Shown: positions 1-64,000 of the stretch, piece after piece
How the letters are laid out: each line of letters begins with the position of its first letter
Numbering within the stretch: position 1 is the first letter of the stretch
NCBI GenBank assembly: GCA_903842455.1
Contig: CAIMLX010000094.1
Coordinates: forward strand, 1 to 64,000
DNA length: 64,000 bases
From: an uncultured Hyphomicrobiales bacterium
Lineage (GTDB): Bacteria; Pseudomonadota; Alphaproteobacteria; Rhizobiales; Devosiaceae
Reading direction: 5' to 3'
The notes under the pieces: generated by a model
What the model saw: the letters and a program-made list of their open reading frames with translations, nothing else
Databases searched by the model: none
What the model was told of the DNA's origin: nothing
Made by a program: the position numbers and the translations under genes

Positions 1-840
<840 letters not shown>

Positions 841-905
841 CCAGAGACTGGCGCGGGGCCGGAGTGTTGAAATCTCCCCGGTCCCGCGAAACCAAGGCTG
901 CTGAA

Positions 906-1835
906 TTGGCTTACATCGACCAATCGAGGGATATTCCGGCAGTGGCCGGCGGGGCGCGGGTCGAGGATTACCTCGCCCTGCTGAAGCCGCGCGTCATGTC
1001 CCTCGTGGTCTTCACCGCCTTCATCGGCCTGCTGCTGGCGCCGGGCGGTATCAACCCGGTGCTGGGTGCCATCGCGATCCTCTGCATCGCGCTGGGGGCA
1101 GGGGGCTCGGGTGCCCTCAACATGTGGTACGATTCAGACATCGACGCGGTGATGAGCCGCACCATCAATCGCCCGATCCCCGCCGGCCGCATCGAGCGCG
1201 ATCACGCGCTGGCGCTCGGCCTGATCCTGTCGACCTTCTCGGTGGCGCTGCTCGGGCTGGCAACGAACTGGCTGGCGGCCGGGCTGCTCGCCTTCACGAT
1301 CTTCTTTTACGCCGTCATCTACACCATGTGGCTGAAGCGCTCGACGCCGCAGAACATCGTCATTGGCGGTGCTGCGGGCGCGTTTCCCCCGATGGTCGGC
1401 TGGGCGGCAGTGACCGGCACGGTGAGCCTCGAGAGCTGCCTGCTGTTCCTCATCATCTTCCTCTGGACCCCGCCGCACTTCTGGGCCCTGGCGCTCTACA
1501 AGCAGTCCGACTACGGCGCGGCGAAAATTCCGATGCTGCCCAACGTGGCCGGCGAGCGTGCCACCAAGTGGCAGATCCTGATCTATTCGGTGGTCCTCGT
1601 CGCGACCACGCTGATCCCCGGCTTCATCGGTTTCATGGGGCCGCTCTACATGGTCGCCGCCGCCGGCACAGGTCTTGGGTTCCTGTGGCTGGCGTGGCGG
1701 CTGTTCCGCACAACAGAAGACAAGGCTATGCGCAAGGCCGGCCGGTCGCTCTTCACCTATTCGCTGAGCTACCTGTTCGTCATCTTCCTCGCGCTTATCG
1801 TTGATCGCTCCGGGAGCATGCTGGGATGGTACTGA
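906..1835 (+). CDS. ctaB: Heme o synthase (protoheme IX farnesyltransferase)
   Basis: UbiA-family membrane prenyltransferase that converts heme b to heme o for the oxidase encoded around it. The signature is the Asp-rich NMWYDSDID segment (DxxxD type) followed by [10 protein letters not shown], then many hydrophobic helices. I chose the TTG at 906, with AAGG eight bases upstream. It gives 309 residues beginning LAYIDQSRD, the usual family length. A GTG at 864 is a second option. The longest open frame begins at 765 inside ctaD and is rejected. The stop overlaps the next gene as TGATG, so coupling is likely. Confidence 0.93.
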
Positions 1836-2008
1836 TGACTGAGCCACTGCCGCACAACGACAAGCAGGTGGCGCGCGATGCCGAGTTCACCACCCGGCGG
1901 CGCCGGCGCTCGGTGGCGCTCGGCCTCGTCCTCGCGGCCATCGTGCTCATTTTCTACGTGCTCACCATCGTGAAGCTCGGCCCCAACATCTTCGACCGGG
2001 TGCTCTGA
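1835..2008 (+). CDS. Small single-span protein of the oxidase cluster (CoxF-like)
   Basis: A 57-residue protein with a basic, Arg-rich stretch (TTRRRRRSVALG) followed by one hydrophobic segment at about residues 26-47 and a short C-terminal end. The start ATG overlaps the ctaB stop by one base; an ATG nine bases earlier is also possible. Small membrane proteins at this position between ctaB and ctaG are common in rhizobial oxidase operons and are often called CoxF or a hypothetical protein. It is probably an assembly accessory. Its role is inferred from position only. Confidence 0.8.
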   Translation: MTEPLPHNDKQVARDAEFTTRRRRRSVALGLVLAAIVLIFYVLTIVKLGPNIFDRVL

Positions 2009-2009
2009 G

Positions 2010-2576
2010 ATGACCGATGCATCCATGCCGTTGAGCGACGAGAGGCGGCTGCAGCGCAACAAGCGCGTCGCACTCTACTGCCTCGGCTTCGTCGCCTTCA
2101 TGGTCGGTGCGGCCTATGCAGCCGTGCCGCTCTACGACCTGCTTTGTCGCGTGACGGGGCTTGATGGCACGACCCAGGTTTCCACCGGTAACATCAAGGG
2201 CGTCATCGATCGTGAGATGACCGTCCGCTTCGACTCCAACATCGATGGCGCGCTGCCATGGACGGTCACGCCGTCCCGTCCCGTCACCGACCAGATCGGC
2301 AACGTCGAGACTATCGTCTTCACGGCGCACAATGCGTCCGACAAGGCGGTCACGGGCACCGCGACCTTCAACGTCACGCCCGAAACCACCGGGCTCTACT
2401 TCAACAAGATCGAGTGCTTCTGCTTCACCGAGCAGACCTTGCAGCCGGGCGAGACCGTCGAGATGCCGGTCACCTTCTTCGTCGATCCGGATATCGCCAA
2501 CGATCGCAATCTCGACCCTGTTCGAGACATCACCCTGTCCTATACATTCTATGCCGTTCCGAGCGAGGGAAGCTGA
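2010..2576 (+). CDS. ctaG: Cytochrome c oxidase assembly protein CtaG (Cox11)
   Basis: Copper chaperone that delivers Cu to the CuB site of subunit I. It has 188 residues: a short cytoplasmic N-terminus, one membrane anchor (ALYCLGFVAFMVGAAYAAVP), then a periplasmic beta domain. The copper-binding pair is seen in KIECFCFTEQTL, and VPLYDLLCRVTG carries the conserved Cys after the anchor. It starts one base after the small upstream protein and is followed immediately by ctaE. Family, length and position all agree. Confidence 0.96.
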   Translation: MTDASMPLSDERRLQRNKRVALYCLGFVAFMVGAAYAAVPLYDLLCRVTGLDGTTQVSTGNIKGVIDREMTVRFDSNIDGALPWTVTPSRPVTDQIGNVETIVFTAHNASDKAVTGTATFNVTPETTGLYFNKIECFCFTEQTLQPGETVEMPVTFFVDPDIANDRNLDPVRDITLSYTFYAVPSEGS

Positions 2577-2577
2577 C

Positions 2578-3417
2578 ATGGCTGCGCATGCCAAGCATCA
2601 CGACTATCACCTGGTAAATCCCAGCCCCTGGCCCTTCGTCGGCTCGGTCTCCGCCTTCGTCATGGCCGTCGGCGCGATCCTGTGGTTCCACGAGATCGCC
2701 CCCATCTGGATCATGCTGATCGGCTTCGTCGGGGTCCTCTATACCTTCTACGCCTGGTGGGCCGACGTCATCCGTGAGGGCAAGGCGGGCGACCATACCC
2801 CGGTGGTGATGATGCATCACCGCTACGGCATGATCCTGTTCATCGCTTCCGAAGTCATGTTCTTCGTGGCGTGGTTCTGGGCTTACTTCGACGGCTTCTT
2901 CAACCAGGAAGCCGCCGAGCAGTATGCCCGTATCGCCTCGATGGGCACGACGTGGCCGCCGACCGGTGTCGAACTGTTCGACCCCTTCCACCTGCCGCTG
3001 TTCAACACGCTCATCCTGCTGACCTCGGGCACCACCGTGACCTGGGCGCACCATGCGCTGCTCAACAAGGACAAGCGCGGCCTCGTCTGGGGCCTGGCGA
3101 TCACGGTTCTGCTGGGTGTACTGTTCACGGTCTGCCAGGTGATCGAGTATGCGGAAGCCGGCTTCCAGTACACGGGCAACCTCTACGGCGCGACGTTCTT
3201 CATGGCGACCGGCTTCCACGGTTTCCATGTGCTCGTCGGCACCATCTTCCTCATCGTGTGCCTCGTCCGCGCTATCGGCGACAGCTTCACGCCGGAGCAC
3301 CACCTCGGCTTCGAGTTCGCGGCCTGGTACTGGCACTTCGTTGACGTGGTCTGGCTGTTCCTGTTCGCCACCATCTATGTGTGGGGCAGCTGGGGCGTTC
3401 AGCTGGCGCACCACTGA
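2578..3417 (+). CDS. ctaE: Cytochrome c oxidase subunit III
   Basis: Third core subunit of the aa3 oxidase, 279 residues with seven predicted membrane helices. It is recognised from FHGFHVLVGT and from GFEFAAWYWHFVDVVWLFLF at the C-terminus, both diagnostic of COX3, and from the N-terminal HDYHLVNPSPWPFVGS. The ATG at 2578 lies one base after the ctaG stop. A longer open frame beginning at 2245 reads through ctaG in another frame and is not real. The stop is followed by a GC-rich hairpin that may end the transcript. Confidence 0.97.
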   Translation: MAAHAKHHDYHLVNPSPWPFVGSVSAFVMAVGAILWFHEIAPIWIMLIGFVGVLYTFYAWWADVIREGKAGDHTPVVMMHHRYGMILFIASEVMFFVAWFWAYFDGFFNQEAAEQYARIASMGTTWPPTGVELFDPFHLPLFNTLILLTSGTTVTWAHHALLNKDKRGLVWGLAITVLLGVLFTVCQVIEYAEAGFQYTGNLYGATFFMATGFHGFHVLVGTIFLIVCLVRAIGDSFTPEHHLGFEFAAWYWHFVDVVWLFLFATIYVWGSWGVQLAHH

Positions 3418-3441
3418 CCGGACCGGACCGGTAGAGTTCGA

Positions 3442-3472
3442 GGGCGCGGCGCAAGCTGCGCCCTTCGTGTTT
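3442..3472 (+). terminator. Possible terminator after ctaE
   Basis: A 9-bp GC-rich stem (GGGCGCGGC / GCTGCGCCC, one G-T pair) with loop GCAA is followed by TTCGTGTTT. The T-run is interrupted, so it may be a partial terminator between ctaE and the DUF983 gene. Confidence 0.5.
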
Positions 3473-3529
3473 GAGTGCCCGCGTCCAAACACCCCACCCA
3501 CCGTCCGCGCATTGTGCTAGAATTGCGAC

Positions 3530-3907
3530 ATGAATAGCCCCGCACCCGAGCGCCTGCCATCTCCCTTCGCCACCGGGCTCGCGTGCCGCTGCCCGCGTTG
3601 CGGCGAGGGACCGCTGTTCGCGGGCTTCCTCAAGACGGTCCAGCGCTGCGAGAGCTGCGGGCTCGACCTGAGCTTTGCTGCCCACACCGAAGGGCCTGCG
3701 GTCTTCATCATTCTCATCGTCGGCGTCGTCATCATGGGTGCGGCCGCCGTGGTGGAGGGGGCATTCCACCCACCGCCATTCGTGCACCTGCTGCTCTGGC
3801 TGCCCAGTGTCGTCATCCTGGCGCTGTCGCTCATGCGGCCGCTCAAGGCGACCATGGTCGCCCTGCAGTTCCAGAACAGTTCCGGCGAGGGCCGGCTCGA
3901 TGGCTGA
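3530..3907 (+). CDS. DUF983 family membrane protein
   Basis: A 125-residue protein with two Cys pairs at the N-terminus (CRCPRCGEG and CESCGLD, a zinc-ribbon-like arrangement) followed by two hydrophobic helices. This is the DUF983 layout. In alphaproteobacteria the family lies next to SURF1 in the oxidase assembly cluster, as here. Function is not established; a role in oxidase biogenesis is inferred from context. There is no Shine-Dalgarno motif, and TAGAAT ends only six bases before the ATG, so a leaderless transcript is possible. It overlaps the SURF1 gene by eight bases. Confidence 0.88.
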   Translation: MNSPAPERLPSPFATGLACRCPRCGEGPLFAGFLKTVQRCESCGLDLSFAAHTEGPAVFIILIVGVVIMGAAAVVEGAFHPPPFVHLLLWLPSVVILALSLMRPLKATMVALQFQNSSGEGRLDG

Positions 3908-4670
3908 CGTGCCGGCTGAAACTCCCCTCCGCGGACTGCGGTTCTGGGGATTCCTCGTCTTCATGCTGGGCCTGATGGCGTTGTTCATCACGCTCGGAAC
4001 CTGGCAGGTCGACCGCCTTGGCGAAAAGGAGCGCCTGATCGCCAGCATCACCGCGCGCGCCGGGGAGCCGCCAAAGCTGTTCCCCGAGGTCGCAGACTGG
4101 AAGGTGTTCGATGCCGGCGGCTATGACTACCGGGCGGTGACCCTCAGCGGCACCTACAGGCCGGAGGGGACCGTCCTCGTGTTCACCAGCCTCGTCGAGC
4201 AGAAGGGCGAGTATTCCGGACCGGGCTTCTGGGTCATGACGCCGTTCACGCTCGTGACCGGCGGCACGGTGTTCGTCAACCGCGGGTTCGTGCCCCAGTC
4301 CTCCGGGGCGGCCTTCGCCCAGGGGGGGGCGCTCGAGCCGGGGCTGATCTCCATCGCCGGCGTCGCCCGCAATGCCGAGATGATCGGCAGCTTCACGCCG
4401 GCGCCGGACCGGAGCCGTCGTGTCGAATGGGTCCGCCATCCGACGCGCCTCGCCAGCATGGCGGGCGACCTGCCGCAGCCTGTCGCTCCGGTCTATGTCG
4501 ACCTTCCCGCTGGTCCCCCGGGGGCGTTGCCGCAGGGCGGTGAAACCGTTGTCGAGTTTCCGAACAACCACATGGGCTACGCGATCACCTGGTACGGATT
4601 TGCCCTGCTGGTGCCGTTCCTGCTGTTCTTCTGGGTGCGCCGGCAGCAGGCCGCTCCAACTCCATCCTGA
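3900..4670 (+). CDS. SURF1 family oxidase assembly protein
   Basis: A 256-residue protein with a membrane helix at each end (WGFLVFMLGLMALFITLGTW and GFALLVPFLLFFWV) and a large periplasmic loop between, the SURF1/Shy1 topology. Family motifs include LGTWQVDRLGEKE near the N-terminus, VFVNRGFVP in the middle and NNHMGYAITWYGFA before the last helix. SURF1 helps heme a insertion into subunit I. The ATG at 3900 overlaps the DUF983 stop; the longer open frame upstream is a shadow. Confidence 0.94.
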   Translation: MADVPAETPLRGLRFWGFLVFMLGLMALFITLGTWQVDRLGEKERLIASITARAGEPPKLFPEVADWKVFDAGGYDYRAVTLSGTYRPEGTVLVFTSLVEQKGEYSGPGFWVMTPFTLVTGGTVFVNRGFVPQSSGAAFAQGGALEPGLISIAGVARNAEMIGSFTPAPDRSRRVEWVRHPTRLASMAGDLPQPVAPVYVDLPAGPPGALPQGGETVVEFPNNHMGYAITWYGFALLVPFLLFFWVRRQQAAPTPS

Positions 4671-4781
4671 CAGTGAAGTCCGAAACTTGCGGTTTGGTCG
4701 CGGGTTCACTACCCTAAGCGCAACCCAGAACCAGCGACGCTCAGCAGGCGCGCGACACCAGCACGGGGTATCCCCCAACAA

Positions 4782-6188
4782 ATGCAGTTTGTATCGACGC
4801 GCGGCGGGGCGGCCGTGCTTGGTTTTTCCGACGCAGTCCTTGCTGGCCTCGCCAGCGATGGCGGCCTCTACGTGCCGCAGACCTGGCCCCAGGTCAGCCA
4901 CGCCGAAATCGCCGGCTATGCCAACCGGCCCTATGCCGAAGTGGCATTCGACATCATCCGCCGCTTCGTCGGTGGCGAGATCGCCGACGCCGAGCTGAAG
5001 CGGATCATCGACGAGGCCTATGCCACCTTCCGGCACCCCTCGGTGGCGCCGCTGGTCGAACTCGAGCCCGGGCATTTCGTGCTCGAGCTGTTCCACGGCC
5101 CGACGCTCGCCTTCAAGGACGTGGCGATGCAGTTCCTGGCGCGCGTCATGGACCTGATCCTCGCCCGCCGCGAGGCGCGTGCCACCATTGTCGGGGCCAC
5201 CTCGGGCGATACCGGCTCGGCCGCCATCGAGGCGTTCCGCGGCCGCCCATCGACCGACATCTTCATCCTACACCCCGAAGGCCGCACCTCGGCGGTGCAG
5301 CGGCGGCAGATGACGACGGTGCTGGACCAGAACGTCCACAACATCGCCCTGCGCGGCACCTTCGACGACTGCCAGGACCTCGTGAAGAGCATGTTCGCCA
5401 ACCGCAGCTTCCGCGACGAGGTGAAGCTCTCGGGCGTCAACTCCATCAACTGGGGCCGCATCGTCGCGCAGATCGTCTACTACTTCACTGCCGCTGCCTC
5501 GCTCGGCGCGCCGCACCGCGAGGTGATCTTCGCCGTCCCGACCGGCAATTTCGGCGACATCTTCGCCGGCTACTGCGCCGCCCGCATGGGCCTGCCGATC
5601 CGCACGCTCGCCATCGCCACCAATGCCAACGACATCCTGGCCCGCACCATCGAGACCGGTCGCTACGAGGTGACGGGCGTGCATCCCACGATGAGCCCGT
5701 CGATGGACATCCAGGTGTCGTCCAACTTCGAGCGGCTGCTGTTCGAAGCGGTCGGCCGCAACCCCGAAGCCGTGGTCTCGATGATGTCGAGCCTGAAGCA
5801 GTCCGGCGGTTTCTCCATTCCGGACGAGGGGATGGAGGCGATCCGCCGCCAGTTCACGGCAGGCCGTACCGGCGAGGCCGAGACCAGCTTCACCATTTCG
5901 ACCGTACACCAGGCCTCGGGCTACCTGCTTGATCCGCATACCGCGGTCGGCGTCTGCGTCGCCCGCACGCTGACCGGCGGCTCTGCCCCCGTGGTGACCC
6001 TCGCCACCGCTCACCCGGCCAAGTTCCCGGCTGCGGTGCATGCCGCCTCAGGCATTGAACCGGCTCTGCCCCCGTGGTTGTCTGACCTGCACGAGCGGAC
6101 CGAGCGTTTCACGGTCCTCGACAACAATCAGGGTGAAGTCGAGAACTTCATCATGGCGCGTACCCACGCGTCGGAGGAGCTGAAGTGA
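4782..6188 (+). CDS. thrC: Threonine synthase
   Basis: PLP enzyme making threonine from O-phosphohomoserine; 468 residues, usual for the long bacterial/fungal-type ThrC. The N-terminal STRGG, the SDGGLYVP segment, the PLP lysine in GPTLAFKDVAMQF (about K112), the glycine-rich ATSGDTGSAA loop and PTGNFGD are all present. It is separated from SURF1 by 111 bases with nothing recognisable. It overlaps the following M16 peptidase gene by four bases (GTGA), so the two are probably co-translated. No thrB is seen in this window. Confidence 0.96.
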   Translation: MQFVSTRGGAAVLGFSDAVLAGLASDGGLYVPQTWPQVSHAEIAGYANRPYAEVAFDIIRRFVGGEIADAELKRIIDEAYATFRHPSVAPLVELEPGHFVLELFHGPTLAFKDVAMQFLARVMDLILARREARATIVGATSGDTGSAAIEAFRGRPSTDIFILHPEGRTSAVQRRQMTTVLDQNVHNIALRGTFDDCQDLVKSMFANRSFRDEVKLSGVNSINWGRIVAQIVYYFTAAASLGAPHREVIFAVPTGNFGDIFAGYCAARMGLPIRTLAIATNANDILARTIETGRYEVTGVHPTMSPSMDIQVSSNFERLLFEAVGRNPEAVVSMMSSLKQSGGFSIPDEGMEAIRRQFTAGRTGEAETSFTISTVHQASGYLLDPHTAVGVCVARTLTGGSAPVVTLATAHPAKFPAAVHAASGIEPALPPWLSDLHERTERFTVLDNNQGEVENFIMARTHASEELK

Positions 6189-7447
6189 CGGTCAGGAGTA
6201 CCACGCTCGACAACGGCATGACCGTGCTGACTGACGACATGCCCCACCTCGAAAGCGCCTCCCTCGGCATCTGGGTGAAGGCCGGCTCCCGCAGCGAGAC
6301 CGAAGCCGAACACGGCATCTCGCACATGCTCGAGCACATGGCGTTCAAGGGCACGTCCACCCGCAACTCGCTCGACATCGCCTCCACCATCGAGAATGTC
6401 GGTGGCGACCTCAACGCCGCGACCTCGGTCGAGCACACCGGCTACTTCGCCCGGGTGCTCAAGGAGGACGTGGCGCTGGCCGGCGACATCCTCTCCGACA
6501 TCCTGCAGAACTCGCTGTTCGAGCAGGACGAGATCGACCGCGAGCAGCAGGTGATCGTGCAGGAGATCGGCGCCGCCCGTGACAACCCGGACGACCACGT
6601 GTTCGACCTGTTCCAGCAGGCTGCCTTTCCCGACCAGGCCATCGGCCGCACCATCCTCGGCACGGTGGAATCGGTGAAGAGCTTCGGTCCCGACGCGATC
6701 CGCGCCTACATGGACCGCAACTATGTGGGCAATCACATGGTGCTGTGCGCCGCCGGCAACGTCGATCACGATGCGCTGGTCGATATCGCGAACGATCGCT
6801 TCCATACCCTGCGCCGCAACGGTGCCCCGCCGCCGGAGAAAGCCGCTTATGTCGGCGGCGAGCAGCGCCTCGTCTCCGACCACTTGCAGGCCCATATCGT
6901 GCTCGGCATGGAAGGCCGCGCCTACAATTCCGACGGCTTTTATGCCGTGCAGATCCTCGCCTCCATCCTCGGCGGCGGCATGAGCTCGCGGCTGTTCCAG
7001 GAGGTGCGCGAAAAGCGCGGCCTCTGCTATTCGGTCTACGCCTTCCACTGGGCCTTCGCCGATAGCGGCATTTTCGGCGTCGCCGCTTCGACCGGCGAGG
7101 AGGAAGTCACGGACCTCGTGCCGGTGATCCTCGACGAACTCCGCAAGGCCACCGAATCGATCTCCGACGAGGAGGTGATCCGGGTCCGCAATCAGATCCG
7201 CGCCGGCCTGCTGATGTCGCTCGAGAGCCCGAGTTCCCGCGCCGGTCAGCTGGCCCGTCAGCAGATCCTCTGGGGCCGGCCCATCCCGCTGCAGGAGACG
7301 GTCGAGCGTATCAACCGCATCACCCCCGACCGGGTGAAGGACGTCGCCCGGCAGATCTTCGATTCGGGGAACGTCTCGCTTGCCGGCATCGGCCCGGTTG
7401 CCAACCTGCCCGACTATCGCGACATTGCCGCGAAGCTGAAGAACTGA
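6185..7447 (+). CDS. M16 family zinc peptidase (processing-peptidase-like)
   Basis: A 420-residue inverzincin resembling the beta subunit of mitochondrial processing peptidase. The inverted zinc motif HxxEH is at about H47-E51 (GISHMLEHMAFKGT), with the distal acidic residues in DREQQVIVQEIGAARDNP. The C-terminal half has the FQEVREKRGLCYSVYAF segment typical of M16B. The GTG start overlaps thrC. No signal peptide is visible, so it is probably cytosolic. This thrC-M16 neighbour pair is common in Hyphomicrobiales. The substrate is unknown. Confidence 0.93.
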   Translation: MTVRSTTLDNGMTVLTDDMPHLESASLGIWVKAGSRSETEAEHGISHMLEHMAFKGTSTRNSLDIASTIENVGGDLNAATSVEHTGYFARVLKEDVALAGDILSDILQNSLFEQDEIDREQQVIVQEIGAARDNPDDHVFDLFQQAAFPDQAIGRTILGTVESVKSFGPDAIRAYMDRNYVGNHMVLCAAGNVDHDALVDIANDRFHTLRRNGAPPPEKAAYVGGEQRLVSDHLQAHIVLGMEGRAYNSDGFYAVQILASILGGGMSSRLFQEVREKRGLCYSVYAFHWAFADSGIFGVAASTGEEEVTDLVPVILDELRKATESISDEEVIRVRNQIRAGLLMSLESPSSRAGQLARQQILWGRPIPLQETVERINRITPDRVKDVARQIFDSGNVSLAGIGPVANLPDYRDIAAKLKN

Positions 7448-7464
7448 TCGGACGGCGGCATCCG

Positions 7465-8070
7465 ATGATGCTCACCTGGTTCGCCCGTGACGAAACGCCG
7501 GTGCTGATGGGCGCCCGGCTCACCTTGCGTGGGCCACGCCCTGCCGACTACACCCAGTGGCGCGACCTGCGCCGCCTCAGCCGCGATTTCCTCAAGCCGT
7601 TCGAGCCGCGCTGGAGCGAGTCGGACCTGACGCCCCGCGTCTTCTCCGCCCGCCTGAAGCGGGGCCGCGAGGAGGCGCGGAATGGCACCGACTACAGCTT
7701 CTTCCTGTTCGTTCGCGAGGGTGGCGCCGAGCAGCTGGTGGGCGGCATCACGCTTTCCAACATCCGAAGGCGCGCCGCCCAGTTCGTCAATCTGGGCTAC
7801 TGGATGGGTCACCCCTATGCCGGCCAGGGGCTGATGACCGAGGCAGTCGGCCTCGTCGTCCCGTTCTGTTTCGATACGCTCGGGCTGCACCGCATCCATG
7901 CTGCATTTCTGCCCGACAACATGGCTTCGCGCCGCGTCCTTGAAAAAAACGGATTCCGGGAAGAGGGCTTCGCGGAACATTACCTGCAGATCGATGGCAA
8001 GTGGGCCGACCACGTTCTGTTCGGTCTCACCCGGGAGCGCTACGAGGCTGTTTTCCGGCACCGCCGGTGA
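7465..8070 (+). CDS. GNAT N-acetyltransferase, RimJ/RimL type
   Basis: A 201-residue acetyltransferase with LTLRGPRPADYTQW at the N-terminus, the acetyl-CoA region NLGYWMGHPYAGQGLMTEAV, and LHRIHAAFLPDNMASRRVLEKNGF, a characteristic RimJ-like stretch. These enzymes acetylate ribosomal proteins or other amino groups. The start could be either of two adjacent ATGs. It lies 17 bases after the M16 gene on the same strand, so it may share that transcript. Family assignment is firm; the substrate is not known. Confidence 0.92.
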   Translation: MMLTWFARDETPVLMGARLTLRGPRPADYTQWRDLRRLSRDFLKPFEPRWSESDLTPRVFSARLKRGREEARNGTDYSFFLFVREGGAEQLVGGITLSNIRRRAAQFVNLGYWMGHPYAGQGLMTEAVGLVVPFCFDTLGLHRIHAAFLPDNMASRRVLEKNGFREEGFAEHYLQIDGKWADHVLFGLTRERYEAVFRHRR

Positions 8071-8177
8071 CGCGCGCCGCGGCGCCACCAAGAAATCCGC
8101 GAAGCGCTTGTCGCTTGGCGGAAACACCGATACCAAGGTTCCCAATCCATGACTGCGGCAAGGCCACTTCGAAACTA

Positions 8178-11060
8178 ATGCGTCACATCCTGTACCTCGC
8201 GATGTGTATTGCGTTCGTGTTGGCCGGATCGCTGGGCGCTACCGCCTTCGAAGTGAGCACCGTCCCCGAAGACGTCAACGCCGTGAACCTCACGGGCGTG
8301 ATCGACATCGTCCCCGGTGACGCCGGCAAGGTGCAGCTCAGCACCGCCCCCGGCGAAGACGGGATTATCCGGCGTATCGAGGTGCTGGCGTCAGTCGGCG
8401 GCAGCAATCCCAACTGGGCGCTGTTCGCGCTGCGCAACGATTCCGACGTTCAGCTTGAGCGCCTGCTGGTCGCGCCGTTCTTCCGCCTGCCGGGTTCGGG
8501 CGTGTTCCGGCCGGACCTCGGGGCGACCCGCATCGGCGTGCTGACGCCATCCGCCGGCCTGCGCCCCACCCGACTCACCGACCGCGAGGCCGACGTCTTC
8601 GAGGTGGTGCTCGACCCCGGCGCGACCGTTACCTTCGTCGCCGAGCTGTCGAGCGGCTCGCTCCCCGAGCTTTACCTGTGGAAACCCGACGCCTACCGCG
8701 ACTACGTGAACTCGTTCACGCTGTTCCGCGGCGTGGTGCTCGGCGTCGCCTCGCTGGCGGCGGTTTTCCTCACCATCATGTTCGTCGTGCGGGGCAGGGG
8801 TATCTTCCCGGCGACGGCTGCCTTCTCATGGGCCGTGCTGGTCTACCTGCTGGTGGACTTCGGCGTCCTCGGCCCGCTGCTCAACATCTCGAACGGTGCG
8901 GTGCAGCCGCTGCGCGCCGCCGCCGAGGCGGGCATCGCCACGACTCTCTTCGGATTCCTCTTCATCTATCTGAACTTGCACCGCTGGCACCTGCGCTTCA
9001 TCCACCTGGCGCTGGCGCTGGTCGTGGTGTTCCTGGCGCTGTTCGGCTTCGCCTTCTTCCAGCCCTCGATCGCGGCGACCGTGGCGCGGCTGGTGCTGGC
9101 GCTGCTCGGGCTGACGGGCTTCTTCCTCATCCTGCTGCTGGCGCTGCGCGGCTATGATCGCGCCGTGCTGCTGGTGCCGACCTGGATCATCTACATTGCC
9201 TGGCTGTTCTACGCCTGGCTGGTGGTGACCGGGCAGGTGTCGAACGACGTGGCCCAGCCTGCCGTGGCCGGCGGCCTCGTGCTCATCGTCATGCTGCTGG
9301 GGTTCACCTCGGTGCAGCACGCCTTCTCCGAGGGGCAGGTGTCGATCGGCACGCTGTCCGAGGTCGAGCGCCGCGCCCTGGCGCTCACCGGCTCGGGCGA
9401 CTTCGTCTATGACTGGAACATCGAGCGCGACCGCGTCGCCGTCTCCGATGAACTCGGCACCCGTCTCGGCGAGCGCCGTGGCGCGCTGCGCGGCTCGATC
9501 AAGCGCTGGCTCGACCGCGTGCATCCCGAGGATCGCGATCGCTTTCGGACCGCCTTCGATACGCTGGTGGAACTGCGCCGCGGCAAGGTCAGCGCCGATA
9601 TCCGCCTCTCGGCTCACGATGGCAGCTTCCGCACCTTCCGCATGCGGGTGAAGCCGGTGCTGGGCGGCGATGGGCAGGTCAACCGCATCGTCGGCACGCT
9701 GCAGGACGTCAACGAGGACCGGGCCAGCCGCGAGCGCCTGCTGCACGATGCCGTGCATGACAGCCTGACCGGCCTGCCCAACAAGCAACTGCTGCTCGAC
9801 CGGCTGGAGCGGGCCCTCGTCCGCGCCCGCCTGCCCAACGGCACCAAGCCGGCCGTATTCCTCATCGATATCGACCGCTTCAGCGAGCTCGAGGAGCGCG
9901 TCGGCCACTCGGCGGCCGATTCCGTGCTGCTCGCCATCTCCCGCCGCGTCGCCCGCATCATGCGGCCGCTTGATACGGTGGCGCGGCTGGGCGGCGACCA
10001 GTTTGCCGTGATCCTTGCCTCCGAACAGGCCGCCGGCAAGATCGCCGAGACCGCCGAGCAGATCCGCAAGGCGCTGAAGTCGCCGTTCAACTTCGGCGAA
10101 CGCGACCTGAGCCTCACCGCCTCGATCGGCGTCACCATCTACGACGGCAACCCCGTCTCCGCGCCCGACGTGCTGCGCGATGCTGAACTCGCCATGTACT
10201 ACGCCAAGCGGCTCGGCGGCGACCGTATCGAGGCCTTCCGCGCTTCCGCCCGCTCGATCGCGGCCTACTCCAAGGCATCCGAGGAGGATCTGGATCGCGG
10301 CCTCCGCCATGGCGAACTGGCCGTGATGTTCCAGCCCATCATGGACATACACGCGGGCACCATCGCCGGCGCCGAGGCGCTGATGCGCTGGAACCACCCG
10401 CAGCGCGGCATCGTGCTGCCCGACGAGTTCGTGCCGCTGGCCGAGCGGTCGGGGATGATCGATCGGCTGGGCCGCGTCGCCTTCGAGCAGGCTGCGGGGC
10501 AGGCGCGCGACTGGGCGAGCCAGTTGCCGCTGCCGGAGGATTTCTTCGTTTCGGTCAACCTCTCACCCAGCCAGCTGGCCACCGAGAGCCTGCTCAACGA
10601 CATGCGGGCTCTGGTCTCCGACCACCGCCAGATCGCCCGTCACCTGAAGCTCGAGATCACCGAGAGCCAGGTGATGAGCAATCCCGAGCACTCCGCCTAT
10701 GTGCTGAACGCCCTGCGCGCCCTTGGGCTGCGGCTGGCGCTCGACGATTTCGGCACCGGCCACTCCTCGCTGAGCTACCTGCACCGCTTCCCGTTCGACA
10801 CCATCAAGATCCCGGCGACCTTCGTGCAGCTGAGCGACGATGGCGGCCTGGCCCATACCCAGGTGCCGATCATCCGCGCCATCGTCACGCTGGCCCACGA
10901 ACTCGACCTTGCGGTGATCGCCGAGGGTGTCGAGACCATCGAGGAGGTCGAGCGCCTGCAGCAGCTCAACTGCCAGTTCGCCCAGGGCTTCGCCTTCGGC
11001 GCCGCGATGACCGGGCCTGAACTCACCAAGCGCCTGCAGAGCCAGTTCACCGGGCGTTGA
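8178..11060 (+). CDS. Membrane PAS-GGDEF-EAL cyclic-di-GMP phosphodiesterase candidate
   Basis: A 960-residue regulator. A signal-like helix (residues 1-20) and a roughly 200-residue periplasmic domain precede about seven membrane helices, an arrangement like 7TMR-DISM receptors. A PAS-like segment follows (FVYDWNIERDRVAVSDELG). The GGDEF domain has DSLTGLPNKQ, but its active-site loop reads GGDQF near residue 605, so cyclase activity is doubtful. The EAL domain keeps EALMRW near 733, VNLSPSQL, LEITES, LDDFGTGHSSL, the lysine in DTIKIPATFV and AEGVET, so hydrolysis of c-di-GMP is expected. I chose the ATG at 8178 because it begins the signal segment; the longer frame overlaps the acetyltransferase gene. 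Confidence 0.92.
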   Translation: MRHILYLAMCIAFVLAGSLGATAFEVSTVPEDVNAVNLTGVIDIVPGDAGKVQLSTAPGEDGIIRRIEVLASVGGSNPNWALFALRNDSDVQLERLLVAPFFRLPGSGVFRPDLGATRIGVLTPSAGLRPTRLTDREADVFEVVLDPGATVTFVAELSSGSLPELYLWKPDAYRDYVNSFTLFRGVVLGVASLAAVFLTIMFVVRGRGIFPATAAFSWAVLVYLLVDFGVLGPLLNISNGAVQPLRAAAEAGIATTLFGFLFIYLNLHRWHLRFIHLALALVVVFLALFGFAFFQPSIAATVARLVLALLGLTGFFLILLLALRGYDRAVLLVPTWIIYIAWLFYAWLVVTGQVSNDVAQPAVAGGLVLIVMLLGFTSVQHAFSEGQVSIGTLSEVERRALALTGSGDFVYDWNIERDRVAVSDELGTRLGERRGALRGSIKRWLDRVHPEDRDRFRTAFDTLVELRRGKVSADIRLSAHDGSFRTFRMRVKPVLGGDGQVNRIVGTLQDVNEDRASRERLLHDAVHDSLTGLPNKQLLLDRLERALVRARLPNGTKPAVFLIDIDRFSELEERVGHSAADSVLLAISRRVARIMRPLDTVARLGGDQFAVILASEQAAGKIAETAEQIRKALKSPFNFGERDLSLTASIGVTIYDGNPVSAPDVLRDAELAMYYAKRLGGDRIEAFRASARSIAAYSKASEEDLDRGLRHGELAVMFQPIMDIHAGTIAGAEALMRWNHPQRGIVLPDEFVPLAERSGMIDRLGRVAFEQAAGQARDWASQLPLPEDFFVSVNLSPSQLATESLLNDMRALVSDHRQIARHLKLEITESQVMSNPEHSAYVLNALRALGLRLALDDFGTGHSSLSYLHRFPFDTIKIPATFVQLSDDGGLAHTQVPIIRAIVTLAHELDLAVIAEGVETIEEVERLQQLNCQFAQGFAFGAAMTGPELTKRLQSQFTGR

Positions 11061-11168
11061 CCCCTTCTCCTCAGTTCCGCCAATTCGCTGGCGCTCACAA
11101 GCTCCGCTATCCTCCCCACCGAGGGTGAGGAGGCGCACGAGCCGCGTCACCTAGCTGACGAGAGGGGT
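11060..11168. repeat. Imperfect palindromic spacer between convergent genes
   Basis: The ends form an inverted repeat (CCCCTTCTC near 11061 and GAGAGGGG near 11160), and an inner CCTCCCC...GAGGGTGAGGAGG hairpin can form. It fills the whole gap between the convergent EAL gene and yqgE. It resembles the mosaic palindromes elsewhere in the window but is strongly diverged. It may act as a two-way terminator. Confidence 0.4.
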
Positions 11169-11747
11169 TTAGCCGTGCCCGGCCGTCGCACTGAGCGAGG
11201 CTCGGGTGATCCCGAGTTGCGCCAGCGCCGCGTCATAGCGCGCCTCGATCGGCAGCCCGAACAGCAGCTCGCGTGAAAACGGCACGGTCAGCCAGCCATT
11301 GCCCTGGATTTCCTGCTCCAGTTGCCCCGGGCTCCAGCCGCAATAGCCGAGCGCGAACAGCGCTTCGACCGGCTCCTCCTTGAAGGCGATCGACTTGAGT
11401 ATGTCGAGCGTCGCGGTGAGGCAGATATCTTCGGTCACTTCGTAGGAATTGCCGATCTTGAAGTAATCCGACGAGTGCAGCACAAAGCCGCGGCTCTTCT
11501 GCACCGGTCCGCCGCGCAGCACCCGGCGGTTGCGAATGTCTTCGGGCAGCTGGATCAGTTCGTCCTTCTCGCCGAGCTTCAGCTCTTCGAGGATGTCGGC
11601 GAAGCTCATGTCGTCGACGGATTGGTTCACCACGAGGCCCATCGCGCCCTCATCGCCGTGGCCGACGAGGTAGATCACCGTTTCACGAAAGCGATCATCA
11701 CCCATCTCGGGCATGGCGACGAGAAACTGGCCCCTGAGCGACTCCAT
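11169..11747 (-). CDS. YqgE/AlgH family protein
   Basis: A 192-residue protein of the UPF0301 (YqgE/AlgH) family. It is recognised from GQFLVAMPEMGDDRF at the N-terminus, GAMGLVVNQS, RVLRGGPVQKSRGFVLHS in the middle and LGYCGWSPGQLEQEI near the C-terminus. Its biochemical role is unsettled; it is a soluble single-domain protein. I chose the ATG at 11747, which has AGGAG eight bases upstream, over a GTG six bases earlier. It converges on the EAL gene. Confidence 0.93.
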   Translation of the reverse strand: MESLRGQFLVAMPEMGDDRFRETVIYLVGHGDEGAMGLVVNQSVDDMSFADILEELKLGEKDELIQLPEDIRNRRVLRGGPVQKSRGFVLHSSDYFKIGNSYEVTEDICLTATLDILKSIAFKEEPVEALFALGYCGWSPGQLEQEIQGNGWLTVPFSRELLFGLPIEARYDAALAQLGITRASLSATAGHG

Positions 11748-11904
11748 TGGCACTTCTCCTCGAACGGATGATCGTCCGCCTCGCGGACGGCCGGTGCATC
11801 GTACGGTCCTGCGTAGCTTACCCCGTTGCCGCCACCCCTGCCTAGCATCACTTTGGGCTGAGGCAGCTTCCGCTTCGGCGTCGGCTACGCTATCCCGCTA
11901 GCCC

Positions 11905-12702
11905 ATGCGCACACCCGCCATTCTCGCCTTAACGCTCCTCGCCCTTCCAGCCACGGCGGCCGAGACGGCCTGGCAGGACATCGCCCCCGATGTCCGGCTG
12001 CGGCTGGTCTCGTCCGATGTGCTGAAGCCCGACGGCACCACCATGGTGGCGCTGGAACTCGACATGCCCGAAAGCATCAAGACCTACTGGCGGGTCCCCG
12101 GCGAAAGCGGCATCCCCACCCAGATCGACACCGCCGGCTCCCGGGGCGTCGCGGGCTACGAGCAGCTCTGGCCCTATCCGCTGATCGAGGTGGCGGACGG
12201 ACTCACCGATTTCGTCTATCGCGGCCGCACCGTGCTGCCCGTCGAATTGCAGCTCGACGGCGAGCGCGCCGATCTGGCGGTTACGGTGGTAATGGGCGTC
12301 TGCTCCGATATCTGCGTGCCGGCGATGGCGAGTTTCAGCCTGCCGCTCGACTTCGTGAAACCGGACCGGGGGCAGGGGCTTCGCATCGCCCAGGCGGTAG
12401 CGCTGACGCCGCAGCCCTGGTCGGATCCCGTCCCGCTGCTCGGCCCGGTCTCGTGGGCAGTCGATGGAAGCGGCATTTCCGTGGCGCTGGCCGACCCCCG
12501 CGTCGATCCGCTCTCGCTCATCGCCGATGCGAGCGCTGCCGGGCAACTCTTTGGTGCGCCGCAAAAAAGCCCGGATGGGTCGGCAGTCTTGCTGCCACTG
12601 CTCGGGGGAGCAGATCAGGCGGCAACAGAGGGCATGCCCGTCAGTCTCACCTTCATGACTGAAATGGGTCCGTTTTCTTTGTCGACGATCGTCGGCCGAT
12701 AG
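11905..12702 (+). CDS. Periplasmic DsbD-alpha-like protein
   Basis: A 265-residue secreted protein with a clear signal peptide (ILALTLLALPATAAETA). It resembles the N-terminal alpha domain of the disulfide reductase DsbD, including VALELDMPESIKTYWRVPGESG and a Cys pair in GVCSDICVPAMASF (CxxxC). It lacks the membrane and thioredoxin domains of full DsbD. It probably accepts electrons from a separate membrane partner and reduces periplasmic targets, but that is inferred. The peroxiredoxin gene follows 84 bases later on the same strand, which fits a redox theme. Confidence 0.82.
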   Translation: MRTPAILALTLLALPATAAETAWQDIAPDVRLRLVSSDVLKPDGTTMVALELDMPESIKTYWRVPGESGIPTQIDTAGSRGVAGYEQLWPYPLIEVADGLTDFVYRGRTVLPVELQLDGERADLAVTVVMGVCSDICVPAMASFSLPLDFVKPDRGQGLRIAQAVALTPQPWSDPVPLLGPVSWAVDGSGISVALADPRVDPLSLIADASAAGQLFGAPQKSPDGSAVLLPLLGGADQAATEGMPVSLTFMTEMGPFSLSTIVGR

Positions 12703-12786
12703 TCGACGGCGGGGGCGCTGTAGCCTATGGTTCGCCGCCCCGATCCGGGCGTTAACGAACAAGTAACCAAAGGGCGCACCTCCGAC

Positions 12787-13284
12787 ATGATCCAGGCTGG
12801 CGACAAGATCCCCTCCATCCCGATCAAGCTGGTCGATGCCAATGGCAGTTCCGATGCCGCCGCCGATGCGGTGCTCGGCACGGGCACCGTGGTGTTCTTC
12901 GGCGTCCCCGGCGCCTTCACGCCGACCTGCGATACTTCCCACCTGCCGGGCTTCGTCGCCAACGCGCACAAGCTGGCCAATGCCGGCGTCAGCCGCATCG
13001 TTTGCGGCGCGGTCAACGACCACCATGTGGTCAAGGCATGGGCCGAGCGGTCGGATGCGCTGGGCAAGGTCGATTTCATTGCCGATGGCGAGGGGCGTCT
13101 CGCCGACGCCATGGGGCTGTCGACGCAGATCCCGGGGATGGGCAAGCGGTTCTCCCGCTTCGCCTTGATCATCTCGGACGGCGTGGTGCAGGACGTCTTC
13201 GTCCAGGACGTCGCGGGTGTCACCGTCAGTGGCGCCCCCGCTGTGATGATGGCGCTCGAGGCGCGGCAAAGTGTGAGTGCGTGA
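12787..13284 (+). CDS. Peroxiredoxin of the Prx5 type
   Basis: A 165-residue thiol peroxidase. The peroxidatic Cys lies in FGVPGAFTPTCDTSHLPGFV, the hallmark of the Prx5 subfamily, and the usual SDGVVQDVF segment is present. It reduces hydroperoxides with thiol reductants. I chose the ATG at 12787 (MIQAGDKIPSI); the open frame reaches 12727 but the extra residues are not family-like. The next gene starts ten bases downstream. A near match to a CtrA box (TTAA-N7-GTAA) lies 20-35 bases upstream, but I give it little weight. Confidence 0.93.
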   Translation: MIQAGDKIPSIPIKLVDANGSSDAAADAVLGTGTVVFFGVPGAFTPTCDTSHLPGFVANAHKLANAGVSRIVCGAVNDHHVVKAWAERSDALGKVDFIADGEGRLADAMGLSTQIPGMGKRFSRFALIISDGVVQDVFVQDVAGVTVSGAPAVMMALEARQSVSA

Positions 13285-13293
13285 GGTTCTGAT

Positions 13294-13887
13294 ATGGCTT
13301 TCCTGAGTTCCCCTGTCCGCACGCTTGCGGTTCGCCTCGGTGCCGTCGCCGCCACAGCCCTGCTGCTGTCGGGCTGTTCGATGGGCAACATGTTCGGCTC
13401 GGCCGGACCCGCCCCGGCGTCGTCCGCACAGACTGCCAATCCTACTGCGCAGGAACTGAGCGTCGCGGCCACCAATGCGCTGCCGGCCATCGCCACCGAG
13501 TGCCCGCCCATCAAGGTGCGCCGCGGCGGCGAGGCGCTGTTCTTCTATGGCAAGGGCAAGGTGGGCGACGCGCATGCGCTCAACTACCAGGCTGTGCTCG
13601 ACAAGCAGTCGCGCAACTGCGTCGCCTCCAACGGCCTAATCACGGTGAAGATGGGCGTCGTCGGTCGCGTCCTGCTCGGCCCCGCCGGCAACCAGGCCAG
13701 TGTCGACGTGCCGATCCGCTTCGCGGTCGAGCGCGATGGCGTGCCGATGTACTCCGAGCGCTACGAGATCCCTACCGCCATCAACCCCTCGAGCCAGTCG
13801 GGCGAGTTCGTCAAGGTGATCGAGAACGTCGCGATCCCCTACACGGGCGGCGAGGACATCACCATCTGGGTCGGCTTCGACAGCTGA
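13294..13887 (+). CDS. Predicted lipoprotein of unknown function
   Basis: A 197-residue protein with a lipoprotein signal ending in the lipobox LLLSGC (about residues 24-29), so it is probably anchored to a membrane facing the periplasm. A low-complexity Ala/Ser/Pro linker follows, then a globular part with two cysteines (ATECPPIKV and SRNCVASNG) that may pair. Beta-rich segments end in ENVAIPYTGGEDITIWVGF. GAGG lies eight bases before the ATG. I do not recognise the family by name. It sits ten bases after the peroxiredoxin gene, so co-transcription is likely. Confidence 0.85.
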   Translation: MAFLSSPVRTLAVRLGAVAATALLLSGCSMGNMFGSAGPAPASSAQTANPTAQELSVAATNALPAIATECPPIKVRRGGEALFFYGKGKVGDAHALNYQAVLDKQSRNCVASNGLITVKMGVVGRVLLGPAGNQASVDVPIRFAVERDGVPMYSERYEIPTAINPSSQSGEFVKVIENVAIPYTGGEDITIWVGFDS

Positions 13888-13914
13888 GATCCGTGAAGGG
13901 CGGAGCGTGCTCGA

Positions 13915-13944
13915 TTGACTCCCGCCACCAAACCCGCCTAACTC
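13915..13944 (+). promoter_or_regulatory. Sigma-70-like promoter for the glycine riboswitch
   Basis: TTGACT (13915-13920) and TAACTC (13939-13944) are separated by 18 bases. The predicted transcript start is near 13950, exactly where the first P1 stem of the riboswitch begins. The -10 box is weak, so the call rests partly on that coincidence. Confidence 0.5.
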
Positions 13945-13950
13945 GCCTCG

Positions 13951-14168
13951 ACTGCGGGAGAGTCCAGCCTCGCGCTGGCGCCGAAGGAGCAACCGCCCCG
14001 GAAACTCTCAGGCAAAAGGACCGCAGTCGTACTGAACTCTGGAAAGCAGGCCAGCGCGGAGCCCCGAAAAGTTGCAGACTTTTCGGACAAGGCGATGCCA
14101 GAAATGCCTCACCGAAGGAGCAACCGGCCCATAGGTGGCCGGGAAATCTCTCAGGTTAGCGGACAGAG
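13951..14168 (+). ncRNA. Tandem glycine riboswitch
   Basis: Two glycine aptamers lie in series in the leader of the gcv operon. Aptamer 1 is closed by ACTGCGG (13951-13957) with CCGCAGT (14021-14027) and carries GCCGAAGGAGCAA and AACTCTCAGGCAAAAGGAC, the known conserved core. Aptamer 2 is closed by CTCTG (14037-14041) with CAGAG (14164-14168) and carries CACCGAAGGAGCAACC and ATCTCTCAGGTTAGCGGAC. Aptamer 2 also has a perfect 9-bp hairpin (14064-14086). In known cases glycine binding switches the gcv operon on. I see no clear intrinsic terminator before gcvT, so control may act on translation. Confidence 0.95.
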
Positions 14169-14231
14169 GGGGCACCGGCGCGAGGGACATGCGTTCCTCG
14201 TGATCGTGCAACCAACTCCGCGGTGTCCTCA

Positions 14232-15398
14232 ATGGCCGAAGTGCCAGCAGCAGACCTCAAGACAGTCCTCCTGAACGACCGGCATGTCGCGCTTGGCGGG
14301 CGCATGGTGCCGTTCTCCGGCTACTCCCTGCCGGTGCAGTACCCCACGGGCATCATCGCCGAGCACAAGTGGTGTCGCGAACAGGCCGGCCTGTTCGATG
14401 TCTCGCATATGGGCCCGAGTTTCCTCGTCCTCGACCAGAAGTCCGGCGACGGTGAGGCCGACCATGCCGCGATTGCCGCGCTGGTCGAGCCGCTGATCTG
14501 CGGCGACATCCGTGGGCTCAAGCCCGGCCAGGTCCGCTACACCCTGCTGCTCAACGAGACGGGCGGCGCCCTCGACGACCTGATGATCGCCCGCCCGGCA
14601 GCCGAGGGCTGGGGCGGCGCGCTCTACATCGTCGTCAACGCCGGCACCAAGGACGCCGACTTCCAGCGTATTGCCGCGGCCGCCGCGGGAAAGGCAACGC
14701 TGAACCGCTCCGACCATTGTGCGCTGCTGGCCCTGCAGGGTCCGGAGGCCGTGGCGGTGATGCGCGGGGTGATCCCCGGGGCGGCCGAGCTCACCTTCAT
14801 GCACTACGGCTCTTTCGACTTCGAGGGGTCGAAGCTGGTGATCTCGCGCTCCGGCTATACCGGCGAGGACGGCTTCGAGATCCTCGTCGATCCGAGCCAC
14901 GCCGCGCTGCTGTTCGATCGCCTGCTCGGCGATGCGCGGGTCAAGCCCATCGGCCTCGGTGCCCGCGATTCGCTCCGTCTCGAGGCCGGCCTGCCGCTCT
15001 ACGGGCACGACCTGGATGAAACCACCTCGCCGGTCGAAGCCGGGCTCAACTTCGCCGTGGCGCGCCGCCGCCGCGATGCGGCGGATTTCCCGGGCGCCAC
15101 CCGCATCCTGTCGGAACTGGGCGGCGTGCTCGACCGCGTGCGCGTCGGCCTGTTCGTCGAGGGCGCCCCGGCCCGCGAAGGTGCCGAAATTCTCGATCTC
15201 CAGGGCGCCGTCATCGGCAGGGTGACATCGGGCGGCTTTTCGCCCTCGCTGAACCGCGCCATCGCGCTCGGCTTTGTACCTCCCGACAAGGCCGCCCCCG
15301 GCACCCCGTTGCAGGTGCTGGTGCGCGGCAAGCCGCAAGCTGCCGAAGTCACCGCCACTCCCTTCGTCCCCCACCGCTACGTCCGGAAACCCGCATGA
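14232..15398 (+). CDS. gcvT: Aminomethyltransferase, T protein of the glycine cleavage system
   Basis: Transfers the methylene group from the aminomethyl-lipoyl H protein to tetrahydrofolate and releases ammonia. The 388-residue product has the usual GcvT features: GGRMVPFSGYSLPVQYP, HKWCREQAGLFDVSHMG, ALQGPEA, SRSGYTGEDGFEI and GLGARDSLRLEAGLPLYGHD. I use the ATG at 14232; an in-frame GTG nine bases earlier is possible, and neither has a good ribosome site, as expected if the leader RNA controls access. It is the first gene after the glycine riboswitch and overlaps gcvH by four bases. Confidence 0.97.
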   Translation: MAEVPAADLKTVLLNDRHVALGGRMVPFSGYSLPVQYPTGIIAEHKWCREQAGLFDVSHMGPSFLVLDQKSGDGEADHAAIAALVEPLICGDIRGLKPGQVRYTLLLNETGGALDDLMIARPAAEGWGGALYIVVNAGTKDADFQRIAAAAAGKATLNRSDHCALLALQGPEAVAVMRGVIPGAAELTFMHYGSFDFEGSKLVISRSGYTGEDGFEILVDPSHAALLFDRLLGDARVKPIGLGARDSLRLEAGLPLYGHDLDETTSPVEAGLNFAVARRRRDAADFPGATRILSELGGVLDRVRVGLFVEGAPAREGAEILDLQGAVIGRVTSGGFSPSLNRAIALGFVPPDKAAPGTPLQVLVRGKPQAAEVTATPFVPHRYVRKPA

Positions 15399-15748
15399 CC
15401 AAGTTCACCAAGGACCACGAGTACATCACCGCCGACGGCACCGTGGGGATCACGCCCTACGCACAGGAGCAACTGGGCGACATCGTCTTCGTCGAACTGC
15501 CCAAGGTCGGCCAGAAGCTGAAGGCGGGCGACGAGGCCGCGGTGGTCGAGTCGGTGAAGGCCGCATCCGAGATCTACGCGCCGGCCTCCGGCACGGTGCT
15601 CGCGGTCAACACCGCGCTCACCGGCGAGCCGGGGCTGATCAACTCGGCCCCCGAGACCGAGGGCTGGATCTTCAAGCTGGCGCTCGATGATGCAGCCGAA
15701 CTCGACGGCCTCATGGACGAAGCGGCTTATGCGGACCTGACAAAGTAA
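15395..15748 (+). CDS. gcvH: Glycine cleavage system H protein
   Basis: Lipoyl carrier that shuttles the aminomethyl group between P, T and L proteins. It has 117 residues. The lipoyl lysine is K55 in AAVVESVKAASEIYAP, with the GDIVFVELPKVGQ and GWIFKLAL segments on either side. The start overlaps the gcvT stop (ATGA) and gcvPA begins three bases after its stop, so the operon is tightly coupled. Confidence 0.98.
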   Translation: MTKFTKDHEYITADGTVGITPYAQEQLGDIVFVELPKVGQKLKAGDEAAVVESVKAASEIYAPASGTVLAVNTALTGEPGLINSAPETEGWIFKLALDDAAELDGLMDEAAYADLTK

Positions 15749-15751
15749 ACC

Positions 15752-17104
15752 ATGCGCTACCTCCCCCATTCAGAAGCCGAGCGGGCGCAGATGCTCGCCG
15801 TGATCGGCGCCGCTACCGCCGAAGACCTGTTCGCCCGCGTGCCCGCCGAGGCACTGCTGCATGAACCGGTGAACCTGCCCAAGCACTCGCCGGAGTTCCT
15901 GGTCGAGGCGCATATGCGCAACCTGTCGCGCCAGAACGTGGCGGCCGGCGATGGTCCGTTCTTCATCGGCGCCGGCGCCTATCGGCACCACGTGCCGGCG
16001 ACGGTCGATCACCTGATCCAGCGGTCCGAATGGCTGACGGCCTATACGCCGTACCAGCCCGAGGTGTCGCAGGGCACGCTGCAGATGCTGTTCGAGTTCC
16101 AGACCCAGGTCGCGCACCTGACCGGCATGGAGGTGGCCAACGCCTCGATGTATGACGGCTCGACCGGAACGGCCGAGGCGGTGCTGATGGCGCGCCGCCT
16201 GACCCGCCGGAACCGGATCGTGCTGTCGGGTGGCCTCCACCCGCACTACCGCGACGTGGTGCGGACCTATCTCGGCGACGGCCCGGATCTCGTCTGCCTT
16301 CCCGCTTCTCCCGAGGGGCAGGGCGATATCCTCAACCGCATCGATGCCGACACGGCGGCGATCGTGGTGCAGACGCCGGATTTCTACGGCCACCTGCGCA
16401 ACCTCCGCGCCGCCGCCGATGCTGCCCACGCCGCCGGTGCCCTGCTGATCGTGGTGGTGACCGAGGTCGTGTCGCTGGGGCTGATCGAGTCCCCCGGCGC
16501 GCTGGGCGCCGATATCGTCGTCTGCGAGGGGCAGTCGATCGGCAACCCGCTGAACTTCGGCGGCCCCTATGTCGGGCTCCTCGCGACCCGCAAGGAGTTT
16601 GTCCGGCAGATGCCGGGCCGGCTCTGCGGCGAGACCGTCGATGCCGACGGCACCCGCGGCTTCGTGCTGACGCTCTCGACCCGCGAGCAGCATATCCGCC
16701 GCGAAAAGGCGACCTCGAACATCTGCACCAATGCCGGGCTCTGCGCGCTGGCCTTCTCCATCCACATGTCGCTGCTGGGCGAGGCGGGGCTGAAGCGGCT
16801 GGCCCGTCTCAACCACGAGCGGGCGGTGAAGCTGGCGCGGATGCTCGGCACCGTGCCGGGCGTCGAACTGCTCAACAAGAGCTTCTTCAACGAAATGACC
16901 ATCCGCCTGCCGGTTCCGGCCGCACCGGTCGTCGAGATGCTGGCGCAGGCCGGTGTGCTGGCTGGCCTGCCAGTCAGCCGCCTCGAGCCGGATGATCCGG
17001 CGGTCGAGAACCTCATCGTGCTGGCGGCGACCGAACTTACCACCGACACCGATATCGAAATGCTGGCCGACTGCCTCAACGCAGCGCTGCAGGGAGACGC
17101 CTGA
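15752..17104 (+). CDS. gcvPA: Glycine dehydrogenase (decarboxylating) subunit 1
   Basis: N-terminal half of a split P protein, 450 residues. Together with GcvPB it decarboxylates glycine. Typical segments are [15 protein letters not shown] at the start, the [14 protein letters not shown] motif, [15 protein letters not shown], and [17 protein letters not shown]. In this two-subunit form the PLP lysine is on the other chain. It ends in TGATG shared with gcvPB. The split form instead of a single roughly 950-residue gcvP is the notable point about the system here. Confidence 0.97.
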
Positions 17105-18636
17105 TGAGCATGAACAATCAGGGCCGTCCCACCGGCACCTGCAGCGCAGGCGCGGCGGCGACAGGGTCGTCGCTGCTCCCCAACGAGCCGCTGCTGTTCG
17201 AGATCGGCGACACCGAGCACTCGGGCGTCGACCTGCCCGACGTCGAGATCGACGGGGCCTTCCTCGGCGGCTTCGAGCGCCGCTCGGAGATCGACCTGGC
17301 CGGGCTGACCGAGCCGGAGGCGCTGCGGCACTATGTGCGGCTGAGCCGGCTCAACTACTCCATCGATTCGGGCATGTATCCGCTCGGTTCGTGCACGATG
17401 AAGCACAACCCGCGTCTCAACGAGAAGATGGCGCGACTGCCCGGCTTCGCCGACATTCATCCGCTGCAGCCCGTGTCGACGGTGAAGGGTGCGCTGCGGC
17501 TGATGGACGAACTCGCCCACTGGCTGATGACGCTCACCAACACGGCCGCCGTCTGCCTGACGCCGAAGGCCGGCGCGCATGGCGAGATGGCAGGCATGAT
17601 GGCGATCCGTGCGGCGCAGGACGCGGCAGGGCAGGGTCACCGTAAGGTGGTGCTGGTGCCCGAGAGCGCCCATGGCACCAACCCGGCGACGGCCGCCTTC
17701 CTCGGCTACTCGGTGCGCTCCATCCCGGCACGCGACGATGGCACGGTGGATGTCGAGGCGGTGAAGGCGGCGCTCAGCCCCGACGTTGCGGCGATCATGC
17801 TGACCAACCCCAACACCTGCGGCCTGTTCGAACCCGAGGTGATCGAGATCGCCGCGGCGGTGCACGAGGCCGGTGCGTTCTTCTACTGTGACGGGGCGAA
17901 CTTCAACGCCATCATGGGCGTGGTAAGGCCGGGCGATCTCGGCATCGATGCGATGCACATCAACCTGCACAAGACCTTCTCTACCCCGCATGGCGGTGGC
18001 GGGCCGGGGGCAGGGCCGGTGGTGCTGTCGGCAGCGCTGGCGCCCTTCGCGCCCGTGCCGTTCGTGCGCAAGGGGGAACTGGTCGAGCACGTCGAAGGCC
18101 AGCACCTCGGCCGCATCACCGCCTTCAACGGCCAGATGGGCATGTATGTGCGCGCGCTGACCTACATGCTGAGCCATGGCGGCGACGGACTGGCGCAGGC
18201 GGCCAAGGATGCCGTGCTGAACGCCAACTACATCAAGGCGCGGCTCGAGCGGGCCTTCTCGGTGCCGTTCCCCGGCCAGCCCTGCATGCACGAGGCGCTG
18301 TTCGACGACAGTTTCCTTGCGGGATCCGGGGTCAGCACCCTCGATTTCGCCAAAGCGCTGATCGACGAGGGTTTCCACCCCATGACCATGTACTTCCCGC
18401 TGGTGGTGCATGGGGCCATGCTGGTGGAGCCGACGGAGTCCGAGAGCAAGCAGACGCTCGATCGGTTCTGCGACGTGATGCTGGAGCTGGCCGCAGACGC
18501 GAAGGCCGGCAATGCCGGGCGGTTCACCTCTGCACCGACCCGCGCACCGCGGCGTCGCCTCGACGAGACGCGGGCGGCGCGGCTACCGGTGCTGACCTGG
18601 TCGCGGCCGGAGGAACTGCCGCAGGCAGCCGAGTAG
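17104..18636 (+). CDS. gcvPB: Glycine dehydrogenase (decarboxylating) subunit 2
   Basis: PLP-bearing half of the split P protein, 510 residues. The PLP lysine is in MHINLHKTFSTPHGGGGPG (about K290). Other family segments are DSGMYPLGSCTMKHNPR, LTPKAGAHGEMAGM, and the C-terminal HPMTMYFPLVVHGAMLVEPTE. A short N-terminal stretch (about 20 residues, Gly/Ala/Ser-rich) precedes the conserved part and could reflect a start that is slightly too long. It is the last gene of the riboswitch-controlled operon; gcvL (lpd) is not in the window. Confidence 0.97.
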   Translation: MSMNNQGRPTGTCSAGAAATGSSLLPNEPLLFEIGDTEHSGVDLPDVEIDGAFLGGFERRSEIDLAGLTEPEALRHYVRLSRLNYSIDSGMYPLGSCTMKHNPRLNEKMARLPGFADIHPLQPVSTVKGALRLMDELAHWLMTLTNTAAVCLTPKAGAHGEMAGMMAIRAAQDAAGQGHRKVVLVPESAHGTNPATAAFLGYSVRSIPARDDGTVDVEAVKAALSPDVAAIMLTNPNTCGLFEPEVIEIAAAVHEAGAFFYCDGANFNAIMGVVRPGDLGIDAMHINLHKTFSTPHGGGGPGAGPVVLSAALAPFAPVPFVRKGELVEHVEGQHLGRITAFNGQMGMYVRALTYMLSHGGDGLAQAAKDAVLNANYIKARLERAFSVPFPGQPCMHEALFDDSFLAGSGVSTLDFAKALIDEGFHPMTMYFPLVVHGAMLVEPTESESKQTLDRFCDVMLELAADAKAGNAGRFTSAPTRAPRRRLDETRAARLPVLTWSRPEELPQAAE

Positions 18637-18983
18637 GCCGGGAGTGACTTGCTATGCTCCGTCGCCTCCTCGCGTCTGAGATGGCATCATCGCATAGGAC
18701 TACAGTAGCCGCTGACTACCTCCCGCCCTTGCGGGGGAGGTAGCGTCGCTAGGAGCGTCAGCGACGTAGCAGAGCTAGGAGGGGGGTGTGGCCGAGGGTG
18801 GCCCGATCGGAGCTCGGTGATATCCCCTCCCTACCTTCGCTAAAGGCGCGCCTGCGGCTAAGCTTCGGTACCCTCCCCGCAAGGGGGAGGGTGACCGGTG
18901 GCCTGAATTGCGATGGAGGGACGGCGAGACTGTTGGAAGCGGAGCAACAGCCCGACGCGCGCTTCGAGACCCGAAAACAAAAG
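18637..18983. other. Intergenic region with a repeat element
   Basis: This gap lies between gcvPB and the atpF terminator. It contains one copy of the roughly 200-bp MITE-like element (18706-18906). I see no gene in the remaining sequence on either strand. Confidence 0.7.
18706..18906. repeat. MITE-like element, copy 1
   Basis: A 201-bp element nearly identical over most of its length to 26345-26548. Each end has a GC-rich hairpin of the type CTCCC..CTTGCGGGGGAGG, and the outer ends match as an imperfect inverted repeat (AGCC..CTGA..ACCTCCC against the complement of GGGAGGGTG..CC..GG..CTGA). Inside are GTAGCGTCGCTAGGAGCG and GCGGCTAAGCTTCGGTACC. It holds no coding capacity and is located after gcvPB. 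Confidence 0.8.
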
Positions 18984-19010
18984 AAAAGGCGGGCACTTGG
19001 CCCGCCTTTT
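18984..19010. terminator. Bidirectional terminator after atpF
   Basis: An 11-bp perfect stem (AAAAGGCGGGC / GCCCGCCTTTT) with loop ACTTG. T-rich tracts follow on both strands, so it can end the minus-strand ATP synthase F0 transcript, whose last stop is 23 bases away, and also stop read-through from the gcv side. Confidence 0.88.
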
Positions 19011-19032
19011 TAACTCAGCGCTGCACCAAACC

Positions 19033-19539
19033 TCAGTTCAGCTTGGACGCTACGTCCTTGATCGACTGGTCGACCAGCGCGCCGCCCTTGGTCGCCATCT
19101 GGCGGGTGAGCACCACGCGGGCCGCCTCGACCGCGAGGTCGGCCGAGCGGGCACGAACCTCGGCGATGGCCTGGGCTTCCGCCTGGGCGATCTTGTCGGT
19201 CACCGACTTTTCGCGACGGGCAACCATGGCCTCGAGCGAGTCCTTGGCCTCGGCGGTGAGGCGGAACGCCTCCTCGCGGGCGGCGTCGACGATCGACTGG
19301 GCTTCCTTTTCCGCCTCTTCGCGGCGCCGGGCATAGTCGTCGAGCAGCGCCTTGGCTTCCTTGCGAAGCTGCTCGGCTTCGGCGAGGTCGAGCTCGATCT
19401 TGCGGATGCGCTCATCGAGCATCTTGGCGATCGTCTTGTGAACGCCGAGGTAAATGAGGAGGCCGATGAAGATGACGAGGGCGATCGTCGCCCAGATCGT
19501 CGCGCCGGTGCTGGCGTCGTTGAACCCGAAGTCCCACAT
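19033..19539 (-). CDS. atpF: ATP synthase F0 subunit b
   Basis: Peripheral stalk subunit, 168 residues: one N-terminal membrane helix (IWATIALVIFIGLLIYLGV) followed by a long charged coiled coil (DERIRKIELDLAEAEQLRKEAKALL...). It is the last gene of the F0 operon and lies five bases after atpF'. With atpF' it forms the heterodimeric stalk seen in alphaproteobacteria. A strong terminator hairpin follows at 18984-19010. Confidence 0.95.
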   Translation of the reverse strand: MWDFGFNDASTGATIWATIALVIFIGLLIYLGVHKTIAKMLDERIRKIELDLAEAEQLRKEAKALLDDYARRREEAEKEAQSIVDAAREEAFRLTAEAKDSLEAMVARREKSVTDKIAQAEAQAIAEVRARSADLAVEAARVVLTRQMATKGGALVDQSIKDVASKLN

Positions 19540-19544
19540 GGCGC

Positions 19545-20192
19545 TTAACCCCTGTTCACGATGGCGACGGCGTCGCGGGCTTCCTCAAGGGTCGCGTCGC
19601 CGGTAACCCGGGCAACGACCGCCTGAGCCGTATCGGCCGCGATCTCGTCGACATTGGCGAGTGCCGCCGTCTTGGTCGCAGCGATGCGCGCTTCCGCCTC
19701 GCTGATGCGCGTCGTCAGGCCAGCTTCGACATCCGCACGCCGGTTGTCGATATCGGCCTTGATCGAGACACGAGTCTCCTCGGCGATCGCCTGGGCGTTC
19801 TTGCGGGCTTCGGCAAGCGCGGCCTCGTAGGCAGCGGCGGCCTTCTCGGTCTCCTTGCGGAGCCGTTCGGCCTCGGCCAGGTCGCCTTCGATGCGCGCGC
19901 GGCGCGTGTCGATGATCGACCCGATCTGCGGCAGAGCCACGCGGCTCATCAGCAGATAGAGTGCGCCGAACGTGATGGCGAGCCAGAGCAGCTGGCCAGC
20001 GAAGCCCGACGGATCGAATGGCGGGAACGCGGCGCTGTGCGCCTCTTCTCCACCATGCGCCTCGGTGGTCGCATGCGTGTCTGTCGCATGCTCCCCGGCT
20101 TCGGCAGCCTGCTCGTTTGCAGGGGCGACGACGCCTTCCTGCAGCGAGTCCGCCTGTGCCACGATAATGATGTCCTGGGTCAAACCCGCCAT
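19545..20192 (-). CDS. atpG: ATP synthase F0 subunit b'
   Basis: Second peripheral stalk subunit (often named atpG or atpF2), 215 residues. The conserved part is the membrane helix FAGQLLWLAITFGALYLLMS followed by LPQIGSIIDTRRARIEGDLAEAERL and a long coiled coil. An N-terminal extension of about 60 residues rich in Glu, Ala, His and Thr precedes the helix and is probably disordered. It sits between atpE and atpF in the operon. Confidence 0.93.
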   Translation of the reverse strand: MAGLTQDIIIVAQADSLQEGVVAPANEQAAEAGEHATDTHATTEAHGGEEAHSAAFPPFDPSGFAGQLLWLAITFGALYLLMSRVALPQIGSIIDTRRARIEGDLAEAERLRKETEKAAAAYEAALAEARKNAQAIAEETRVSIKADIDNRRADVEAGLTTRISEAEARIAATKTAALANVDEIAADTAQAVVARVTGDATLEEARDAVAIVNRG

Positions 20193-20277
20193 CTCGAAAC
20201 CCTTAGTGGCCGAACAAGCCCCGGATCGAATGACCCGAGGCCCGAAAGGGGGCGGCGCGAGGCCGCCCGGTGGTCAA

Positions 20278-20505
20278 TCAGACCACGAACAGCAGCAGCA
20301 GCGCGACCAGGAACGAGAAGATGCCCAGCGCTTCGGTCACGGCGAAGCCGAAGATCAGGTTCGAGAACTGGCCAGCAGCGGCAGCCGGGTTGCGCAGGGC
20401 GCCCGACAGGAAGTTCGCGAAGATGTTGGCCACGCCGATAGCGGCGCCAGCCATACCGAAACAGGCAAGACCCGCACCAATGTACTTTGCGGCTTCAGCT
20501 TCCAT
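20278..20505 (-). CDS. atpE: ATP synthase F0 subunit c
   Basis: Proton-carrying ring subunit, 75 residues, two hydrophobic helices joined by the polar loop [14 protein letters not shown]. The proton-binding acid is E58 in [13 protein letters not shown]. No signal sequence is present. Position between atpB and atpF' is the standard rhizobial order. Confidence 0.97.
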
Positions 20506-20582
20506 TTTTCAGTCTCCTTGGCAGCTCTGTTGCTGCGGGTTAGTGGCCGTCCGGTCACCGTGACCGCCGGCGATGGGAAAGG

Positions 20583-21329
20583 TCAGTGACCCGGATGGAT
20601 CGCGTCGTTGATGTACATCGAGGTCAAGAGCGCGAACACGTATGCCTGCAGCACGGCAACCAGGAACTCGAGGGCGGTGATTCCGATCGTCAGGATCAGC
20701 GGCAGCGGCGTGAGCAAAGCGAACCAGCCCAGGCCACCCATCGAGACTATGAAGCCCGCGAACACCTTGAGGGTGATGTGGCCGGCGAGAATGTTGGCGA
20801 AGAGACGAACGCTGAGCGAGATCGGGCGGGAGAGGAACGAGATCACCTCGATCACCGCCACGAGCGGCAGGATGTAGATCGGCACGCCCGAGGGCACGAA
20901 CAGCCGGAGGAACCCGAAGCCGTTCTTCCAGAAGCCGTAGACCACCACCACGATGAACACCAGCATCGCCAGGGCGAACGTGACGATGATGTGGCTGGTG
21001 ACGGTGAAGAAGAAGGGGATCATGCCGAACAGGTTCGCGACCAGCACGAACATGAACAGCGAGAACACGAACGGGAAGAACTTCATCCCCGCCTTGCCCG
21101 CCGAGTCCGACACCATGTTGGCGACGAACTCGTAGAGCATCTCGCTCACCAGCTGCAGCCGGTTGGGTACCATGGCGCGCTTTTGCGTCGACATGATCAG
21201 GTACGCCCCGATCAGGCCGGTGGTCAGCACCATGAACAGCGATGAATTGGTAAAGGAAAATTCGCCAAGCGGGACGATATCGGTAAGGGCGAACTGATGG
21301 ATCGGGTCGACTTTGGTGGGATCGGCCAA
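20583..21329 (-). CDS. atpB: ATP synthase F0 subunit a
   Basis: Stator membrane subunit forming the proton half-channels, 248 residues with five to six helices. The essential arginine is in [21 protein letters not shown], and the C-terminus has [19 protein letters not shown]. It is 77 bases upstream of atpE and 25 bases downstream of atpI. Identity is secure from these motifs. Confidence 0.97.
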
Positions 21330-21354
21330 GTTCTGTTCCTTCAGGCTCTCGCCT

Positions 21355-21735
21355 TCACTCGTCTAGGTCGTTCGGCGCGCCCTGAGCGGCCGTCGGCGGG
21401 TTTGCCGCCTTATTCATCTCGGCCGCCGTGCGGACCACGTTCATCACGCCAGCGGCGAATCCCAACATCAGCATCACTAGCATCAGCCACGGCGTGGTGT
21501 TGAGCCACATATCCAGCAGCCAGCCGATACCAAGGCCCACCAGGATCGCCGCCACGAACTCCGAACCGAGCCTGAGGCCTTTGCCCCAACCGGTCATGGT
21601 GTTCGCCTCGCCGGCCCTTTCGGACCCCTCCGCGCGCCTCTCCCTCTGAGCCCGCGCGATGCGAGCCTCGAGGTCCGAGGTCAGGGGCGTGGTCCCGCCA
21701 GTCTGGGGGCGCTTTGGTTTCTGCGGGTCATTCAT
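21355..21735 (-). CDS. atpI: ATP synthase assembly protein AtpI
   Basis: A 126-residue protein with an N-terminal charged region ([19 protein letters not shown]) followed by two membrane helices, [20 protein letters not shown] and [20 protein letters not shown]. This is the AtpI/AtpQ-like layout (AtpZ/AtpI family) found as the first gene of alphaproteobacterial F0 operons, and it helps c-ring assembly in other species. A good promoter lies about 60 bases upstream on this strand. Confidence 0.9.
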
Positions 21736-21794
21736 CCGCCTTCACCTCGCCTCCGGGCTGAAAACCAGCAACCAAGCCCTTGAAAGTCGCGGGC

Positions 21795-21823
21795 AACATA
21801 GTGGCCGCTCCCAATGGTGTCAA
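21795..21823 (-). promoter_or_regulatory. Sigma-70 promoter for the F0 ATP synthase operon
   Basis: On the minus strand TTGACA (21823-21818) and TATGTT (21800-21795) are separated by exactly 17 bases. The predicted transcript start is near 21788, about 50 bases before the atpI start. This is the best match to a consensus promoter that I found in the window. Confidence 0.75.
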
Positions 21824-21950
21824 GCACGTGAACGAAAGCATAAGCATTTGATATTGCACGTACTTTTCTCTTTGGGGGTGGGTGTGACATTGAGTCAGGT
21901 GCGACTCCCGCCTCCCCGATTGCGGCGCCTTGTGGGCAACATGCCCGTCA

Positions 21951-24900
21951 TCACTCCGCCGCCACCGCCACCTGCGCCCCTGAAAGGTCCACCGACACCA
22001 GCTGGCTGACGCCGCGTTCGGCCATGGTAACGCCGAACAGCCGGTCGACGCGGCTCATGGTGATGGGGTTGTGAGTGATGACGAGGAAGCGCGTTTCGGT
22101 GCGCTCCGCCATCATGTCGAGGAGGTTGCAGAAGCGCTCGACATTGGCGTCGTCGAGCGGCGCGTCCACCTCGTCCAGCACGCAGATCGGGGCGGGATTG
22201 GTGAGGAACACCGCAAAGATCAGGCTCATCGCCGTCAGCGCCTGCTCGCCGCCTGAAAGCAGGGTCATGGTAGTGGGCTTCTTGCCGGGCGGGCGGGCGA
22301 TGATCTCGAGGCCGGCCTCGAGCGGATCGTCGCTCTCGACGAACTGCAGCTCGGCGGTGCCGCCGCCGAACAGCGAGGTGAACAGCTCCTGGAAGTGGGC
22401 GTTGACCTTCTCGAACGCCTCGTTGAGCCGCTGGCGGCCTTCACGGTTGAGCGACTGGATGCCGGCGCGCAGCTTGGCGATCGCCGCGATCAGGTCGTCG
22501 CGATCGGTGACCATCAGGTCGAGCTTTTCGCGCACCTCCTCGGCTTCCTTCTCGGCGCCGAGGTTCACCCCGCCCAGCCGTTCGCGTTCGGCCTTGAGGC
22601 GATCCACCTGCGATTCGATTTGCGATTCGGCCGGAAGCGCCTGCTCGGGCCGGAGGCCGGAGGCGGCGAGAGTCTGGCTGGCGCCGATATTGAGGGTTTC
22701 CTCGACCTGCCGCTCGACCTGATGGCGCTGCGCCACAAGGCCCTTGATCCGCTCCTCGACCCGGGCGACTTCGGCGCGCAGGCCGGCAAGCCCATCATGG
22801 GCGAGACGCTGCGCCCGGTCGGCGTCGCGGTGGCGGGTTTCGGCCGTGGCGAGGGCGTCGGCGGCAGCCTTGTGCTCCTTGGACGCGATGTCGATGAGCT
22901 GCTCGAGCTTCTCGCGGCGCTCGTCGAAGCTCTCGGGCGAGGCATCGAGTTCAGCCACCTGCGCGGTGACTTCCCTGGCCCGTGCATCGAGTGTCGCCAG
23001 CTGGCTGGCGGCGCCATCGCGACGGCGCTGCCACGCGGCGGCGTCCTGCGCGATCTGGCCGAGGCGCGACGACCGCATCCGCGCGGCGGTCTCGAAACTG
23101 CCGAGTTTCACACGCGCCTGGTCGGCGCTTGCCCGGAGGTCCGCCAGCGCCGCCTGCCGCGCGACGGCGAGCCCGGCCGCGGCCGAATCGTCGGCGAGGT
23201 CGGCCAGTCCCTTCTCGGCGTCAGTTACGGCGATCGCCGCCTCGGCGCGGGTGGCTTCGAGCCGGGTGCGCGTTTCGGCCAGCGCGGCGGCTCGGGCGGT
23301 GAGTTCGCCGAGGGCCTTCTGTGCCTGGTCGAGGGCCGATTGCGCGGTGGCGATGTCGCGTTGCGCGTTGCGCCACAGGTCGCGCTTCAGCCGCTCGTCG
23401 GTGCGGGCGGTGGCGAGGGCCTCGTTGAGCCCCTGCGCGTCGGCGCGACGGGTGTTGCGGCGGGTGCGGGCTTCGTCGATTTCGGCCGAGAGGTCGGCGA
23501 GACGGTTGCGCTGGCGCAGCTTTTCCGCCGCGGCGGTGGGCGCATCGGGGGCGGCGACGAAGCCGTCCCATCGCCACAACCCGCCGGCCTTGCCGACAAG
23601 GCGCTGGCCGGGCCGCAGCAACGGCACGAGACGCGTGGCGTCTGCAGGGTCAATGAGCCCGACCTGGTCGAGCCGGCGCTTGAGCAGCGGGCTGCCTGAG
23701 ACGAACTGCGAGAGCGGCGTGACGCCCTCGGGAAGGGCAGGGTCGGTCGTGACAGTGGCGCCGGACCAGTGGAGCGGGGCGCGGGAATCGGAGGAGGCTT
23801 CAAGGTCGTCGCCCAGCGCCGCGCCGAGCGCGGTTTCATAACCGGGTGCCACCTTGAGCACATCGACGATGGCGGGGTATTTGCCCGACCCGCCGGCATT
23901 GACGATGCGCGTGAGGGTCTGCGCTTCGGCCTCGAGCCGGGTCAGCGCCGCCTCGATCTGCTGCAGTTCGGGGCGAACGGCATCGGCGGCGGTCTGCGCC
24001 GCGACGGCAGCGGCCTCGGCGGCGATGGCCTGCGATTCGGCTGCACTGGCTTTGGCGCGGGCTACCGCGAGCGCCTCGGTGCGCTGCTGCAGGACGGCGT
24101 CGGAAGCAAGGGTGCGGGCGACCGCCTCGGCTTCTCGCACCACCTCGGCCACCTGCGCTTGAAGGCGCTGTGCGCGGCTGCGAGCCTCAGCAACGGTGCG
24201 CTCCGCGGCACCACGGCGGGCGCGCAACTGCGACAGGGCGTCGGCGGTGGCCCGGGCAGCGGCCTCGGCTGCGGTCACCTCTGACTGGATCTGGGCGACA
24301 CCCGCTCTTGCGGCCTCCAGGGCCTGCGCCTCGCCTGCGACCTCGGCCTCGAGCCGCGTCTTCTCCGCAGCGGCGGATTTCAGCGTCTCGTCGCTTTCGG
24401 CGACAAGGGCGCGCTCGCGCACCCCGTCCTGCTCGATCTGGCGCAGGCGCTCGGTGAGCTCGGCGCGGCGGGACTTTGCGCGCGTCTGCTCGGCTTCCAG
24501 CTGCTCGGCGAGGATGGTGTAGCGCTGCAGCACCGCGCCGGCCTTCGCCTCTTCCTCGCGCAGTGACGCCAGCGCCTGCTGGGCGAGGAACACGAGCTTC
24601 TGCGCTTCCAGTTCGAGGTGCTGCGCCTCGGCGAGTTCGCGGACCAGCCTCGCCTGTGCCGCCTCGGCATCCTTTTCGGCGAAGCGGGCGGCGACCCAAC
24701 GGATGTGGAACAGCGTTGCCTCGGCCCGGCGGATATCGCCCGACAGCGCCCGGTAGCGCACCGCGAGGCGCGCCTGCCGCTTCAGTGTTTCGAGCTGCTG
24801 CTCGACCTGCCCGATGATGTCGTCGACCCGTTCGAGATTGGCTTCGGCGGCGCGGAGGCGGAGTTCGGCCTCGTGGCGGCGCGAGTGTAGGCCGGAAATG

Positions 24901-25406
24901 CCGGCTGCCTCTTCGAGCAGCGCCCGGCGCTGCACCGGCTTGGCGGCGATCAGTTCGCCGATCTGGCCCTGCCGCACGAGGGCAGGGGAGTGGGCGCCGG
25001 TCGAAGCATCGGCGAACAGCAGCTGGACGTCGCGGGCACGCACTTCCTTGCCGTTGACCCGGTAGACCGAGCCTTCTTCGCGCTCGATCCGGCGCGTGAC
25101 TTCGAGCACGTCGGCGGTGTTGAGCGGGGCGGGCGCGGTGCGGTCGGAATTGTCGAGGACGAGGGTGACTTCGGCGGTGTTGCGGCCGGGCCGGCTGCCC
25201 GAACCCGAGAAGATCACGTCGTCCATGCCCGAGGCGCGCATCGCCTTGTACGAGCTTTCGCCCATCACCCAGCGCAGCGCTTCGACCAGATTGGATTTGC
25301 CGCAGCCATTCGGCCCGACAACACCGGAAAGACCCGGCTCGAGCCACAGCTCGGTCGGGTCGCAGAAGGATTTGAAACCGGTGAGCTTGAGGCGCGTGAA
25401 CTTCAT
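21951..25406 (-). CDS. smc: Chromosome segregation ATPase SMC
   Basis: A 1151-residue SMC protein. The Walker A loop VVGPNGCGKSN (about residues 30-40) is at the N-terminal head, followed by a long coiled coil, a hinge around residues 500-640 (YPAIVDVLKVAPGYETALGAALGDDLEA), a second coiled coil and the C-terminal head with the signature LLSGGEQALTAMSLIFAVFL and Walker B PICVLDEVDAPLDD. SMC organises and segregates the chromosome. The ATG at 25406 is preferred over the adjacent GTG. It lies 24 bases downstream of dsbA on the same strand. Confidence 0.97.
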   Translation of the reverse strand: MKFTRLKLTGFKSFCDPTELWLEPGLSGVVGPNGCGKSNLVEALRWVMGESSYKAMRASGMDDVIFSGSGSRPGRNTAEVTLVLDNSDRTAPAPLNTADVLEVTRRIEREEGSVYRVNGKEVRARDVQLLFADASTGAHSPALVRQGQIGELIAAKPVQRRALLEEAAGISGLHSRRHEAELRLRAAEANLERVDDIIGQVEQQLETLKRQARLAVRYRALSGDIRRAEATLFHIRWVAARFAEKDAEAAQARLVRELAEAQHLELEAQKLVFLAQQALASLREEEAKAGAVLQRYTILAEQLEAEQTRAKSRRAELTERLRQIEQDGVRERALVAESDETLKSAAAEKTRLEAEVAGEAQALEAARAGVAQIQSEVTAAEAAARATADALSQLRARRGAAERTVAEARSRAQRLQAQVAEVVREAEAVARTLASDAVLQQRTEALAVARAKASAAESQAIAAEAAAVAAQTAADAVRPELQQIEAALTRLEAEAQTLTRIVNAGGSGKYPAIVDVLKVAPGYETALGAALGDDLEASSDSRAPLHWSGATVTTDPALPEGVTPLSQFVSGSPLLKRRLDQVGLIDPADATRLVPLLRPGQRLVGKAGGLWRWDGFVAAPDAPTAAAEKLRQRNRLADLSAEIDEARTRRNTRRADAQGLNEALATARTDERLKRDLWRNAQRDIATAQSALDQAQKALGELTARAAALAETRTRLEATRAEAAIAVTDAEKGLADLADDSAAAGLAVARQAALADLRASADQARVKLGSFETAARMRSSRLGQIAQDAAAWQRRRDGAASQLATLDARAREVTAQVAELDASPESFDERREKLEQLIDIASKEHKAAADALATAETRHRDADRAQRLAHDGLAGLRAEVARVEERIKGLVAQRHQVERQVEETLNIGASQTLAASGLRPEQALPAESQIESQVDRLKAERERLGGVNLGAEKEAEEVREKLDLMVTDRDDLIAAIAKLRAGIQSLNREGRQRLNEAFEKVNAHFQELFTSLFGGGTAELQFVESDDPLEAGLEIIARPPGKKPTTMTLLSGGEQALTAMSLIFAVFLTNPAPICVLDEVDAPLDDANVERFCNLLDMMAERTETRFLVITHNPITMSRVDRLFGVTMAERGVSQLVSVDLSGAQVAVAAE

Positions 25407-25430
25407 CACGCGCCCCGTGGTGGAGTGCGC

Positions 25431-26093
25431 TTAGGCGGCGAGCAGCGGATCGATCTCGGCCTTGAGTGCTTCAAGCGAAGCGTCCCCAGTCAGCATCTTG
25501 CCATTGATATAGAAGGTCGGCGTGCCCTGGAGCTGGAACTCGCGGGTCGCCTGGTCGCGCATCGTTTCCAGCCCAGAGAACAGGGCCTGATTCGTCAAGG
25601 CAGCGTCATAGGTTTCCTTGGTGAAACCGAGCTGCTGGGCGATTGCAAACATCGCGTCGGCGGGCGTCGGCGACGTGACCCAGTCGTTCTGGGTGCGGAA
25701 GTAGGTATCGACCACCTCGTGGTACTTCTCCGGGCCGGCGGCTTCCGCCAGCATGAACACCACCGCGTCGAGCACGTTGCGGACGAACGGGCGCGGGATG
25801 AACTGGATCTTGTCGGTGTCGATGTATTCGGCCTTGAGCTGCGGGTAGACCGTCTCGTGGAAGGTCTTGCAGTGCGGGCAGGTGGGCGACAGGTATTCGA
25901 TCACCGTCACCTTGGCGTCCTTGTTGCCCACCACATGGTCGGCAACGCCGCCGGCCGGAGCCATCAGCTTGGCGGCATCGAACTGCTGCGCCAGCGCGGC
26001 GGTCGATCCGAAGAGGAAGGACACGCCCGTGCCAGCCGCCGCGGCGACGACGGCAGCGCCCGTCCCGATGAGGATGTTACGACGATTGGCCAC
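25431..26093 (-). CDS. DsbA family thiol-disulfide oxidoreductase
   Basis: A 220-residue periplasmic thioredoxin-fold protein. The N-terminus is basic then hydrophobic (NRRNILIGTGAAVVAAAAGTG) and ends near TAALAQQF, a Sec or possibly Tat signal. The active site is CPHC in YLSPTCPHCKTFHE, and the cis-proline is in LQGTPTFYINGKML. It probably introduces or isomerises disulfides. The GTG start has GGAG eight bases upstream. The dciA-dsbA-smc order on one strand, divergent from mutY, is a familiar alphaproteobacterial arrangement. Confidence 0.94.
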   Translation of the reverse strand: MANRRNILIGTGAAVVAAAAGTGVSFLFGSTAALAQQFDAAKLMAPAGGVADHVVGNKDAKVTVIEYLSPTCPHCKTFHETVYPQLKAEYIDTDKIQFIPRPFVRNVLDAVVFMLAEAAGPEKYHEVVDTYFRTQNDWVTSPTPADAMFAIAQQLGFTKETYDAALTNQALFSGLETMRDQATREFQLQGTPTFYINGKMLTGDASLEALKAEIDPLLAA

Positions 26094-26216
26094 GATATTC
26101 TCCGTTTTGGGTTAGCCGCCTATATCGTGCCGAACTTAGTGGCGGCAAGTTGTACCGGCGATGAACGCGCGTCACAGGCGTTGAACAGTTCGCGACTTCG
26201 AGCCGGCCCGCAGGGC

Positions 26217-26241
26217 AAAATCGCTCCAGTGGAGCGATTTT
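26217..26241. terminator. Perfect hairpin, likely terminator after dciA
   Basis: An 11-bp perfect stem AAAATCGCTCC / GGAGCGATTTT with loop AGT and T tracts on both strands. It lies between dciA and dsbA, so on the minus strand it would stop dciA read-through into dsbA. Confidence 0.65.
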
Positions 26242-26344
26242 AGGCGAGAAGGCCATGAGAGCTGCGCTCGAATGGCAACGGCGACTGCCGTGGACCGAGA
26301 CGGCCCTTCCCCTTACTCGACGGGGCAATTGCTTCGCGCGACAT

Positions 26345-26548
26345 TAGCCACTGATCACCTCCCGCCCTTGCGGGGGAGGTAGCGTCGCTAGGAGCGACAG
26401 CGACGTAGCAGAGCTAGGAGGGGGGTGTGACCGAGGCTGGCCCGACACAACAACCTCGGTAGTACCCCCTCCCTACCTGCGGCTAAGGCGCTGGCGCGCC
26501 TAAGCTTCGGTACCCTCCCCGCAAGGGGGAGGGTGGCCAGCGGGCTGA
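26345..26548. repeat. MITE-like element, copy 2
   Basis: A 204-bp element in the same orientation as 18706-18906. The shared left part runs through GCGGGGGAGGTAGCGTCG and GACGTAGCAGAGCTAGGAGG. The right part shares TAAGCTTCGGTACCCTCCCC and the final GGGAGGGTG. The outer ends (TAGCCACTGATCACCTCCC and the complement of GGGAGGGTGGCCAGCGGGCTGA) pair imperfectly. Middle segments differ by small changes and indels. Confidence 0.8.
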
Positions 26549-26566
26549 CCCGAGCCTTTGAGTTTG

Positions 26567-27073
26567 CTAGCTCTTCTTCTTCCTTGCCATCGCCATCCCA
26601 AGCTCCCGCAGCGCATCGCGAACCCCGGCATCCTCCACCTTGTCCACGGTCTCGGCGACCATGGCGCGGGTGATCTCGGGCACGACAGGCGCCGTGTCCG
26701 CCGGCGCGCTCTCCACCTCGAACGGCGCGGCGCTCATCCGCACCGAACCGACCAGGAAGTACCCGAAATAGCGGTTCACCGCCGCCGCCACCCGCTCGCC
26801 CTCATGCGCCAGCGCCAGGGCGTGGCCGGGGTGGCAGCGGAGGTACAGAACCGCGCCCTCGGCACCCTTTTCGCCACGCGGCCAGCTGAGCTTGTCAGGC
26901 TTCGCCATCACGTCGTAGGGGGCAGGGGCCATCACCTGCCAGTGCGCCACGAGGTCCCGGCTGGCGAAGCCGCGCCGCTTCAGCGCCGGATCGAGCGCCT
27001 TGCCCAAGGCTTCAGTCAGCCCCACCGCCCGGTTGAGCCGCCGGGGCTCCCTGGTTTCCTTCTTGGTCGCCAC
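26567..27073 (-). CDS. DciA-like DUF721 domain protein
   Basis: A protein of about 168 residues of the DUF721 (DciA) family, which in other bacteria helps load the replicative helicase DnaB. The N-terminal part AVGLTEALGKALDPALKRRGF, WQVMAP and the region LYLRCHPGHALALAHEGERV are typical. The C-terminal third is variable and ends in a basic KKKS tail. The start is uncertain: GTG at 27073 (MATKKETREP) or TTG at 27082, since GGAG is close to the TTG and far from the GTG. It diverges from mutY. Confidence 0.85.
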   Translation of the reverse strand: MATKKETREPRRLNRAVGLTEALGKALDPALKRRGFASRDLVAHWQVMAPAPYDVMAKPDKLSWPRGEKGAEGAVLYLRCHPGHALALAHEGERVAAAVNRYFGYFLVGSVRMSAAPFEVESAPADTAPVVPEITRAMVAETVDKVEDAGVRDALRELGMAMARKKKS

Positions 27074-27136
27074 TGGTAACAACTTCTCCGCCCCGCTTGC
27101 GCGGGTTCGCGCCGCAGGTCATCTGATCGGCCGATC

Positions 27137-28195
27137 ATGTCAAACCCGAACGCAAATCTGAAGCCGCTGGATGCAGACGCGGTGCTGCGCTTTTACGACC
27201 GCCACGCGCGCACCCTGCCTTGGCGGACCGCGCCGACCGACCGGGCACGCGGCGTGCAGCCCGATCCCTACCGCGTCTGGCTCAGCGAAGTCATGCTGCA
27301 GCAGACCACCGTCGCCGCCGTCGGCCGCTACTATGCGCGCTTCACCGCACTCTGGCCGAGCGTCGCCGATCTTGCCGCCTCGCCGCTCGAAGCGGTGCTC
27401 GTCGAGTGGGCTGGCCTCGGCTACTACGCCCGGGCGCGCAACCTGCACGCCTGCGCCGTGGCAGTGGTCGAGCGCTTCGGCGGCGCCTTCCCCACCACGT
27501 CGGCGGAGTTGCTGACCCTGCCGGGCATCGGCGCCTACACCGCCGCCGCCATCTCGGCCATCACCGCCGACGAGCGCATCGCGGTGGTGGATGGCAATGT
27601 CGACCGCGTTCTCGCCCGCTACCTCGCCCTTGAAGTGCCGGTGCGCGAGGAAAAGGACCTGATCCGCGCGACCGTGCAGGCCTCCGTGCCGGAGCGCGCG
27701 GGCGATTTCGCTCAGGCGCTGATGGACCTCGGCGCCACCATCTGCGCCCCGCGGCAGGCCAGCTGCATGCTCTGCCCGCTCCAGCCGGGATGCGCCGGCG
27801 CGCGGCTCAATCCGCTGCACTATCCGGTAAAGCCGGAAAAGGCCGAACGCCCGACGCGTTACGGCCACGCCTTCGTCATGCGCGACGCGGACGGCGACGT
27901 TTACCTGCAGACGCGGGCCGAGAAGGGCTTGCTCGCGAAGATGACGGAGACCCCCGGTTCGGCGTGGACGTCGGCATCGGAGCCCGTCGCCCACCCGGTC
28001 GCGGCCGAGTGGCGGCATGCCGGACAAGTCGTCCACATCTTCACCCACTTCCGGCTGGAGCTCGATGTCTGGACGGCGGTGGTGCCAGACACCGCGCTGC
28101 TCACCGAAGGCTGGTGGACCGACCCGCGCGAACTCGACGCCGAGGCGCTGCCAAGCCTGTTCCGCAAGGTGCTGGCGGTGGCGGGGATGGAGTAG
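27137..28195 (+). CDS. mutY: Adenine DNA glycosylase MutY
   Basis: Removes adenine paired with 8-oxoguanine; 352 residues. The HhH-GPD catalytic region contains EVMLQQTTVAAV, the hairpin LPGIGAYTAAAI, the catalytic Asp in VVDGNVDRVLARY, and the 4Fe-4S cluster cysteines in CAPRQASCMLCPLQPGC. A NUDIX-like C-terminal domain follows. The start codon lies at the edge of a 14-bp palindrome (27124-27137), and no Shine-Dalgarno motif is visible. The gene diverges from dciA. Confidence 0.96.
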   Translation: MSNPNANLKPLDADAVLRFYDRHARTLPWRTAPTDRARGVQPDPYRVWLSEVMLQQTTVAAVGRYYARFTALWPSVADLAASPLEAVLVEWAGLGYYARARNLHACAVAVVERFGGAFPTTSAELLTLPGIGAYTAAAISAITADERIAVVDGNVDRVLARYLALEVPVREEKDLIRATVQASVPERAGDFAQALMDLGATICAPRQASCMLCPLQPGCAGARLNPLHYPVKPEKAERPTRYGHAFVMRDADGDVYLQTRAEKGLLAKMTETPGSAWTSASEPVAHPVAAEWRHAGQVVHIFTHFRLELDVWTAVVPDTALLTEGWWTDPRELDAEALPSLFRKVLAVAGME

Positions 28196-28378
28196 GGGCT
28201 GATCGTCCCCTCACCCGTCTCGGCCTTTGGCCGAGCCACCCTCTCCCTCAAGGGGAGAGGGGCAACAGCACGTTGCCGCTGCCACCGGATTGGGATGGGC
28301 CACCCTCGCCCCTCTCCCCTTGAGGGAGAGGGTGCCCTGCGCAGCAGGGCGGGTGAGGGGACGATCAGTCAGCCCCCA
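28196..28378. repeat. Mosaic palindromic element, copy 1
   Basis: It begins directly after the mutY stop. The ends are a long inverted repeat (GATCGTCCCCTCACCCG at 28201-28217 and its exact complement at 28350-28366), with inner hairpins built on CTCTCCC..GGGAGAGG. This is one of at least six related elements in the window. Confidence 0.8.
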
Positions 28379-28441
28379 AAATGAGCCCGCCGGCACCTTG
28401 TGGGTGCCGGCGGTAGATGCAGCCTGTGATTGGAGGTCAGG

Positions 28442-29620
<1,179 letters not shown>

Positions 29621-29626
29621 TTAGGG

Positions 29627-29641
29627 TTAAACGGGATTTAA
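29627..29641 (-). promoter_or_regulatory. CtrA-type binding box upstream of ccrM
   Basis: TTAA-N7-TTAA is an exact match to the full CtrA consensus spacing (TTAA at 29627-29630 and 29638-29641). It is 52 bases from the ccrM start codon. ccrM is a known CtrA target in Caulobacter. A GANTC site (GAATC, 29690-29694) also lies in this intergenic region. Confidence 0.65.
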
Positions 29642-29729
29642 GGGGCAGGGTTAGCGGGGTGTTAACGCTCAGCACTAGCGAAAGTTTATGAATCCGAGGG
29701 CGGTCAAAGGCACTCCCAGCCAACACCCG

Positions 29730-29831
29730 CTGTCACCCCGGCGAAGGCCGGGGCCCATCCTGAGCGCTCTCAACGGCAGTGCAGGTGCAGCTAGCCCTCA
29801 GGCTGGATCCCGGCCTTCGCCGGGATGACAG
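29730..29831. repeat. GC-rich palindromic repeat between rnhB and ccrM
   Basis: The ends CTGTCACCCCGGCGAAGGCC and GGCCTTCGCCGGGATGACAG form an almost perfect inverted repeat. Palindromes of this sequence type are widespread in alphaproteobacterial spacers. It could terminate rnhB transcription. Confidence 0.75.
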
Positions 29832-29859
29832 TGGAACAGTCGCCCTCGGTGGGGGTAGC

Positions 29860-30570
29860 CTAAGCCGCTTCCGACTTTACCCGCACGGCCGCCGCGCACG
29901 GGGCGAAATCCATGCGGTGGTGCCGCCCTGGCCCATGTTCGGTCAACGCCTTGAGGTGCAGCGGGGCCGAGTAGCCTTTGTGGCTCGCGAAGCCGAAATG
30001 CGGCTCCTCGCAGTGCATGATCTGGCACATGCGGTCGCGCGTTACCTTGGCGACGATCGATGCCGCAGCGATCGAGACCGACCGCGCGTCGCCGCCAATC
30101 ACCAGCTCGGTCGGCCACAGCATGTCCTTGGGCCGGGTATTGCCGTCGACCAGCACGTAGTCGACCTTGATGGGCAGGTTCAGCACCGCCTGCCGCATCG
30201 CCCACATCGAGGCCCAGAGGATGTTGAGCTTTTCGATGATGCTGGGCGGCGCCACGGCGACGGACACCGCTACCGCCGACGCCATGATCTTTTCGTAGAG
30301 CTCCTCGCGCTGCTCGGCAGTGAGTTGCTTCGAATCGTTTAATCCCGCCGGCACCTTTCGGTGGTTCAGCACCACGGCAGACACCACCACCGGCCCGGCG
30401 AGCGGGCCACGGCCGACCTCGTCGACGCCGCAGACGATCGTTGCGCCGTTGCGGATGGCGCGGCGCTCGAGCTTGAGGTCGGGAGTAGTCGGGACGATGG
30501 GGGACGAATCGGCGCGCATGCCGGAATCATCGCCAATGCCCAACGCGAGGCAAGCGGCTTCCTCATTCAT
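29860..30570 (-). CDS. rnhB: Ribonuclease HII
   Basis: Cleaves RNA in RNA-DNA hybrids and starts ribonucleotide excision. The catalytic acids are in CGVDEVGRGPLAGPVV (DE pair), the later VDYVLVDGN and ASIVAKVTRD segment, giving the full RNase HII set. The longest frame is 236 residues from 30570; an ATG at 30519 gives 219, closer to the usual length, and neither start has a clear ribosome site. The gene diverges from lemA. ccrM is downstream on the same strand after a 284-base gap with a CtrA box and a palindrome. Confidence 0.95.
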   Translation of the reverse strand: MNEEAACLALGIGDDSGMRADSSPIVPTTPDLKLERRAIRNGATIVCGVDEVGRGPLAGPVVVSAVVLNHRKVPAGLNDSKQLTAEQREELYEKIMASAVAVSVAVAPPSIIEKLNILWASMWAMRQAVLNLPIKVDYVLVDGNTRPKDMLWPTELVIGGDARSVSIAAASIVAKVTRDRMCQIMHCEEPHFGFASHKGYSAPLHLKALTEHGPGRHHRMDFAPCAAAVRVKSEAA

Positions 30571-30662
30571 GGGGCGTTCAGCCGAACAAAGCCAGTTGAA
30601 GCTGCATTGGCGCGGTGACAGTGTCGCGCCAAAATTCCCGTATCGGGACTTCGGAGGGCTCC

Positions 30663-31220
30663 ATGACAGGTCTTATCATTCTCGGCATTATCGTGGCCGT
30701 CATCGGCTATGCGATCTTTCTCTACAACGACCTGGTGTCGAAGCGGCAGCTGAAGGAAGAGGGCTGGTCGGGCATCGATGTGCAGCTGAAGCGCCGCACC
30801 GACCTGATCCCCAACCTCATGGAAACCGTCAAAGGCTACATGGGACACGAACGTGACACGCTGGAGGCGGTGGTGCAGGCGCGCGCCGCGGCGACGGCTG
30901 GCGCCAACGGTACCCCGGCGGAACGCTCGGCGCTCGAAGGCCAGCTCTCGGGCGCGCTGGGCAAGCTCCTCGCCATCGCCGAGGCCTATCCCGACCTCAA
31001 GGCGAACACCACCTTCCTCGAATTCCAGTCGGCGCTGCAGACCGTCGAAGACGAGATCCAGCTCGCCCGCCGCTACTACAACGGCGCGGTGCGCAACCTG
31101 AACACCTCGGTCGAAAGCTTCCCGCAGAACGTCATCGCCAACACCTTCAAGTTCGAAAAGGACGAGTATTTCGAGCTGGAGAACGAGGCCGATCGGGCTG
31201 TACCGTCGGTGAAGTTCTAG
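30663..31220 (+). CDS. LemA family protein
   Basis: A 185-residue membrane-anchored protein: one N-terminal helix (LIILGIIVAVIGYAIFLYN) then a helical domain with the LemA signature VQLKRRTDLIPNLMETVKGY, and YYNGAVRNLNTSVESFPQNVIANTF near the end. The function of LemA is not defined. I chose the ATG at 30663 with GGAGGG just upstream; the longer frame lacks such a site. The DUF2207 protein encoded next is the usual partner of LemA. Confidence 0.93.
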   Translation: MTGLIILGIIVAVIGYAIFLYNDLVSKRQLKEEGWSGIDVQLKRRTDLIPNLMETVKGYMGHERDTLEAVVQARAAATAGANGTPAERSALEGQLSGALGKLLAIAEAYPDLKANTTFLEFQSALQTVEDEIQLARRYYNGAVRNLNTSVESFPQNVIANTFKFEKDEYFELENEADRAVPSVKF

Positions 31221-31249
31221 AGTTCTTGGCGGTGAAGCCGGTGTCTGCT

Positions 31250-31387
31250 GCTCCCCCCTCCACCACGCTGCGCGTGGTCCCCCTCCCCCGTAACCGGGAG
31301 AGGATGGATTTGGGCACGCCCTCGCCACGGGGCATCCTCTCCCGCTTACGGGGGAGGGGGACCAGCGAAGCTGGTGGAGGGGGGAGC
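31250..31387. repeat. Mosaic palindromic element, copy 2 (overlaps the DUF2207 5' end)
   Basis: Its ends GCTCCCCCCTCCACCA (31250-31265) and TGGTGGAGGGGGGAGC (31372-31387) are perfect complements. Inner arms contain CCCTCCCCCGTAACCGGGAG and CTCCCGCTTACGGGGGAGGG-type hairpins. It lies between lemA and the signal-peptide codons of the DUF2207 gene. Confidence 0.85.
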
Positions 31388-33286
31388 AACACACTCCGCG
31401 CTCTCCTCCTGCTCCTCACCCTCCTGTTCAGCGTCCCGGCCCTTGCCGAAGAAGCCATCACCTCGTTTGCCACCGACATCACCCTGCGCACCGATGGCTC
31501 GGTCGAGGTCACCGAAACCATCGCGGTCAGGTCCGAACGCAACGAGATCCGTCGCGGCATCTTCCGCGATATCCCGACCCTGCTGGTGAACCCCGACAAT
31601 TCGCGCCTGCGTTCGGACCTGAACGTCATCGACGTGAAGCGCGACGGCCGCGCCGAGCCCTATACGCTCGAAGGCCTCGATGCCGGCTTCAAGCGCATCC
31701 GCATCGGGGACCCCGACGTGTTCCTCCCCGATGGGGCACACACCTACACCATCCGCTACACCATGACCCGCATGGGTCGCAGCTTCGCCGACCACGACGA
31801 ACTGTTCTGGAACGCCACCGGCAATTACTGGGCCTTCCCCATCCTCCAGTCGGTGACGCGCGTCACGCTGCCGGACGGCGCCCGCATCTCCGATCTCGTC
31901 GGCTATACCGGCCGCCCCGGCTCGACCGAACAGGCGGTGACCATCACCCGCGTCTCCGACACCCAGGCCATCTTCCGCACCACCCGGCGGCTCGAGGCGG
32001 GCGAAGGGGTCAGCGTGGCGGCGTCCTTCCAGCCCGGCATTCTCGCCGCGCCCGAGGGGCTCGATGCCGCGCTCAACTGGCTGAGCGACCACCGCGACCT
32101 CGTGGCGCCGGTCGCGGCCCTGCTGCTGGTGCTGGCCTACAATCTCCTCGCCTGGAACGCGGTGGGGCGCGATCCGAAGAAGGGCACCATCATCCCCCTG
32201 TTTCACGCGCCAAAAGGCATGTCGCCGGCGCTCGCCCACTACATCCACAAGATGGGCTGGCAGAACGGCGGCTGGACCGCCTTCACCGCCACGATCTTCG
32301 ATCTGGGGGTTCGCGGTCTCGTCACCATCGACAACCCCGACAAGACGCTGACGGTGAAATCCACCGGCCTCAAGCCCGGCGCGGACCTGCCGCCGGGCGA
32401 GAAACTCCTCGCCGATTTCTTCGCCGCGCGCGGCACCCTCACGGTCGATACCTCCAATGGCCCCAAGCTGAACGAGAAGCGCGGCGCGTTCCTGAAACTG
32501 GTGGAAGGCGAGAACCGCCAGGTCTATTTCCGCAACAATACCGGCTACGTCGTGCTCGGCGTGCTGCTCTCTGTGCTGGCGCTGATCGGCATGGTGGCGT
32601 TCGACATGCTGAGCCCGGAGGTGCTGATCATCGCCATCATCGGCGGCGTGCTGATCGGCGTGCTCGCCGGCTTCGTCCAGGTGCTCTGGCGGAGCCCGAT
32701 CCTCAGCAAGATCATCTTTGTCGTCTGGGCATTGCTCTTCGGCGGCAACCTGCTCGGCAGCGGTCTCAACTTCTTTTCGGACCTCCGACCCGATACGCCG
32801 CTCCTCGCCACGTTGTCGATCGTGGTGGTCAACGTCGTCTTTGCCATCCTGATGCGCGCACCCACCGTGCAGGGCCGCAAGCTGATGGACCAGATCGACG
32901 GCTTCCGCATGTACATGGATACCGCCGAAAAGAACCGCCTCAACATGTCAGGCGAGCCGCCGATGACGGTCGAGCGCTTCGAGCGCATGCTGCCCTATGC
33001 CATCGCGCTCGGCGTCGAAAAGCCGTGGTCGGAGCATTTCGAGGCCGAACTGGCGCGCAATGCCGTTTCGGGTGCCGATGGGTCCTATCAGCCGGGCTTC
33101 TATTCCGGCCGCTCATGGTCGGGCTCGGGCGGCTTCTCCAATTCCGTCGCGGCGGCCACTACGGCGATGAGCGCCGCCATGATCGCCGCCCAGCCCACCA
33201 GTTCATCGGGGTCGGGGTTCTCGTCGGGCGGCGGCGGTGGCAGTTCGGGTGGCGGTGGTGGCGGAGGAGGCGGCGGGGGCTGGTAG
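31304..33286 (+). CDS. DUF2207 membrane protein
   Basis: A large membrane protein. A signal peptide (LRALLLLLTLLFSVPALAEE) leads to a periplasmic DUF2207 domain (ITLRTDGSVEVTETI, RRGIFRDIP, HTYTIRYTM), one helix, a cytoplasmic part, about four more helices, and a Gly-rich tail ending GGGGGGW, all typical of the family. It is expected to work with LemA. The start is unclear because no start codon lies between the palindrome and the signal peptide. The ATG at 31304, after GGGAGAGG, lies inside the palindrome; TTG 31226 and GTG 31232 before it are alternatives. In every case part of the repeat is translated. Confidence 0.88.
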   Translation: MDLGTPSPRGILSRLRGRGTSEAGGGGSNTLRALLLLLTLLFSVPALAEEAITSFATDITLRTDGSVEVTETIAVRSERNEIRRGIFRDIPTLLVNPDNSRLRSDLNVIDVKRDGRAEPYTLEGLDAGFKRIRIGDPDVFLPDGAHTYTIRYTMTRMGRSFADHDELFWNATGNYWAFPILQSVTRVTLPDGARISDLVGYTGRPGSTEQAVTITRVSDTQAIFRTTRRLEAGEGVSVAASFQPGILAAPEGLDAALNWLSDHRDLVAPVAALLLVLAYNLLAWNAVGRDPKKGTIIPLFHAPKGMSPALAHYIHKMGWQNGGWTAFTATIFDLGVRGLVTIDNPDKTLTVKSTGLKPGADLPPGEKLLADFFAARGTLTVDTSNGPKLNEKRGAFLKLVEGENRQVYFRNNTGYVVLGVLLSVLALIGMVAFDMLSPEVLIIAIIGGVLIGVLAGFVQVLWRSPILSKIIFVVWALLFGGNLLGSGLNFFSDLRPDTPLLATLSIVVVNVVFAILMRAPTVQGRKLMDQIDGFRMYMDTAEKNRLNMSGEPPMTVERFERMLPYAIALGVEKPWSEHFEAELARNAVSGADGSYQPGFYSGRSWSGSGGFSNSVAAATTAMSAAMIAAQPTSSSGSGFSSGGGGGSSGGGGGGGGGGGW

Positions 33287-33303
33287 GGGCGCAGCGCGCG
33301 TTG

Positions 33304-33449
33304 CCGACCCCTCATCCGCCCTTCGGGCACCTTCTCCCACAGGGGGAGAAGGCGAACACTCGGCGGTTTCCCCCTGTAAGGACGCCGCGCTGCCAACATC
33401 GCCTTCTCCCCCTGTGGGAGAAGGTGGCGGCAGCCGGATGAGGGGTCGG
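33304..33449. repeat. Mosaic palindromic element, copy 3
   Basis: Ends are CCGACCCCTCATCCG (33304-33318) and its exact complement (33435-33449). Inner arms are CACCTTCTCCCAC / GTGGGAGAAGGTG type. Its interior (GGCGAACACTCGGCG...) is the reverse complement of the interior of the copies at 37406 and 44724, so it sits in the opposite orientation. Confidence 0.85.
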
Positions 33450-33537
33450 TGCGCAGCGCCGCCGATCCGCCGCCGCAATGGACAACACCGCCCGCCCTTG
33501 CTAGTCCTCGCGCGCCTTACAACCTGCCGGTTTCCCC

Positions 33538-35649
33538 ATGCCCGAACTCCTGCTCGAACTGTTCTCGGAAGAAATCCCGGCGCGCATGCAGCGCAAGGCC
33601 GCCGAGGACTTGAAGAAGGCCGTCACCAATGCGCTGGTCGATGCGGGTCTGGTCTATGAGAGCGCCAAGGCCTTCGTGACGCCGCGTCGGCTGGCGCTGA
33701 CGGTCACGGGCCTGCCGGCCCGCTCGCCCGATACCCGCGAGGAAAAGAAGGGGCCGCGCGTCGGCTCGCCGCAGCAGGCGGTCGATGGCTTCCTCAAGGC
33801 TGCCGGGCTCACCTCGATCGAGCAGGCCAAGGTCGAGACCGATCCCAAGAAGGGCGATTTCTACGTCGCGCATATCGAGAAAAAGGGCTCCGACGCCGAG
33901 ACCATCCTCGCGCAGCTGCTGCCCAGGGTGATCACCGGCTTCGATTGGCCGAAATCCATGCAGTGGGGCAGTGGCGGCATGAAGTGGGTGCGGCCGCTCC
34001 GCGCCATCACCGCCACCTTCGGCACCGAGAACGACGAGCCGGTGGTGATCCCGTTCCACTCGAACACCATCATCTCGGGCCAGACCACCTTCGGCCACCG
34101 CTTCCTCGCGCCCGCCGCGATCCGGGTGAGGCGCTTCGACGACTACGTGCAGGCGCTCGAAAAGGCCCGGGTCGTGCTCGATATCGACCGGCGCAAGGAG
34201 ATCATCCGTGCCGATGCGGACAGCCTCGCCTTCGCGCAGGGGCTGACGGTGATCCACGACGAAGGCCTGCTCGAAGAGGTGGCCGGCCTGGTCGAGTGGC
34301 CGGTGGTGATGATGGGCTCGTTCGATCCCGCCTTCCTCGAAGTGCCCGAGGAAGTGATCATCGCCACCATTCGCGCCAACCAGAAGTGCTTCTGCCTGCG
34401 CGACAGCGCGGGCAAGTTGGCGCCGAATTTCATCATCACCTCCAACCAGGTGGCCGAAGATGGCGGCGCCACCATCATCGCCGGCAACGAGCGCGTCATC
34501 CGCGCCCGCCTGTCAGACGGCCGCTTCTTCTACAACACCGATCTCGCCCTGCCGCTCGAACACGGCCTGCCCAAGCTAGAAGAGAGCGTCTTCCACGCCA
34601 AGCTGGGCACGCAGTTCCAGCGCGTCGAGCGCATCGTCAAGCTGGCGGGCGAGATCGCCCCGAAGGTCGGTGCCGATGTTGAACAGGCCAAGCGCGCCGC
34701 CATGCTGGCGAAGGCCGACCTCACCACCGGCATGGTCGGAGAGTTCCCCGAGCTGCAGGGCATCATGGGCCGCTACTACGCGCTGGCCCAGGGCGAGCCC
34801 CTGGCGGTCGCCAACGCCATCGCCGACCACTACAAGCCCCTCGGCCCCACCGATCTGGTCCCGGGCGAGCCAGTCGCCATCGCCGTCGCGCTGGCCGACA
34901 AGCTCGACACCTTGACCGGCTTCTGGGCCATCGAGGAAAAGCCGACCGGCTCCCGCGATCCGTTCGCCCTGCGCCGCGCGGCTCTGGGCGTCATCCGTAT
35001 CCTTGTCGACAACGCCGTGACCCTGCCGCTGCTGCCGCTGTTCCAGGCCTCCTGGTTCATCCGGCGCGACCAGCACGTCGGCGACAGCGCCGACCCGCGC
35101 AACCAGCTGGCCGGCGACCTCGACTCCAACGACCTGCTCGCCTTCTTCCATGATCGCCTCAAGGTGACGCTGCGCGAGGCCGGCGCCCGCCACGACCTCG
35201 TCGATGCGGTGATCGGGGCAGAGAGCGACGACCTGCTCGAAATCACCCGCCGCGTCGAAGCCCTGTCGGCGCTGCTCAGCTCCGAGGACGGCAAGAACCT
35301 CCTCGCCGGCTACAAGCGCGCCGCCAACATCCTCGCCGCCGAGGAAAAGAAGGACGGTCGCCAGTACGCCGACCCGGTGACCGGTTCCGCCCTCAAGCTC
35401 GACACCGAAATCGCCCTCGCCGACGCCGTGGCGAAGGTCGACGCCGCCGTGGGCGCCCGCGTCGCCGCCAACGACTACCGCTCGGCCATCGCCGAGCTAG
35501 CCACCCTCCGCGCCCCGGTCGACGCCTTCTTCGAGGCCGTGCTGGTCAACGACCCCGACGCCGCCGTCCGCGCCAACCGACTGAACCTGCTGGCCAAACT
35601 CCGCGACACCATGCGGCAGGTAGCGGATTTCTCGAAGGTGGCTGGCTAG
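33538..35649 (+). CDS. glyS: Glycyl-tRNA synthetase beta subunit
   Basis: The 703-residue beta chain of the tetrameric (alpha2-beta2) glycyl-tRNA synthetase. It begins [18 protein letters not shown], the family start, and contains [13 protein letters not shown], the [11 protein letters not shown] and NQKCFCLRD segments, and a C-terminal anticodon-binding region with [15 protein letters not shown]. The alpha chain gene glyQ lies about 12 kb away. Its TAG stop interlocks with the stop of the convergent VOC gene at a CTAG. Confidence 0.97.
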
Positions 35650-36068
35650 GCGCCGAACCTCACGTTGCCCTCCGCATCCATGGCAAAGCCGGGGTTCCAG
35701 GCAATCTCCCATGGATGCTCGTCGGGATCGAGCACGTAGCCGCGGAAGCCGCCATGCGGCGGGGCATCGGCGGGACGGGTGACCGTGCCCCCGGCCTGCT
35801 CCAGCCGCGCCATGAGCGGTGCCACCTCGTCCTGCGTCCGCACGTTGTGCGCCAGCGCAAACGCGCCGGGGCGGACAAGGCCCTTCAGGTTCATGTCGTC
35901 CTCGAGGTCGGCGGTCAGGAAGGTGCTGAGCACCAGCCCGTTGAGCTGGTAGAACACGATGCTGTCGTTCTCGAACACCGGTTGCCAACCGAAGCCCTCG
36001 ACATAGAAACGCTTCGAGCGTGCCAGTTCGGCGACGCCCAGAGTGATGACTGAAATGTAGGGTTGCAT
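35646..36068 (-). CDS. VOC (glyoxalase/dioxygenase fold) family protein
   Basis: A 140-residue protein with the paired beta-alpha-beta-beta-beta modules of the vicinal oxygen chelate fold. It starts [20 protein letters not shown] and ends with the typical [20 protein letters not shown]. Members include glyoxalases, fosfomycin-resistance proteins and dioxygenases; this one cannot be given a substrate. The long open frame to 36524 is not supported; I chose the ATG at 36068. The upstream gap to the radical SAM gene contains an SOS box. Confidence 0.88.
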
Positions 36069-36151
36069 CGTCCGACCTCTCATTGCCTCAGCCATCCTGC
36101 CGCAACGCCGGCCGGGACGGGAGAGGCCGAAGAACTTATCCCCGCACCAAT

Positions 36152-36166
36152 GTTCTTGTTTCGTTC
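36152..36166 (+). promoter_or_regulatory. SOS (LexA) box, GTTC-N7-GTTC
   Basis: GTTC at 36152-36155 and at 36163-36166 with exactly seven bases between is the known alphaproteobacterial LexA site. It lies 72 bases before the radical SAM gene and 84 bases before the divergent VOC gene. Confidence 0.65.
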
Positions 36167-36237
36167 TAACGCAACTGCTATCTCTATTCGCACGTTGATC
36201 CGGTATCGAGTCGATCCGGATCGTCAGGAGACTTGCG

Positions 36238-37386
36238 ATGGCGATGCTTGTGGCCCCTTCGTTCGAACAGCTGGAAAAGCTGAGCGGCACCCGTGATGCC
36301 GACCTGATCACGCGGCGCTTCGTCGATCCCGCGACCAATCGCGGCCGCGGCGCGCAGACCAACCGGAACAGCCGATTCAACCGCGAGAGCCGCGAGGCCT
36401 TCGATGACGGCTGGGGTAAGGTCGAGGACTTGAAGCCCTTCGAAACCATCGAGCATATCGAACGGGCGCGTACCATCATCACCCGCAACGAAAGCCCGGA
36501 TATCGGCTTCGATCGCTCGATCAACGCCTATCGCGGCTGCGAGCATGGCTGCTCCTACTGCTTCGCCCGGCCCACCCACGCCTATCTTGGTCACTCGGCC
36601 GGGCTGGAGTTCGAGCGCGACATCTACATCAAGGCCAACGCCGTCGAGACCCTGCGCAAGGAGCTCGCCGACAAGCGCTACCGCCCCAAGGCCATCGCCA
36701 TGGGCACCAATACCGACCCCTACCAGCCCGCCGAGCGTCAGCACCGGCTGACCCGCGGCATCCTCGAAGTGATGCTGGAGACGCGGCACCCGGTGACCAT
36801 CACCACCAAGTCGGCGCTGGTGGTGCGTGACCTCGACCTGTTGAAGCCGCTGGCCGAGCAGGGCCTGGTACGGGTCGCGCTGTCGATCACCAGCATGGAC
36901 CATATCCTCAGCCGCAAGATGGAGCCGCGCGCCTCGACGCCTGAGAAGCGGCTCGAAGCAGTACGGCTGCTGTCGGAGGCCGGCATCCCGACAATCGTGA
37001 TGGCGGCGCCGATGATCCCGGCGATCAACGACATGGAGCTCGAGCGCATCCTCGATGCGGCAGCGGCACAGGGCGCGCGCGACGCGACCGCCATCCTGCT
37101 GCGCCTGCCTGGCGAGGTGCGCGACATCTTCCGCGAGTGGCTGCTGCGGCACTTCCCCGATCGCGTCAGCCACGTCATGAGCCTCGTCCGCGACACCCGC
37201 GGCGGCAAGGACAACGACCCCAATTTCGGCACCCGCTTCGTTGGCGAGGGCCCCTACGCCGTGCTGCTGCGCCAGCGGCTGGACCTGGCCCGCGAGCGCT
37301 ACGGCCTCAACAAGCCGATGCCGCCGCTACGCACGGATCTGTTCCAGCATCCCACGATCGATGACGGGCAGATGAGTTTGTTCTGA
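36238..37386 (+). CDS. PA0069 family radical SAM protein
   Basis: A 382-residue radical SAM enzyme related in domain type to spore photoproduct lyase and Rv2578c/PA0069 proteins. The iron-sulfur motif CEHGCSYCFARPTH is at about residue 101, preceded by NAYRGC. MGTNTDPYQPAER and the VTITTKSALVVRDLDLL segment follow. AGGAG lies seven bases before the ATG. The substrate is unknown. The LexA-type box upstream suggests induction by DNA damage and thus a link to DNA repair, which is inference. Confidence 0.9.
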   Translation: MAMLVAPSFEQLEKLSGTRDADLITRRFVDPATNRGRGAQTNRNSRFNRESREAFDDGWGKVEDLKPFETIEHIERARTIITRNESPDIGFDRSINAYRGCEHGCSYCFARPTHAYLGHSAGLEFERDIYIKANAVETLRKELADKRYRPKAIAMGTNTDPYQPAERQHRLTRGILEVMLETRHPVTITTKSALVVRDLDLLKPLAEQGLVRVALSITSMDHILSRKMEPRASTPEKRLEAVRLLSEAGIPTIVMAAPMIPAINDMELERILDAAAAQGARDATAILLRLPGEVRDIFREWLLRHFPDRVSHVMSLVRDTRGGKDNDPNFGTRFVGEGPYAVLLRQRLDLARERYGLNKPMPPLRTDLFQHPTIDDGQMSLF

Positions 37387-37405
37387 GACGAGCGGCGCTC
37401 TGCGC

Positions 37406-37550
37406 CGACCCCTCATCCGGCTGCCGCCACCTTCTCCCAAGAGGGGAGAAGGCGATGGAGCCGGCACAGCGGTGAAGTGAGGGGAAGTCGCCGAGTGTTC
37501 GCCTTCTCCCCTTTTGGGAGAAGGTGCCCGAAGGGCGGATGAGGGGTGCG
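37406..37550. repeat. Mosaic palindromic element, copy 4
   Basis: Begins CGACCCCTCATCCGGCTG and ends CGGATGAGGGGTGCG. Inner arms are CACCTTCTCCCAAGAGGGGAG and its near complement. The interior (CGATGGAGCCGGCACAGCGG...) closely matches the copy at 44724. It lies 20 bases after the radical SAM gene. Confidence 0.85.
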
Positions 37551-37574
37551 CAATCGCAGATTGCGCTTCCAGCC

Positions 37575-37754
37575 TCACTCCTCGTCTACATCCTTCGCCA
37601 CCGGATCGACCTTGTGCTTCGCCTTTCGGCGATAGCCCTTCGGATCGGGTTCCACCTTGGGCTTGAACAGGCCCTCCGCCAGCGACTTTGCCGCGAGATT
37701 GCGCGGCGCCGTCTGCTTGCGGCCGAGCTTCACGCTGATCGGCTTTTCCTTCAT
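37575..37754 (-). CDS. Small basic hypothetical protein
   Basis: A 59-residue reading frame (MKEKPISVKLGRKQTAPRNL... ending DPVAKDVDEE) on the minus strand. It is rich in Lys, Arg and Pro with an acidic C-terminus and has no hydrophobic segment. It starts 23 bases downstream of the MFS transporter gene on the same strand. Codon use (strong GC at third positions) and the clean start and stop support a real gene, but I do not recognise a family and cannot suggest a role. Confidence 0.6.
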   Translation of the reverse strand: MKEKPISVKLGRKQTAPRNLAAKSLAEGLFKPKVEPDPKGYRRKAKHKVDPVAKDVDEE

Positions 37755-37777
37755 CGCCCGTCCTGCCGCTCTCAGCC

Positions 37778-39301
37778 CTATGGTTTGGGCTTGAGTGTGC
37801 CATCGGGCTCGGCCGCTGGAGCCGGTTCGGCCGGTGGCTCCACGACGACCTCGGCACTCGCGCCCGCTACCGGCGGCTGCTCGTCGACCGGGTCAGTCGC
37901 CTGCCCCGTATCGACGATCACCACCGGTGCGATCGGGTCGGACACAATGATCTCGACCTCACTCTCGGGTGCCGCGGGTGCAGCAGCAGCCGCTGAGGGC
38001 GCGGGAGCTGCGGCGGGCGCTGGAGCCACAGGCCAGACCGATTCGGTCCGCGGCAGGTTCTCCTGCGATTCGTCCGCTCGTGGATCGAGTGCGACCGTCC
38101 CCGGCGAGATCGGCTTTTCCGCGCTCATCACCCGGAAGCGCACGCGCCAGCCCTGCCGGAACGGCCGGATTCGCATGCGCAGGAACGCCGTGACGGCGAG
38201 CGCCCCGTGGAAGGTGGCGGTGACGATGAACAGGCCCACCGGCGCAATGCTGCTCATCACCCAGCTGCCGATAATCGGACCGATCGCGAGCCCGGTGCCC
38301 AGCACCAGCAGCATGCCACCGGCGACGCGCCCGAACTCGCCGTCCTTGGCGAAGTCATTCGCGTGCGCCACCGCGATCGCATAGAGCGGATAGGCGCAGA
38401 GGCCATAAAGCCCGAACAGCCCGAACATCAGCCACAGCACGTCGATATTGGGGTTGATCAGCACGGTGAGGAAGCCGATCACGCAGGCGCCGCCCGACAG
38501 CGCCACGATCACCAGCCGCCGGTCGATCTTGTCGCTGAGGCGTCCCGCCGGGATCTGCGCGATGGCGCCGAGGATGGCGGTCACCGCGAACAGCATGGCG
38601 ATCTCGCTCGCCGGCAGCTTCTGCTGGAAGCCATAGACCGGCGCCAGCGTGCCGAAGGTGCCGTTCGCCATGCCGCAGGCGAAGGCTGCGATCACCGCCA
38701 GCGGCGAGGTCTTGTAGAGCAGCACCACGTCGAGCTTGGCCGATGCGATGGGCCGCGGCTGCGGCGTCGAGGTCATCGCCGAGGGCAGCACCGCGCAGAT
38801 GAAGCTGATGGCGCCGATCACGAACGGGATGTAGCCCGTCGTGCCGGTCACCGACATGGCCAACTGCCCCACGGTGGAGGCCGCCATGTTGATGGTGGTG
38901 TAAACCGAAAAGATGGTGCCACGGCTGCGGTTATCGGCCACTTCGTTGAGCCAGCTCTCGACGATCATCGCCGCCCCGGCAAAGCAGAAGCCCGAAAAGG
39001 CGCGGAGGATGATCCAGCTGACATCGTTGATCAGCAGCAGGTTGCAGAGGATGGTGACGGTGCCGATCGCCGCCATGATCGAGAAGGCGCGGATGTGCCC
39101 CACCCGTTTCACCAGCATTGGCACGGTGATCGAGCCGGCGACGAAGCCCACTGACCAGCCGGTGCCGATCAGGCCCAGCGCATAAAGCGGGAACCCTTCC
39201 TCAGCGCCGCGCACCGAGAGCAGCAGGCCCTGTAGCCCACCGCCGAACATGAGCAGGGCCGAGCCGATGAACAGTGCGTAGATCTTGAATGCGGAGGACA
39301 T
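37778..39301 (-). CDS. MFS transporter with Pro/Ala-rich C-terminal tail
   Basis: A 507-residue protein. The first 390 residues form about 12 membrane helices with the layout of the YcaD/sugar-type MFS group (GTGWSVGFVAGSITVPMLVKRVGH, RAFSGFCFAGAAMIVESWLNEVADNRSRG, PAGRLSDKIDRRLVI). The last 100 or so residues are Pro, Ala and acidic and probably disordered (VAPAPAAAPAPSAAA...). The substrate is unknown. I chose the ATG at 39301 with AAAAGG upstream over one five codons earlier. No regulator is adjacent. Confidence 0.88.
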   Translation of the reverse strand: MSSAFKIYALFIGSALLMFGGGLQGLLLSVRGAEEGFPLYALGLIGTGWSVGFVAGSITVPMLVKRVGHIRAFSIMAAIGTVTILCNLLLINDVSWIILRAFSGFCFAGAAMIVESWLNEVADNRSRGTIFSVYTTINMAASTVGQLAMSVTGTTGYIPFVIGAISFICAVLPSAMTSTPQPRPIASAKLDVVLLYKTSPLAVIAAFACGMANGTFGTLAPVYGFQQKLPASEIAMLFAVTAILGAIAQIPAGRLSDKIDRRLVIVALSGGACVIGFLTVLINPNIDVLWLMFGLFGLYGLCAYPLYAIAVAHANDFAKDGEFGRVAGGMLLVLGTGLAIGPIIGSWVMSSIAPVGLFIVTATFHGALAVTAFLRMRIRPFRQGWRVRFRVMSAEKPISPGTVALDPRADESQENLPRTESVWPVAPAPAAAPAPSAAAAAPAAPESEVEIIVSDPIAPVVIVDTGQATDPVDEQPPVAGASAEVVVEPPAEPAPAAEPDGTLKPKP

Positions 39302-39434
39302 GGCGCCTTTTCTCATCGGAGCGCGACCAGCCGAACGTTGCGGTTCGGCTGCGCGACCACCTGTGCGAAGGATTCGTCGAACTCACGCTGCTGCCCATCG
39401 AAGCGGACGGAATTCGGGCAGCGCCACTAAGACT

Positions 39435-40292
39435 TCAATTGTTTTCCGCCTCGATTGCTTGCCTAAGGCTTAACATGTCGCGCCAGGCCAGCGCTTTGCT
39501 CGCCGGAGTGCGCAGCAGATAGGCCGGGTGCAGCATAGCCAGCGACCGGACGCGGTGGCTGCCGATCTCGAGCTCCTTCCACCGCCCGCGCATGCGGGTG
39601 ATGCCGTTGCCGGTCTCGAACAGCGATTTGGTCGGCACGTTCCCGAGTGTCACGAGGAGCTTCGGGGCCACCAGTTCCACCTGCCGCACGAGGAACGGCG
39701 CGCACAGCGCCAGTTCCTCCGGCGAGGGGTCGCGGTTGCCCGGCGGCCGCCACGGCACCATGTTGGCGATGTACACCTTGGAGCGGTCGAGCCCGATGGC
39801 GGCGAGCATGCGATCGAGCAGTTGCCCGGCGCGGCCGACGAAGGGTTTTCCGACGAGGTCTTCCTGCTCGCCGGGCCCTTCGCCCACCAGCATGATCTCG
39901 GCCTCCGGGTTGCCATCGGCGAAGCAGAGCTGCGTCGCCCGCTTCTTCAGCGTGCAGCCCTCGTAGGCGTCCATCGCAGCCCGCAGCGCCTCGAGCGTCG
40001 GCGCGGCCGCGGCGAGGGCCCGGGTCTCGGCGGGATCGGCGGTTAGCGAGGTGATGAGAGCTGGAGCGGCGGGCGGCGTATCGCCCCCGCGCTGCAGGGC
40101 CGGCGCAACAATGCGCGGCGGGGTGGGTCCGGCCGCCGCCGGGGGCATCGGCGACGAGCGCCGCGGCGCCGCGGCCGAGGCGGCGAACCGGTCGACCGGC
40201 TCTTCGCCCACCGCCAGGTCCACGCCGACGGCGCGATACCAGTCGAGTGCCGCGACGAGCTCAGCCTCATTTTGCGGTCGATTGAGGGACAT
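39435..40292 (-). CDS. Uracil-DNA glycosylase, family 4
   Basis: A 285-residue iron-sulfur uracil-DNA glycosylase (thermophilic-type family 4). After a Pro/Ala-rich N-terminus of about 90 residues come the cysteines of CTLKKRATQLCF, the catalytic motif GEGPGEQEDLVGKPFVGRAG, NMVPWRPPGNR and the C-terminal MLHPAYLLR (HPAYLLR). It removes uracil from DNA. The longest frame extends to 41189, running antisense to the ETF gene; the ATG at 40292 begins the true protein (MSLNRPQNEAEL). It diverges from the ETF-QO gene. Confidence 0.95.
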   Translation of the reverse strand: MSLNRPQNEAELVAALDWYRAVGVDLAVGEEPVDRFAASAAAPRRSSPMPPAAAGPTPPRIVAPALQRGGDTPPAAPALITSLTADPAETRALAAAAPTLEALRAAMDAYEGCTLKKRATQLCFADGNPEAEIMLVGEGPGEQEDLVGKPFVGRAGQLLDRMLAAIGLDRSKVYIANMVPWRPPGNRDPSPEELALCAPFLVRQVELVAPKLLVTLGNVPTKSLFETGNGITRMRGRWKELEIGSHRVRSLAMLHPAYLLRTPASKALAWRDMLSLRQAIEAENN

Positions 40293-40346
40293 GAAACCTG
40301 TTATGTCACAGCCCGCTTCCCCCCGCCAGACTAGGACGAGACGAGA

Positions 40347-41990
40347 TTGGCCGACGCCGGAACCCGCGAAATCCTCGACACGGACGTGGTCATCGTCGGG
40401 GCAGGGCCGGCCGGACTCGCCGCCGCCATCCGGCTGAAGCAGAAGTCGCCCGAACTCGCCATCACCGTTGTGGAAAAGTCGGCCGAACTCGGCGGGCACA
40501 TCCTGTCGGGCGCCGTGATGAACCCCGTCGGTATGGATGCCCTTATATCCGACTGGCGGGCTCGCGCTCCGCTTGGCCCCTGGGTGACCGGGGATACCTT
40601 CCACTTCCTGTCCCGCACCGGCGATTTCCGGCTGCCGCATTTCCTGATCCCGCCGCAGATGAAGGTGCCGAACGCCGTCATCATCTCGCTGGGCGACCTG
40701 GTGAAGTGGCTGGGGGAAGAGGCGCAGGCGCTCGGCATCGACATCTTCCCGATGACGGCCGCGGTCGACGTGCTGACCGGCGACAAGGGTGAAGTTCAGG
40801 GCATAATCACCGGCGACCTCGGGCTCGATGCAGCTGGCAATCCCAAGTCGAGCCATGCTGCCGGCATCGTGTTGCGGGCAAAGTACACGCTGATCGGCGA
40901 GGGCGCACGCGGTTCGCTGGCGAAGGGGCTCATCGCCCGATTCGGGCTCGAAACCGGGCCGCAGCTTTATGGCCTCGGCATCAAGGAAGTGTGGGAACTG
41001 GCGCCCGATCGCCACCATCCGGGCCGCATCGACCACTATCTCGGCTACCCGCTCGACGACAATACCTCGGGCGGCGGCTTCGCCTACCACGCGCAGGACC
41101 GGAAGCTGTATCTGGGCTTCGTCACCCACCTCGGCTATTCCGACCCCAGCCTCTCGCCGTTTGGCGAGTTCCAGCGCTTCAAGGCGCATCCGTCGATCAC
41201 CCGGCTGCTCGACGGCGCGACGCGGCTGAGCTACGGCGCCCGGGCGCTCACCTCAGGCGGCCTGCAGTCGGTGCCGAACCTGGCTTTCCCCGGCGGCGCG
41301 CTGATCGGCTGCGCGGCTGGCTTCATGAATGTCCCGGCGCTCAAGGCCATCCACAGCGCCATCCGCTCGGGCATCGCCACCGCCGATGCGGTGGCCGAGG
41401 CGGTGGGGCAGGGCAGGGCGCACGACACTCTCAGCGGCCTCAACGACCGCGTACTGGCGACCGGCATCGGCGCCGAGCTGAAACCGGTGCGCAACGTCAA
41501 GCCGCTCTGGGGCCGGGCCGGCACGGTGCTCGGCGTGGCGCTCGGCGGCTTCGACATGTGGTGCCAGGCCCTGTTCGGCCGCTCGCTCTTCGGCACGCTG
41601 AAGCACCGCCACGCCGATGCCGATACGCTGCTGCCATCGGGCGCCGCCCCCGCGAAGCGGTACGACAAGCCGGACGGCAAGCGCACCTTCGATCGCAACA
41701 GCTCGGTCTTCCTCGCCAACCTCAGCCACGACGAAGACCAGCCGGTGCACCTGAAGCTGGCCGATCCGGCCGTGCCCGTCCGCGACAACCTTCCCCGCTA
41801 CGGCGAGCCCGCCCCGCTCTACTGCCCTGCCGGGGTTTACGAGATTGCGGAGGAGGGCGGCGAGCCGGTGTTTCGCATCCACGCGGCCAACTGCGTCCAC
41901 TGCAAGACCTGCGATATCAAGGATCCGGCGCGCAACATCACCTGGGTTCCCCCCGAAGGAGGCTCGGGTCCCAACTACGCCGGGATGTGA
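40347..41990 (+). CDS. Electron transfer flavoprotein-ubiquinone oxidoreductase
   Basis: A 547-residue enzyme passing electrons from ETF to ubiquinone. The FAD-binding dinucleotide motif is VVIVGAGPAGLAAAIRLKQ, and the C-terminal 4Fe-4S domain has CPAGVYEI and NCVHCKTCDIKDP. Middle segments GAVMNPVGMDAL and the WELAPDRHHPGRIDHYLGYP are typical. The start is a TTG at 40347 with AGGA 10 bases upstream. Full length compared with the mitochondrial enzyme without its targeting sequence. Confidence 0.96.
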   Translation: MADAGTREILDTDVVIVGAGPAGLAAAIRLKQKSPELAITVVEKSAELGGHILSGAVMNPVGMDALISDWRARAPLGPWVTGDTFHFLSRTGDFRLPHFLIPPQMKVPNAVIISLGDLVKWLGEEAQALGIDIFPMTAAVDVLTGDKGEVQGIITGDLGLDAAGNPKSSHAAGIVLRAKYTLIGEGARGSLAKGLIARFGLETGPQLYGLGIKEVWELAPDRHHPGRIDHYLGYPLDDNTSGGGFAYHAQDRKLYLGFVTHLGYSDPSLSPFGEFQRFKAHPSITRLLDGATRLSYGARALTSGGLQSVPNLAFPGGALIGCAAGFMNVPALKAIHSAIRSGIATADAVAEAVGQGRAHDTLSGLNDRVLATGIGAELKPVRNVKPLWGRAGTVLGVALGGFDMWCQALFGRSLFGTLKHRHADADTLLPSGAAPAKRYDKPDGKRTFDRNSSVFLANLSHDEDQPVHLKLADPAVPVRDNLPRYGEPAPLYCPAGVYEIAEEGGEPVFRIHAANCVHCKTCDIKDPARNITWVPPEGGSGPNYAGM

Positions 41991-42089
41991 CCCCTCACAC
42001 AATCGTGCCCGCCCCTTGCGGCGCAGCCCCGAAATCGCCCATCTTGGCCCGTCAAAGTCCGGTTCCGGACCCTTGGAGTTTGCCCGCCT

Positions 42090-43826
42090 GTGACCCATCC
42101 CGCCCGCCTCATCAGCTCGGCCATCATCGTCCTCGCGCTCTGCACCGGAGGCGCGCTCTCGGTAGAGGGCCAGATGTTCGATGTGGCTCGCCAGACCTCC
42201 GCCGGAAACTTCCTTGCCGGGCGCGAGGCACTGGCCGACATGCGCAACGAGGATGCGGCACGCTATTTCAACGATGCCGCGATCGGCGATTGGGACAACC
42301 CCATCCTCGTCGAACGCAGCTTCATCGCCCATGCAGCCGCCGGGCAGATCACCGATTCGGCGCGGGTGGCCCGCCATCTGCTCGAACTGAATTCCCCCAA
42401 TGACCTGGCTACCCTGGTGCTAGGGGTCGAGGCGCTGAAGGATCGCCGCTACGCCGCGGCGGCGCGGGCGCTCGAAGATGTGGGCGGCGACACTTATGCC
42501 GGCATCGCCGGCGGCGTGCTCCGCGCCTGGGCCCTGACGGCCGATGGCAAGTTGCAGCAGGCCAACGAGGTGCTGGACGGGATCGGCGAAGGCGGGCTCG
42601 AGGATTTCCTCGTCTTCCACCGGGCGCTGATGGCCGATGTATCGGGCCGTACCGCCGACGCGCTCGAACTGGCGAAGCGGTCCTACGAGGCCGACCCCTA
42701 CGTCGCCCGCATCGTCGAGGCCTATACGCGCATGCTCGGCAATGCCGGTCGCTTCGACGAGGCGGAGAAGGTGCTGGCCGATTACGCCACGCAGGGCCTC
42801 GGCCATCCGCTGGTCACCGCCGTCAAGGAGAAGATCGACCTCAAGCAGCGGCCGGGCGTGTTCGCCGCCAATGTCCAGGCAGGCGCCGCGGAGCTGTTCC
42901 ACTCCATCGGCGTGGCGCTGGCCCGCGAGGGCACCGGCGACATTGCCGCCGTGTTCCTGCAGCTGGGCATGTACCTCGACCCCGGCGCCGACGTCATCGA
43001 CCTCGTCTACGCGCAGATGCTCGATTCGGTCGGCCAGCACGAACTGGCCAACGTCATCTACGACAAGCTCCCCGCCAACTCGCCGCTGAAGCCGATGGCC
43101 GTCGTGCGCGTTGCGGAAAACCTCGACGCGCTCGGCGACAAGGATGAAGCGCTGCGCCGGCTCGGCAACATCGTTTCGACCAATCCGGAGGACCTGGAGG
43201 CGCTGTCGGTGCTGGGCGACCTGCAGCGCGGCGCCAAGCAATATGCCGAGGCCGCGGAAACCTACACCCAGGCACTCGCCGTCTCCGGCGGCGAAAGCCC
43301 GGCCGACTGGCGCTTCTACTATGTGCGCGGCATTTCCTACGAGCGCGCCAAGGATTGGCCGAAGGCCGAGGCGGATTTCCAGAAGGCACTCACCCTCAAT
43401 CCCGACCAGCCGCAGGTGCTGAACTACCTCGGCTACAGCTGGGTCGACCAGGGCATCAACCTGCTGCCGGCGCTGGAGATGATCGAGCGCGCCGTCGCCG
43501 CGGCCCCCAATGACGGCTACATCATCGATTCGCTCGGCTGGGCGTTCTATCGTCTCGGCCGCTACGACGAAGCGGTGCAGCAGCTCGAACGGGCCGTGCA
43601 GTTGCGCTCGACCGATCCCGAGATCAACGATCACCTCGGCGACGCCTACTGGCGGGCCGGCCGCGAGCTCGAAGCCCGCTTCCAGTGGAACATCGCCGCC
43701 TCGGTAGACAAGGAAGGTGCGGTCAAGGAGCGCGTCGCAGCCAAGCTGCGCGAGGGTCTAGAGGCCGTGCCGCCGGCGCCCGATGCGGGGCCGGTGGCGG
43801 AAACCCCGGCGGTTCCTGCCCAGTAA
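42090..43826 (+). CDS. Tetratricopeptide repeat protein
   Basis: A 578-residue periplasmic protein with an N-terminal signal-like segment (LISSAIIVLALCTGGALSVEG) and repeated TPR helices. The clearest repeats are DWPKAEADFQKALTLNPDQP and YDEAVQQLERAVQLRSTDPE near the C-terminus, giving a family like those beside ispE in many alphaproteobacteria. TPR proteins act as scaffolds, and the partner is not known. The GTG at 42090 has GGAG eleven bases upstream. Its TAA stop overlaps the ispE start as TAATG. Confidence 0.9.
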   Translation: MTHPARLISSAIIVLALCTGGALSVEGQMFDVARQTSAGNFLAGREALADMRNEDAARYFNDAAIGDWDNPILVERSFIAHAAAGQITDSARVARHLLELNSPNDLATLVLGVEALKDRRYAAAARALEDVGGDTYAGIAGGVLRAWALTADGKLQQANEVLDGIGEGGLEDFLVFHRALMADVSGRTADALELAKRSYEADPYVARIVEAYTRMLGNAGRFDEAEKVLADYATQGLGHPLVTAVKEKIDLKQRPGVFAANVQAGAAELFHSIGVALAREGTGDIAAVFLQLGMYLDPGADVIDLVYAQMLDSVGQHELANVIYDKLPANSPLKPMAVVRVAENLDALGDKDEALRRLGNIVSTNPEDLEALSVLGDLQRGAKQYAEAAETYTQALAVSGGESPADWRFYYVRGISYERAKDWPKAEADFQKALTLNPDQPQVLNYLGYSWVDQGINLLPALEMIERAVAAAPNDGYIIDSLGWAFYRLGRYDEAVQQLERAVQLRSTDPEINDHLGDAYWRAGRELEARFQWNIAASVDKEGAVKERVAAKLREGLEAVPPAPDAGPVAETPAVPAQ

Positions 43827-44704
43827 TGGACGAGGTCCATTCGGAGGCTGCCCCCGCCAAGGTCAACCTCGCCCTTCACGTTACCAACCGCCGCGCCGAC
43901 GGCTACCATGAGCTCGAAAGCCTCGTGGTGTTCGCCGGTGTCGCCGATGAACTGGTGGCGCGGCCGGCGCGGCGCGACAGCCTGACGGTCACCGGGCCGT
44001 TCGCCGCTGCGGCAGGGAACGGCGACTCCAACCTCGTCTCCCGCGCCGTCGCCGCATTCCGGGCGCGCTGGCCCGATCACGTCGAGACCGGGCTGGCCGT
44101 CGAGCTGGTGAAAAACCTGCCGGTCGCCGCGGGGCTCGGTGGCGGTTCCGCCGATGCGGCGGCCGCCCTGCGCCTGATGGCCGGCCTCGGCGAGGCCGAC
44201 ATCGCCTTTGCCGACCTCTCCGCCGTGGCGCTCGGCCTCGGCGCCGACGTGCCGGCCTGCCTGCTGTCCCGGCCACTCGAGGTGCGGGGCATCGGCGAAA
44301 TCCTCCACCCGCTCCGTGCCTTCCCCGAGACCCATATCGTATTGGTCAATCCGCTGGTGCCGGTGGTGACCGCCGACGTCTTCCGCCGCCTGCAGTCGCG
44401 GCAGAACCCGCCGCTGCCGGCTCTCCCGGCGCCGCTGACGCGCCCGGCCCAACTTGGCCTGTGGCTCGCTGAAACCCGCAACGACCTGGAGCCTCCGGCG
44501 CTGTCGCTGGTCCCCGTCATCGGCCAGCTGATCGCCGAACTGGCCCAGTTCGATGGTTGCATGCTGGCCCGCATGTCGGGCTCCGGCGGCACCGTATTCG
44601 GCCTCTTCGCCTCCGCTTCCGGCGCCCACCAGGCCGCCCACGACCTGCGCGAGCGCCACCGCGACTACTGGGTCGCAGCCTCACCAGTGGTATTGCCGGG
44701 GTAG
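43826..44704 (+). CDS. ispE: 4-diphosphocytidyl-2-C-methyl-D-erythritol kinase
   Basis: GHMP kinase of the non-mevalonate isoprenoid pathway, 292 residues. The first motif is APAKVNLALHVTNRRADGYHEL, the phosphate loop is LPVAAGLGGGSADAAAAL, and the third motif is ARMSGSGGTVFGLF. These three together are diagnostic. The start overlaps the TPR stop by one base. ispH (49.7-51.2 kb) and a polyprenyl synthase are also in the window, so this part serves isoprenoid synthesis. Confidence 0.96.
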   Translation: MDEVHSEAAPAKVNLALHVTNRRADGYHELESLVVFAGVADELVARPARRDSLTVTGPFAAAAGNGDSNLVSRAVAAFRARWPDHVETGLAVELVKNLPVAAGLGGGSADAAAALRLMAGLGEADIAFADLSAVALGLGADVPACLLSRPLEVRGIGEILHPLRAFPETHIVLVNPLVPVVTADVFRRLQSRQNPPLPALPAPLTRPAQLGLWLAETRNDLEPPALSLVPVIGQLIAELAQFDGCMLARMSGSGGTVFGLFASASGAHQAAHDLRERHRDYWVAASPVVLPG

Positions 44705-44723
44705 GTGGGGCGGGTACCTGAAA

Positions 44724-44864
44724 ACCCCTCATCCGGCTGCCGCCACCTTCTCCCACAGGGGGAGAAGACGATGGAGCCGCCACGCCGATGGTGAAGAGGG
44801 GAAATCGCGGAGTGTTCGCCTTCTCCCCTTGTGGGAGAAGGTGCCCGAAGGGCGGATGAGGGGT
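44724..44864. repeat. Mosaic palindromic element, copy 5
   Basis: Begins ACCCCTCATCCGGCTGCCGC and ends GGCGGATGAGGGGT. Its interior is about 85% like the element at 37406 and in the same orientation. It lies in the gap between the convergent ispE and polyprenyl synthase genes and could end both transcripts. Confidence 0.85.
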
Positions 44865-44882
44865 CGTTCGCGTAGCGAAAGT

Positions 44883-45899
44883 TCAGTAGGCCCGCATCAC
44901 CGTGAACTCGGCCACATCGCCCAGCAGCGCCTTCATCTCGCTGGGCGGCAACGACTTCAGGGCTTCGCGGGCGTGGCGGGCGTGGGTGCTGGCCTGCTCC
45001 AGCGTACGATCGAGCGCGCCATGGCGGTCGAGCACCGCGACGACGGCCGCAATGTCCGCCGCGCCGGTGCGGGCATTGCCCAGCACCGAGACGATCAGTT
45101 CGCGCTCCGCCGGGCTCGCCACCCCCAGCGTGGTGATGATCGGCAGCGTCATCTTGCCTTCGCGCAGGTCGTCGCCGGTATTCTTGCCCAGCGTGCCGGC
45201 CTCGCCGCGAAAATCGAGCACGTCGTCAACCAGCTGGAATGCGTAGCCGAGTTCGCGGCCATATTCCCGCATCGCCCTGCGGCCGGCCGCATCGGCTCCG
45301 CCCGCCATGGCGCCCACTTCGGTCGCCGCTTCGAACAGCATTGCCGTCTTGGCGCGGATCACGTCGTTGTAGTCTTCGGCCGTGGCCGTGAGGTCGCGTG
45401 TCTTGGACAGCTGCAGCACCTCGCCCTCGGCGATCACCGTGGCAGCCTTGGAGATCACTTCCAGCGCCGGGATGCTGCCCGTCTCCACCATCATCATGAA
45501 GGCCTGGCCGAGCAGGAAATCGCCGACCAGCACGCTTGCCTGGTTGCCCCACTTCATCCGCGCGGCAGCCCGGCCGCGGCGCATCGAACTCTCGTCCACC
45601 ACGTCGTCGTGCAGCAGGGTAGCGTTGTGCAGGAATTCGACGGCAGCCGCGAAGTTCACTTCGCTGCCATTGAGGCGGCCGAACAGCAGCGAGCTGGCGA
45701 TGGTCAGCATCGGCCGCAACCGCTTGCCGCCGGCGTCGATCAGGTAACGGGCGATCTCCGGCACCAGCTCGACATGCGAGCGCGCCCGGTCGAGGATCAT
45801 GGCGTTGACGCGCTCCATGCCCGGACGCGTCGCATCGACCAGCCGTTCGAGTGCCCCCGCGCTCGCCGCCTCGTTTGCCGCTGCCGCCGATAAAGCCAT
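44883..45899 (-). CDS. Polyprenyl diphosphate synthase (ubiquinone side chain type)
   Basis: A 338-residue trans-prenyltransferase. The first Asp-rich motif is LLHDDVVDES, the second is LVDDVLDFRG; GGKRLRPML near the N-terminus and KMTLPII are also typical. The length and sequence fit long-chain synthases making the ubiquinone tail (IspB type) rather than the shorter IspA. The chain length cannot be read from sequence. It diverges from the methyltransferase gene 49 bases away. Confidence 0.92.
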   Translation of the reverse strand: MALSAAAANEAASAGALERLVDATRPGMERVNAMILDRARSHVELVPEIARYLIDAGGKRLRPMLTIASSLLFGRLNGSEVNFAAAVEFLHNATLLHDDVVDESSMRRGRAAARMKWGNQASVLVGDFLLGQAFMMMVETGSIPALEVISKAATVIAEGEVLQLSKTRDLTATAEDYNDVIRAKTAMLFEAATEVGAMAGGADAAGRRAMREYGRELGYAFQLVDDVLDFRGEAGTLGKNTGDDLREGKMTLPIITTLGVASPAERELIVSVLGNARTGAADIAAVVAVLDRHGALDRTLEQASTHARHAREALKSLPPSEMKALLGDVAEFTVMRAY

Positions 45900-45947
45900 A
45901 AATTCCTCGGTTTGAGGGGCTCCGCTGAAGCCCTATAGTCCGGTTCG

Positions 45948-46730
45948 ATGTCCCTAGACCACGTACCCGATCTTGTAAAACAACAAACGTTGACGCGCGA
46001 CGCCTTTTTGGGCGGGCGGCTCTATGTGTCGCAGCCTGAGCGCGGCTTCCGGGCCGGGCTCGACTCCGTGCTGCTCGGCGCGAGCGTCCTGCCGGGCACG
46101 CGCCAGCTGCTCGATCTGGGCGCCGGAGTCGGCACCGCTGCACTGGTAGCGCTCGCCGATCTCGTTGGTTCCAACGCCACTCTCGTCGAGATCGATCCAG
46201 CCACGGCCGCCATCGCCGGGCTGAACCTCGGCGCCAACGGCTTTGCCGAACGCTGCCGCGTGCTAACCCTCGACGTGGTGGCGAAGGGTGCCGTCCGTGC
46301 CGCCGCCGGGCTGCTCGCCGATCAATACGATGCCGTGATCGCCAACCCGCCCTTCTTCGATCCGGGGGCAGGCTCCGCCCCGTCCGCCGCGCGCTCGACC
46401 GCCCGGCACATGCCGCCCGAAGCGCTCGACCTCTGGGTCAAGGCCGCGGCCACCCACGCCGCGCCCGAGGGCGAGGTGATCTTCATCCATGCCGCCCAGA
46501 GCCTGCCGACGCTGCTGCCCGCATTCATGGCGCGCTTCGGGGCCGTCACCGTGCTCCCGCTGACCCCGCGCGAGGGCGAGGCGGCAACCCGCGTGCTGGT
46601 GCGGGGGATCAAGGGCTCCCGCGCCCCCTTCACCCTGCTCGCCAGCCGGGCGCTGCATGAACCGGAGGGGCGGACCTTCCGGCCCGAGTTCGACGCCATC
46701 TTCCGCGGAACCGCCCGGCTGGTCTGGTAA
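45948..46730 (+). CDS. TrmN6-like class I methyltransferase
   Basis: A 260-residue AdoMet-dependent methyltransferase. The AdoMet motif is LLDLGAGVGTAALV, and the catalytic NPPF motif in YDAVIANPPFFDPG marks an amino methyltransferase. This matches tRNA1(Val) adenine-N6 methyltransferases (TrmN6/YfiC), with GRLYVSQPERGFRAGLDSVLL at the N-terminus. The exact target is not proven. It diverges from the polyprenyl synthase and is followed by the S49 peptidase. Confidence 0.88.
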   Translation: MSLDHVPDLVKQQTLTRDAFLGGRLYVSQPERGFRAGLDSVLLGASVLPGTRQLLDLGAGVGTAALVALADLVGSNATLVEIDPATAAIAGLNLGANGFAERCRVLTLDVVAKGAVRAAAGLLADQYDAVIANPPFFDPGAGSAPSAARSTARHMPPEALDLWVKAAATHAAPEGEVIFIHAAQSLPTLLPAFMARFGAVTVLPLTPREGEAATRVLVRGIKGSRAPFTLLASRALHEPEGRTFRPEFDAIFRGTARLVW

Positions 46731-46780
46731 ATCCCGTCCCGTCCACATACATCTGCCTGCAGTTCATGCGAGGGGTGCCG

Positions 46781-47596
46781 ATGGGTTTGCGATCGTGGCT
46801 GAAGCGGATGATGGGGCAGTCCGGCCCCGTTATCCCCGTGGTGCGGCTGCATGGCGTCATCGCGGCTGAACAACGGGCCGGCCGACTCAACATCGAATCC
46901 GTCGCCCCGCTGCTGGCGCGTGCCTTCGCCAACAAGGCGGCACCGGCTGTCGCCATCATCGTCAACTCGCCGGGTGGTTCGCCCGTGCAATCGCGGCTGA
47001 TCGCCAAGCGCATCCGCGACCTTGCCGACGAGAACCGCAAGCCGGTGCTGGTGTTCGTCGAAGATGCAGCGGCGTCGGGCGGCTACTTCATCGCCACGGC
47101 GGGCGACGAGATCATCGCCGATCCGTCCTCGATCGTCGGCTCGATCGGCGTCATCTTCGCCGGCTTCGGCTTTGTCGGCGCGCTCGACAAGCTGGGCGTC
47201 GAGAGGCGCGTCCATACCTCGGGCCGCAACAAGTCGACCCTCGATCCCTTCCTGCCCGAAAAGCCGGAGGACGTGGAGCGCATCAAGACTCTCGAGAATG
47301 ATATCCACGCGGTGTTCATCGACTGGGTGAAGACGCGCCGCGGCAGCCGCTTCAAGGCGGGCGACGACACGCTCTTCACCGGCGAATTCTGGAGCGGCGT
47401 CCGTGGTCTCGAGCTCGGCCTCGTCGATGGCCTCGGCGACATTCGCGAAACGCTGCGCGCCCGCTACGGCGACAAGGTCGAGATGCAGGTGATTGCGCCC
47501 AAACGCGGATTGTTCACCCTGCCGCGCATCGGGCTTGCCGCAGACGTGGCAGCCGCCCTCGAGGATCGCGCCTACTGGACGAGGCTGGGCCTGTGA
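46781..47596 (+). CDS. S49 family serine peptidase (SppA/SohB-like)
   Basis: A 271-residue signal-peptide-peptidase-like enzyme. The Ser nucleophile lies in EDAAASGGYFIATA and the general base Lys in HTSGRNKSTLDPF, a Ser-Lys dyad; NSPGGSP is the oxyanion region. There is no strong N-terminal membrane anchor in the chosen product. I use the ATG at 46781 with GAGGGG upstream rather than 46766. It overlaps the small downstream gene by four bases. Confidence 0.92.
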   Translation: MGLRSWLKRMMGQSGPVIPVVRLHGVIAAEQRAGRLNIESVAPLLARAFANKAAPAVAIIVNSPGGSPVQSRLIAKRIRDLADENRKPVLVFVEDAAASGGYFIATAGDEIIADPSSIVGSIGVIFAGFGFVGALDKLGVERRVHTSGRNKSTLDPFLPEKPEDVERIKTLENDIHAVFIDWVKTRRGSRFKAGDDTLFTGEFWSGVRGLELGLVDGLGDIRETLRARYGDKVEMQVIAPKRGLFTLPRIGLAADVAAALEDRAYWTRLGL

Positions 47597-47811
47597 CCGC
47601 GCTGATCCTCCGCATCATCATCATCACCGTCATCGGCCTCGCCATCTTCTGGGGTGCCCGCAGGATCTGGCGCGACTGGAGCGGCGCCTTCAAGGCCGAG
47701 GACAAGGCCCGCCTCGATCGCGACCGCGCCGAACGCGACAATATCAAGCGAGACGCCGGCCTGATCACCCTGAAGCGCGACAAGGACGGCAAGTTCAGGC
47801 CCGACGAGTGA
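47593..47811 (+). CDS. Small single-span membrane protein
   Basis: A 72-residue protein: an N-terminal hydrophobic helix (LILRIIIITVIGLAIFWGA) followed by a strongly charged tail (DKARLDRDRAERDNIKRDAG). The GTG start overlaps the S49 stop (GTGA) and glyQ begins 71 bases after it. Similar small proteins occupy this place in related genomes, but the function is unknown. Confidence 0.75.
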   Translation: MTALILRIIIITVIGLAIFWGARRIWRDWSGAFKAEDKARLDRDRAERDNIKRDAGLITLKRDKDGKFRPDE

Positions 47812-47882
47812 TCGGCCGGTTCCCTTGACCCGGTAGTGCCCGGCAACTAGGTTCCGCCCGCAATTCCAGCCTGGATTTCGTC

Positions 47883-48806
47883 ATGACCGACCTGCCGTCC
47901 CACATGGACCCCCGGAACTCGTTCCAGGGCCTCATCCTCACGCTGCAGCGCTACTGGGCGGAGCAGGGTTGTGTCATCCTGCAGCCCTACGACATGCAGA
48001 TGGGCGCCGGCACCTTCCACACCGCGACGACGCTGCGCGCCCTCGGGCCGAAGCCGTGGAAGGCCGCCTACGTCCAGCCCTCGCGCCGCCCCAAGGATGG
48101 CCGCTACGGCGAGAACCCCAACCGGCTGCAGCACTATTACCAGTTCCAGGTGATCCTGAAGCCGTCGCCCGACAACATCCAGGACCTCTACCTGAACTCG
48201 CTCGACGAGATCGGGCTCAACCGCAAGTTGCACGACATCCGCTTCGTCGAGGACGACTGGGAGAGCCCGACGCTGGGCGCCTGGGGCCTCGGCTGGGAGT
48301 GCTGGTGCGACGGCATGGAAGTGAGCCAGTTCACCTATTTCCAGCAGGTCGCCGGCTTCGAGACCATGCCGGTGCCGGGCGAGATCACCTATGGCCTCGA
48401 GCGCCTCGCCATGTATGTGCAGGGGGTGGAGAACGTCTACGACCTCAACTTCAACGGCCGCGAGGGCGACGACAAGGTCACCTATGGCGACGTGTTCCTG
48501 CAGAACGAGCAGGAATTCTCGAAATACAATTTCGAGGCCGCCGATACCGAGATGCTGTTCCGGCATTTCAAGGATGCCGAGGACGAGTGCCGCGCCATCC
48601 TGAAAAAGGGTGCCGTCGGCAACCGGCAGACCATGGCCGTCCCCGCATATGAGCAGGTCGTGAAAGCCTCGCACAACTTCAACCTGCTCGATGCGCGTGG
48701 CGTCATCTCGGTGCAGGAGCGGCAGAGCTACATCCTGCGCATCCGCGACCTCGCCAAGCAGTGCGGCGAAGCATGGCTGCAGACCGCCGGCGGCGGCGCC
48801 GACTAA
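47883..48806 (+). CDS. glyQ: Glycyl-tRNA synthetase alpha subunit
   Basis: Catalytic chain of the tetrameric glycyl-tRNA synthetase, 307 residues. It has [20 protein letters not shown], the [16 protein letters not shown] motif, [20 protein letters not shown] and [20 protein letters not shown], all characteristic. Its partner glyS is about 12 kb upstream with eleven other genes between them. It converges on a minus-strand hypothetical gene nine bases later. Confidence 0.97.
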
Positions 48807-48815
48807 ACCCCGCCC

Positions 48816-49184
48816 TCAGGCGAGGCCGGTCAGCTTGATCAGCGCCACGACGATCCCCGTCGAGGCGGTGGCGAGGGCCACGGCGAGCAGCGTGTTCGCC
48901 CGCCCGCGCGCCACGATGGTGGCGACCGAGACGGCCGCGAGATAGGCCGGCCCCAGCACCAGCGTCCACCAGCCAAGCTGCCCCACCAGCAGCGCCAGCG
49001 TCCCCAGCACGCAGGCTGCGGTCGCGAACAGCGCCGCGTGGCCGTAGCGTTCGTTGGTCGAGGCCCGGCGCACGGCATCAGCCGGCGCTTCGGCGTTCGA
49101 TATGGCAGACTGGGAGGAGGCCGTGGCAGGCTCCGTGGGGCGTTTGTGGTTGCGACTCATGGGAACAAGCGTTGGCCGCGCCAT
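48816..49184 (-). CDS. Hypothetical membrane protein
   Basis: A 122-residue protein with a polar N-terminus and three predicted membrane helices (HAALFATAACVLGTLALLVGQ, WWTLVLGPAYLAAVSVATIV, NTLLAVALATASTGIVVALI). I chose the ATG at 49184, which has GAGG six bases upstream; the ATG at 49160 is another candidate. The longer frame overlaps rnhA and is rejected. I do not recognise the family. It is downstream of the ispH-GNAT-rnhA group on the same strand and converges on glyQ. Confidence 0.65.
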   Translation of the reverse strand: MARPTLVPMSRNHKRPTEPATASSQSAISNAEAPADAVRRASTNERYGHAALFATAACVLGTLALLVGQLGWWTLVLGPAYLAAVSVATIVARGRANTLLAVALATASTGIVVALIKLTGLA

Positions 49185-49258
49185 GCCGTTCCTCAAACCC
49201 TGATACCCGGTCATCCTGAACACCGGGTTTCTATCCACAGTTGGAATGCGCCGAACCG

Positions 49259-49726
49259 TCAGACCGGTGGCATGTAGCCCGTGCGCTTGGCGGCCTTGAA
49301 CGGGGCCATGCCCTCGTTGGCGAGCTGGTCGGCGCGCTCGTTCATCTCGTCGCCGGCGTGGCCCTTTACCCAGTGCCAGTTGATGGTGTGGCGCTGCGTG
49401 GCGGCATCGAGGGCCTGCCACAGTTCGGCATTCTTCACCGGCTTCTTGTCAGCGGTCCGCCAGCCGTTCTTCTTCCAGCCGTGGATCCACTTGGTCAGCC
49501 CGTCCTTGACGTAGTTGCTGTCGGTGTTGAGCTCGACCTCGCAGGGGCGAGACAGTGCCGTCAGCGCCTCGATGGCGGCCGTCAGTTCCATCTGGTTGTT
49601 GGTGGTGAGGAGCGCGCCGCCCTTCAGCTCCTTGACCTTGTCGCCATATTGCAGCACGGCGCCCCAGCCGCCGGGGCCGGGATTGCCCGAGCAGGCCCCG
49701 TCGGTGTGCACGATGACCTTGGCCAT
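49259..49726 (-). CDS. rnhA: Ribonuclease HI
   Basis: A 155-residue RNase H1 that cleaves the RNA strand of RNA-DNA hybrids. The catalytic acids are in [18 protein letters not shown] (Asp), [13 protein letters not shown] (Glu), [13 protein letters not shown] (Asp) and the final [14 protein letters not shown] (Asp). I chose the ATG at 49726 ([10 protein letters not shown]), which overlaps the GNAT stop by one base. It is the last gene of an ispH-GNAT-rnhA set. Confidence 0.96.
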
Positions 49727-50253
49727 CAGGCAGAAACCGGCCGGTCGTAGCGGTACCACTCGCAATAGTGGCCGTGATCGTTGTCGCCGGTATGGGTGTA
49801 GATGCCGCCGAGCTTCCGCAGCACCTTCAGCGACGCTGCATTGCGCACGTCGGCAATGCCGATGAAATGGTCACGGTCGGTGGCGCGCCAGTACCAGTCG
49901 CGCAGGGCGCTCGCCGCCTCGAACACATAGCCGTTGCCCCAGAACTCGGGGAACAGCGAGTAGCCGATCTCCGGCGTGTCGTCCGGGCCGTACACGCCGA
50001 ACCCGCAGCGGCCCACGAGCACGCCATCGGCTTTCCGCGTCACCCGCAGCTTGCCCATCTGCTGGCGCTCGAACAGCTCGATCCAGTGGGCGAGCGCCGA
50101 GTCCATCTGCTCTTTCGTCCACGGCTGACCGTGCTCGGTCAGGAATTGCGCCACCACCGGGTCGCCATGCAGGCGGTAGAGGTCGTCGATCTGGTCCGCC
50201 CGCCAGCCCGAGAGCACCAGGCGGTCGGTTTCGAGAAGGGTAAGGTCGGTCAT
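49726..50253 (-). CDS. GNAT N-acetyltransferase
   Basis: A 175-residue RimJ-type acetyltransferase: [20 protein letters not shown] at the N-terminus and the [21 protein letters not shown] acetyl-CoA region, followed by the [17 protein letters not shown] segment. The gene overlaps ispH by four bases and rnhA by one, so the three are probably one transcript. In many Hyphomicrobiales this slot holds homoserine kinase (thrB), so its presence here is a swap. The target is unknown. Confidence 0.9.
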
Positions 50254-51212
50254 GCGGGTGGTTGCGTCCGGAGTTCGCGCGGCAGGTTGAAGACGACGCT
50301 CTCGCGCTGTTCGCCCGATGCCGAGACACGGATATCGAAGCGCTGCGCGAAAGCCTCGATCACCTCGTCGACCAGCGTTTCTGGCGCCGAGGCGCCGGCG
50401 GTGATGCCCAGCGTGCGGATGCCCTCGTAGCGACTCCAGTCGATCCGGTCGGCGCGCTCGACCAGCGTGGCGTTGGCGCAGCCCGAGCGCTGCGCGACTT
50501 CCACCAGCCGCACCGAGTTCGACGATTCGGGCGCTCCCACCACGATCATCGCCTCGACCGACGGCGCGACGCGCTTCACGGCTTCCTGGCGGTTGGTGGT
50601 GGCGTAGCAGATGTCTTCCTTGTGTGGCAGCGCGATGGCCGGGAAGCGCCGGCGCAGCACGTCGACGATCGCTGAGGTATCGTCGACGCTGAGCGTCGTC
50701 TGCGTCACATAGGCGAGCTTGCCGGCGTCGCGCGGCGTGAACGCCTCGGCGTCCTCCACCGTCTGCACCAAGGTGATCGCGCCCTCGGGCAATTGCCCCA
50801 ACGTGCCGATCACCTCGACATGGCCGGCATGGCCGATGAGGATGATCTCCTTGCCCGCCTCGAACTGGCGGTTGGCCTCGATATGCACCTTCGAGACCAG
50901 CGGGCAGGTTGCATCGAGAAAGAACATGTTCCGTGCCCTGGCGCCCTCGGGCACCGTCTTGGGCACGCCGTGGGCCGAGAACACCACCGGCGCCTCGCTC
51001 GCGGGGATCTCGTCGAGCTCCTCGACGAACACCGCGCCCTTCTGCTTCAGCCCATCCACCACGTATTTGTTGTGCACGATGGCATGGCGAACGTAGACCG
51101 GCGCGCCATAGCGCTCCAGCGCCAGCTCGACGATCTGGATGGCGCGATCGACCCCGGCGCAGAATCCGCGCGGGGCGCACAACGTTATGTCCAAGTGCGG
51201 CCTTGTTTGCAT
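50250..51212 (-). CDS. ispH: 4-hydroxy-3-methylbut-2-enyl diphosphate reductase
   Basis: Last enzyme of the non-mevalonate pathway (also LytB), making IPP and DMAPP; 320 residues. The three cluster cysteines are in [26 protein letters not shown] and [23 protein letters not shown] carries the catalytic His region and [11 protein letters not shown] is typical. I chose the ATG at 51212 ([11 protein letters not shown]); the longer frame enters the divergent PPDK-like gene. Two copies of CTTGACTTG lie upstream and may include the promoter. Confidence 0.95.
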
Positions 51213-51321
51213 ACCACACGAAATGCGGCGCGCCGGGTGACAAGTCAAGGTCTGCAAGTCAAGTGTTGCGGCTCTGGTGCTTGCCCGGCAATATGTTCGA
51301 CAGCAGATTGGTTGGTGCCCT

Positions 51322-53571
51322 GTGACCCTGGCCTTGGAAATGTTCGCGATTGCGCCCGCCACGGGCAAGGCGAACCTTTCGGTGGCGCAGGAAGCGCTGC
51401 TGGCTGGAAAGGCCGCGTGGCTCAACGAGGCGCACAAGGCCGGCCTCGCCGTCATCCACACCATCGCCATTTCGCGCGCCGCCTGGGATGCGCTGCAGCG
51501 CGAGCGACGCCAGCAGGATAGCCGCCTGCGCACCCACTGGGTGGCAACGTTGTTCCGCCTCGTCGGCCGCGACGGATTGCCGCCGCAACTGGTGGTGCGC
51601 ACCGCCGCCCCGTTACACAGCTCGGGGCTGATGCAGGGCCGCTCCGGCCTGCCCGCGCCGCAGAGCGAAGCCGAGGCGGTCGATCCGGCCCGGCCACTGG
51701 CCCGCGCCATCGCCGACGCCTTCGAGTCTTACCCCGACGTGGTCGAGCCCGGTCGGCAGATCGTCATCGTCCAAGCCATGGCCGAGGGCGAGCTGCGGCT
51801 GTTCCTGACCCGCGATGCCAATACCGGCGCCCTTGGTCCGGCGGCGAGCAACGGCTCCCCCTTCGGCCCGCTGCCCGCGAGCGCAACGACCCTGTGCGAG
51901 GTGCTCGATGGCCTCGCCGGGCGCAATCTCGCCTGCCTCGTCTCGGTTGAAGGCGATGCGGTGCGACTGCTCTCCGCCCGCCCGGCCAATGCCAGCGCCG
52001 CGGCCGAACTCGAGGCGGCGGTGGACCGGGTCGCCCGCCGAAGCTGGACGCCGCGCGAGGCCGTCGCCCACATCGATCCCTCGCGGCTGCAGCAACTCCT
52101 GCATCCCCGGCTCAAGGCGCCCGAACCCTCGCATGTGCTGGCCTCCGGCCTCGGCGTATCGCCGGGCGCGGCAAGCGGCATCATCGTCTTCACCACCGAG
52201 GACGCGGCCCGCATGAAGGCGCGCGGCCGCCACTGCATCCTCGTCGTCACCGAGACGGGCCCGACCGATATCGAGGGCATGCGGGCCGCCACCGGCATCC
52301 TCACCGCGCGCGGCGGCATGACCAGCCACGCCGGCGTCGTGGCGCGCATCACCGGCAAGCCCTGCGTCGCCGGTGTCCGCTCGCTGTCGATCAACCTTTC
52401 CGAACTCACCTGCCGCATCGGCGAGCGCGAGTTCCGCATGGGTGACCGCATCACCATCGATGGCTCGGATGGCTCGGTCTACCTGGGCGCCCTGCCGCTG
52501 GCCCAGCCGCATATCGGCGGCGCCATGGGCAAGCTGCTCGGCTGGTCGGACGCCTCGCGCCAGGTGCAGGTTCGCGCCAATGCCGAAACCGTCGAGGCGG
52601 TCACCACGGCGCTGAGCTTCGGCGCCGAGGGCATCGGGCTTGCGCGCTCCGAGCACATGTTCTTTTCCCGCGAGCGCATGGTGGCGCTGCGCCGCATGAT
52701 CCTGTCCGAGGATGCCGCCGACCGCGAGAAGGCGCTCGAAGGCCTCGTCCGCTTCCAGACCGACGACTACTCGGCCATCTTCACCGCCATGCGGGGGCGC
52801 CCGGTGACGGTGCGGCTGTTCGACCCGCCGCTGCACGAATTCCTGCCGCGCACCGACGACGACATCGAGGAGACCGCCCAGTCGCTCGGCCTGCCGGTGC
52901 GTGCGCTGAAGCTGAGGCTCGAACGCATCGCCGAAACCAACCCGATGCTCGGGCACCGGGGTGTCCGGCTCGCCATCACCTATCCCGAAATCCTCAAGAT
53001 GCAGATCGAGGCGCTGTGCGCCGGCGTCCGCTCGGCCTCCGAGCGACAGGCCGAGCCCGTGGTGCTCGAGGTGATGGTGCCGTTCGTCTCCACAGTCTCC
53101 GAGGTTGTGGAGGTGAAGCGGCAGGTGTTCGACATCATCGACCGGGCCGGCCTTCCCGCCGCAGGGCGCGAAAAGTTCCAGTTCGGCACCATGATCGAGC
53201 TGCCCCGCGCGGCGCTCCGGGCCGGTGACATCGCCGAGCACGTCGACTTCTTCTCGTTCGGCACCAACGATCTGACGCAGACCACCTACGGCATCTCGCG
53301 CGACGACGCCCCGGCCTTCCTCTCGGCCTACCAGCGCAAGGGCCTCTACGATTTCGATCCGTTCGTCACGCTCGACCAGAAGGGCGTCGGCGAAATGATC
53401 GCCATCGCCATCGAACGCGGCAAGCGGGTGAACCCGGCGCTGAAGATCGGCATCTGCGGCGAACACGCGGGCGACCCGGCATCCCTGCGCTTCTTCGCCG
53501 GGCTCGATGTGGACTATGTCAGCTGCTCGCCGTACCGCGTGCCGGTCGCAAGGCTGACGCTGGCGCAGTAG
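51322..53571 (+). CDS. PPDK-like protein with reduced ATP-grasp domain
   Basis: A 749-residue homologue of pyruvate phosphate dikinase, about 120 shorter than usual. The phospho-histidine H336 is in [22 protein letters not shown] and the catalytic Cys C712 is in [12 protein letters not shown]; their spacing of 376 residues is the same as in characterised PPDK. The PEP/pyruvate barrel keeps [22 protein letters not shown] and [13 protein letters not shown]. The N-terminal ATP-grasp part is shortened and its glycine-rich loop reads LLAGKAAWL in place of GGKG. ATP use is therefore doubtful. The start is uncertain (GTG 51322, GTG 51277 or ATG 51340). Confidence 0.85.
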
Positions 53572-53921
53572 CGGGTAGAGCGGCCTGCGGCCGACCCCTC
53601 ATCCGCCCTTCGGGCACCTTCTCCCTCAAGGGGAGAAGGGAGAGGGTGCACTGCCGCATCCCATTGGGCACTGTTGCCCCTCTCCCCTTGAGGGAGAGGG
53701 TGGCGCGAAGCGCCGGGTGAGGGGACGTTCAGTCATCACCCCAAACTATCACACCACCGCCACCTCTCCGCCGCGTCACCCTCAAATCCACGCCGCGATG
53801 ATCGCGTTTACCTCGCCCTAACCCTAACCCCGCATTATCCGGTCTGTCGGCATTTGCGTCACAGTTTAACTGAGTTGCCGGCGCTTCGTAGTTGCGTACT
53901 CGCGTGGATAGTAAAAGCGTA
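53572..53921. other. Intergenic region with a palindromic element
   Basis: The gap holds the mosaic element at 53593-53727 and then a stretch with CCCTAACCCTAACCCC (near 53815) and a TTTAACTGAGTTG just before the hydrolase gene. I see no gene. The 150 bases nearest the hydrolase presumably hold its promoter. Confidence 0.6.
53593..53727. repeat. Mosaic palindromic element, copy 6 (chimera)
   Basis: Its left half (GACCCCTCATCCGCCCTTCG, CACCTTCTCCCTCAAGGGG) belongs to the type seen at 33304, 37406 and 44724. Its right half (CCCCTCTCCCCTTGAGGG, GGGTGAGGGGACG) belongs to the type at 28196. This mixture supports mosaic evolution of the family. Confidence 0.8.
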
Positions 53922-54926
53922 ATGGCCCACTATAGGACCACCCCGCTCAGCCGGTCTCGTCAGGACCTGGCTGTGCTCAAAGGCCTGCTTGGCTTCGTGA
54001 TGCTCACTGCGTCGAGCGTCGCCCTGGCCTTGCCGGCCAAGGCGCCGGGCATGGCGAGCGATCCCGTGGCCGTGGCGGTTGTTGCCCCATCGGCCACGCT
54101 GTCGCGTGTCGGCACCGACCTGATCATCACCGGCTCCATCGACCTGTTCGAGAGCGCCAGCTTCAACGGGGCCAACCGGGCCCTGAAGCAGGACCGGGCG
54201 CGGCCGCATGTCGATCTGCTTGCCATGACGGCCGACTTCTCCGATATCCGCGCCCGCATAGCCGCCCTCCGCAACCCGGAGGCTGTCGCCGCAGTGGTAA
54301 CGCCGGTCACTGGAACCGCCGAAACCATTGAGGTCGCGTCCATCGATCCGGACATGACCAACTCCGCCGCCCTTGCCGCCATCGACGCGCTGGCCCCCGA
54401 CGCGGACGTTCCCCTGCCGCGCACCATGAGCAAGGCACTGGCCTACGCCCGCGAAGAACTCCCCGCGACGGCCTTCGACGGCACCGTGATCGACAAGAAG
54501 GGCAAGAAGTTCTCCGACAAGGAACTCTGGTGCATGGCCACCGCCATCTACTTCGAGGCGCGCGGCGAGACCTATCGCGGCCAGGTCGCGGTCGCGCAGG
54601 TCGTCATGAACCGGGTCGGCCACAAGCTCTACCCCAACAGCATCTGCGGCGTGGTGTTCCAGAACCAGAGCAAGCGCAACGCCTGCCAGTTCTCCTTCGC
54701 CTGCGATGGCATCCCCGAAAAGATCAACGACCAGAAGTCGTGGAAGCAGGCCCAGCAGATCGCCTCCGAGGTCGTCTCCGGCAAGGAATACCTGACCGAG
54801 GTCGGCTACGCGACGCACTACCACGCCACCTACGTCCGCCCGCACTGGGCCCCGCGCATGACCAAGCTGACCAAGATCGGCCTGCACGTCTTCTACCAGT
54901 TCAAGCGTGGCTGGAAGTACGGCTGA
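53922..54926 (+). CDS. SleB-type cell wall hydrolase
   Basis: A 334-residue protein with an N-terminal membrane segment or signal (LLGFVMLTASSVALALPA) and a C-terminal Hydrolase_2 (SleB) domain. Domain motifs are LWCMATAIYFEARGETYRGQ with the catalytic Glu, VAQVVMNRV, ACQFSFACDG and ATHYHATYVRPHWAP. Such enzymes cut peptidoglycan. The middle, about 100 residues, is Ala/Val-rich and poorly conserved. I chose the ATG at 53922; TTG 53892 and GTG 53904 are in frame, and none has a good ribosome site. Confidence 0.9.
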   Translation: MAHYRTTPLSRSRQDLAVLKGLLGFVMLTASSVALALPAKAPGMASDPVAVAVVAPSATLSRVGTDLIITGSIDLFESASFNGANRALKQDRARPHVDLLAMTADFSDIRARIAALRNPEAVAAVVTPVTGTAETIEVASIDPDMTNSAALAAIDALAPDADVPLPRTMSKALAYAREELPATAFDGTVIDKKGKKFSDKELWCMATAIYFEARGETYRGQVAVAQVVMNRVGHKLYPNSICGVVFQNQSKRNACQFSFACDGIPEKINDQKSWKQAQQIASEVVSGKEYLTEVGYATHYHATYVRPHWAPRMTKLTKIGLHVFYQFKRGWKYG

Positions 54927-54936
54927 CCGCCCGGCC

Positions 54937-55539
54937 TCAGGGCCAGGCGGGTTCGCGCGGCTCGTCGAGGCACGCGGTCTGCTGGAAGATACCGCGCGGA
55001 ATGGGATCGCGATCGGCCGTCGCATCCTCGGTCAGCGCCCTGGGGCTGTACCAGAGCGTGAGACCGATCTCGGGCATCATCACGTAATGGGGCGCCGGTT
55101 CACCGGCATTGGGTGGCACGAACCAGAAGGTCAGGTCTTCGTCGAGGGCATAAAAGCGCAGCGAGCGGGCTACGTCCTGCCGTTCCGCCAGGTCCTCCCC
55201 CTCGGCGTCGAGATCGAGCAACTGCCGGGGGCCATCCGGCTCGGCATCCGGGGCGCGCGGGTCTGACACCGGCCAAAGCGTCATGCCGCTATAGCCGTTC
55301 GACACCGAAAACGTGAACCAGTAGGTCCGCTGCGGCGTGGTGAGATAGAGGTAGAGATCGGAGGCGATCGTCGCCATCGAGCGCGCCGGGATGAAGCCCA
55401 GCTCCAGCGGACCATCCTCGGTCTCGAGGCCGTAGACCGCTCGCTCCGCCGGGCATTCATCCGCCAGCGCGGGCAGCGGCGCGACTGCTGCCAGTCCCAG
55501 GAGCAGCCACGCGGCCAGTTGTTTCGGGCTTCTCGGCAT
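54937..55539 (-). CDS. Secreted hypothetical protein
   Basis: A 200-residue protein with a signal peptide (QLAAWLLLGLAAVAPLPALAD) and no other membrane segment. Two cysteines (DECPAERAVYG and QQTACLDEP), far apart, may pair. Trp/Phe/Tyr-rich stretches (TYWFTFSVSNGYSGMTLWPV, LTFWFVPPNAG) suggest a beta domain. I do not recognise a family. It converges on the cell wall hydrolase gene with a ten-base gap. The ATG at 55539 gives the best signal peptide; the longer frame adds 24 unlikely residues. Confidence 0.8.
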   Translation of the reverse strand: MPRSPKQLAAWLLLGLAAVAPLPALADECPAERAVYGLETEDGPLELGFIPARSMATIASDLYLYLTTPQRTYWFTFSVSNGYSGMTLWPVSDPRAPDAEPDGPRQLLDLDAEGEDLAERQDVARSLRFYALDEDLTFWFVPPNAGEPAPHYVMMPEIGLTLWYSPRALTEDATADRDPIPRGIFQQTACLDEPREPAWP

Positions 55540-55772
55540 CAGATGGTCTCCGGACTGGGGGTCAAAGGATCGGCCGACAGGCCTTGGCGTTCTCGCTGAA
55601 CATCCGTTCAAGTGCCGTTCAACATCATGCCTATTTTGGGGCGCTCTCGCAGCTACAGTGCCACAATGTCTTGGAGGCGTCTGCGCAAGCCCCGGATTCC
55701 AGGCCTCTCCACAACTTATCCCCGCCTCCCCGCACCATGCGATGCTTTAAGCATGGAAGGGACAAACCGATG

Positions 55773-56375
55773 TCAGAATGCCGCCATCTCGCGCTTCACC
55801 TTGTCGATAAAGGCCTTGAGGCCATCCGGCGTCTGGTTGTTCATGTCGTAGAGCGCCAGGTATTTTGGCGGCCGCGGCGTACCGAACGTGATCCACGCCC
55901 AGCGCATCGCCAGCCGCCGCGGCGGGTCGCCCATGATCCAGGTCCGGAACCAGTCACCGCCATAGGTGGTGATGTAGGCGACCTTCTTGATGTTCTTCAT
56001 GTTCGGCACGAGCTTGCCCTTGTCGGACTCGGTGCCGCCGATCAGCACGAAGGACACGCCGGGCAGGAAGATGCGGTCGAAAAAGCCCTTGAGGATCGCC
56101 GGATAGCCGTAGTTCCACACCGGATGGACGAACACGATCTTGTCGCAGGCGCGGAGCCTGTCGACATAGGGTTTGATCTCCGGCGTCAGGTTGCCCGGCA
56201 CGTCATGGTACTCGAGCCGTTCCGTGCGGCTCATCACCGCGCGGAACTCCTCGTCGTAAAGGTTGAGCGCATCCACCTCGTCGCCCTTGGCGCGCAGCGT
56301 CTCGCAGGCAGCGTTGAACAAAGCGCGGTTGTAGCTGGTTTCGACCGGGTGGGCGTGGACGACAAGGACCTTCAT
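55773..56375 (-). CDS. NAD(P)H dehydrogenase, flavodoxin-like (NQO1 type)
   Basis: A 200-residue flavodoxin-fold oxidoreductase (NQO1/KefF/MdaB-like). The FMN or FAD phosphate loop is VLVVHAHPVETSYNRAL, followed by FVHPVWNYGYPAILKGFFDRIF and the TTYGGDWFR segment. These reduce quinones or other electrophiles with NAD(P)H. It is the last gene of the minus-strand operon and overlaps the FAD gene by four bases, so it likely takes part in the same pathway as the ABC importer. Confidence 0.9.
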   Translation of the reverse strand: MKVLVVHAHPVETSYNRALFNAACETLRAKGDEVDALNLYDEEFRAVMSRTERLEYHDVPGNLTPEIKPYVDRLRACDKIVFVHPVWNYGYPAILKGFFDRIFLPGVSFVLIGGTESDKGKLVPNMKNIKKVAYITTYGGDWFRTWIMGDPPRRLAMRWAWITFGTPRPPKYLALYDMNNQTPDGLKAFIDKVKREMAAF

Positions 56376-57781
56376 TCGGCGGCGGTACCCAGCGTGTAGA
56401 GGCCGGTGAACAGCCAGGTGCGGCCCGAGTCGAAGTCGAAATCCGGGTCGTCCCAGGCGATCATCTTGCCGGGGTTCAGGATGCCCTTGGGGTCGGCTTC
56501 CTTCTTGAACTGCAGTTGCGCCCGGTCGGTCTTCTTCATGCCGCCTTCCTCGAGGGTGTAGCGGTGTGGGTTAAAGACGAGGCAGCCATTCGCTTCATGC
56601 AGCCGGATGATTTCTTCGAGCCGCTCCTCGGAGGTGTAGCGCACCACCGGCAGGCCGGAGAACACGATGCGGCCGTCGAAGCGGGTCATCTCGATATGCA
56701 TGGGCATCTCGTCGCCGAACGTGTCGACCGCCCACTGGACGTGCGCGAGGTCCGGATACTGGGTCTGGAGGTACGTGATGGTCGGGTCGATCTTGAGGCC
56801 GCGCAGGGTGGTGTGGTTCCAGGCGAGCTCGTAGATCGGCGGCAGCTTGGCCTTCGTCTCGGCGTCCAGCGTTGCCGCGTTCACCAGCATGTCGCCCTTG
56901 TGGAATTCTACGAAGTCCACCATCGCCGGCACGGCGGCGGGCGCCATCATCAGCAGCACCACCGACTGCTCGCGCGAGCGGATATAGGGGCGGTGGCGGT
57001 TGAAATAGTCATGCGCCAGCGGCGCCGCGACAGGCGAGATTTCCTTGCACAGCAGGCCATCCTGCCGCGCCACCTGCTCGGCAAAGGCGCAGGCCTCCAT
57101 GATCGAATCGAAGCCGACCATCATGTCGACCCAGTCGTAATGCGCCGTCAGCGGCATCTCGGCTTCGACGATGATGCCGTTGGTGCCGTAGGCATGCGCG
57201 ACCTTGAGGATGTCCGGCCCCGTGAGGTCGAGCACGCGCGGCTCGGCCTCGCAGGTCACGACCTTGAGCCCGAGGATATTGCCGAAATTGCGCAACCCGC
57301 CCCAGCGGATCGACCCGACGCCGCCCGAGCCGCCGGCGATGAAGCCGCCAAGGGTGGCCATGCGGTAGGTCGAGGGGTGGAAGCGCAGCTCGCCGTTCAC
57401 GGCGTGCGTCGTCGCCTCGTCGAGCTTTTCCATGATCACGCCGGCCTCGGCGCGGACGCGGTCGTTCTCGATCTTGAGGACCTTGTCCATGTTGGTCAGG
57501 CTGAGCATCGCGCCACCCGAAAGCGGCATGGCCTGCCCGTAATTGCCGGTACCGGCGCCGCGCGGCGTGATCGGCACCTCGTTGGCGAACGCCGCCTTCA
57601 GCGTCGTCACCACTTCCTCGGTCGAGCGGGGGGAGACGACGAGTTGCGCCGTGACGCCGTCGAGCTGCGCCTTGAGCCGCGGCGAATACCAGTAATGGTC
57701 GCGGCTCTTCTGCTGCACGATGCGCGCATTGTCTTCGACCGGAATGTCGCCGAGCGCGGCGCGGAAGCCTTCGATGTTCAT
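56372..57781 (-). CDS. FAD-binding oxidoreductase (GlcD/D-lactate dehydrogenase type)
   Basis: A 469-residue PCMH-type flavoenzyme. The FAD domain has PITPRGAGTGNYGQAMPLSGG and the later GGFIAGGSGGVGSIRWGGL, and the C-terminal half fits the glycolate/D-lactate oxidase group, ending with RTDRAQLQFKKEADPKGILN-like residues (PKGILNPGK). No iron-sulfur partner is nearby. It lies four bases after the amidohydrolase gene in the operon. A hydroxy acid or similar intermediate is a reasonable but unproven substrate. Confidence 0.88.
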   Translation of the reverse strand: MNIEGFRAALGDIPVEDNARIVQQKSRDHYWYSPRLKAQLDGVTAQLVVSPRSTEEVVTTLKAAFANEVPITPRGAGTGNYGQAMPLSGGAMLSLTNMDKVLKIENDRVRAEAGVIMEKLDEATTHAVNGELRFHPSTYRMATLGGFIAGGSGGVGSIRWGGLRNFGNILGLKVVTCEAEPRVLDLTGPDILKVAHAYGTNGIIVEAEMPLTAHYDWVDMMVGFDSIMEACAFAEQVARQDGLLCKEISPVAAPLAHDYFNRHRPYIRSREQSVVLLMMAPAAVPAMVDFVEFHKGDMLVNAATLDAETKAKLPPIYELAWNHTTLRGLKIDPTITYLQTQYPDLAHVQWAVDTFGDEMPMHIEMTRFDGRIVFSGLPVVRYTSEERLEEIIRLHEANGCLVFNPHRYTLEEGGMKKTDRAQLQFKKEADPKGILNPGKMIAWDDPDFDFDSGRTWLFTGLYTLGTAAE

Positions 57782-57785
57782 CTTG

Positions 57786-59102
57786 TTACTCCATCAGGTC
57801 GTCGAGTTCGCGGTAATCCGGTAGCGTCGTGTCGATCGCCTTGCCTTGACGCAGGACAATCCGATCAGCTTGCGGTCGCGAGTTCAGTTCGGTCCAGGTG
57901 CGGGCGCGGAACAGCACAAGGTCGGCCGGAGTGCCTGGCTCGATCACTGCCTTGTAGGCAAACCCGGCATGCGCGGCGGGCGCACTGCCGACGGCCCGCA
58001 CCCAGTCCCACGCCATGTCCTGCGGGTGGTCGAACTGCAGGATGCGCGCGCCCTCGCGCAGCACTTCCATGCCATCGAGGTCGCCATAGGCATAGAACGG
58101 GTCGCGCGTATTGTCCGACGCGATGGCGACGACCGCGCCGGCCGCCTTGAACTCGTTGAGCAGCGTCGCGCCCCGCCGGATCGGCGTGCGGACCCGGCCG
58201 TTGCCGTTGTCGCGATCCTGCAGGTAGATGTTGCACATCGGCAGCGAGACAATGGCGATGCCCGCCTCCACCGCCTTGTCGATGGTGGTGCGCACGGTGC
58301 GCTCGTCCTGCACGGTCAGCACGCAGCAATGCCCGGCCATCACCTTGCCTGTGTAGCCGGTTTCCAGCACCGCCTCGGCGAGGTGGAGCAGGGCGTGGGC
58401 ATCCGGGTTGCCGGTCTCGTCGGTGTGGAGGTCGAGGTCGATGCCAAGCTCGCCCGCCTTTTCGACCACGCGCAGCATGGCTTCCTTCGAGCGGTCGAAG
58501 GTGGCCACCGAGCCCCCCATCAGGCCGCCCGAGGCTTTCACCTGCCGCGCCACGGTGTCTAGTTCATGCGGGGTGACCAGCGTGTCCGGCCCGACGATTG
58601 CCGCGGCCTGCAATTCGATGCGACCGGCCCACTTGTCGCGCATCTTTTCGAACAGCGCCCAGCTGATCTCGTGTTGCGGCGGGGCGGAATCGAGATGGGT
58701 CCGGATGGCGGCGGTGCCGTGCGCAAAGGCGCAGCGCAGCGCAAAGTCGAAGCGGCGCTCGACGTCCTCGGCCGCCCACATCCTTTCCCGGTCATTGGCG
58801 ACGGCAAGCAGCGCGCCCATCCAGGTGCCGTCCGGGTTCTCCTTGCGCGGCCAGATCTGCCCCTTGTCGAGATGCGTGTGGATGTCGACGAAAGCTGGCA
58901 GCACCAGTCCCTGATCCATCTCGTGCGACGGCCCGGAAATCGGGGCGCTGCCGGCGGGCCGGATGGCAGCGATCCTGCCATCCGCGATCTCGATATCGAC
59001 AGAGGCCACCGAGCCGTTGCCGATGCTGCCCATGGCAGCCGCCGGCACCCGGGCGTTTCGGAGGGTGACGGTGCCGGTGGAGAGAGACGGAGTGCCGAAC
59101 AC
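57786..59102 (-). CDS. Amidohydrolase of the cytosine deaminase (CodA) type
   Basis: A 438-residue metal-dependent hydrolase. The HxH metal motif is H75/H77 in FVDIHTHLDKG, further ligands are in DLHTDETGNPDAH and VMAGHCCVL, and the catalytic Asp is in IASDNTRDPFYAYGDLDG. This is the order seen in CodA and related triazine and pyrimidine deaminases. The substrate is probably a cyclic amide or amidine, but cannot be set. It lies between the permease gene (3 bases) and the FAD gene (4 bases) in the same operon. Confidence 0.88.
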   Translation of the reverse strand: MFGTPSLSTGTVTLRNARVPAAAMGSIGNGSVASVDIEIADGRIAAIRPAGSAPISGPSHEMDQGLVLPAFVDIHTHLDKGQIWPRKENPDGTWMGALLAVANDRERMWAAEDVERRFDFALRCAFAHGTAAIRTHLDSAPPQHEISWALFEKMRDKWAGRIELQAAAIVGPDTLVTPHELDTVARQVKASGGLMGGSVATFDRSKEAMLRVVEKAGELGIDLDLHTDETGNPDAHALLHLAEAVLETGYTGKVMAGHCCVLTVQDERTVRTTIDKAVEAGIAIVSLPMCNIYLQDRDNGNGRVRTPIRRGATLLNEFKAAGAVVAIASDNTRDPFYAYGDLDGMEVLREGARILQFDHPQDMAWDWVRAVGSAPAAHAGFAYKAVIEPGTPADLVLFRARTWTELNSRPQADRIVLRQGKAIDTTLPDYRELDDLME

Positions 59103-59105
59103 CGC

Positions 59106-59978
59106 CTAGTTCTCCCGCCGGATGGCGCTCTCGTGCCAGCGATGGAGCGAGAACCAGGCGATGAAGGAGGTGATGCCGAAGATGGCGATACCGGTCGATG
59201 TCAGCAGAATCAGCGCTGCGAAGAGGCGCGGAATGTTGAGCCGGTACTGCGCTTCGAGCAGGCGGAAGGCGAGGCCCGAACCCTGTCCGGCGGTACCGGC
59301 GGCGAACTCCGCCACCACCGCGGCGATCAGCGCCAGGCCACCCGCAATCCGCAGACCCGCCATGAAGTAGGGCAGGGCGGCCGGCAGCTTGAGGTAGATC
59401 AGCGTCTGCCAGCGCGAGGCGCCATAGAGGTCGTAGAGGTTGAGCAGGTTGTGATCGACGCTCTTCAGCCCCGCCACCATGTTCGACAGGATCGGGAAGA
59501 AGGCGACGAGGAAGGCGATGATCAGCAGCACCGACTGCGTGTCATGCACGTAGATGAGCAACAGCGGCGCAATCGCGATGACCGGCGTCACCTGCAGGAT
59601 GACCGCATAGGGGAACAGCGCCAGTTCGATCCACTTGGATTGCACCAGCAGGATGGCCATCGCCACCCCGCCGATCAGCGCCAGGGTCAGGGCCGTGACG
59701 GTGATCCTGAGCGTGACCATTAGCGCCGGCAGCAAGGTGGGCCAGTCGTTCCACAACGACAGGACCACGTCGGCCGGCGTGGGCAGGATGTACTTCGGGA
59801 TGTTGTTGAGCACGACCGTGAAGTGCCAGGCGACGATCGCCAGCAACAGCATGGTGACCGGCACCACGATACGCATGACCTTCTCGGTCGAGGAGGTGCG
59901 TGGCGCCACAATGGCGACGGCGCTGTCGGTGCCCGCTTCGTCGGAGGTGCCGGGACCGGCCTGTTGAACTGCGCTCAT
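59106..59978 (-). CDS. ABC transporter permease
   Basis: A 290-residue inner-membrane permease of the nitrate/sulfonate/taurine (SsuC/ThiX) type with about six helices. The EAA-like loop is in LYDLYGASRWQTLIYLKLPAALPYF. The N-terminal 30 residues are polar. I chose the ATG at 59978, overlapping the ATPase stop by one base; the longer frame runs into the ATPase gene antisense-free but out of its own frame. With the neighbouring ATPase and binding protein it forms one importer. Confidence 0.93.
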   Translation of the reverse strand: MSAVQQAGPGTSDEAGTDSAVAIVAPRTSSTEKVMRIVVPVTMLLLAIVAWHFTVVLNNIPKYILPTPADVVLSLWNDWPTLLPALMVTLRITVTALTLALIGGVAMAILLVQSKWIELALFPYAVILQVTPVIAIAPLLLIYVHDTQSVLLIIAFLVAFFPILSNMVAGLKSVDHNLLNLYDLYGASRWQTLIYLKLPAALPYFMAGLRIAGGLALIAAVVAEFAAGTAGQGSGLAFRLLEAQYRLNIPRLFAALILLTSTGIAIFGITSFIAWFSLHRWHESAIRREN

Positions 59979-60808
59979 CAGTGCGTCCCCCCGCCGGCGT
60001 GAATGGCGTCGTGCAGTGCCGTCGAGACCTCGTGGGTCGCGGCGCGATAGGCTTCCGACGTACGGTATTCGGCGGTGCGTTCGCCGGAATTGTCGAGCGG
60101 CAGGTCGGCGAAGACCTGGCCAGGGCGGGCCTTCATCACCACGATGCGGTTGGAGAGGTAGACGCTCTCGAATACCGAGTGGGTGACGAAGATCACGGTG
60201 ACGCCGGACAGCTTCCACAGGCGCAGCACGTCGTCGTTGAGCTTCTGCCGGGTGATCTCGTCGAGCGCCGCGAAGGGTTCATCCATCAGCAGCAACTTGG
60301 GCTTGGTCACCAGTGCGCGGGCGATCGAGACGCGCATCTTCATGCCGCCCGACAGTTCGCGCGGATAGGCATCGGCGAAATCGGCGAGGCCCACCGAGGC
60401 CAGCATTTCCATGATGCGCGGCCGGGCTTCCGCCTTGCTGACGCGGGTCAATCGCAGCGGCAGGTAGACGTTGCCGAACACCGTTTGCCACGGCATCAGG
60501 GTCGGTTCCTGGAACACGAAGCCGATATCGCCCTGCGGCAGTCCCTTGGAATTGATCTGGCTCGAGGGCCAGTCGATGCTCCCCGTGGAGGCACTGCCCA
60601 GGCCTGCGATGATGCGCAGGGCGGTAGATTTGCCGCAGCCCGAGGGCCCCAGCAGGCTGAGGAACTCTCCGCGCTCAACGTCAAGCGACATGTCCTTGAG
60701 CGCCAGCGTACCGTTGGAAAACACCTTGGAGACGTTCCGCATCGAAACGACGAGGCGGGACGCACCGGCAGAACGCTGCGCCGAAGCGGCGGCTGAAATA
60801 TCAGTCAA
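59978..60808 (-). CDS. ABC transporter ATP-binding protein
   Basis: A 276-residue ATPase of the SsuB/TauB/ThiZ group. Walker A is LLGPSGCGKST, the signature is ELSGGMKMRVSIARAL, Walker B is LLLMDEPFAALDE, and the H-loop is IFVTHSVFES. The longest frame begins with TTG at 60808; an ATG at 60742 (MRNVSKVF) is another start, and neither has a clear ribosome site. It is 66 bases after the binding protein gene and overlaps the permease gene. Confidence 0.94.
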   Translation of the reverse strand: MTDISAAASAQRSAGASRLVVSMRNVSKVFSNGTLALKDMSLDVERGEFLSLLGPSGCGKSTALRIIAGLGSASTGSIDWPSSQINSKGLPQGDIGFVFQEPTLMPWQTVFGNVYLPLRLTRVSKAEARPRIMEMLASVGLADFADAYPRELSGGMKMRVSIARALVTKPKLLLMDEPFAALDEITRQKLNDDVLRLWKLSGVTVIFVTHSVFESVYLSNRIVVMKARPGQVFADLPLDNSGERTAEYRTSEAYRAATHEVSTALHDAIHAGGGTH

Positions 60809-60874
60809 ATTGAAAAGCCCAGGTTAGGGTCGAACGGCGCGGGCTCCATGCCCGCGCCGAGAGGATCGCTTGTC

Positions 60875-61879
60875 TTACTTTACGAGGTCCTTGCCAACAC
60901 CCTGGCAGACGTTATCAAGGCTATAGGCCTGCGAAACATCGAGGCCTTCGGGGAAGAGGCCGACGGCCTTCATCTGCTCGTAGAAGCCGTTCCAGCGGTC
61001 CGCGGTCATGCAGCCGATGCCGTTGGCTTCCGCATCGCCCGAAACGACGATGCCCAGTTCCTTCATCTTGGAAATGCCGAAGGCGATCTGCTCGTCCGTC
61101 ATGTCCGGATTGTCGGTCTTGATCAGGGCGTTGGCGGAGGCGTTGTCGCCGTAGAGGTAGTTGTACCAGCCGATGATCGAGGCCTCGACGAAGCGCTTGG
61201 CGACGTCCTGGTTGGCGTCATACCAGGGCTTCATCACCTCGATGGTGGTCGAGTAGGGGGCAAAACCGTTGTCGGCCAGCAGGAACTCCTGCGGCTTGAA
61301 ACCGGCCTGCTTCTCGATCTCGAGCGGCTCGGAGGTCACGTAGCCCTGCTGGATCGCCATCTTGTCCGCAATGAACGGCGCCGGGTTGAAGGTGTAGGGC
61401 TCGAACTTCTCGTCGGTGAACGCGGGATAGGCCGACTTCATCCACGAGAAATAGGAGATGAACCCGTCCTTGGAGAGGATGTACTTGGAGGCCCCAGCGA
61501 GGTCCTCGAACTTCTCGAAACCGGCATCCGGGTGGGCCAGCAGAACCTGCGGATCCTTCTGGAAGATCGAGGCGATGGTGAGGGTCGGGATGCCTTCCTT
61601 CACGGCGTCGATCGCGGTGGTCATGCCACCCATGTAGAAGTCGATCTGGCCGCCGATCAGCAACGAGCGGTTGGCGCCCTGCGGCCCGCCCTGGCGGATG
61701 GTGACGTCAAGGCCGTACTTGGCATACGTGCCATCGGCGACAGCCTGGTAGAATCCGCCATGCTCGGCCTGGGCCAGCCAGTTGGTGCCGTAGCTCACCT
61801 TGTCCTGCGCGACCGCGCCGGTAGTCCCCAAGGCCAGCGTAACCAGCCCTGCGGCCAGAATCTTGTTGAAGTCGACCAT
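60875..61879 (-). CDS. ABC substrate-binding protein, NMT1/THI5-like
   Basis: A 334-residue periplasmic binding protein with a signal peptide (KILAAGLVTLALGTTGAVAQ). The body is of the NMT1/THI5 type (NWLAQAEHGGFYQAVADGTY, then IRQGGPQGANRSLLIGGQID), a family that binds pyrimidines, thiamine precursors, sulfonates and other organic anions. GGGAGA precedes the ATG at 61879. It is the first gene of the six-gene minus-strand operon and diverges from the RidA gene. The ligand is not predictable from sequence alone. Confidence 0.92.
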   Translation of the reverse strand: MVDFNKILAAGLVTLALGTTGAVAQDKVSYGTNWLAQAEHGGFYQAVADGTYAKYGLDVTIRQGGPQGANRSLLIGGQIDFYMGGMTTAIDAVKEGIPTLTIASIFQKDPQVLLAHPDAGFEKFEDLAGASKYILSKDGFISYFSWMKSAYPAFTDEKFEPYTFNPAPFIADKMAIQQGYVTSEPLEIEKQAGFKPQEFLLADNGFAPYSTTIEVMKPWYDANQDVAKRFVEASIIGWYNYLYGDNASANALIKTDNPDMTDEQIAFGISKMKELGIVVSGDAEANGIGCMTADRWNGFYEQMKAVGLFPEGLDVSQAYSLDNVCQGVGKDLVK

Positions 61880-61981
61880 TGCAGTCTCCCTGTTGGCCGG
61901 ACGATAGGTCCCCCATCCGGCGCCATCGATTTTTTCGTGCCCCTGGGCACACCAAGCCATTCATTCCGCGCCCGGCGCTAA

Positions 61982-62057
61982 AAGGAAAGCCCAAAAATGC
62001 GTCACTCCGAAAACTGCCTTCGGTTTAGGCAGCGCAGTTCAGATTGGGGCTTTCCTT
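61982..62057. promoter_or_regulatory. Nested inverted repeats between divergent operons
   Basis: AAGGAAAGCCC (61982-61992) and GGGCTTTCCTT (62047-62057) are perfect complements. Between them lies a second hairpin, CTGCCT (62014-62019) with AGGCAG (62027-62032). It sits in the 223-base gap that controls both the ABC operon and the RidA operon, so it may be an operator or a structured leader. Confidence 0.5.
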
Positions 62058-62102
62058 CCGTGTCGTTTGACGCTTAGCTGAGCATATACCTCGGGGGCCG
62101 TT

Positions 62103-62492
62103 GTGCATAAGTCGCTTTCACCAAGCTCCATTCATCCGCCATTCGCGCCTTACAGCCCCGGTATCGAGGTCAGTTCACGCTCGCGTTTCGTCTTCGTTTC
62201 CGGCCAGTTGGGCATCGACAAGGACGGCGTTGTTCCGCCCGATGCCGCCGGTCAGGCCCGCGTCGTCTTCGACAATATCAGGGCGATTCTCGGCGAGGCC
62301 GGAATGGGACTCAAGGATATCGTGAAGCTCAACGCCTACGTCACCGGCCGCCAGCACATGCGCGGCTACATGGACGTGCGCAACGCGCTGTTCGCGGAGC
62401 CGTATCCGGCCTCCACCCTGATGATCGTCGGTGGCTTCACCCGCGAAGAATTCGTCGTCGAGATCGAAGCGATCGCCGCTTCGCCCGGCTGA
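62103..62492 (+). CDS. RidA family protein
   Basis: A 129-residue member of the YjgF/YER057c/UK114 family, with FVFVSGQLGIDKDGVV, the VVFDNIRAILGEAGM helix, DIVKLNAYVT, and PASTLMIVGGF before VEIEAIA. The position of the deaminase arginine (Arg105 in E. coli RidA, motif PARS) holds Ser104, so archetypal imine deaminase activity is not expected. Other Rid groups share this feature. The start is GTG at 62103. It begins a plus-strand set with the creatininase gene. Confidence 0.9.
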   Translation: MHKSLSPSSIHPPFAPYSPGIEVSSRSRFVFVSGQLGIDKDGVVPPDAAGQARVVFDNIRAILGEAGMGLKDIVKLNAYVTGRQHMRGYMDVRNALFAEPYPASTLMIVGGFTREEFVVEIEAIAASPG

Positions 62493-62509
62493 AACTGCAG
62501 AGACCTGAC

Positions 62510-63304
62510 ATGACCTACCGCAAGATCTGGTGGAACGACTTTTCCGCCTTCGACTTCCACGGCCTCGATCCGAACAGGACGATCGCGGTGTTCCCGACCG
62601 CTGCCGTCGAGCAGCACGGCCCGCATCTTCCTCTGGGTACGGATACGATCATCAACCAGGGTCACCTCGACCTGCTGGTCGAGCGGGTGCCGAAGGACCT
62701 CGACATCCGTATCCTGCCGGTGCAGGCGATCGGCAAATCCAACGAGCACATCTGGCAGACCGGCACGCTGAGCCACACCGCCACCAACCTCATCGATGCA
62801 TGGACGCAGATCGGGCTCGAGATCGCCCGGGCGGGGATTAAGAAGGTGGTGTTTGTCAATTCGCACGGTGGCAACGTCTCGATCCTCGACATCGTGGCGC
62901 GCGAGCTGCGGGTGAAGGCCGGCATGCTGGCAGTGAAGACCGGCTGGAGCCAGTATTGGCCCAAGGATATCTACTCCGACATCGAGAACCGCCACGGCAT
63001 CCACGGCGGCGACAGCGAGACCTCGGTGGTGATGCACCTGCGCCCCGAACTGGTGAACCTCGACAAGCTGCAGGATTATCCTTCCGTCGCGGCGCGCGAC
63101 GAGCAGGCCTACAAGTACATGCGGCCGACGGGGCCGACGAGCTATGCTTGGATCGCCAGCGATATCCACCCGCTCGGCGCGGCGGGCCAGGCGCATCTGG
63201 GCACGGCCGACAAGGGCCGGGTCACGGTGGAGACTGCAGTCGACGCGTTCATCGAACTGTTGCGCGAGGTCGAGCGCTATCCGTTGCCGGGGGCCGAGCG
63301 CTAG
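62510..63304 (+). CDS. Creatininase family hydrolase
   Basis: A 264-residue metal-dependent amidase. E34, H36 and D45 in AVEQHGPHLPLGTDT fall at the same numbers as the metal ligands of Pseudomonas creatininase. NSHGGN (H119) and HGGDSETS (E170) complete the site. The family also includes formamide hydrolases and a cyclic-lactam hydrolase, so creatinine is not assured as substrate. It lies 17 bases after the RidA gene and 41 bases before the HAL-like gene. Confidence 0.92.
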   Translation: MTYRKIWWNDFSAFDFHGLDPNRTIAVFPTAAVEQHGPHLPLGTDTIINQGHLDLLVERVPKDLDIRILPVQAIGKSNEHIWQTGTLSHTATNLIDAWTQIGLEIARAGIKKVVFVNSHGGNVSILDIVARELRVKAGMLAVKTGWSQYWPKDIYSDIENRHGIHGGDSETSVVMHLRPELVNLDKLQDYPSVAARDEQAYKYMRPTGPTSYAWIASDIHPLGAAGQAHLGTADKGRVTVETAVDAFIELLREVERYPLPGAER

Positions 63305-63345
63305 CTCCCATTGCATGGTGCGGCGCAGCCCGGTAATTGCGGGGC

Positions 63346-64000
63346 ATGCATCAGCACCCCCCGACGCTCGAGCTTATTCTTCTCAACGGAAAGCCGATGA
63401 GTTTTCGATCGCTCGCCCGTATCGGCCAGCGAGCCGCCACCCTGGTGCCCGATGACGAGGCGATGCGGCGGGTGGACGCGGCGCGGAAGGTCGTGGACGA
63501 CAAGATCGCCCGGGGGGAGCCGGTCTACGGCACCACCACCGGCGTCGGTGCAATGAAGGATGTCGAGTGGTCGCCCGAGGAGATGGAGACCTTCAACATG
63601 GGTCTTGTCCGCGCCCATCACTTTGGCACCGGCGCGCCGTTTCCGAACTCGATCGTGCGCAACGCCATGGCCATTCGCGCCAACACCGCGCTGACCGGCC
63701 GTGTGGGTTGCTCGCGCGAACTGGTCGAGGCGTATCTCAACCTGCTGTCGAAGGACGTGGTGCCCGTCGTCCGGCGCACCGGCTCGATCGGCACAGCCGA
63801 TATCGGTCTGATGGGCCAGATCGGCGCGGTGCTGACCGGCGTGGGCGAGGCGGTGTACCAGAACCGCCGCATGTCGGCAGAGGCAGCGCTGTCCGAAGCC
63901 GGGCTGAAGCCGGTGCGGATGCAGGCGCGCGACAGCCTCGCCTCGATCTCGGTGAACGCCGTGGGCTTTGCCGCGGCGGCCGAAGCGACCCGCTCCGCCG
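63346..64000 (+). CDS. HAL/PAL family protein without the MIO triad, 5' part
   Basis: The first 218 residues of an aromatic amino acid lyase homologue, cut by the window end. The N-terminal LILLNGKPMSFRSLARIG, GEPVYGTTTGVGAMKD (Tyr61, the Tyr53 position of HAL) and FNMGLVRAHHFGTG (His91, the His83 position) are retained. The MIO-forming Ala-Ser-Gly of GSxGASGDL is replaced by Thr150-Ala151-Asp152 in TGSIGTADIGLMGQIG. It therefore cannot form the standard MIO cofactor. The ATG at 63346 is preferred over 63397 because the upstream residues align to the family. It is the third gene of the RidA operon. Confidence 0.88.
   Translation, partial: MHQHPPTLELILLNGKPMSFRSLARIGQRAATLVPDDEAMRRVDAARKVVDDKIARGEPVYGTTTGVGAMKDVEWSPEEMETFNMGLVRAHHFGTGAPFPNSIVRNAMAIRANTALTGRVGCSRELVEAYLNLLSKDVVPVVRRTGSIGTADIGLMGQIGAVLTGVGEAVYQNRRMSAEAALSEAGLKPVRMQARDSLASISVNAVGFAAAAEATRSA

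Follow-up and report, generated by a model that had tools for sequence, protein, structure and literature searches.

The window analysed here is a stretch of 64,000 nucleotides (G000:C94:1-64000) in a genome of 4.56 Mb and 280 contigs, and it ended within a gene for a lyase of the histidine ammonia-lyase (HAL) family (Table 1). As the sequence-only reading had anticipated, the gene could be completed from the downstream sequence, with a frame that was open through the window end and encoded 517 amino acids; a TTG was present 9 bases upstream of the ATG. The PF00221 profile covered the protein almost from end to end (295 bits, cut-off 27.3), and this score, together with the structure model of an ortholog, placed it in the HAL/PAL superfamily. 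The nearest named relatives, among the best 80 of 269 named loci, were Devosia proteins with 85-87% identity. None of the NCBIfam models named for ergothionase was matched by the window lyase, three others of its lineage or two lyases of the classic type. As judged by eye, the N-terminus contained no signal-peptide-like stretch, and the protein is apparently cytoplasmic. A second PF00221 gene of the same genome (L001) encoded a canonical HutH with GSVGASGDL; it adjoined a urocanase homologue that scored below the thiourocanate hydratase cut-off (678 vs. 930 bits) and, as judged by eye, a hutI-like gene. The window lyase was rejected as an ordinary HutH because it lacked the Ala-Ser-Gly triad, fell far short of the cut-off of the HutH equivalog model (223.1 vs. 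539.15 bits), and occurred in addition to a separate HutH of the genome.

Beyond the window end, the lyase gene was followed on the same contig and strand by a cluster of genes for a betaine-type ABC transporter, ErtD, ErtE, a thiohydantoin desulfurase and a thiourocanate hydratase, the last four names being NCBI annotations that were assigned via NCBIfam curated equivalog cut-offs. For the ErtE gene, a general model of Zn-dependent hydrolases gave the higher score (630.6, cut-off 486), and the hydratase gene was also over the HutU cut-off (695.3 vs. 375). The binding protein was distantly similar to EgtUC (99 bits), well behind OsmF-like chains. Encoded next to the lyase, this transporter is a putative ergothioneine importer.

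The genes upstream of the lyase (55773-63304) were set apart as neighbours and were not taken as part of the pathway. Matches to this block (at least 40% identity) were found beside the lyase in only six of the best 80 of 269 named loci, with flanks of at most 10 kb that were shorter in some loci, and one of the six was partial, on a 6.6 kb contig. All six were among the seven Devosia loci with Thr150, and because of this restricted occurrence the block was treated as a neighbour.

Table 1. Positions of genes and sequence features on contig C94; positions above 64,000 lie beyond the window.
Feature	Position	Strand	Remark
Flavodoxin-like gene	55773-56375		Upstream block
FAD oxidase gene	56372-57781		Upstream block
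Cytosine-deaminase-like amidohydrolase	57786-59102		Upstream block; 551 bits, cut-off 403
NMT1-type ABC transporter genes	59106-61960		Upstream block
RidA	62103-62492		Upstream block
Creatininase-family gene	62510-63304		Upstream block
MIO-free HAL-family lyase gene (predicted ergothionase, ErtA-like), 5' part	63346-64000	+	ATG at 63346; continues to 64899
Tyr61 codon	63526-63528	+	Equivalent of HAL catalytic Tyr; Tyr in 170/170 aligned rows
Lys71 codon	63556-63558	+	Common to T. denticola ergothionase; Lys in 92/92 ergothionase-like rows
GSIGTADIGLMG segment	63781-63816	+	Counterpart of HAL GSxGASGDLxPL; MIO triad lost, one-residue contraction
OsmF-type betaine-binding protein	64999-65907	+	First gene after lyase; OsmF model 493.2 bits, cut-off 400
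ABC permease	66077-67312	+	After binding protein
ABC ATPase	67309-68247	+	Between the two permeases
Second ABC permease	68244-68984	+	After ATPase
ErtD	69116-70459	+	766.8 bits, NCBIfam cut-off 600
ErtE	70456-71694	+	577.5 bits, NCBIfam cut-off 520
Thiohydantoin desulfurase	71696-72826	+	584.3 bits, NCBIfam cut-off 440
Thiourocanate hydratase	72856-74523	+	1025.8 bits, NCBIfam cut-off 930

The MIO segment and active-site residues

Residues 145-156 of the lyase were TGSIGTADIGLM and residues 146-157 were GSIGTADIGLMG, and both the sequence and the alignment bore out the earlier claim that this motif stands in place of GSxGASGDLxPL and that the MIO-forming Ala-Ser-Gly is absent. Thr150, Ala151 and Asp152 (codons at 63793-63801) had been read as replacing the triad; the positions were correct, but Asp152 does not belong to it. 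HAL G-ASG-D was aligned with G-TA-D in the window lyase, which is one residue fewer, with Thr-Ala in the place of Ala-Ser-Gly, and the column of Asp152 held the Asp after the triad in all 61 MIO-type rows. Because of this one-residue contraction, Asp152 corresponds to the Asp that follows the HAL triad, Asp145. The catalytic Tyr and a His were retained, as had also been noticed, in the form of Tyr61 and His91, the counterparts of HAL Tyr53 and His83.

The residue alignment comprised 170 rows, including 61 MIO-type, 92 ergothionase-like (a group defined by Lys71), 12 other MIO-free, and five short-motif rows. The MIO rows contained GASGD (59) or GACGD (2), and the ergothionase-like rows contained GCAD (81), GTAD (9), GCGD (1), or GEGD (1, Treponema denticola). 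The contraction was detected in 15 of 15 relatives with 37-87% identity from whole-protein searches, all of which also carried the ergothionase-like residues of the window lyase. It was present in 80 of 80 named orthologues as well, a count that is partly by construction because the motif was one of the two scan patterns. These patterns contained the motif and Lys384, and the scan supplied many of the ergothionase-like rows; the following residue counts are therefore partly by construction too. Tyr61, Arg283, and Glu412 were present in all 170 rows, and these three together with His91, Asn204, Leu280, and Lys384 were found in 92/92 ergothionase-like rows, T. denticola among them. Leu280 occupied the column of HAL Tyr280, which held Tyr in 59 of the 61 MIO rows. 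Outside the group that it defines, Lys71 was found in one of 61 MIO rows and in neither the other MIO-free (0/12) nor the short-motif rows (0/5), whereas Lys384 was kept in 12/12 other MIO-free rows and was absent from the MIO (0/61) and short-motif rows (0/5). This pattern suggests that Lys71 is associated with a 2-thio substrate, and Lys384 with MIO having been lost. Contraction, Lys71 and Lys384 together may serve as a rule for re-annotating such genes.

Several other HAL-like lyases were met in the course of the survey. The one MIO row with Lys71 was L068:4562-6697, an MIO-type lyase (GSVGASGDL) located directly upstream of a thiohydantoin-desulfurase-like gene and a thiourocanate hydratase gene over its cut-off; it is perhaps a 2-thiohistidine ammonia-lyase. 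Two Rhizobium plasmids harbored MIO-free HAL-like genes annotated as hutH (L208:6977-8482 and L209:6989-8494) with GSIGAADLAPLA, the neighbours of which were annotated as glycine betaine binding protein, hutC, CoA-transferase, SDR, MaoC, and ornithine cyclodeaminase. Related MIO-free genes annotated as hutH were found in L172, L174, L176, and L197. This group kept Lys384 but lacked Lys71, and may therefore comprise lyases for another betaine. The same contraction, again with Lys384 and without Lys71, was observed in L009, L011, L013, L019, L020, L173, and L178, which were seen in short loci only, and in L198, where a thiourocanate hydratase was absent from the 18 kb read. A hutH-labelled lyase of Agrobacterium (L206:17216-18709) had the motif GSVGYLTH and neither lysine, and this motif also occurred in five genomes of one family.

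Relation to known ergothionases and HAL

By sequence, the window lyase scored best in the PDB against the ergothionase of T. denticola (6s7j, 187 bits); Pseudomonas HAL reached 148.5 bits. In the alignment to HAL and ergothionase that the earlier reading had called for, overall identity was 26.6% to the solved T. denticola enzyme, hardly above the 24.9% to HutH. The T. denticola ergothionase (6s7j, 6s7q) shares the HAL fold and the one-residue contraction of the triad, and matched the window lyase at eight columns (Tyr61, Lys71, His91, Asn204, Leu280, Arg283, Lys384, and Glu412). It differs in its GEGD in place of GTAD, in having Phe in the column of Ser327, and in belonging to another tree clade. 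HutH, both L001 and the Pseudomonas putida structures, shares superfamily and fold with the window lyase, but carries the MIO triad together with Tyr280 and has neither Lys71 nor Lys384.

The classic-type ergothionase-like lyases of Burkholderia arboris (L200) and Paracoccus denitrificans (L204) agreed with the window lyase in the eight active-site columns, Ser327 excepted, and adjoined a thiourocanate hydratase and a desulfurase, as in the window cluster. They were 35-36% identical to the T. denticola enzyme and shared 27-30% identity with the window protein, and they grouped with T. denticola (100/98) in a clade apart from that of the window lyase. Their N-termini (L200:15017-16648 and L204:15142-16803) looked signal-peptide-like by eye, suggesting a periplasmic lyase, in contrast to the window protein; the pathway may therefore run with either a periplasmic or a cytoplasmic lyase.

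In a tree of 35 rows, the window lineage formed one clade (100/100) and the classic ergothionases, among them T. denticola and the L200 and L204 lyases, another (100/98); the two together made up one side of a branch (94/90) that was not starred and came with a long-branch warning. A tree of 50 rows in which T. denticola alone represented the classic type gave the joint group 97/93, also with a warning of long branches meeting. The structure model of an 86% identical ortholog had TM-scores of 0.85 to 6s7j and 0.84-0.85 to HAL, and two HAL chains ranked first and second by E-value, with 6s7j third. The mean pLDDT of the model was 79, with low-confidence stretches including 64-72, 145-150, and 400-415, so it was not used for geometry.

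Distribution of the lyase and its gene cluster

The lyase (at least 76% identity) occurred in 10 of 41 genomes, its own included, and the thiourocanate hydratase was over its cut-off in exactly the same 10. Two wider samples were searched with at most three candidates scored per genome. Among 385 genomes of the class, the lyase (at least 38%) was found in four, and the hydratase in the same four and in G086, where the lyase adjoining it was of the MIO type. Among 398 genomes of the phylum, the lyase (at least 54%) was found in five, and the hydratase in the same five and in G686, where the 20 kb that were read contained no lyase. All remaining lyase matches in the genome searches had at most 33% identity. 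Gene cluster and co-occurrence together link the lyase genetically with thiourocanate hydratase and the downstream enzymes.

The best 80 of the 269 named loci included Devosia, Rhizobium, Martelella, Pelagibacterium, Salinarimonas, and others. Their fetched stretches contained the hydratase in 65 cases, ErtD, ErtE, and the desulfurase in 68 each, and the binding protein in 32. The 15 loci without hydratase consisted of eight that held part of the cluster, some of them ended by contig ends, and seven from Rhizobium and its kin in which the lyase stood alone in the fetched stretch. In one of these seven, strain CC-CFT758, the hydratase, ErtD, and ErtE were located on another replicon, a plasmid. 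In its record, the thiohydantoin desulfurase of this Rhizobium strain (L202:10542-11629) apparently falls into two reading frames. Plasmid-borne clusters of hydratase, desulfurase, ErtD, and ErtE were also found in Paracoccus aminophilus, Thalassospira marina, and Neorhizobium, and the 12 kb around them (a shorter stretch at one record end) contained no lyase. No paper title on ergothioneine genes of Devosia was among the matches listed.

Proposed reaction and alternative explanations

According to passages of the literature, ergothionase forms trimethylamine and thiourocanic acid without MIO (PMC13405746), and it is counted elsewhere among the known TMA-releasing enzymes (PMC8364193). Those described as definitively identified belong to Burkholderia, Cupriavidus, A. 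radiobacter, and T. denticola (passage in PMC13405746), and for A. radiobacter, further degradation to glutamate is mentioned alongside the named enzyme (passage in PMC7653990). The A. radiobacter ergothionase named in both papers (PMC13405746; PMC7653990) may share the window lineage, given that a large share of the best 80 of 269 named loci is from Rhizobiaceae. In a 2026 paper, a BLAST search for ergothionase with the Burkholderia protein gave similarities to HAL/PAL/TAL only (PMC13405746); with about 27-30% identity to classic-type proteins, the present lineage could be missed by such a BLAST.

With high confidence, the window lyase is predicted to be an MIO-free ergothionase, apparently cytoplasmic, that would convert ergothioneine into trimethylamine and thiourocanate by 1,2-elimination. 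This assignment is well supported, with the substrate predicted from genetic context and residues. Points that weigh against it are the low identity to the solved enzyme, the unstarred joint branch and the long-branch warnings, the two HAL chains ranked ahead of 6s7j, the higher hydrolase score of the ErtE gene, the HutU score of the hydratase, the seven loci with the lyase alone, the hydratases found without this lyase (G086, G686, and the plasmids), and the dependence of the residue counts on the scan patterns. The sequence-only reading had suggested an ergothionase-like elimination of trimethylamine without MIO, and this suggestion is strengthened by the residues common to T. denticola and, above all, by the downstream pathway genes. 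In the proposed mechanism, Arg283 would hold the carboxylate, Tyr61 and Glu412 would provide acid/base catalysis, and the two lysines, Lys71 and Lys384, would engage the 2-thioimidazole and the site vacated by MIO. With a leaving group that is a quaternary ammonium from the start, the reaction would need no electrophilic cofactor. Ergothioneine would enter through the adjoining betaine-type ABC importer, and thiourocanate would be converted to glutamate via thiourocanate hydratase, thiohydantoin desulfurase, ErtD, and ErtE. It is possible, though rather doubtful, that the alphaproteobacterial lineage represents a second, cytoplasmic type of ergothionase far from the Treponema/Burkholderia type, perhaps with another preferred thiohistidine betaine. 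The lysine pair would then derive from a single loss of MIO or have evolved separately, with Lys71 reading the thione and Lys384 filling the place vacated by MIO.

Action on a modified substrate, S-methyl-ergothioneine or ergothioneine sulfonate, instead of ergothioneine itself appears improbable. A related Agrobacterium cluster (L206) comprises ErtD, ErtE, a betaine-type ABC transporter and an MIO-free lyase of its own, and its hydratase and desulfurase pass the S-methyl models (976.5, cut-off 880; 536.3, cut-off 450). An ergothioneine sulfonate pathway has also been published and is cited for A. radiobacter in a review. However, the hydratase and desulfurase of the window cluster were under these S-methyl cut-offs (745.9 and 282.1, respectively) and over the plain thio ones, so the S-methyl pathway was rejected for this cluster, and the L206 lyase has another, shorter motif and neither lysine. 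The suggestion that the protein might be a new MIO-free lyase with a different reaction, on an unrelated amine, could draw on the low identity (26.6%) to the one characterised MIO-free enzyme compared and on MIO-free HAL-like genes without ergothioneine genes in the stretch read (L197, L198, L208, and L209). It found no support and is very improbable given the conserved cluster, the 10/10 co-occurrence with thiourocanate hydratase, and Lys71, which sets the window lyase apart from the other MIO-free groups; the protein fits a known kind of enzyme. Least credible of all is a degenerate or miscalled histidine ammonia-lyase, although the annotation of a Rhizobium sp. SL42 relative names it only an aromatic amino acid ammonia-lyase. 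The 15/15 relatives with the contraction rule out a sequencing error at 63790-63800 that would restore ASG, as well as a pseudogene, and the open frames, the many invariant residues, and the low HutH equivalog score likewise oppose this explanation.

As an ergothionase, the window lyase very probably catalyses the first step in degrading the antioxidant ergothioneine, which makes it a known kind of enzyme, not a new one. Its lineage occurs in several genera yet was found in only 4 of the 385 sampled genomes of the class. In this way, a HAL-like gene whose reaction was unclear may be given a defined and testable place in ergothioneine catabolism, with a likely transporter beside it.
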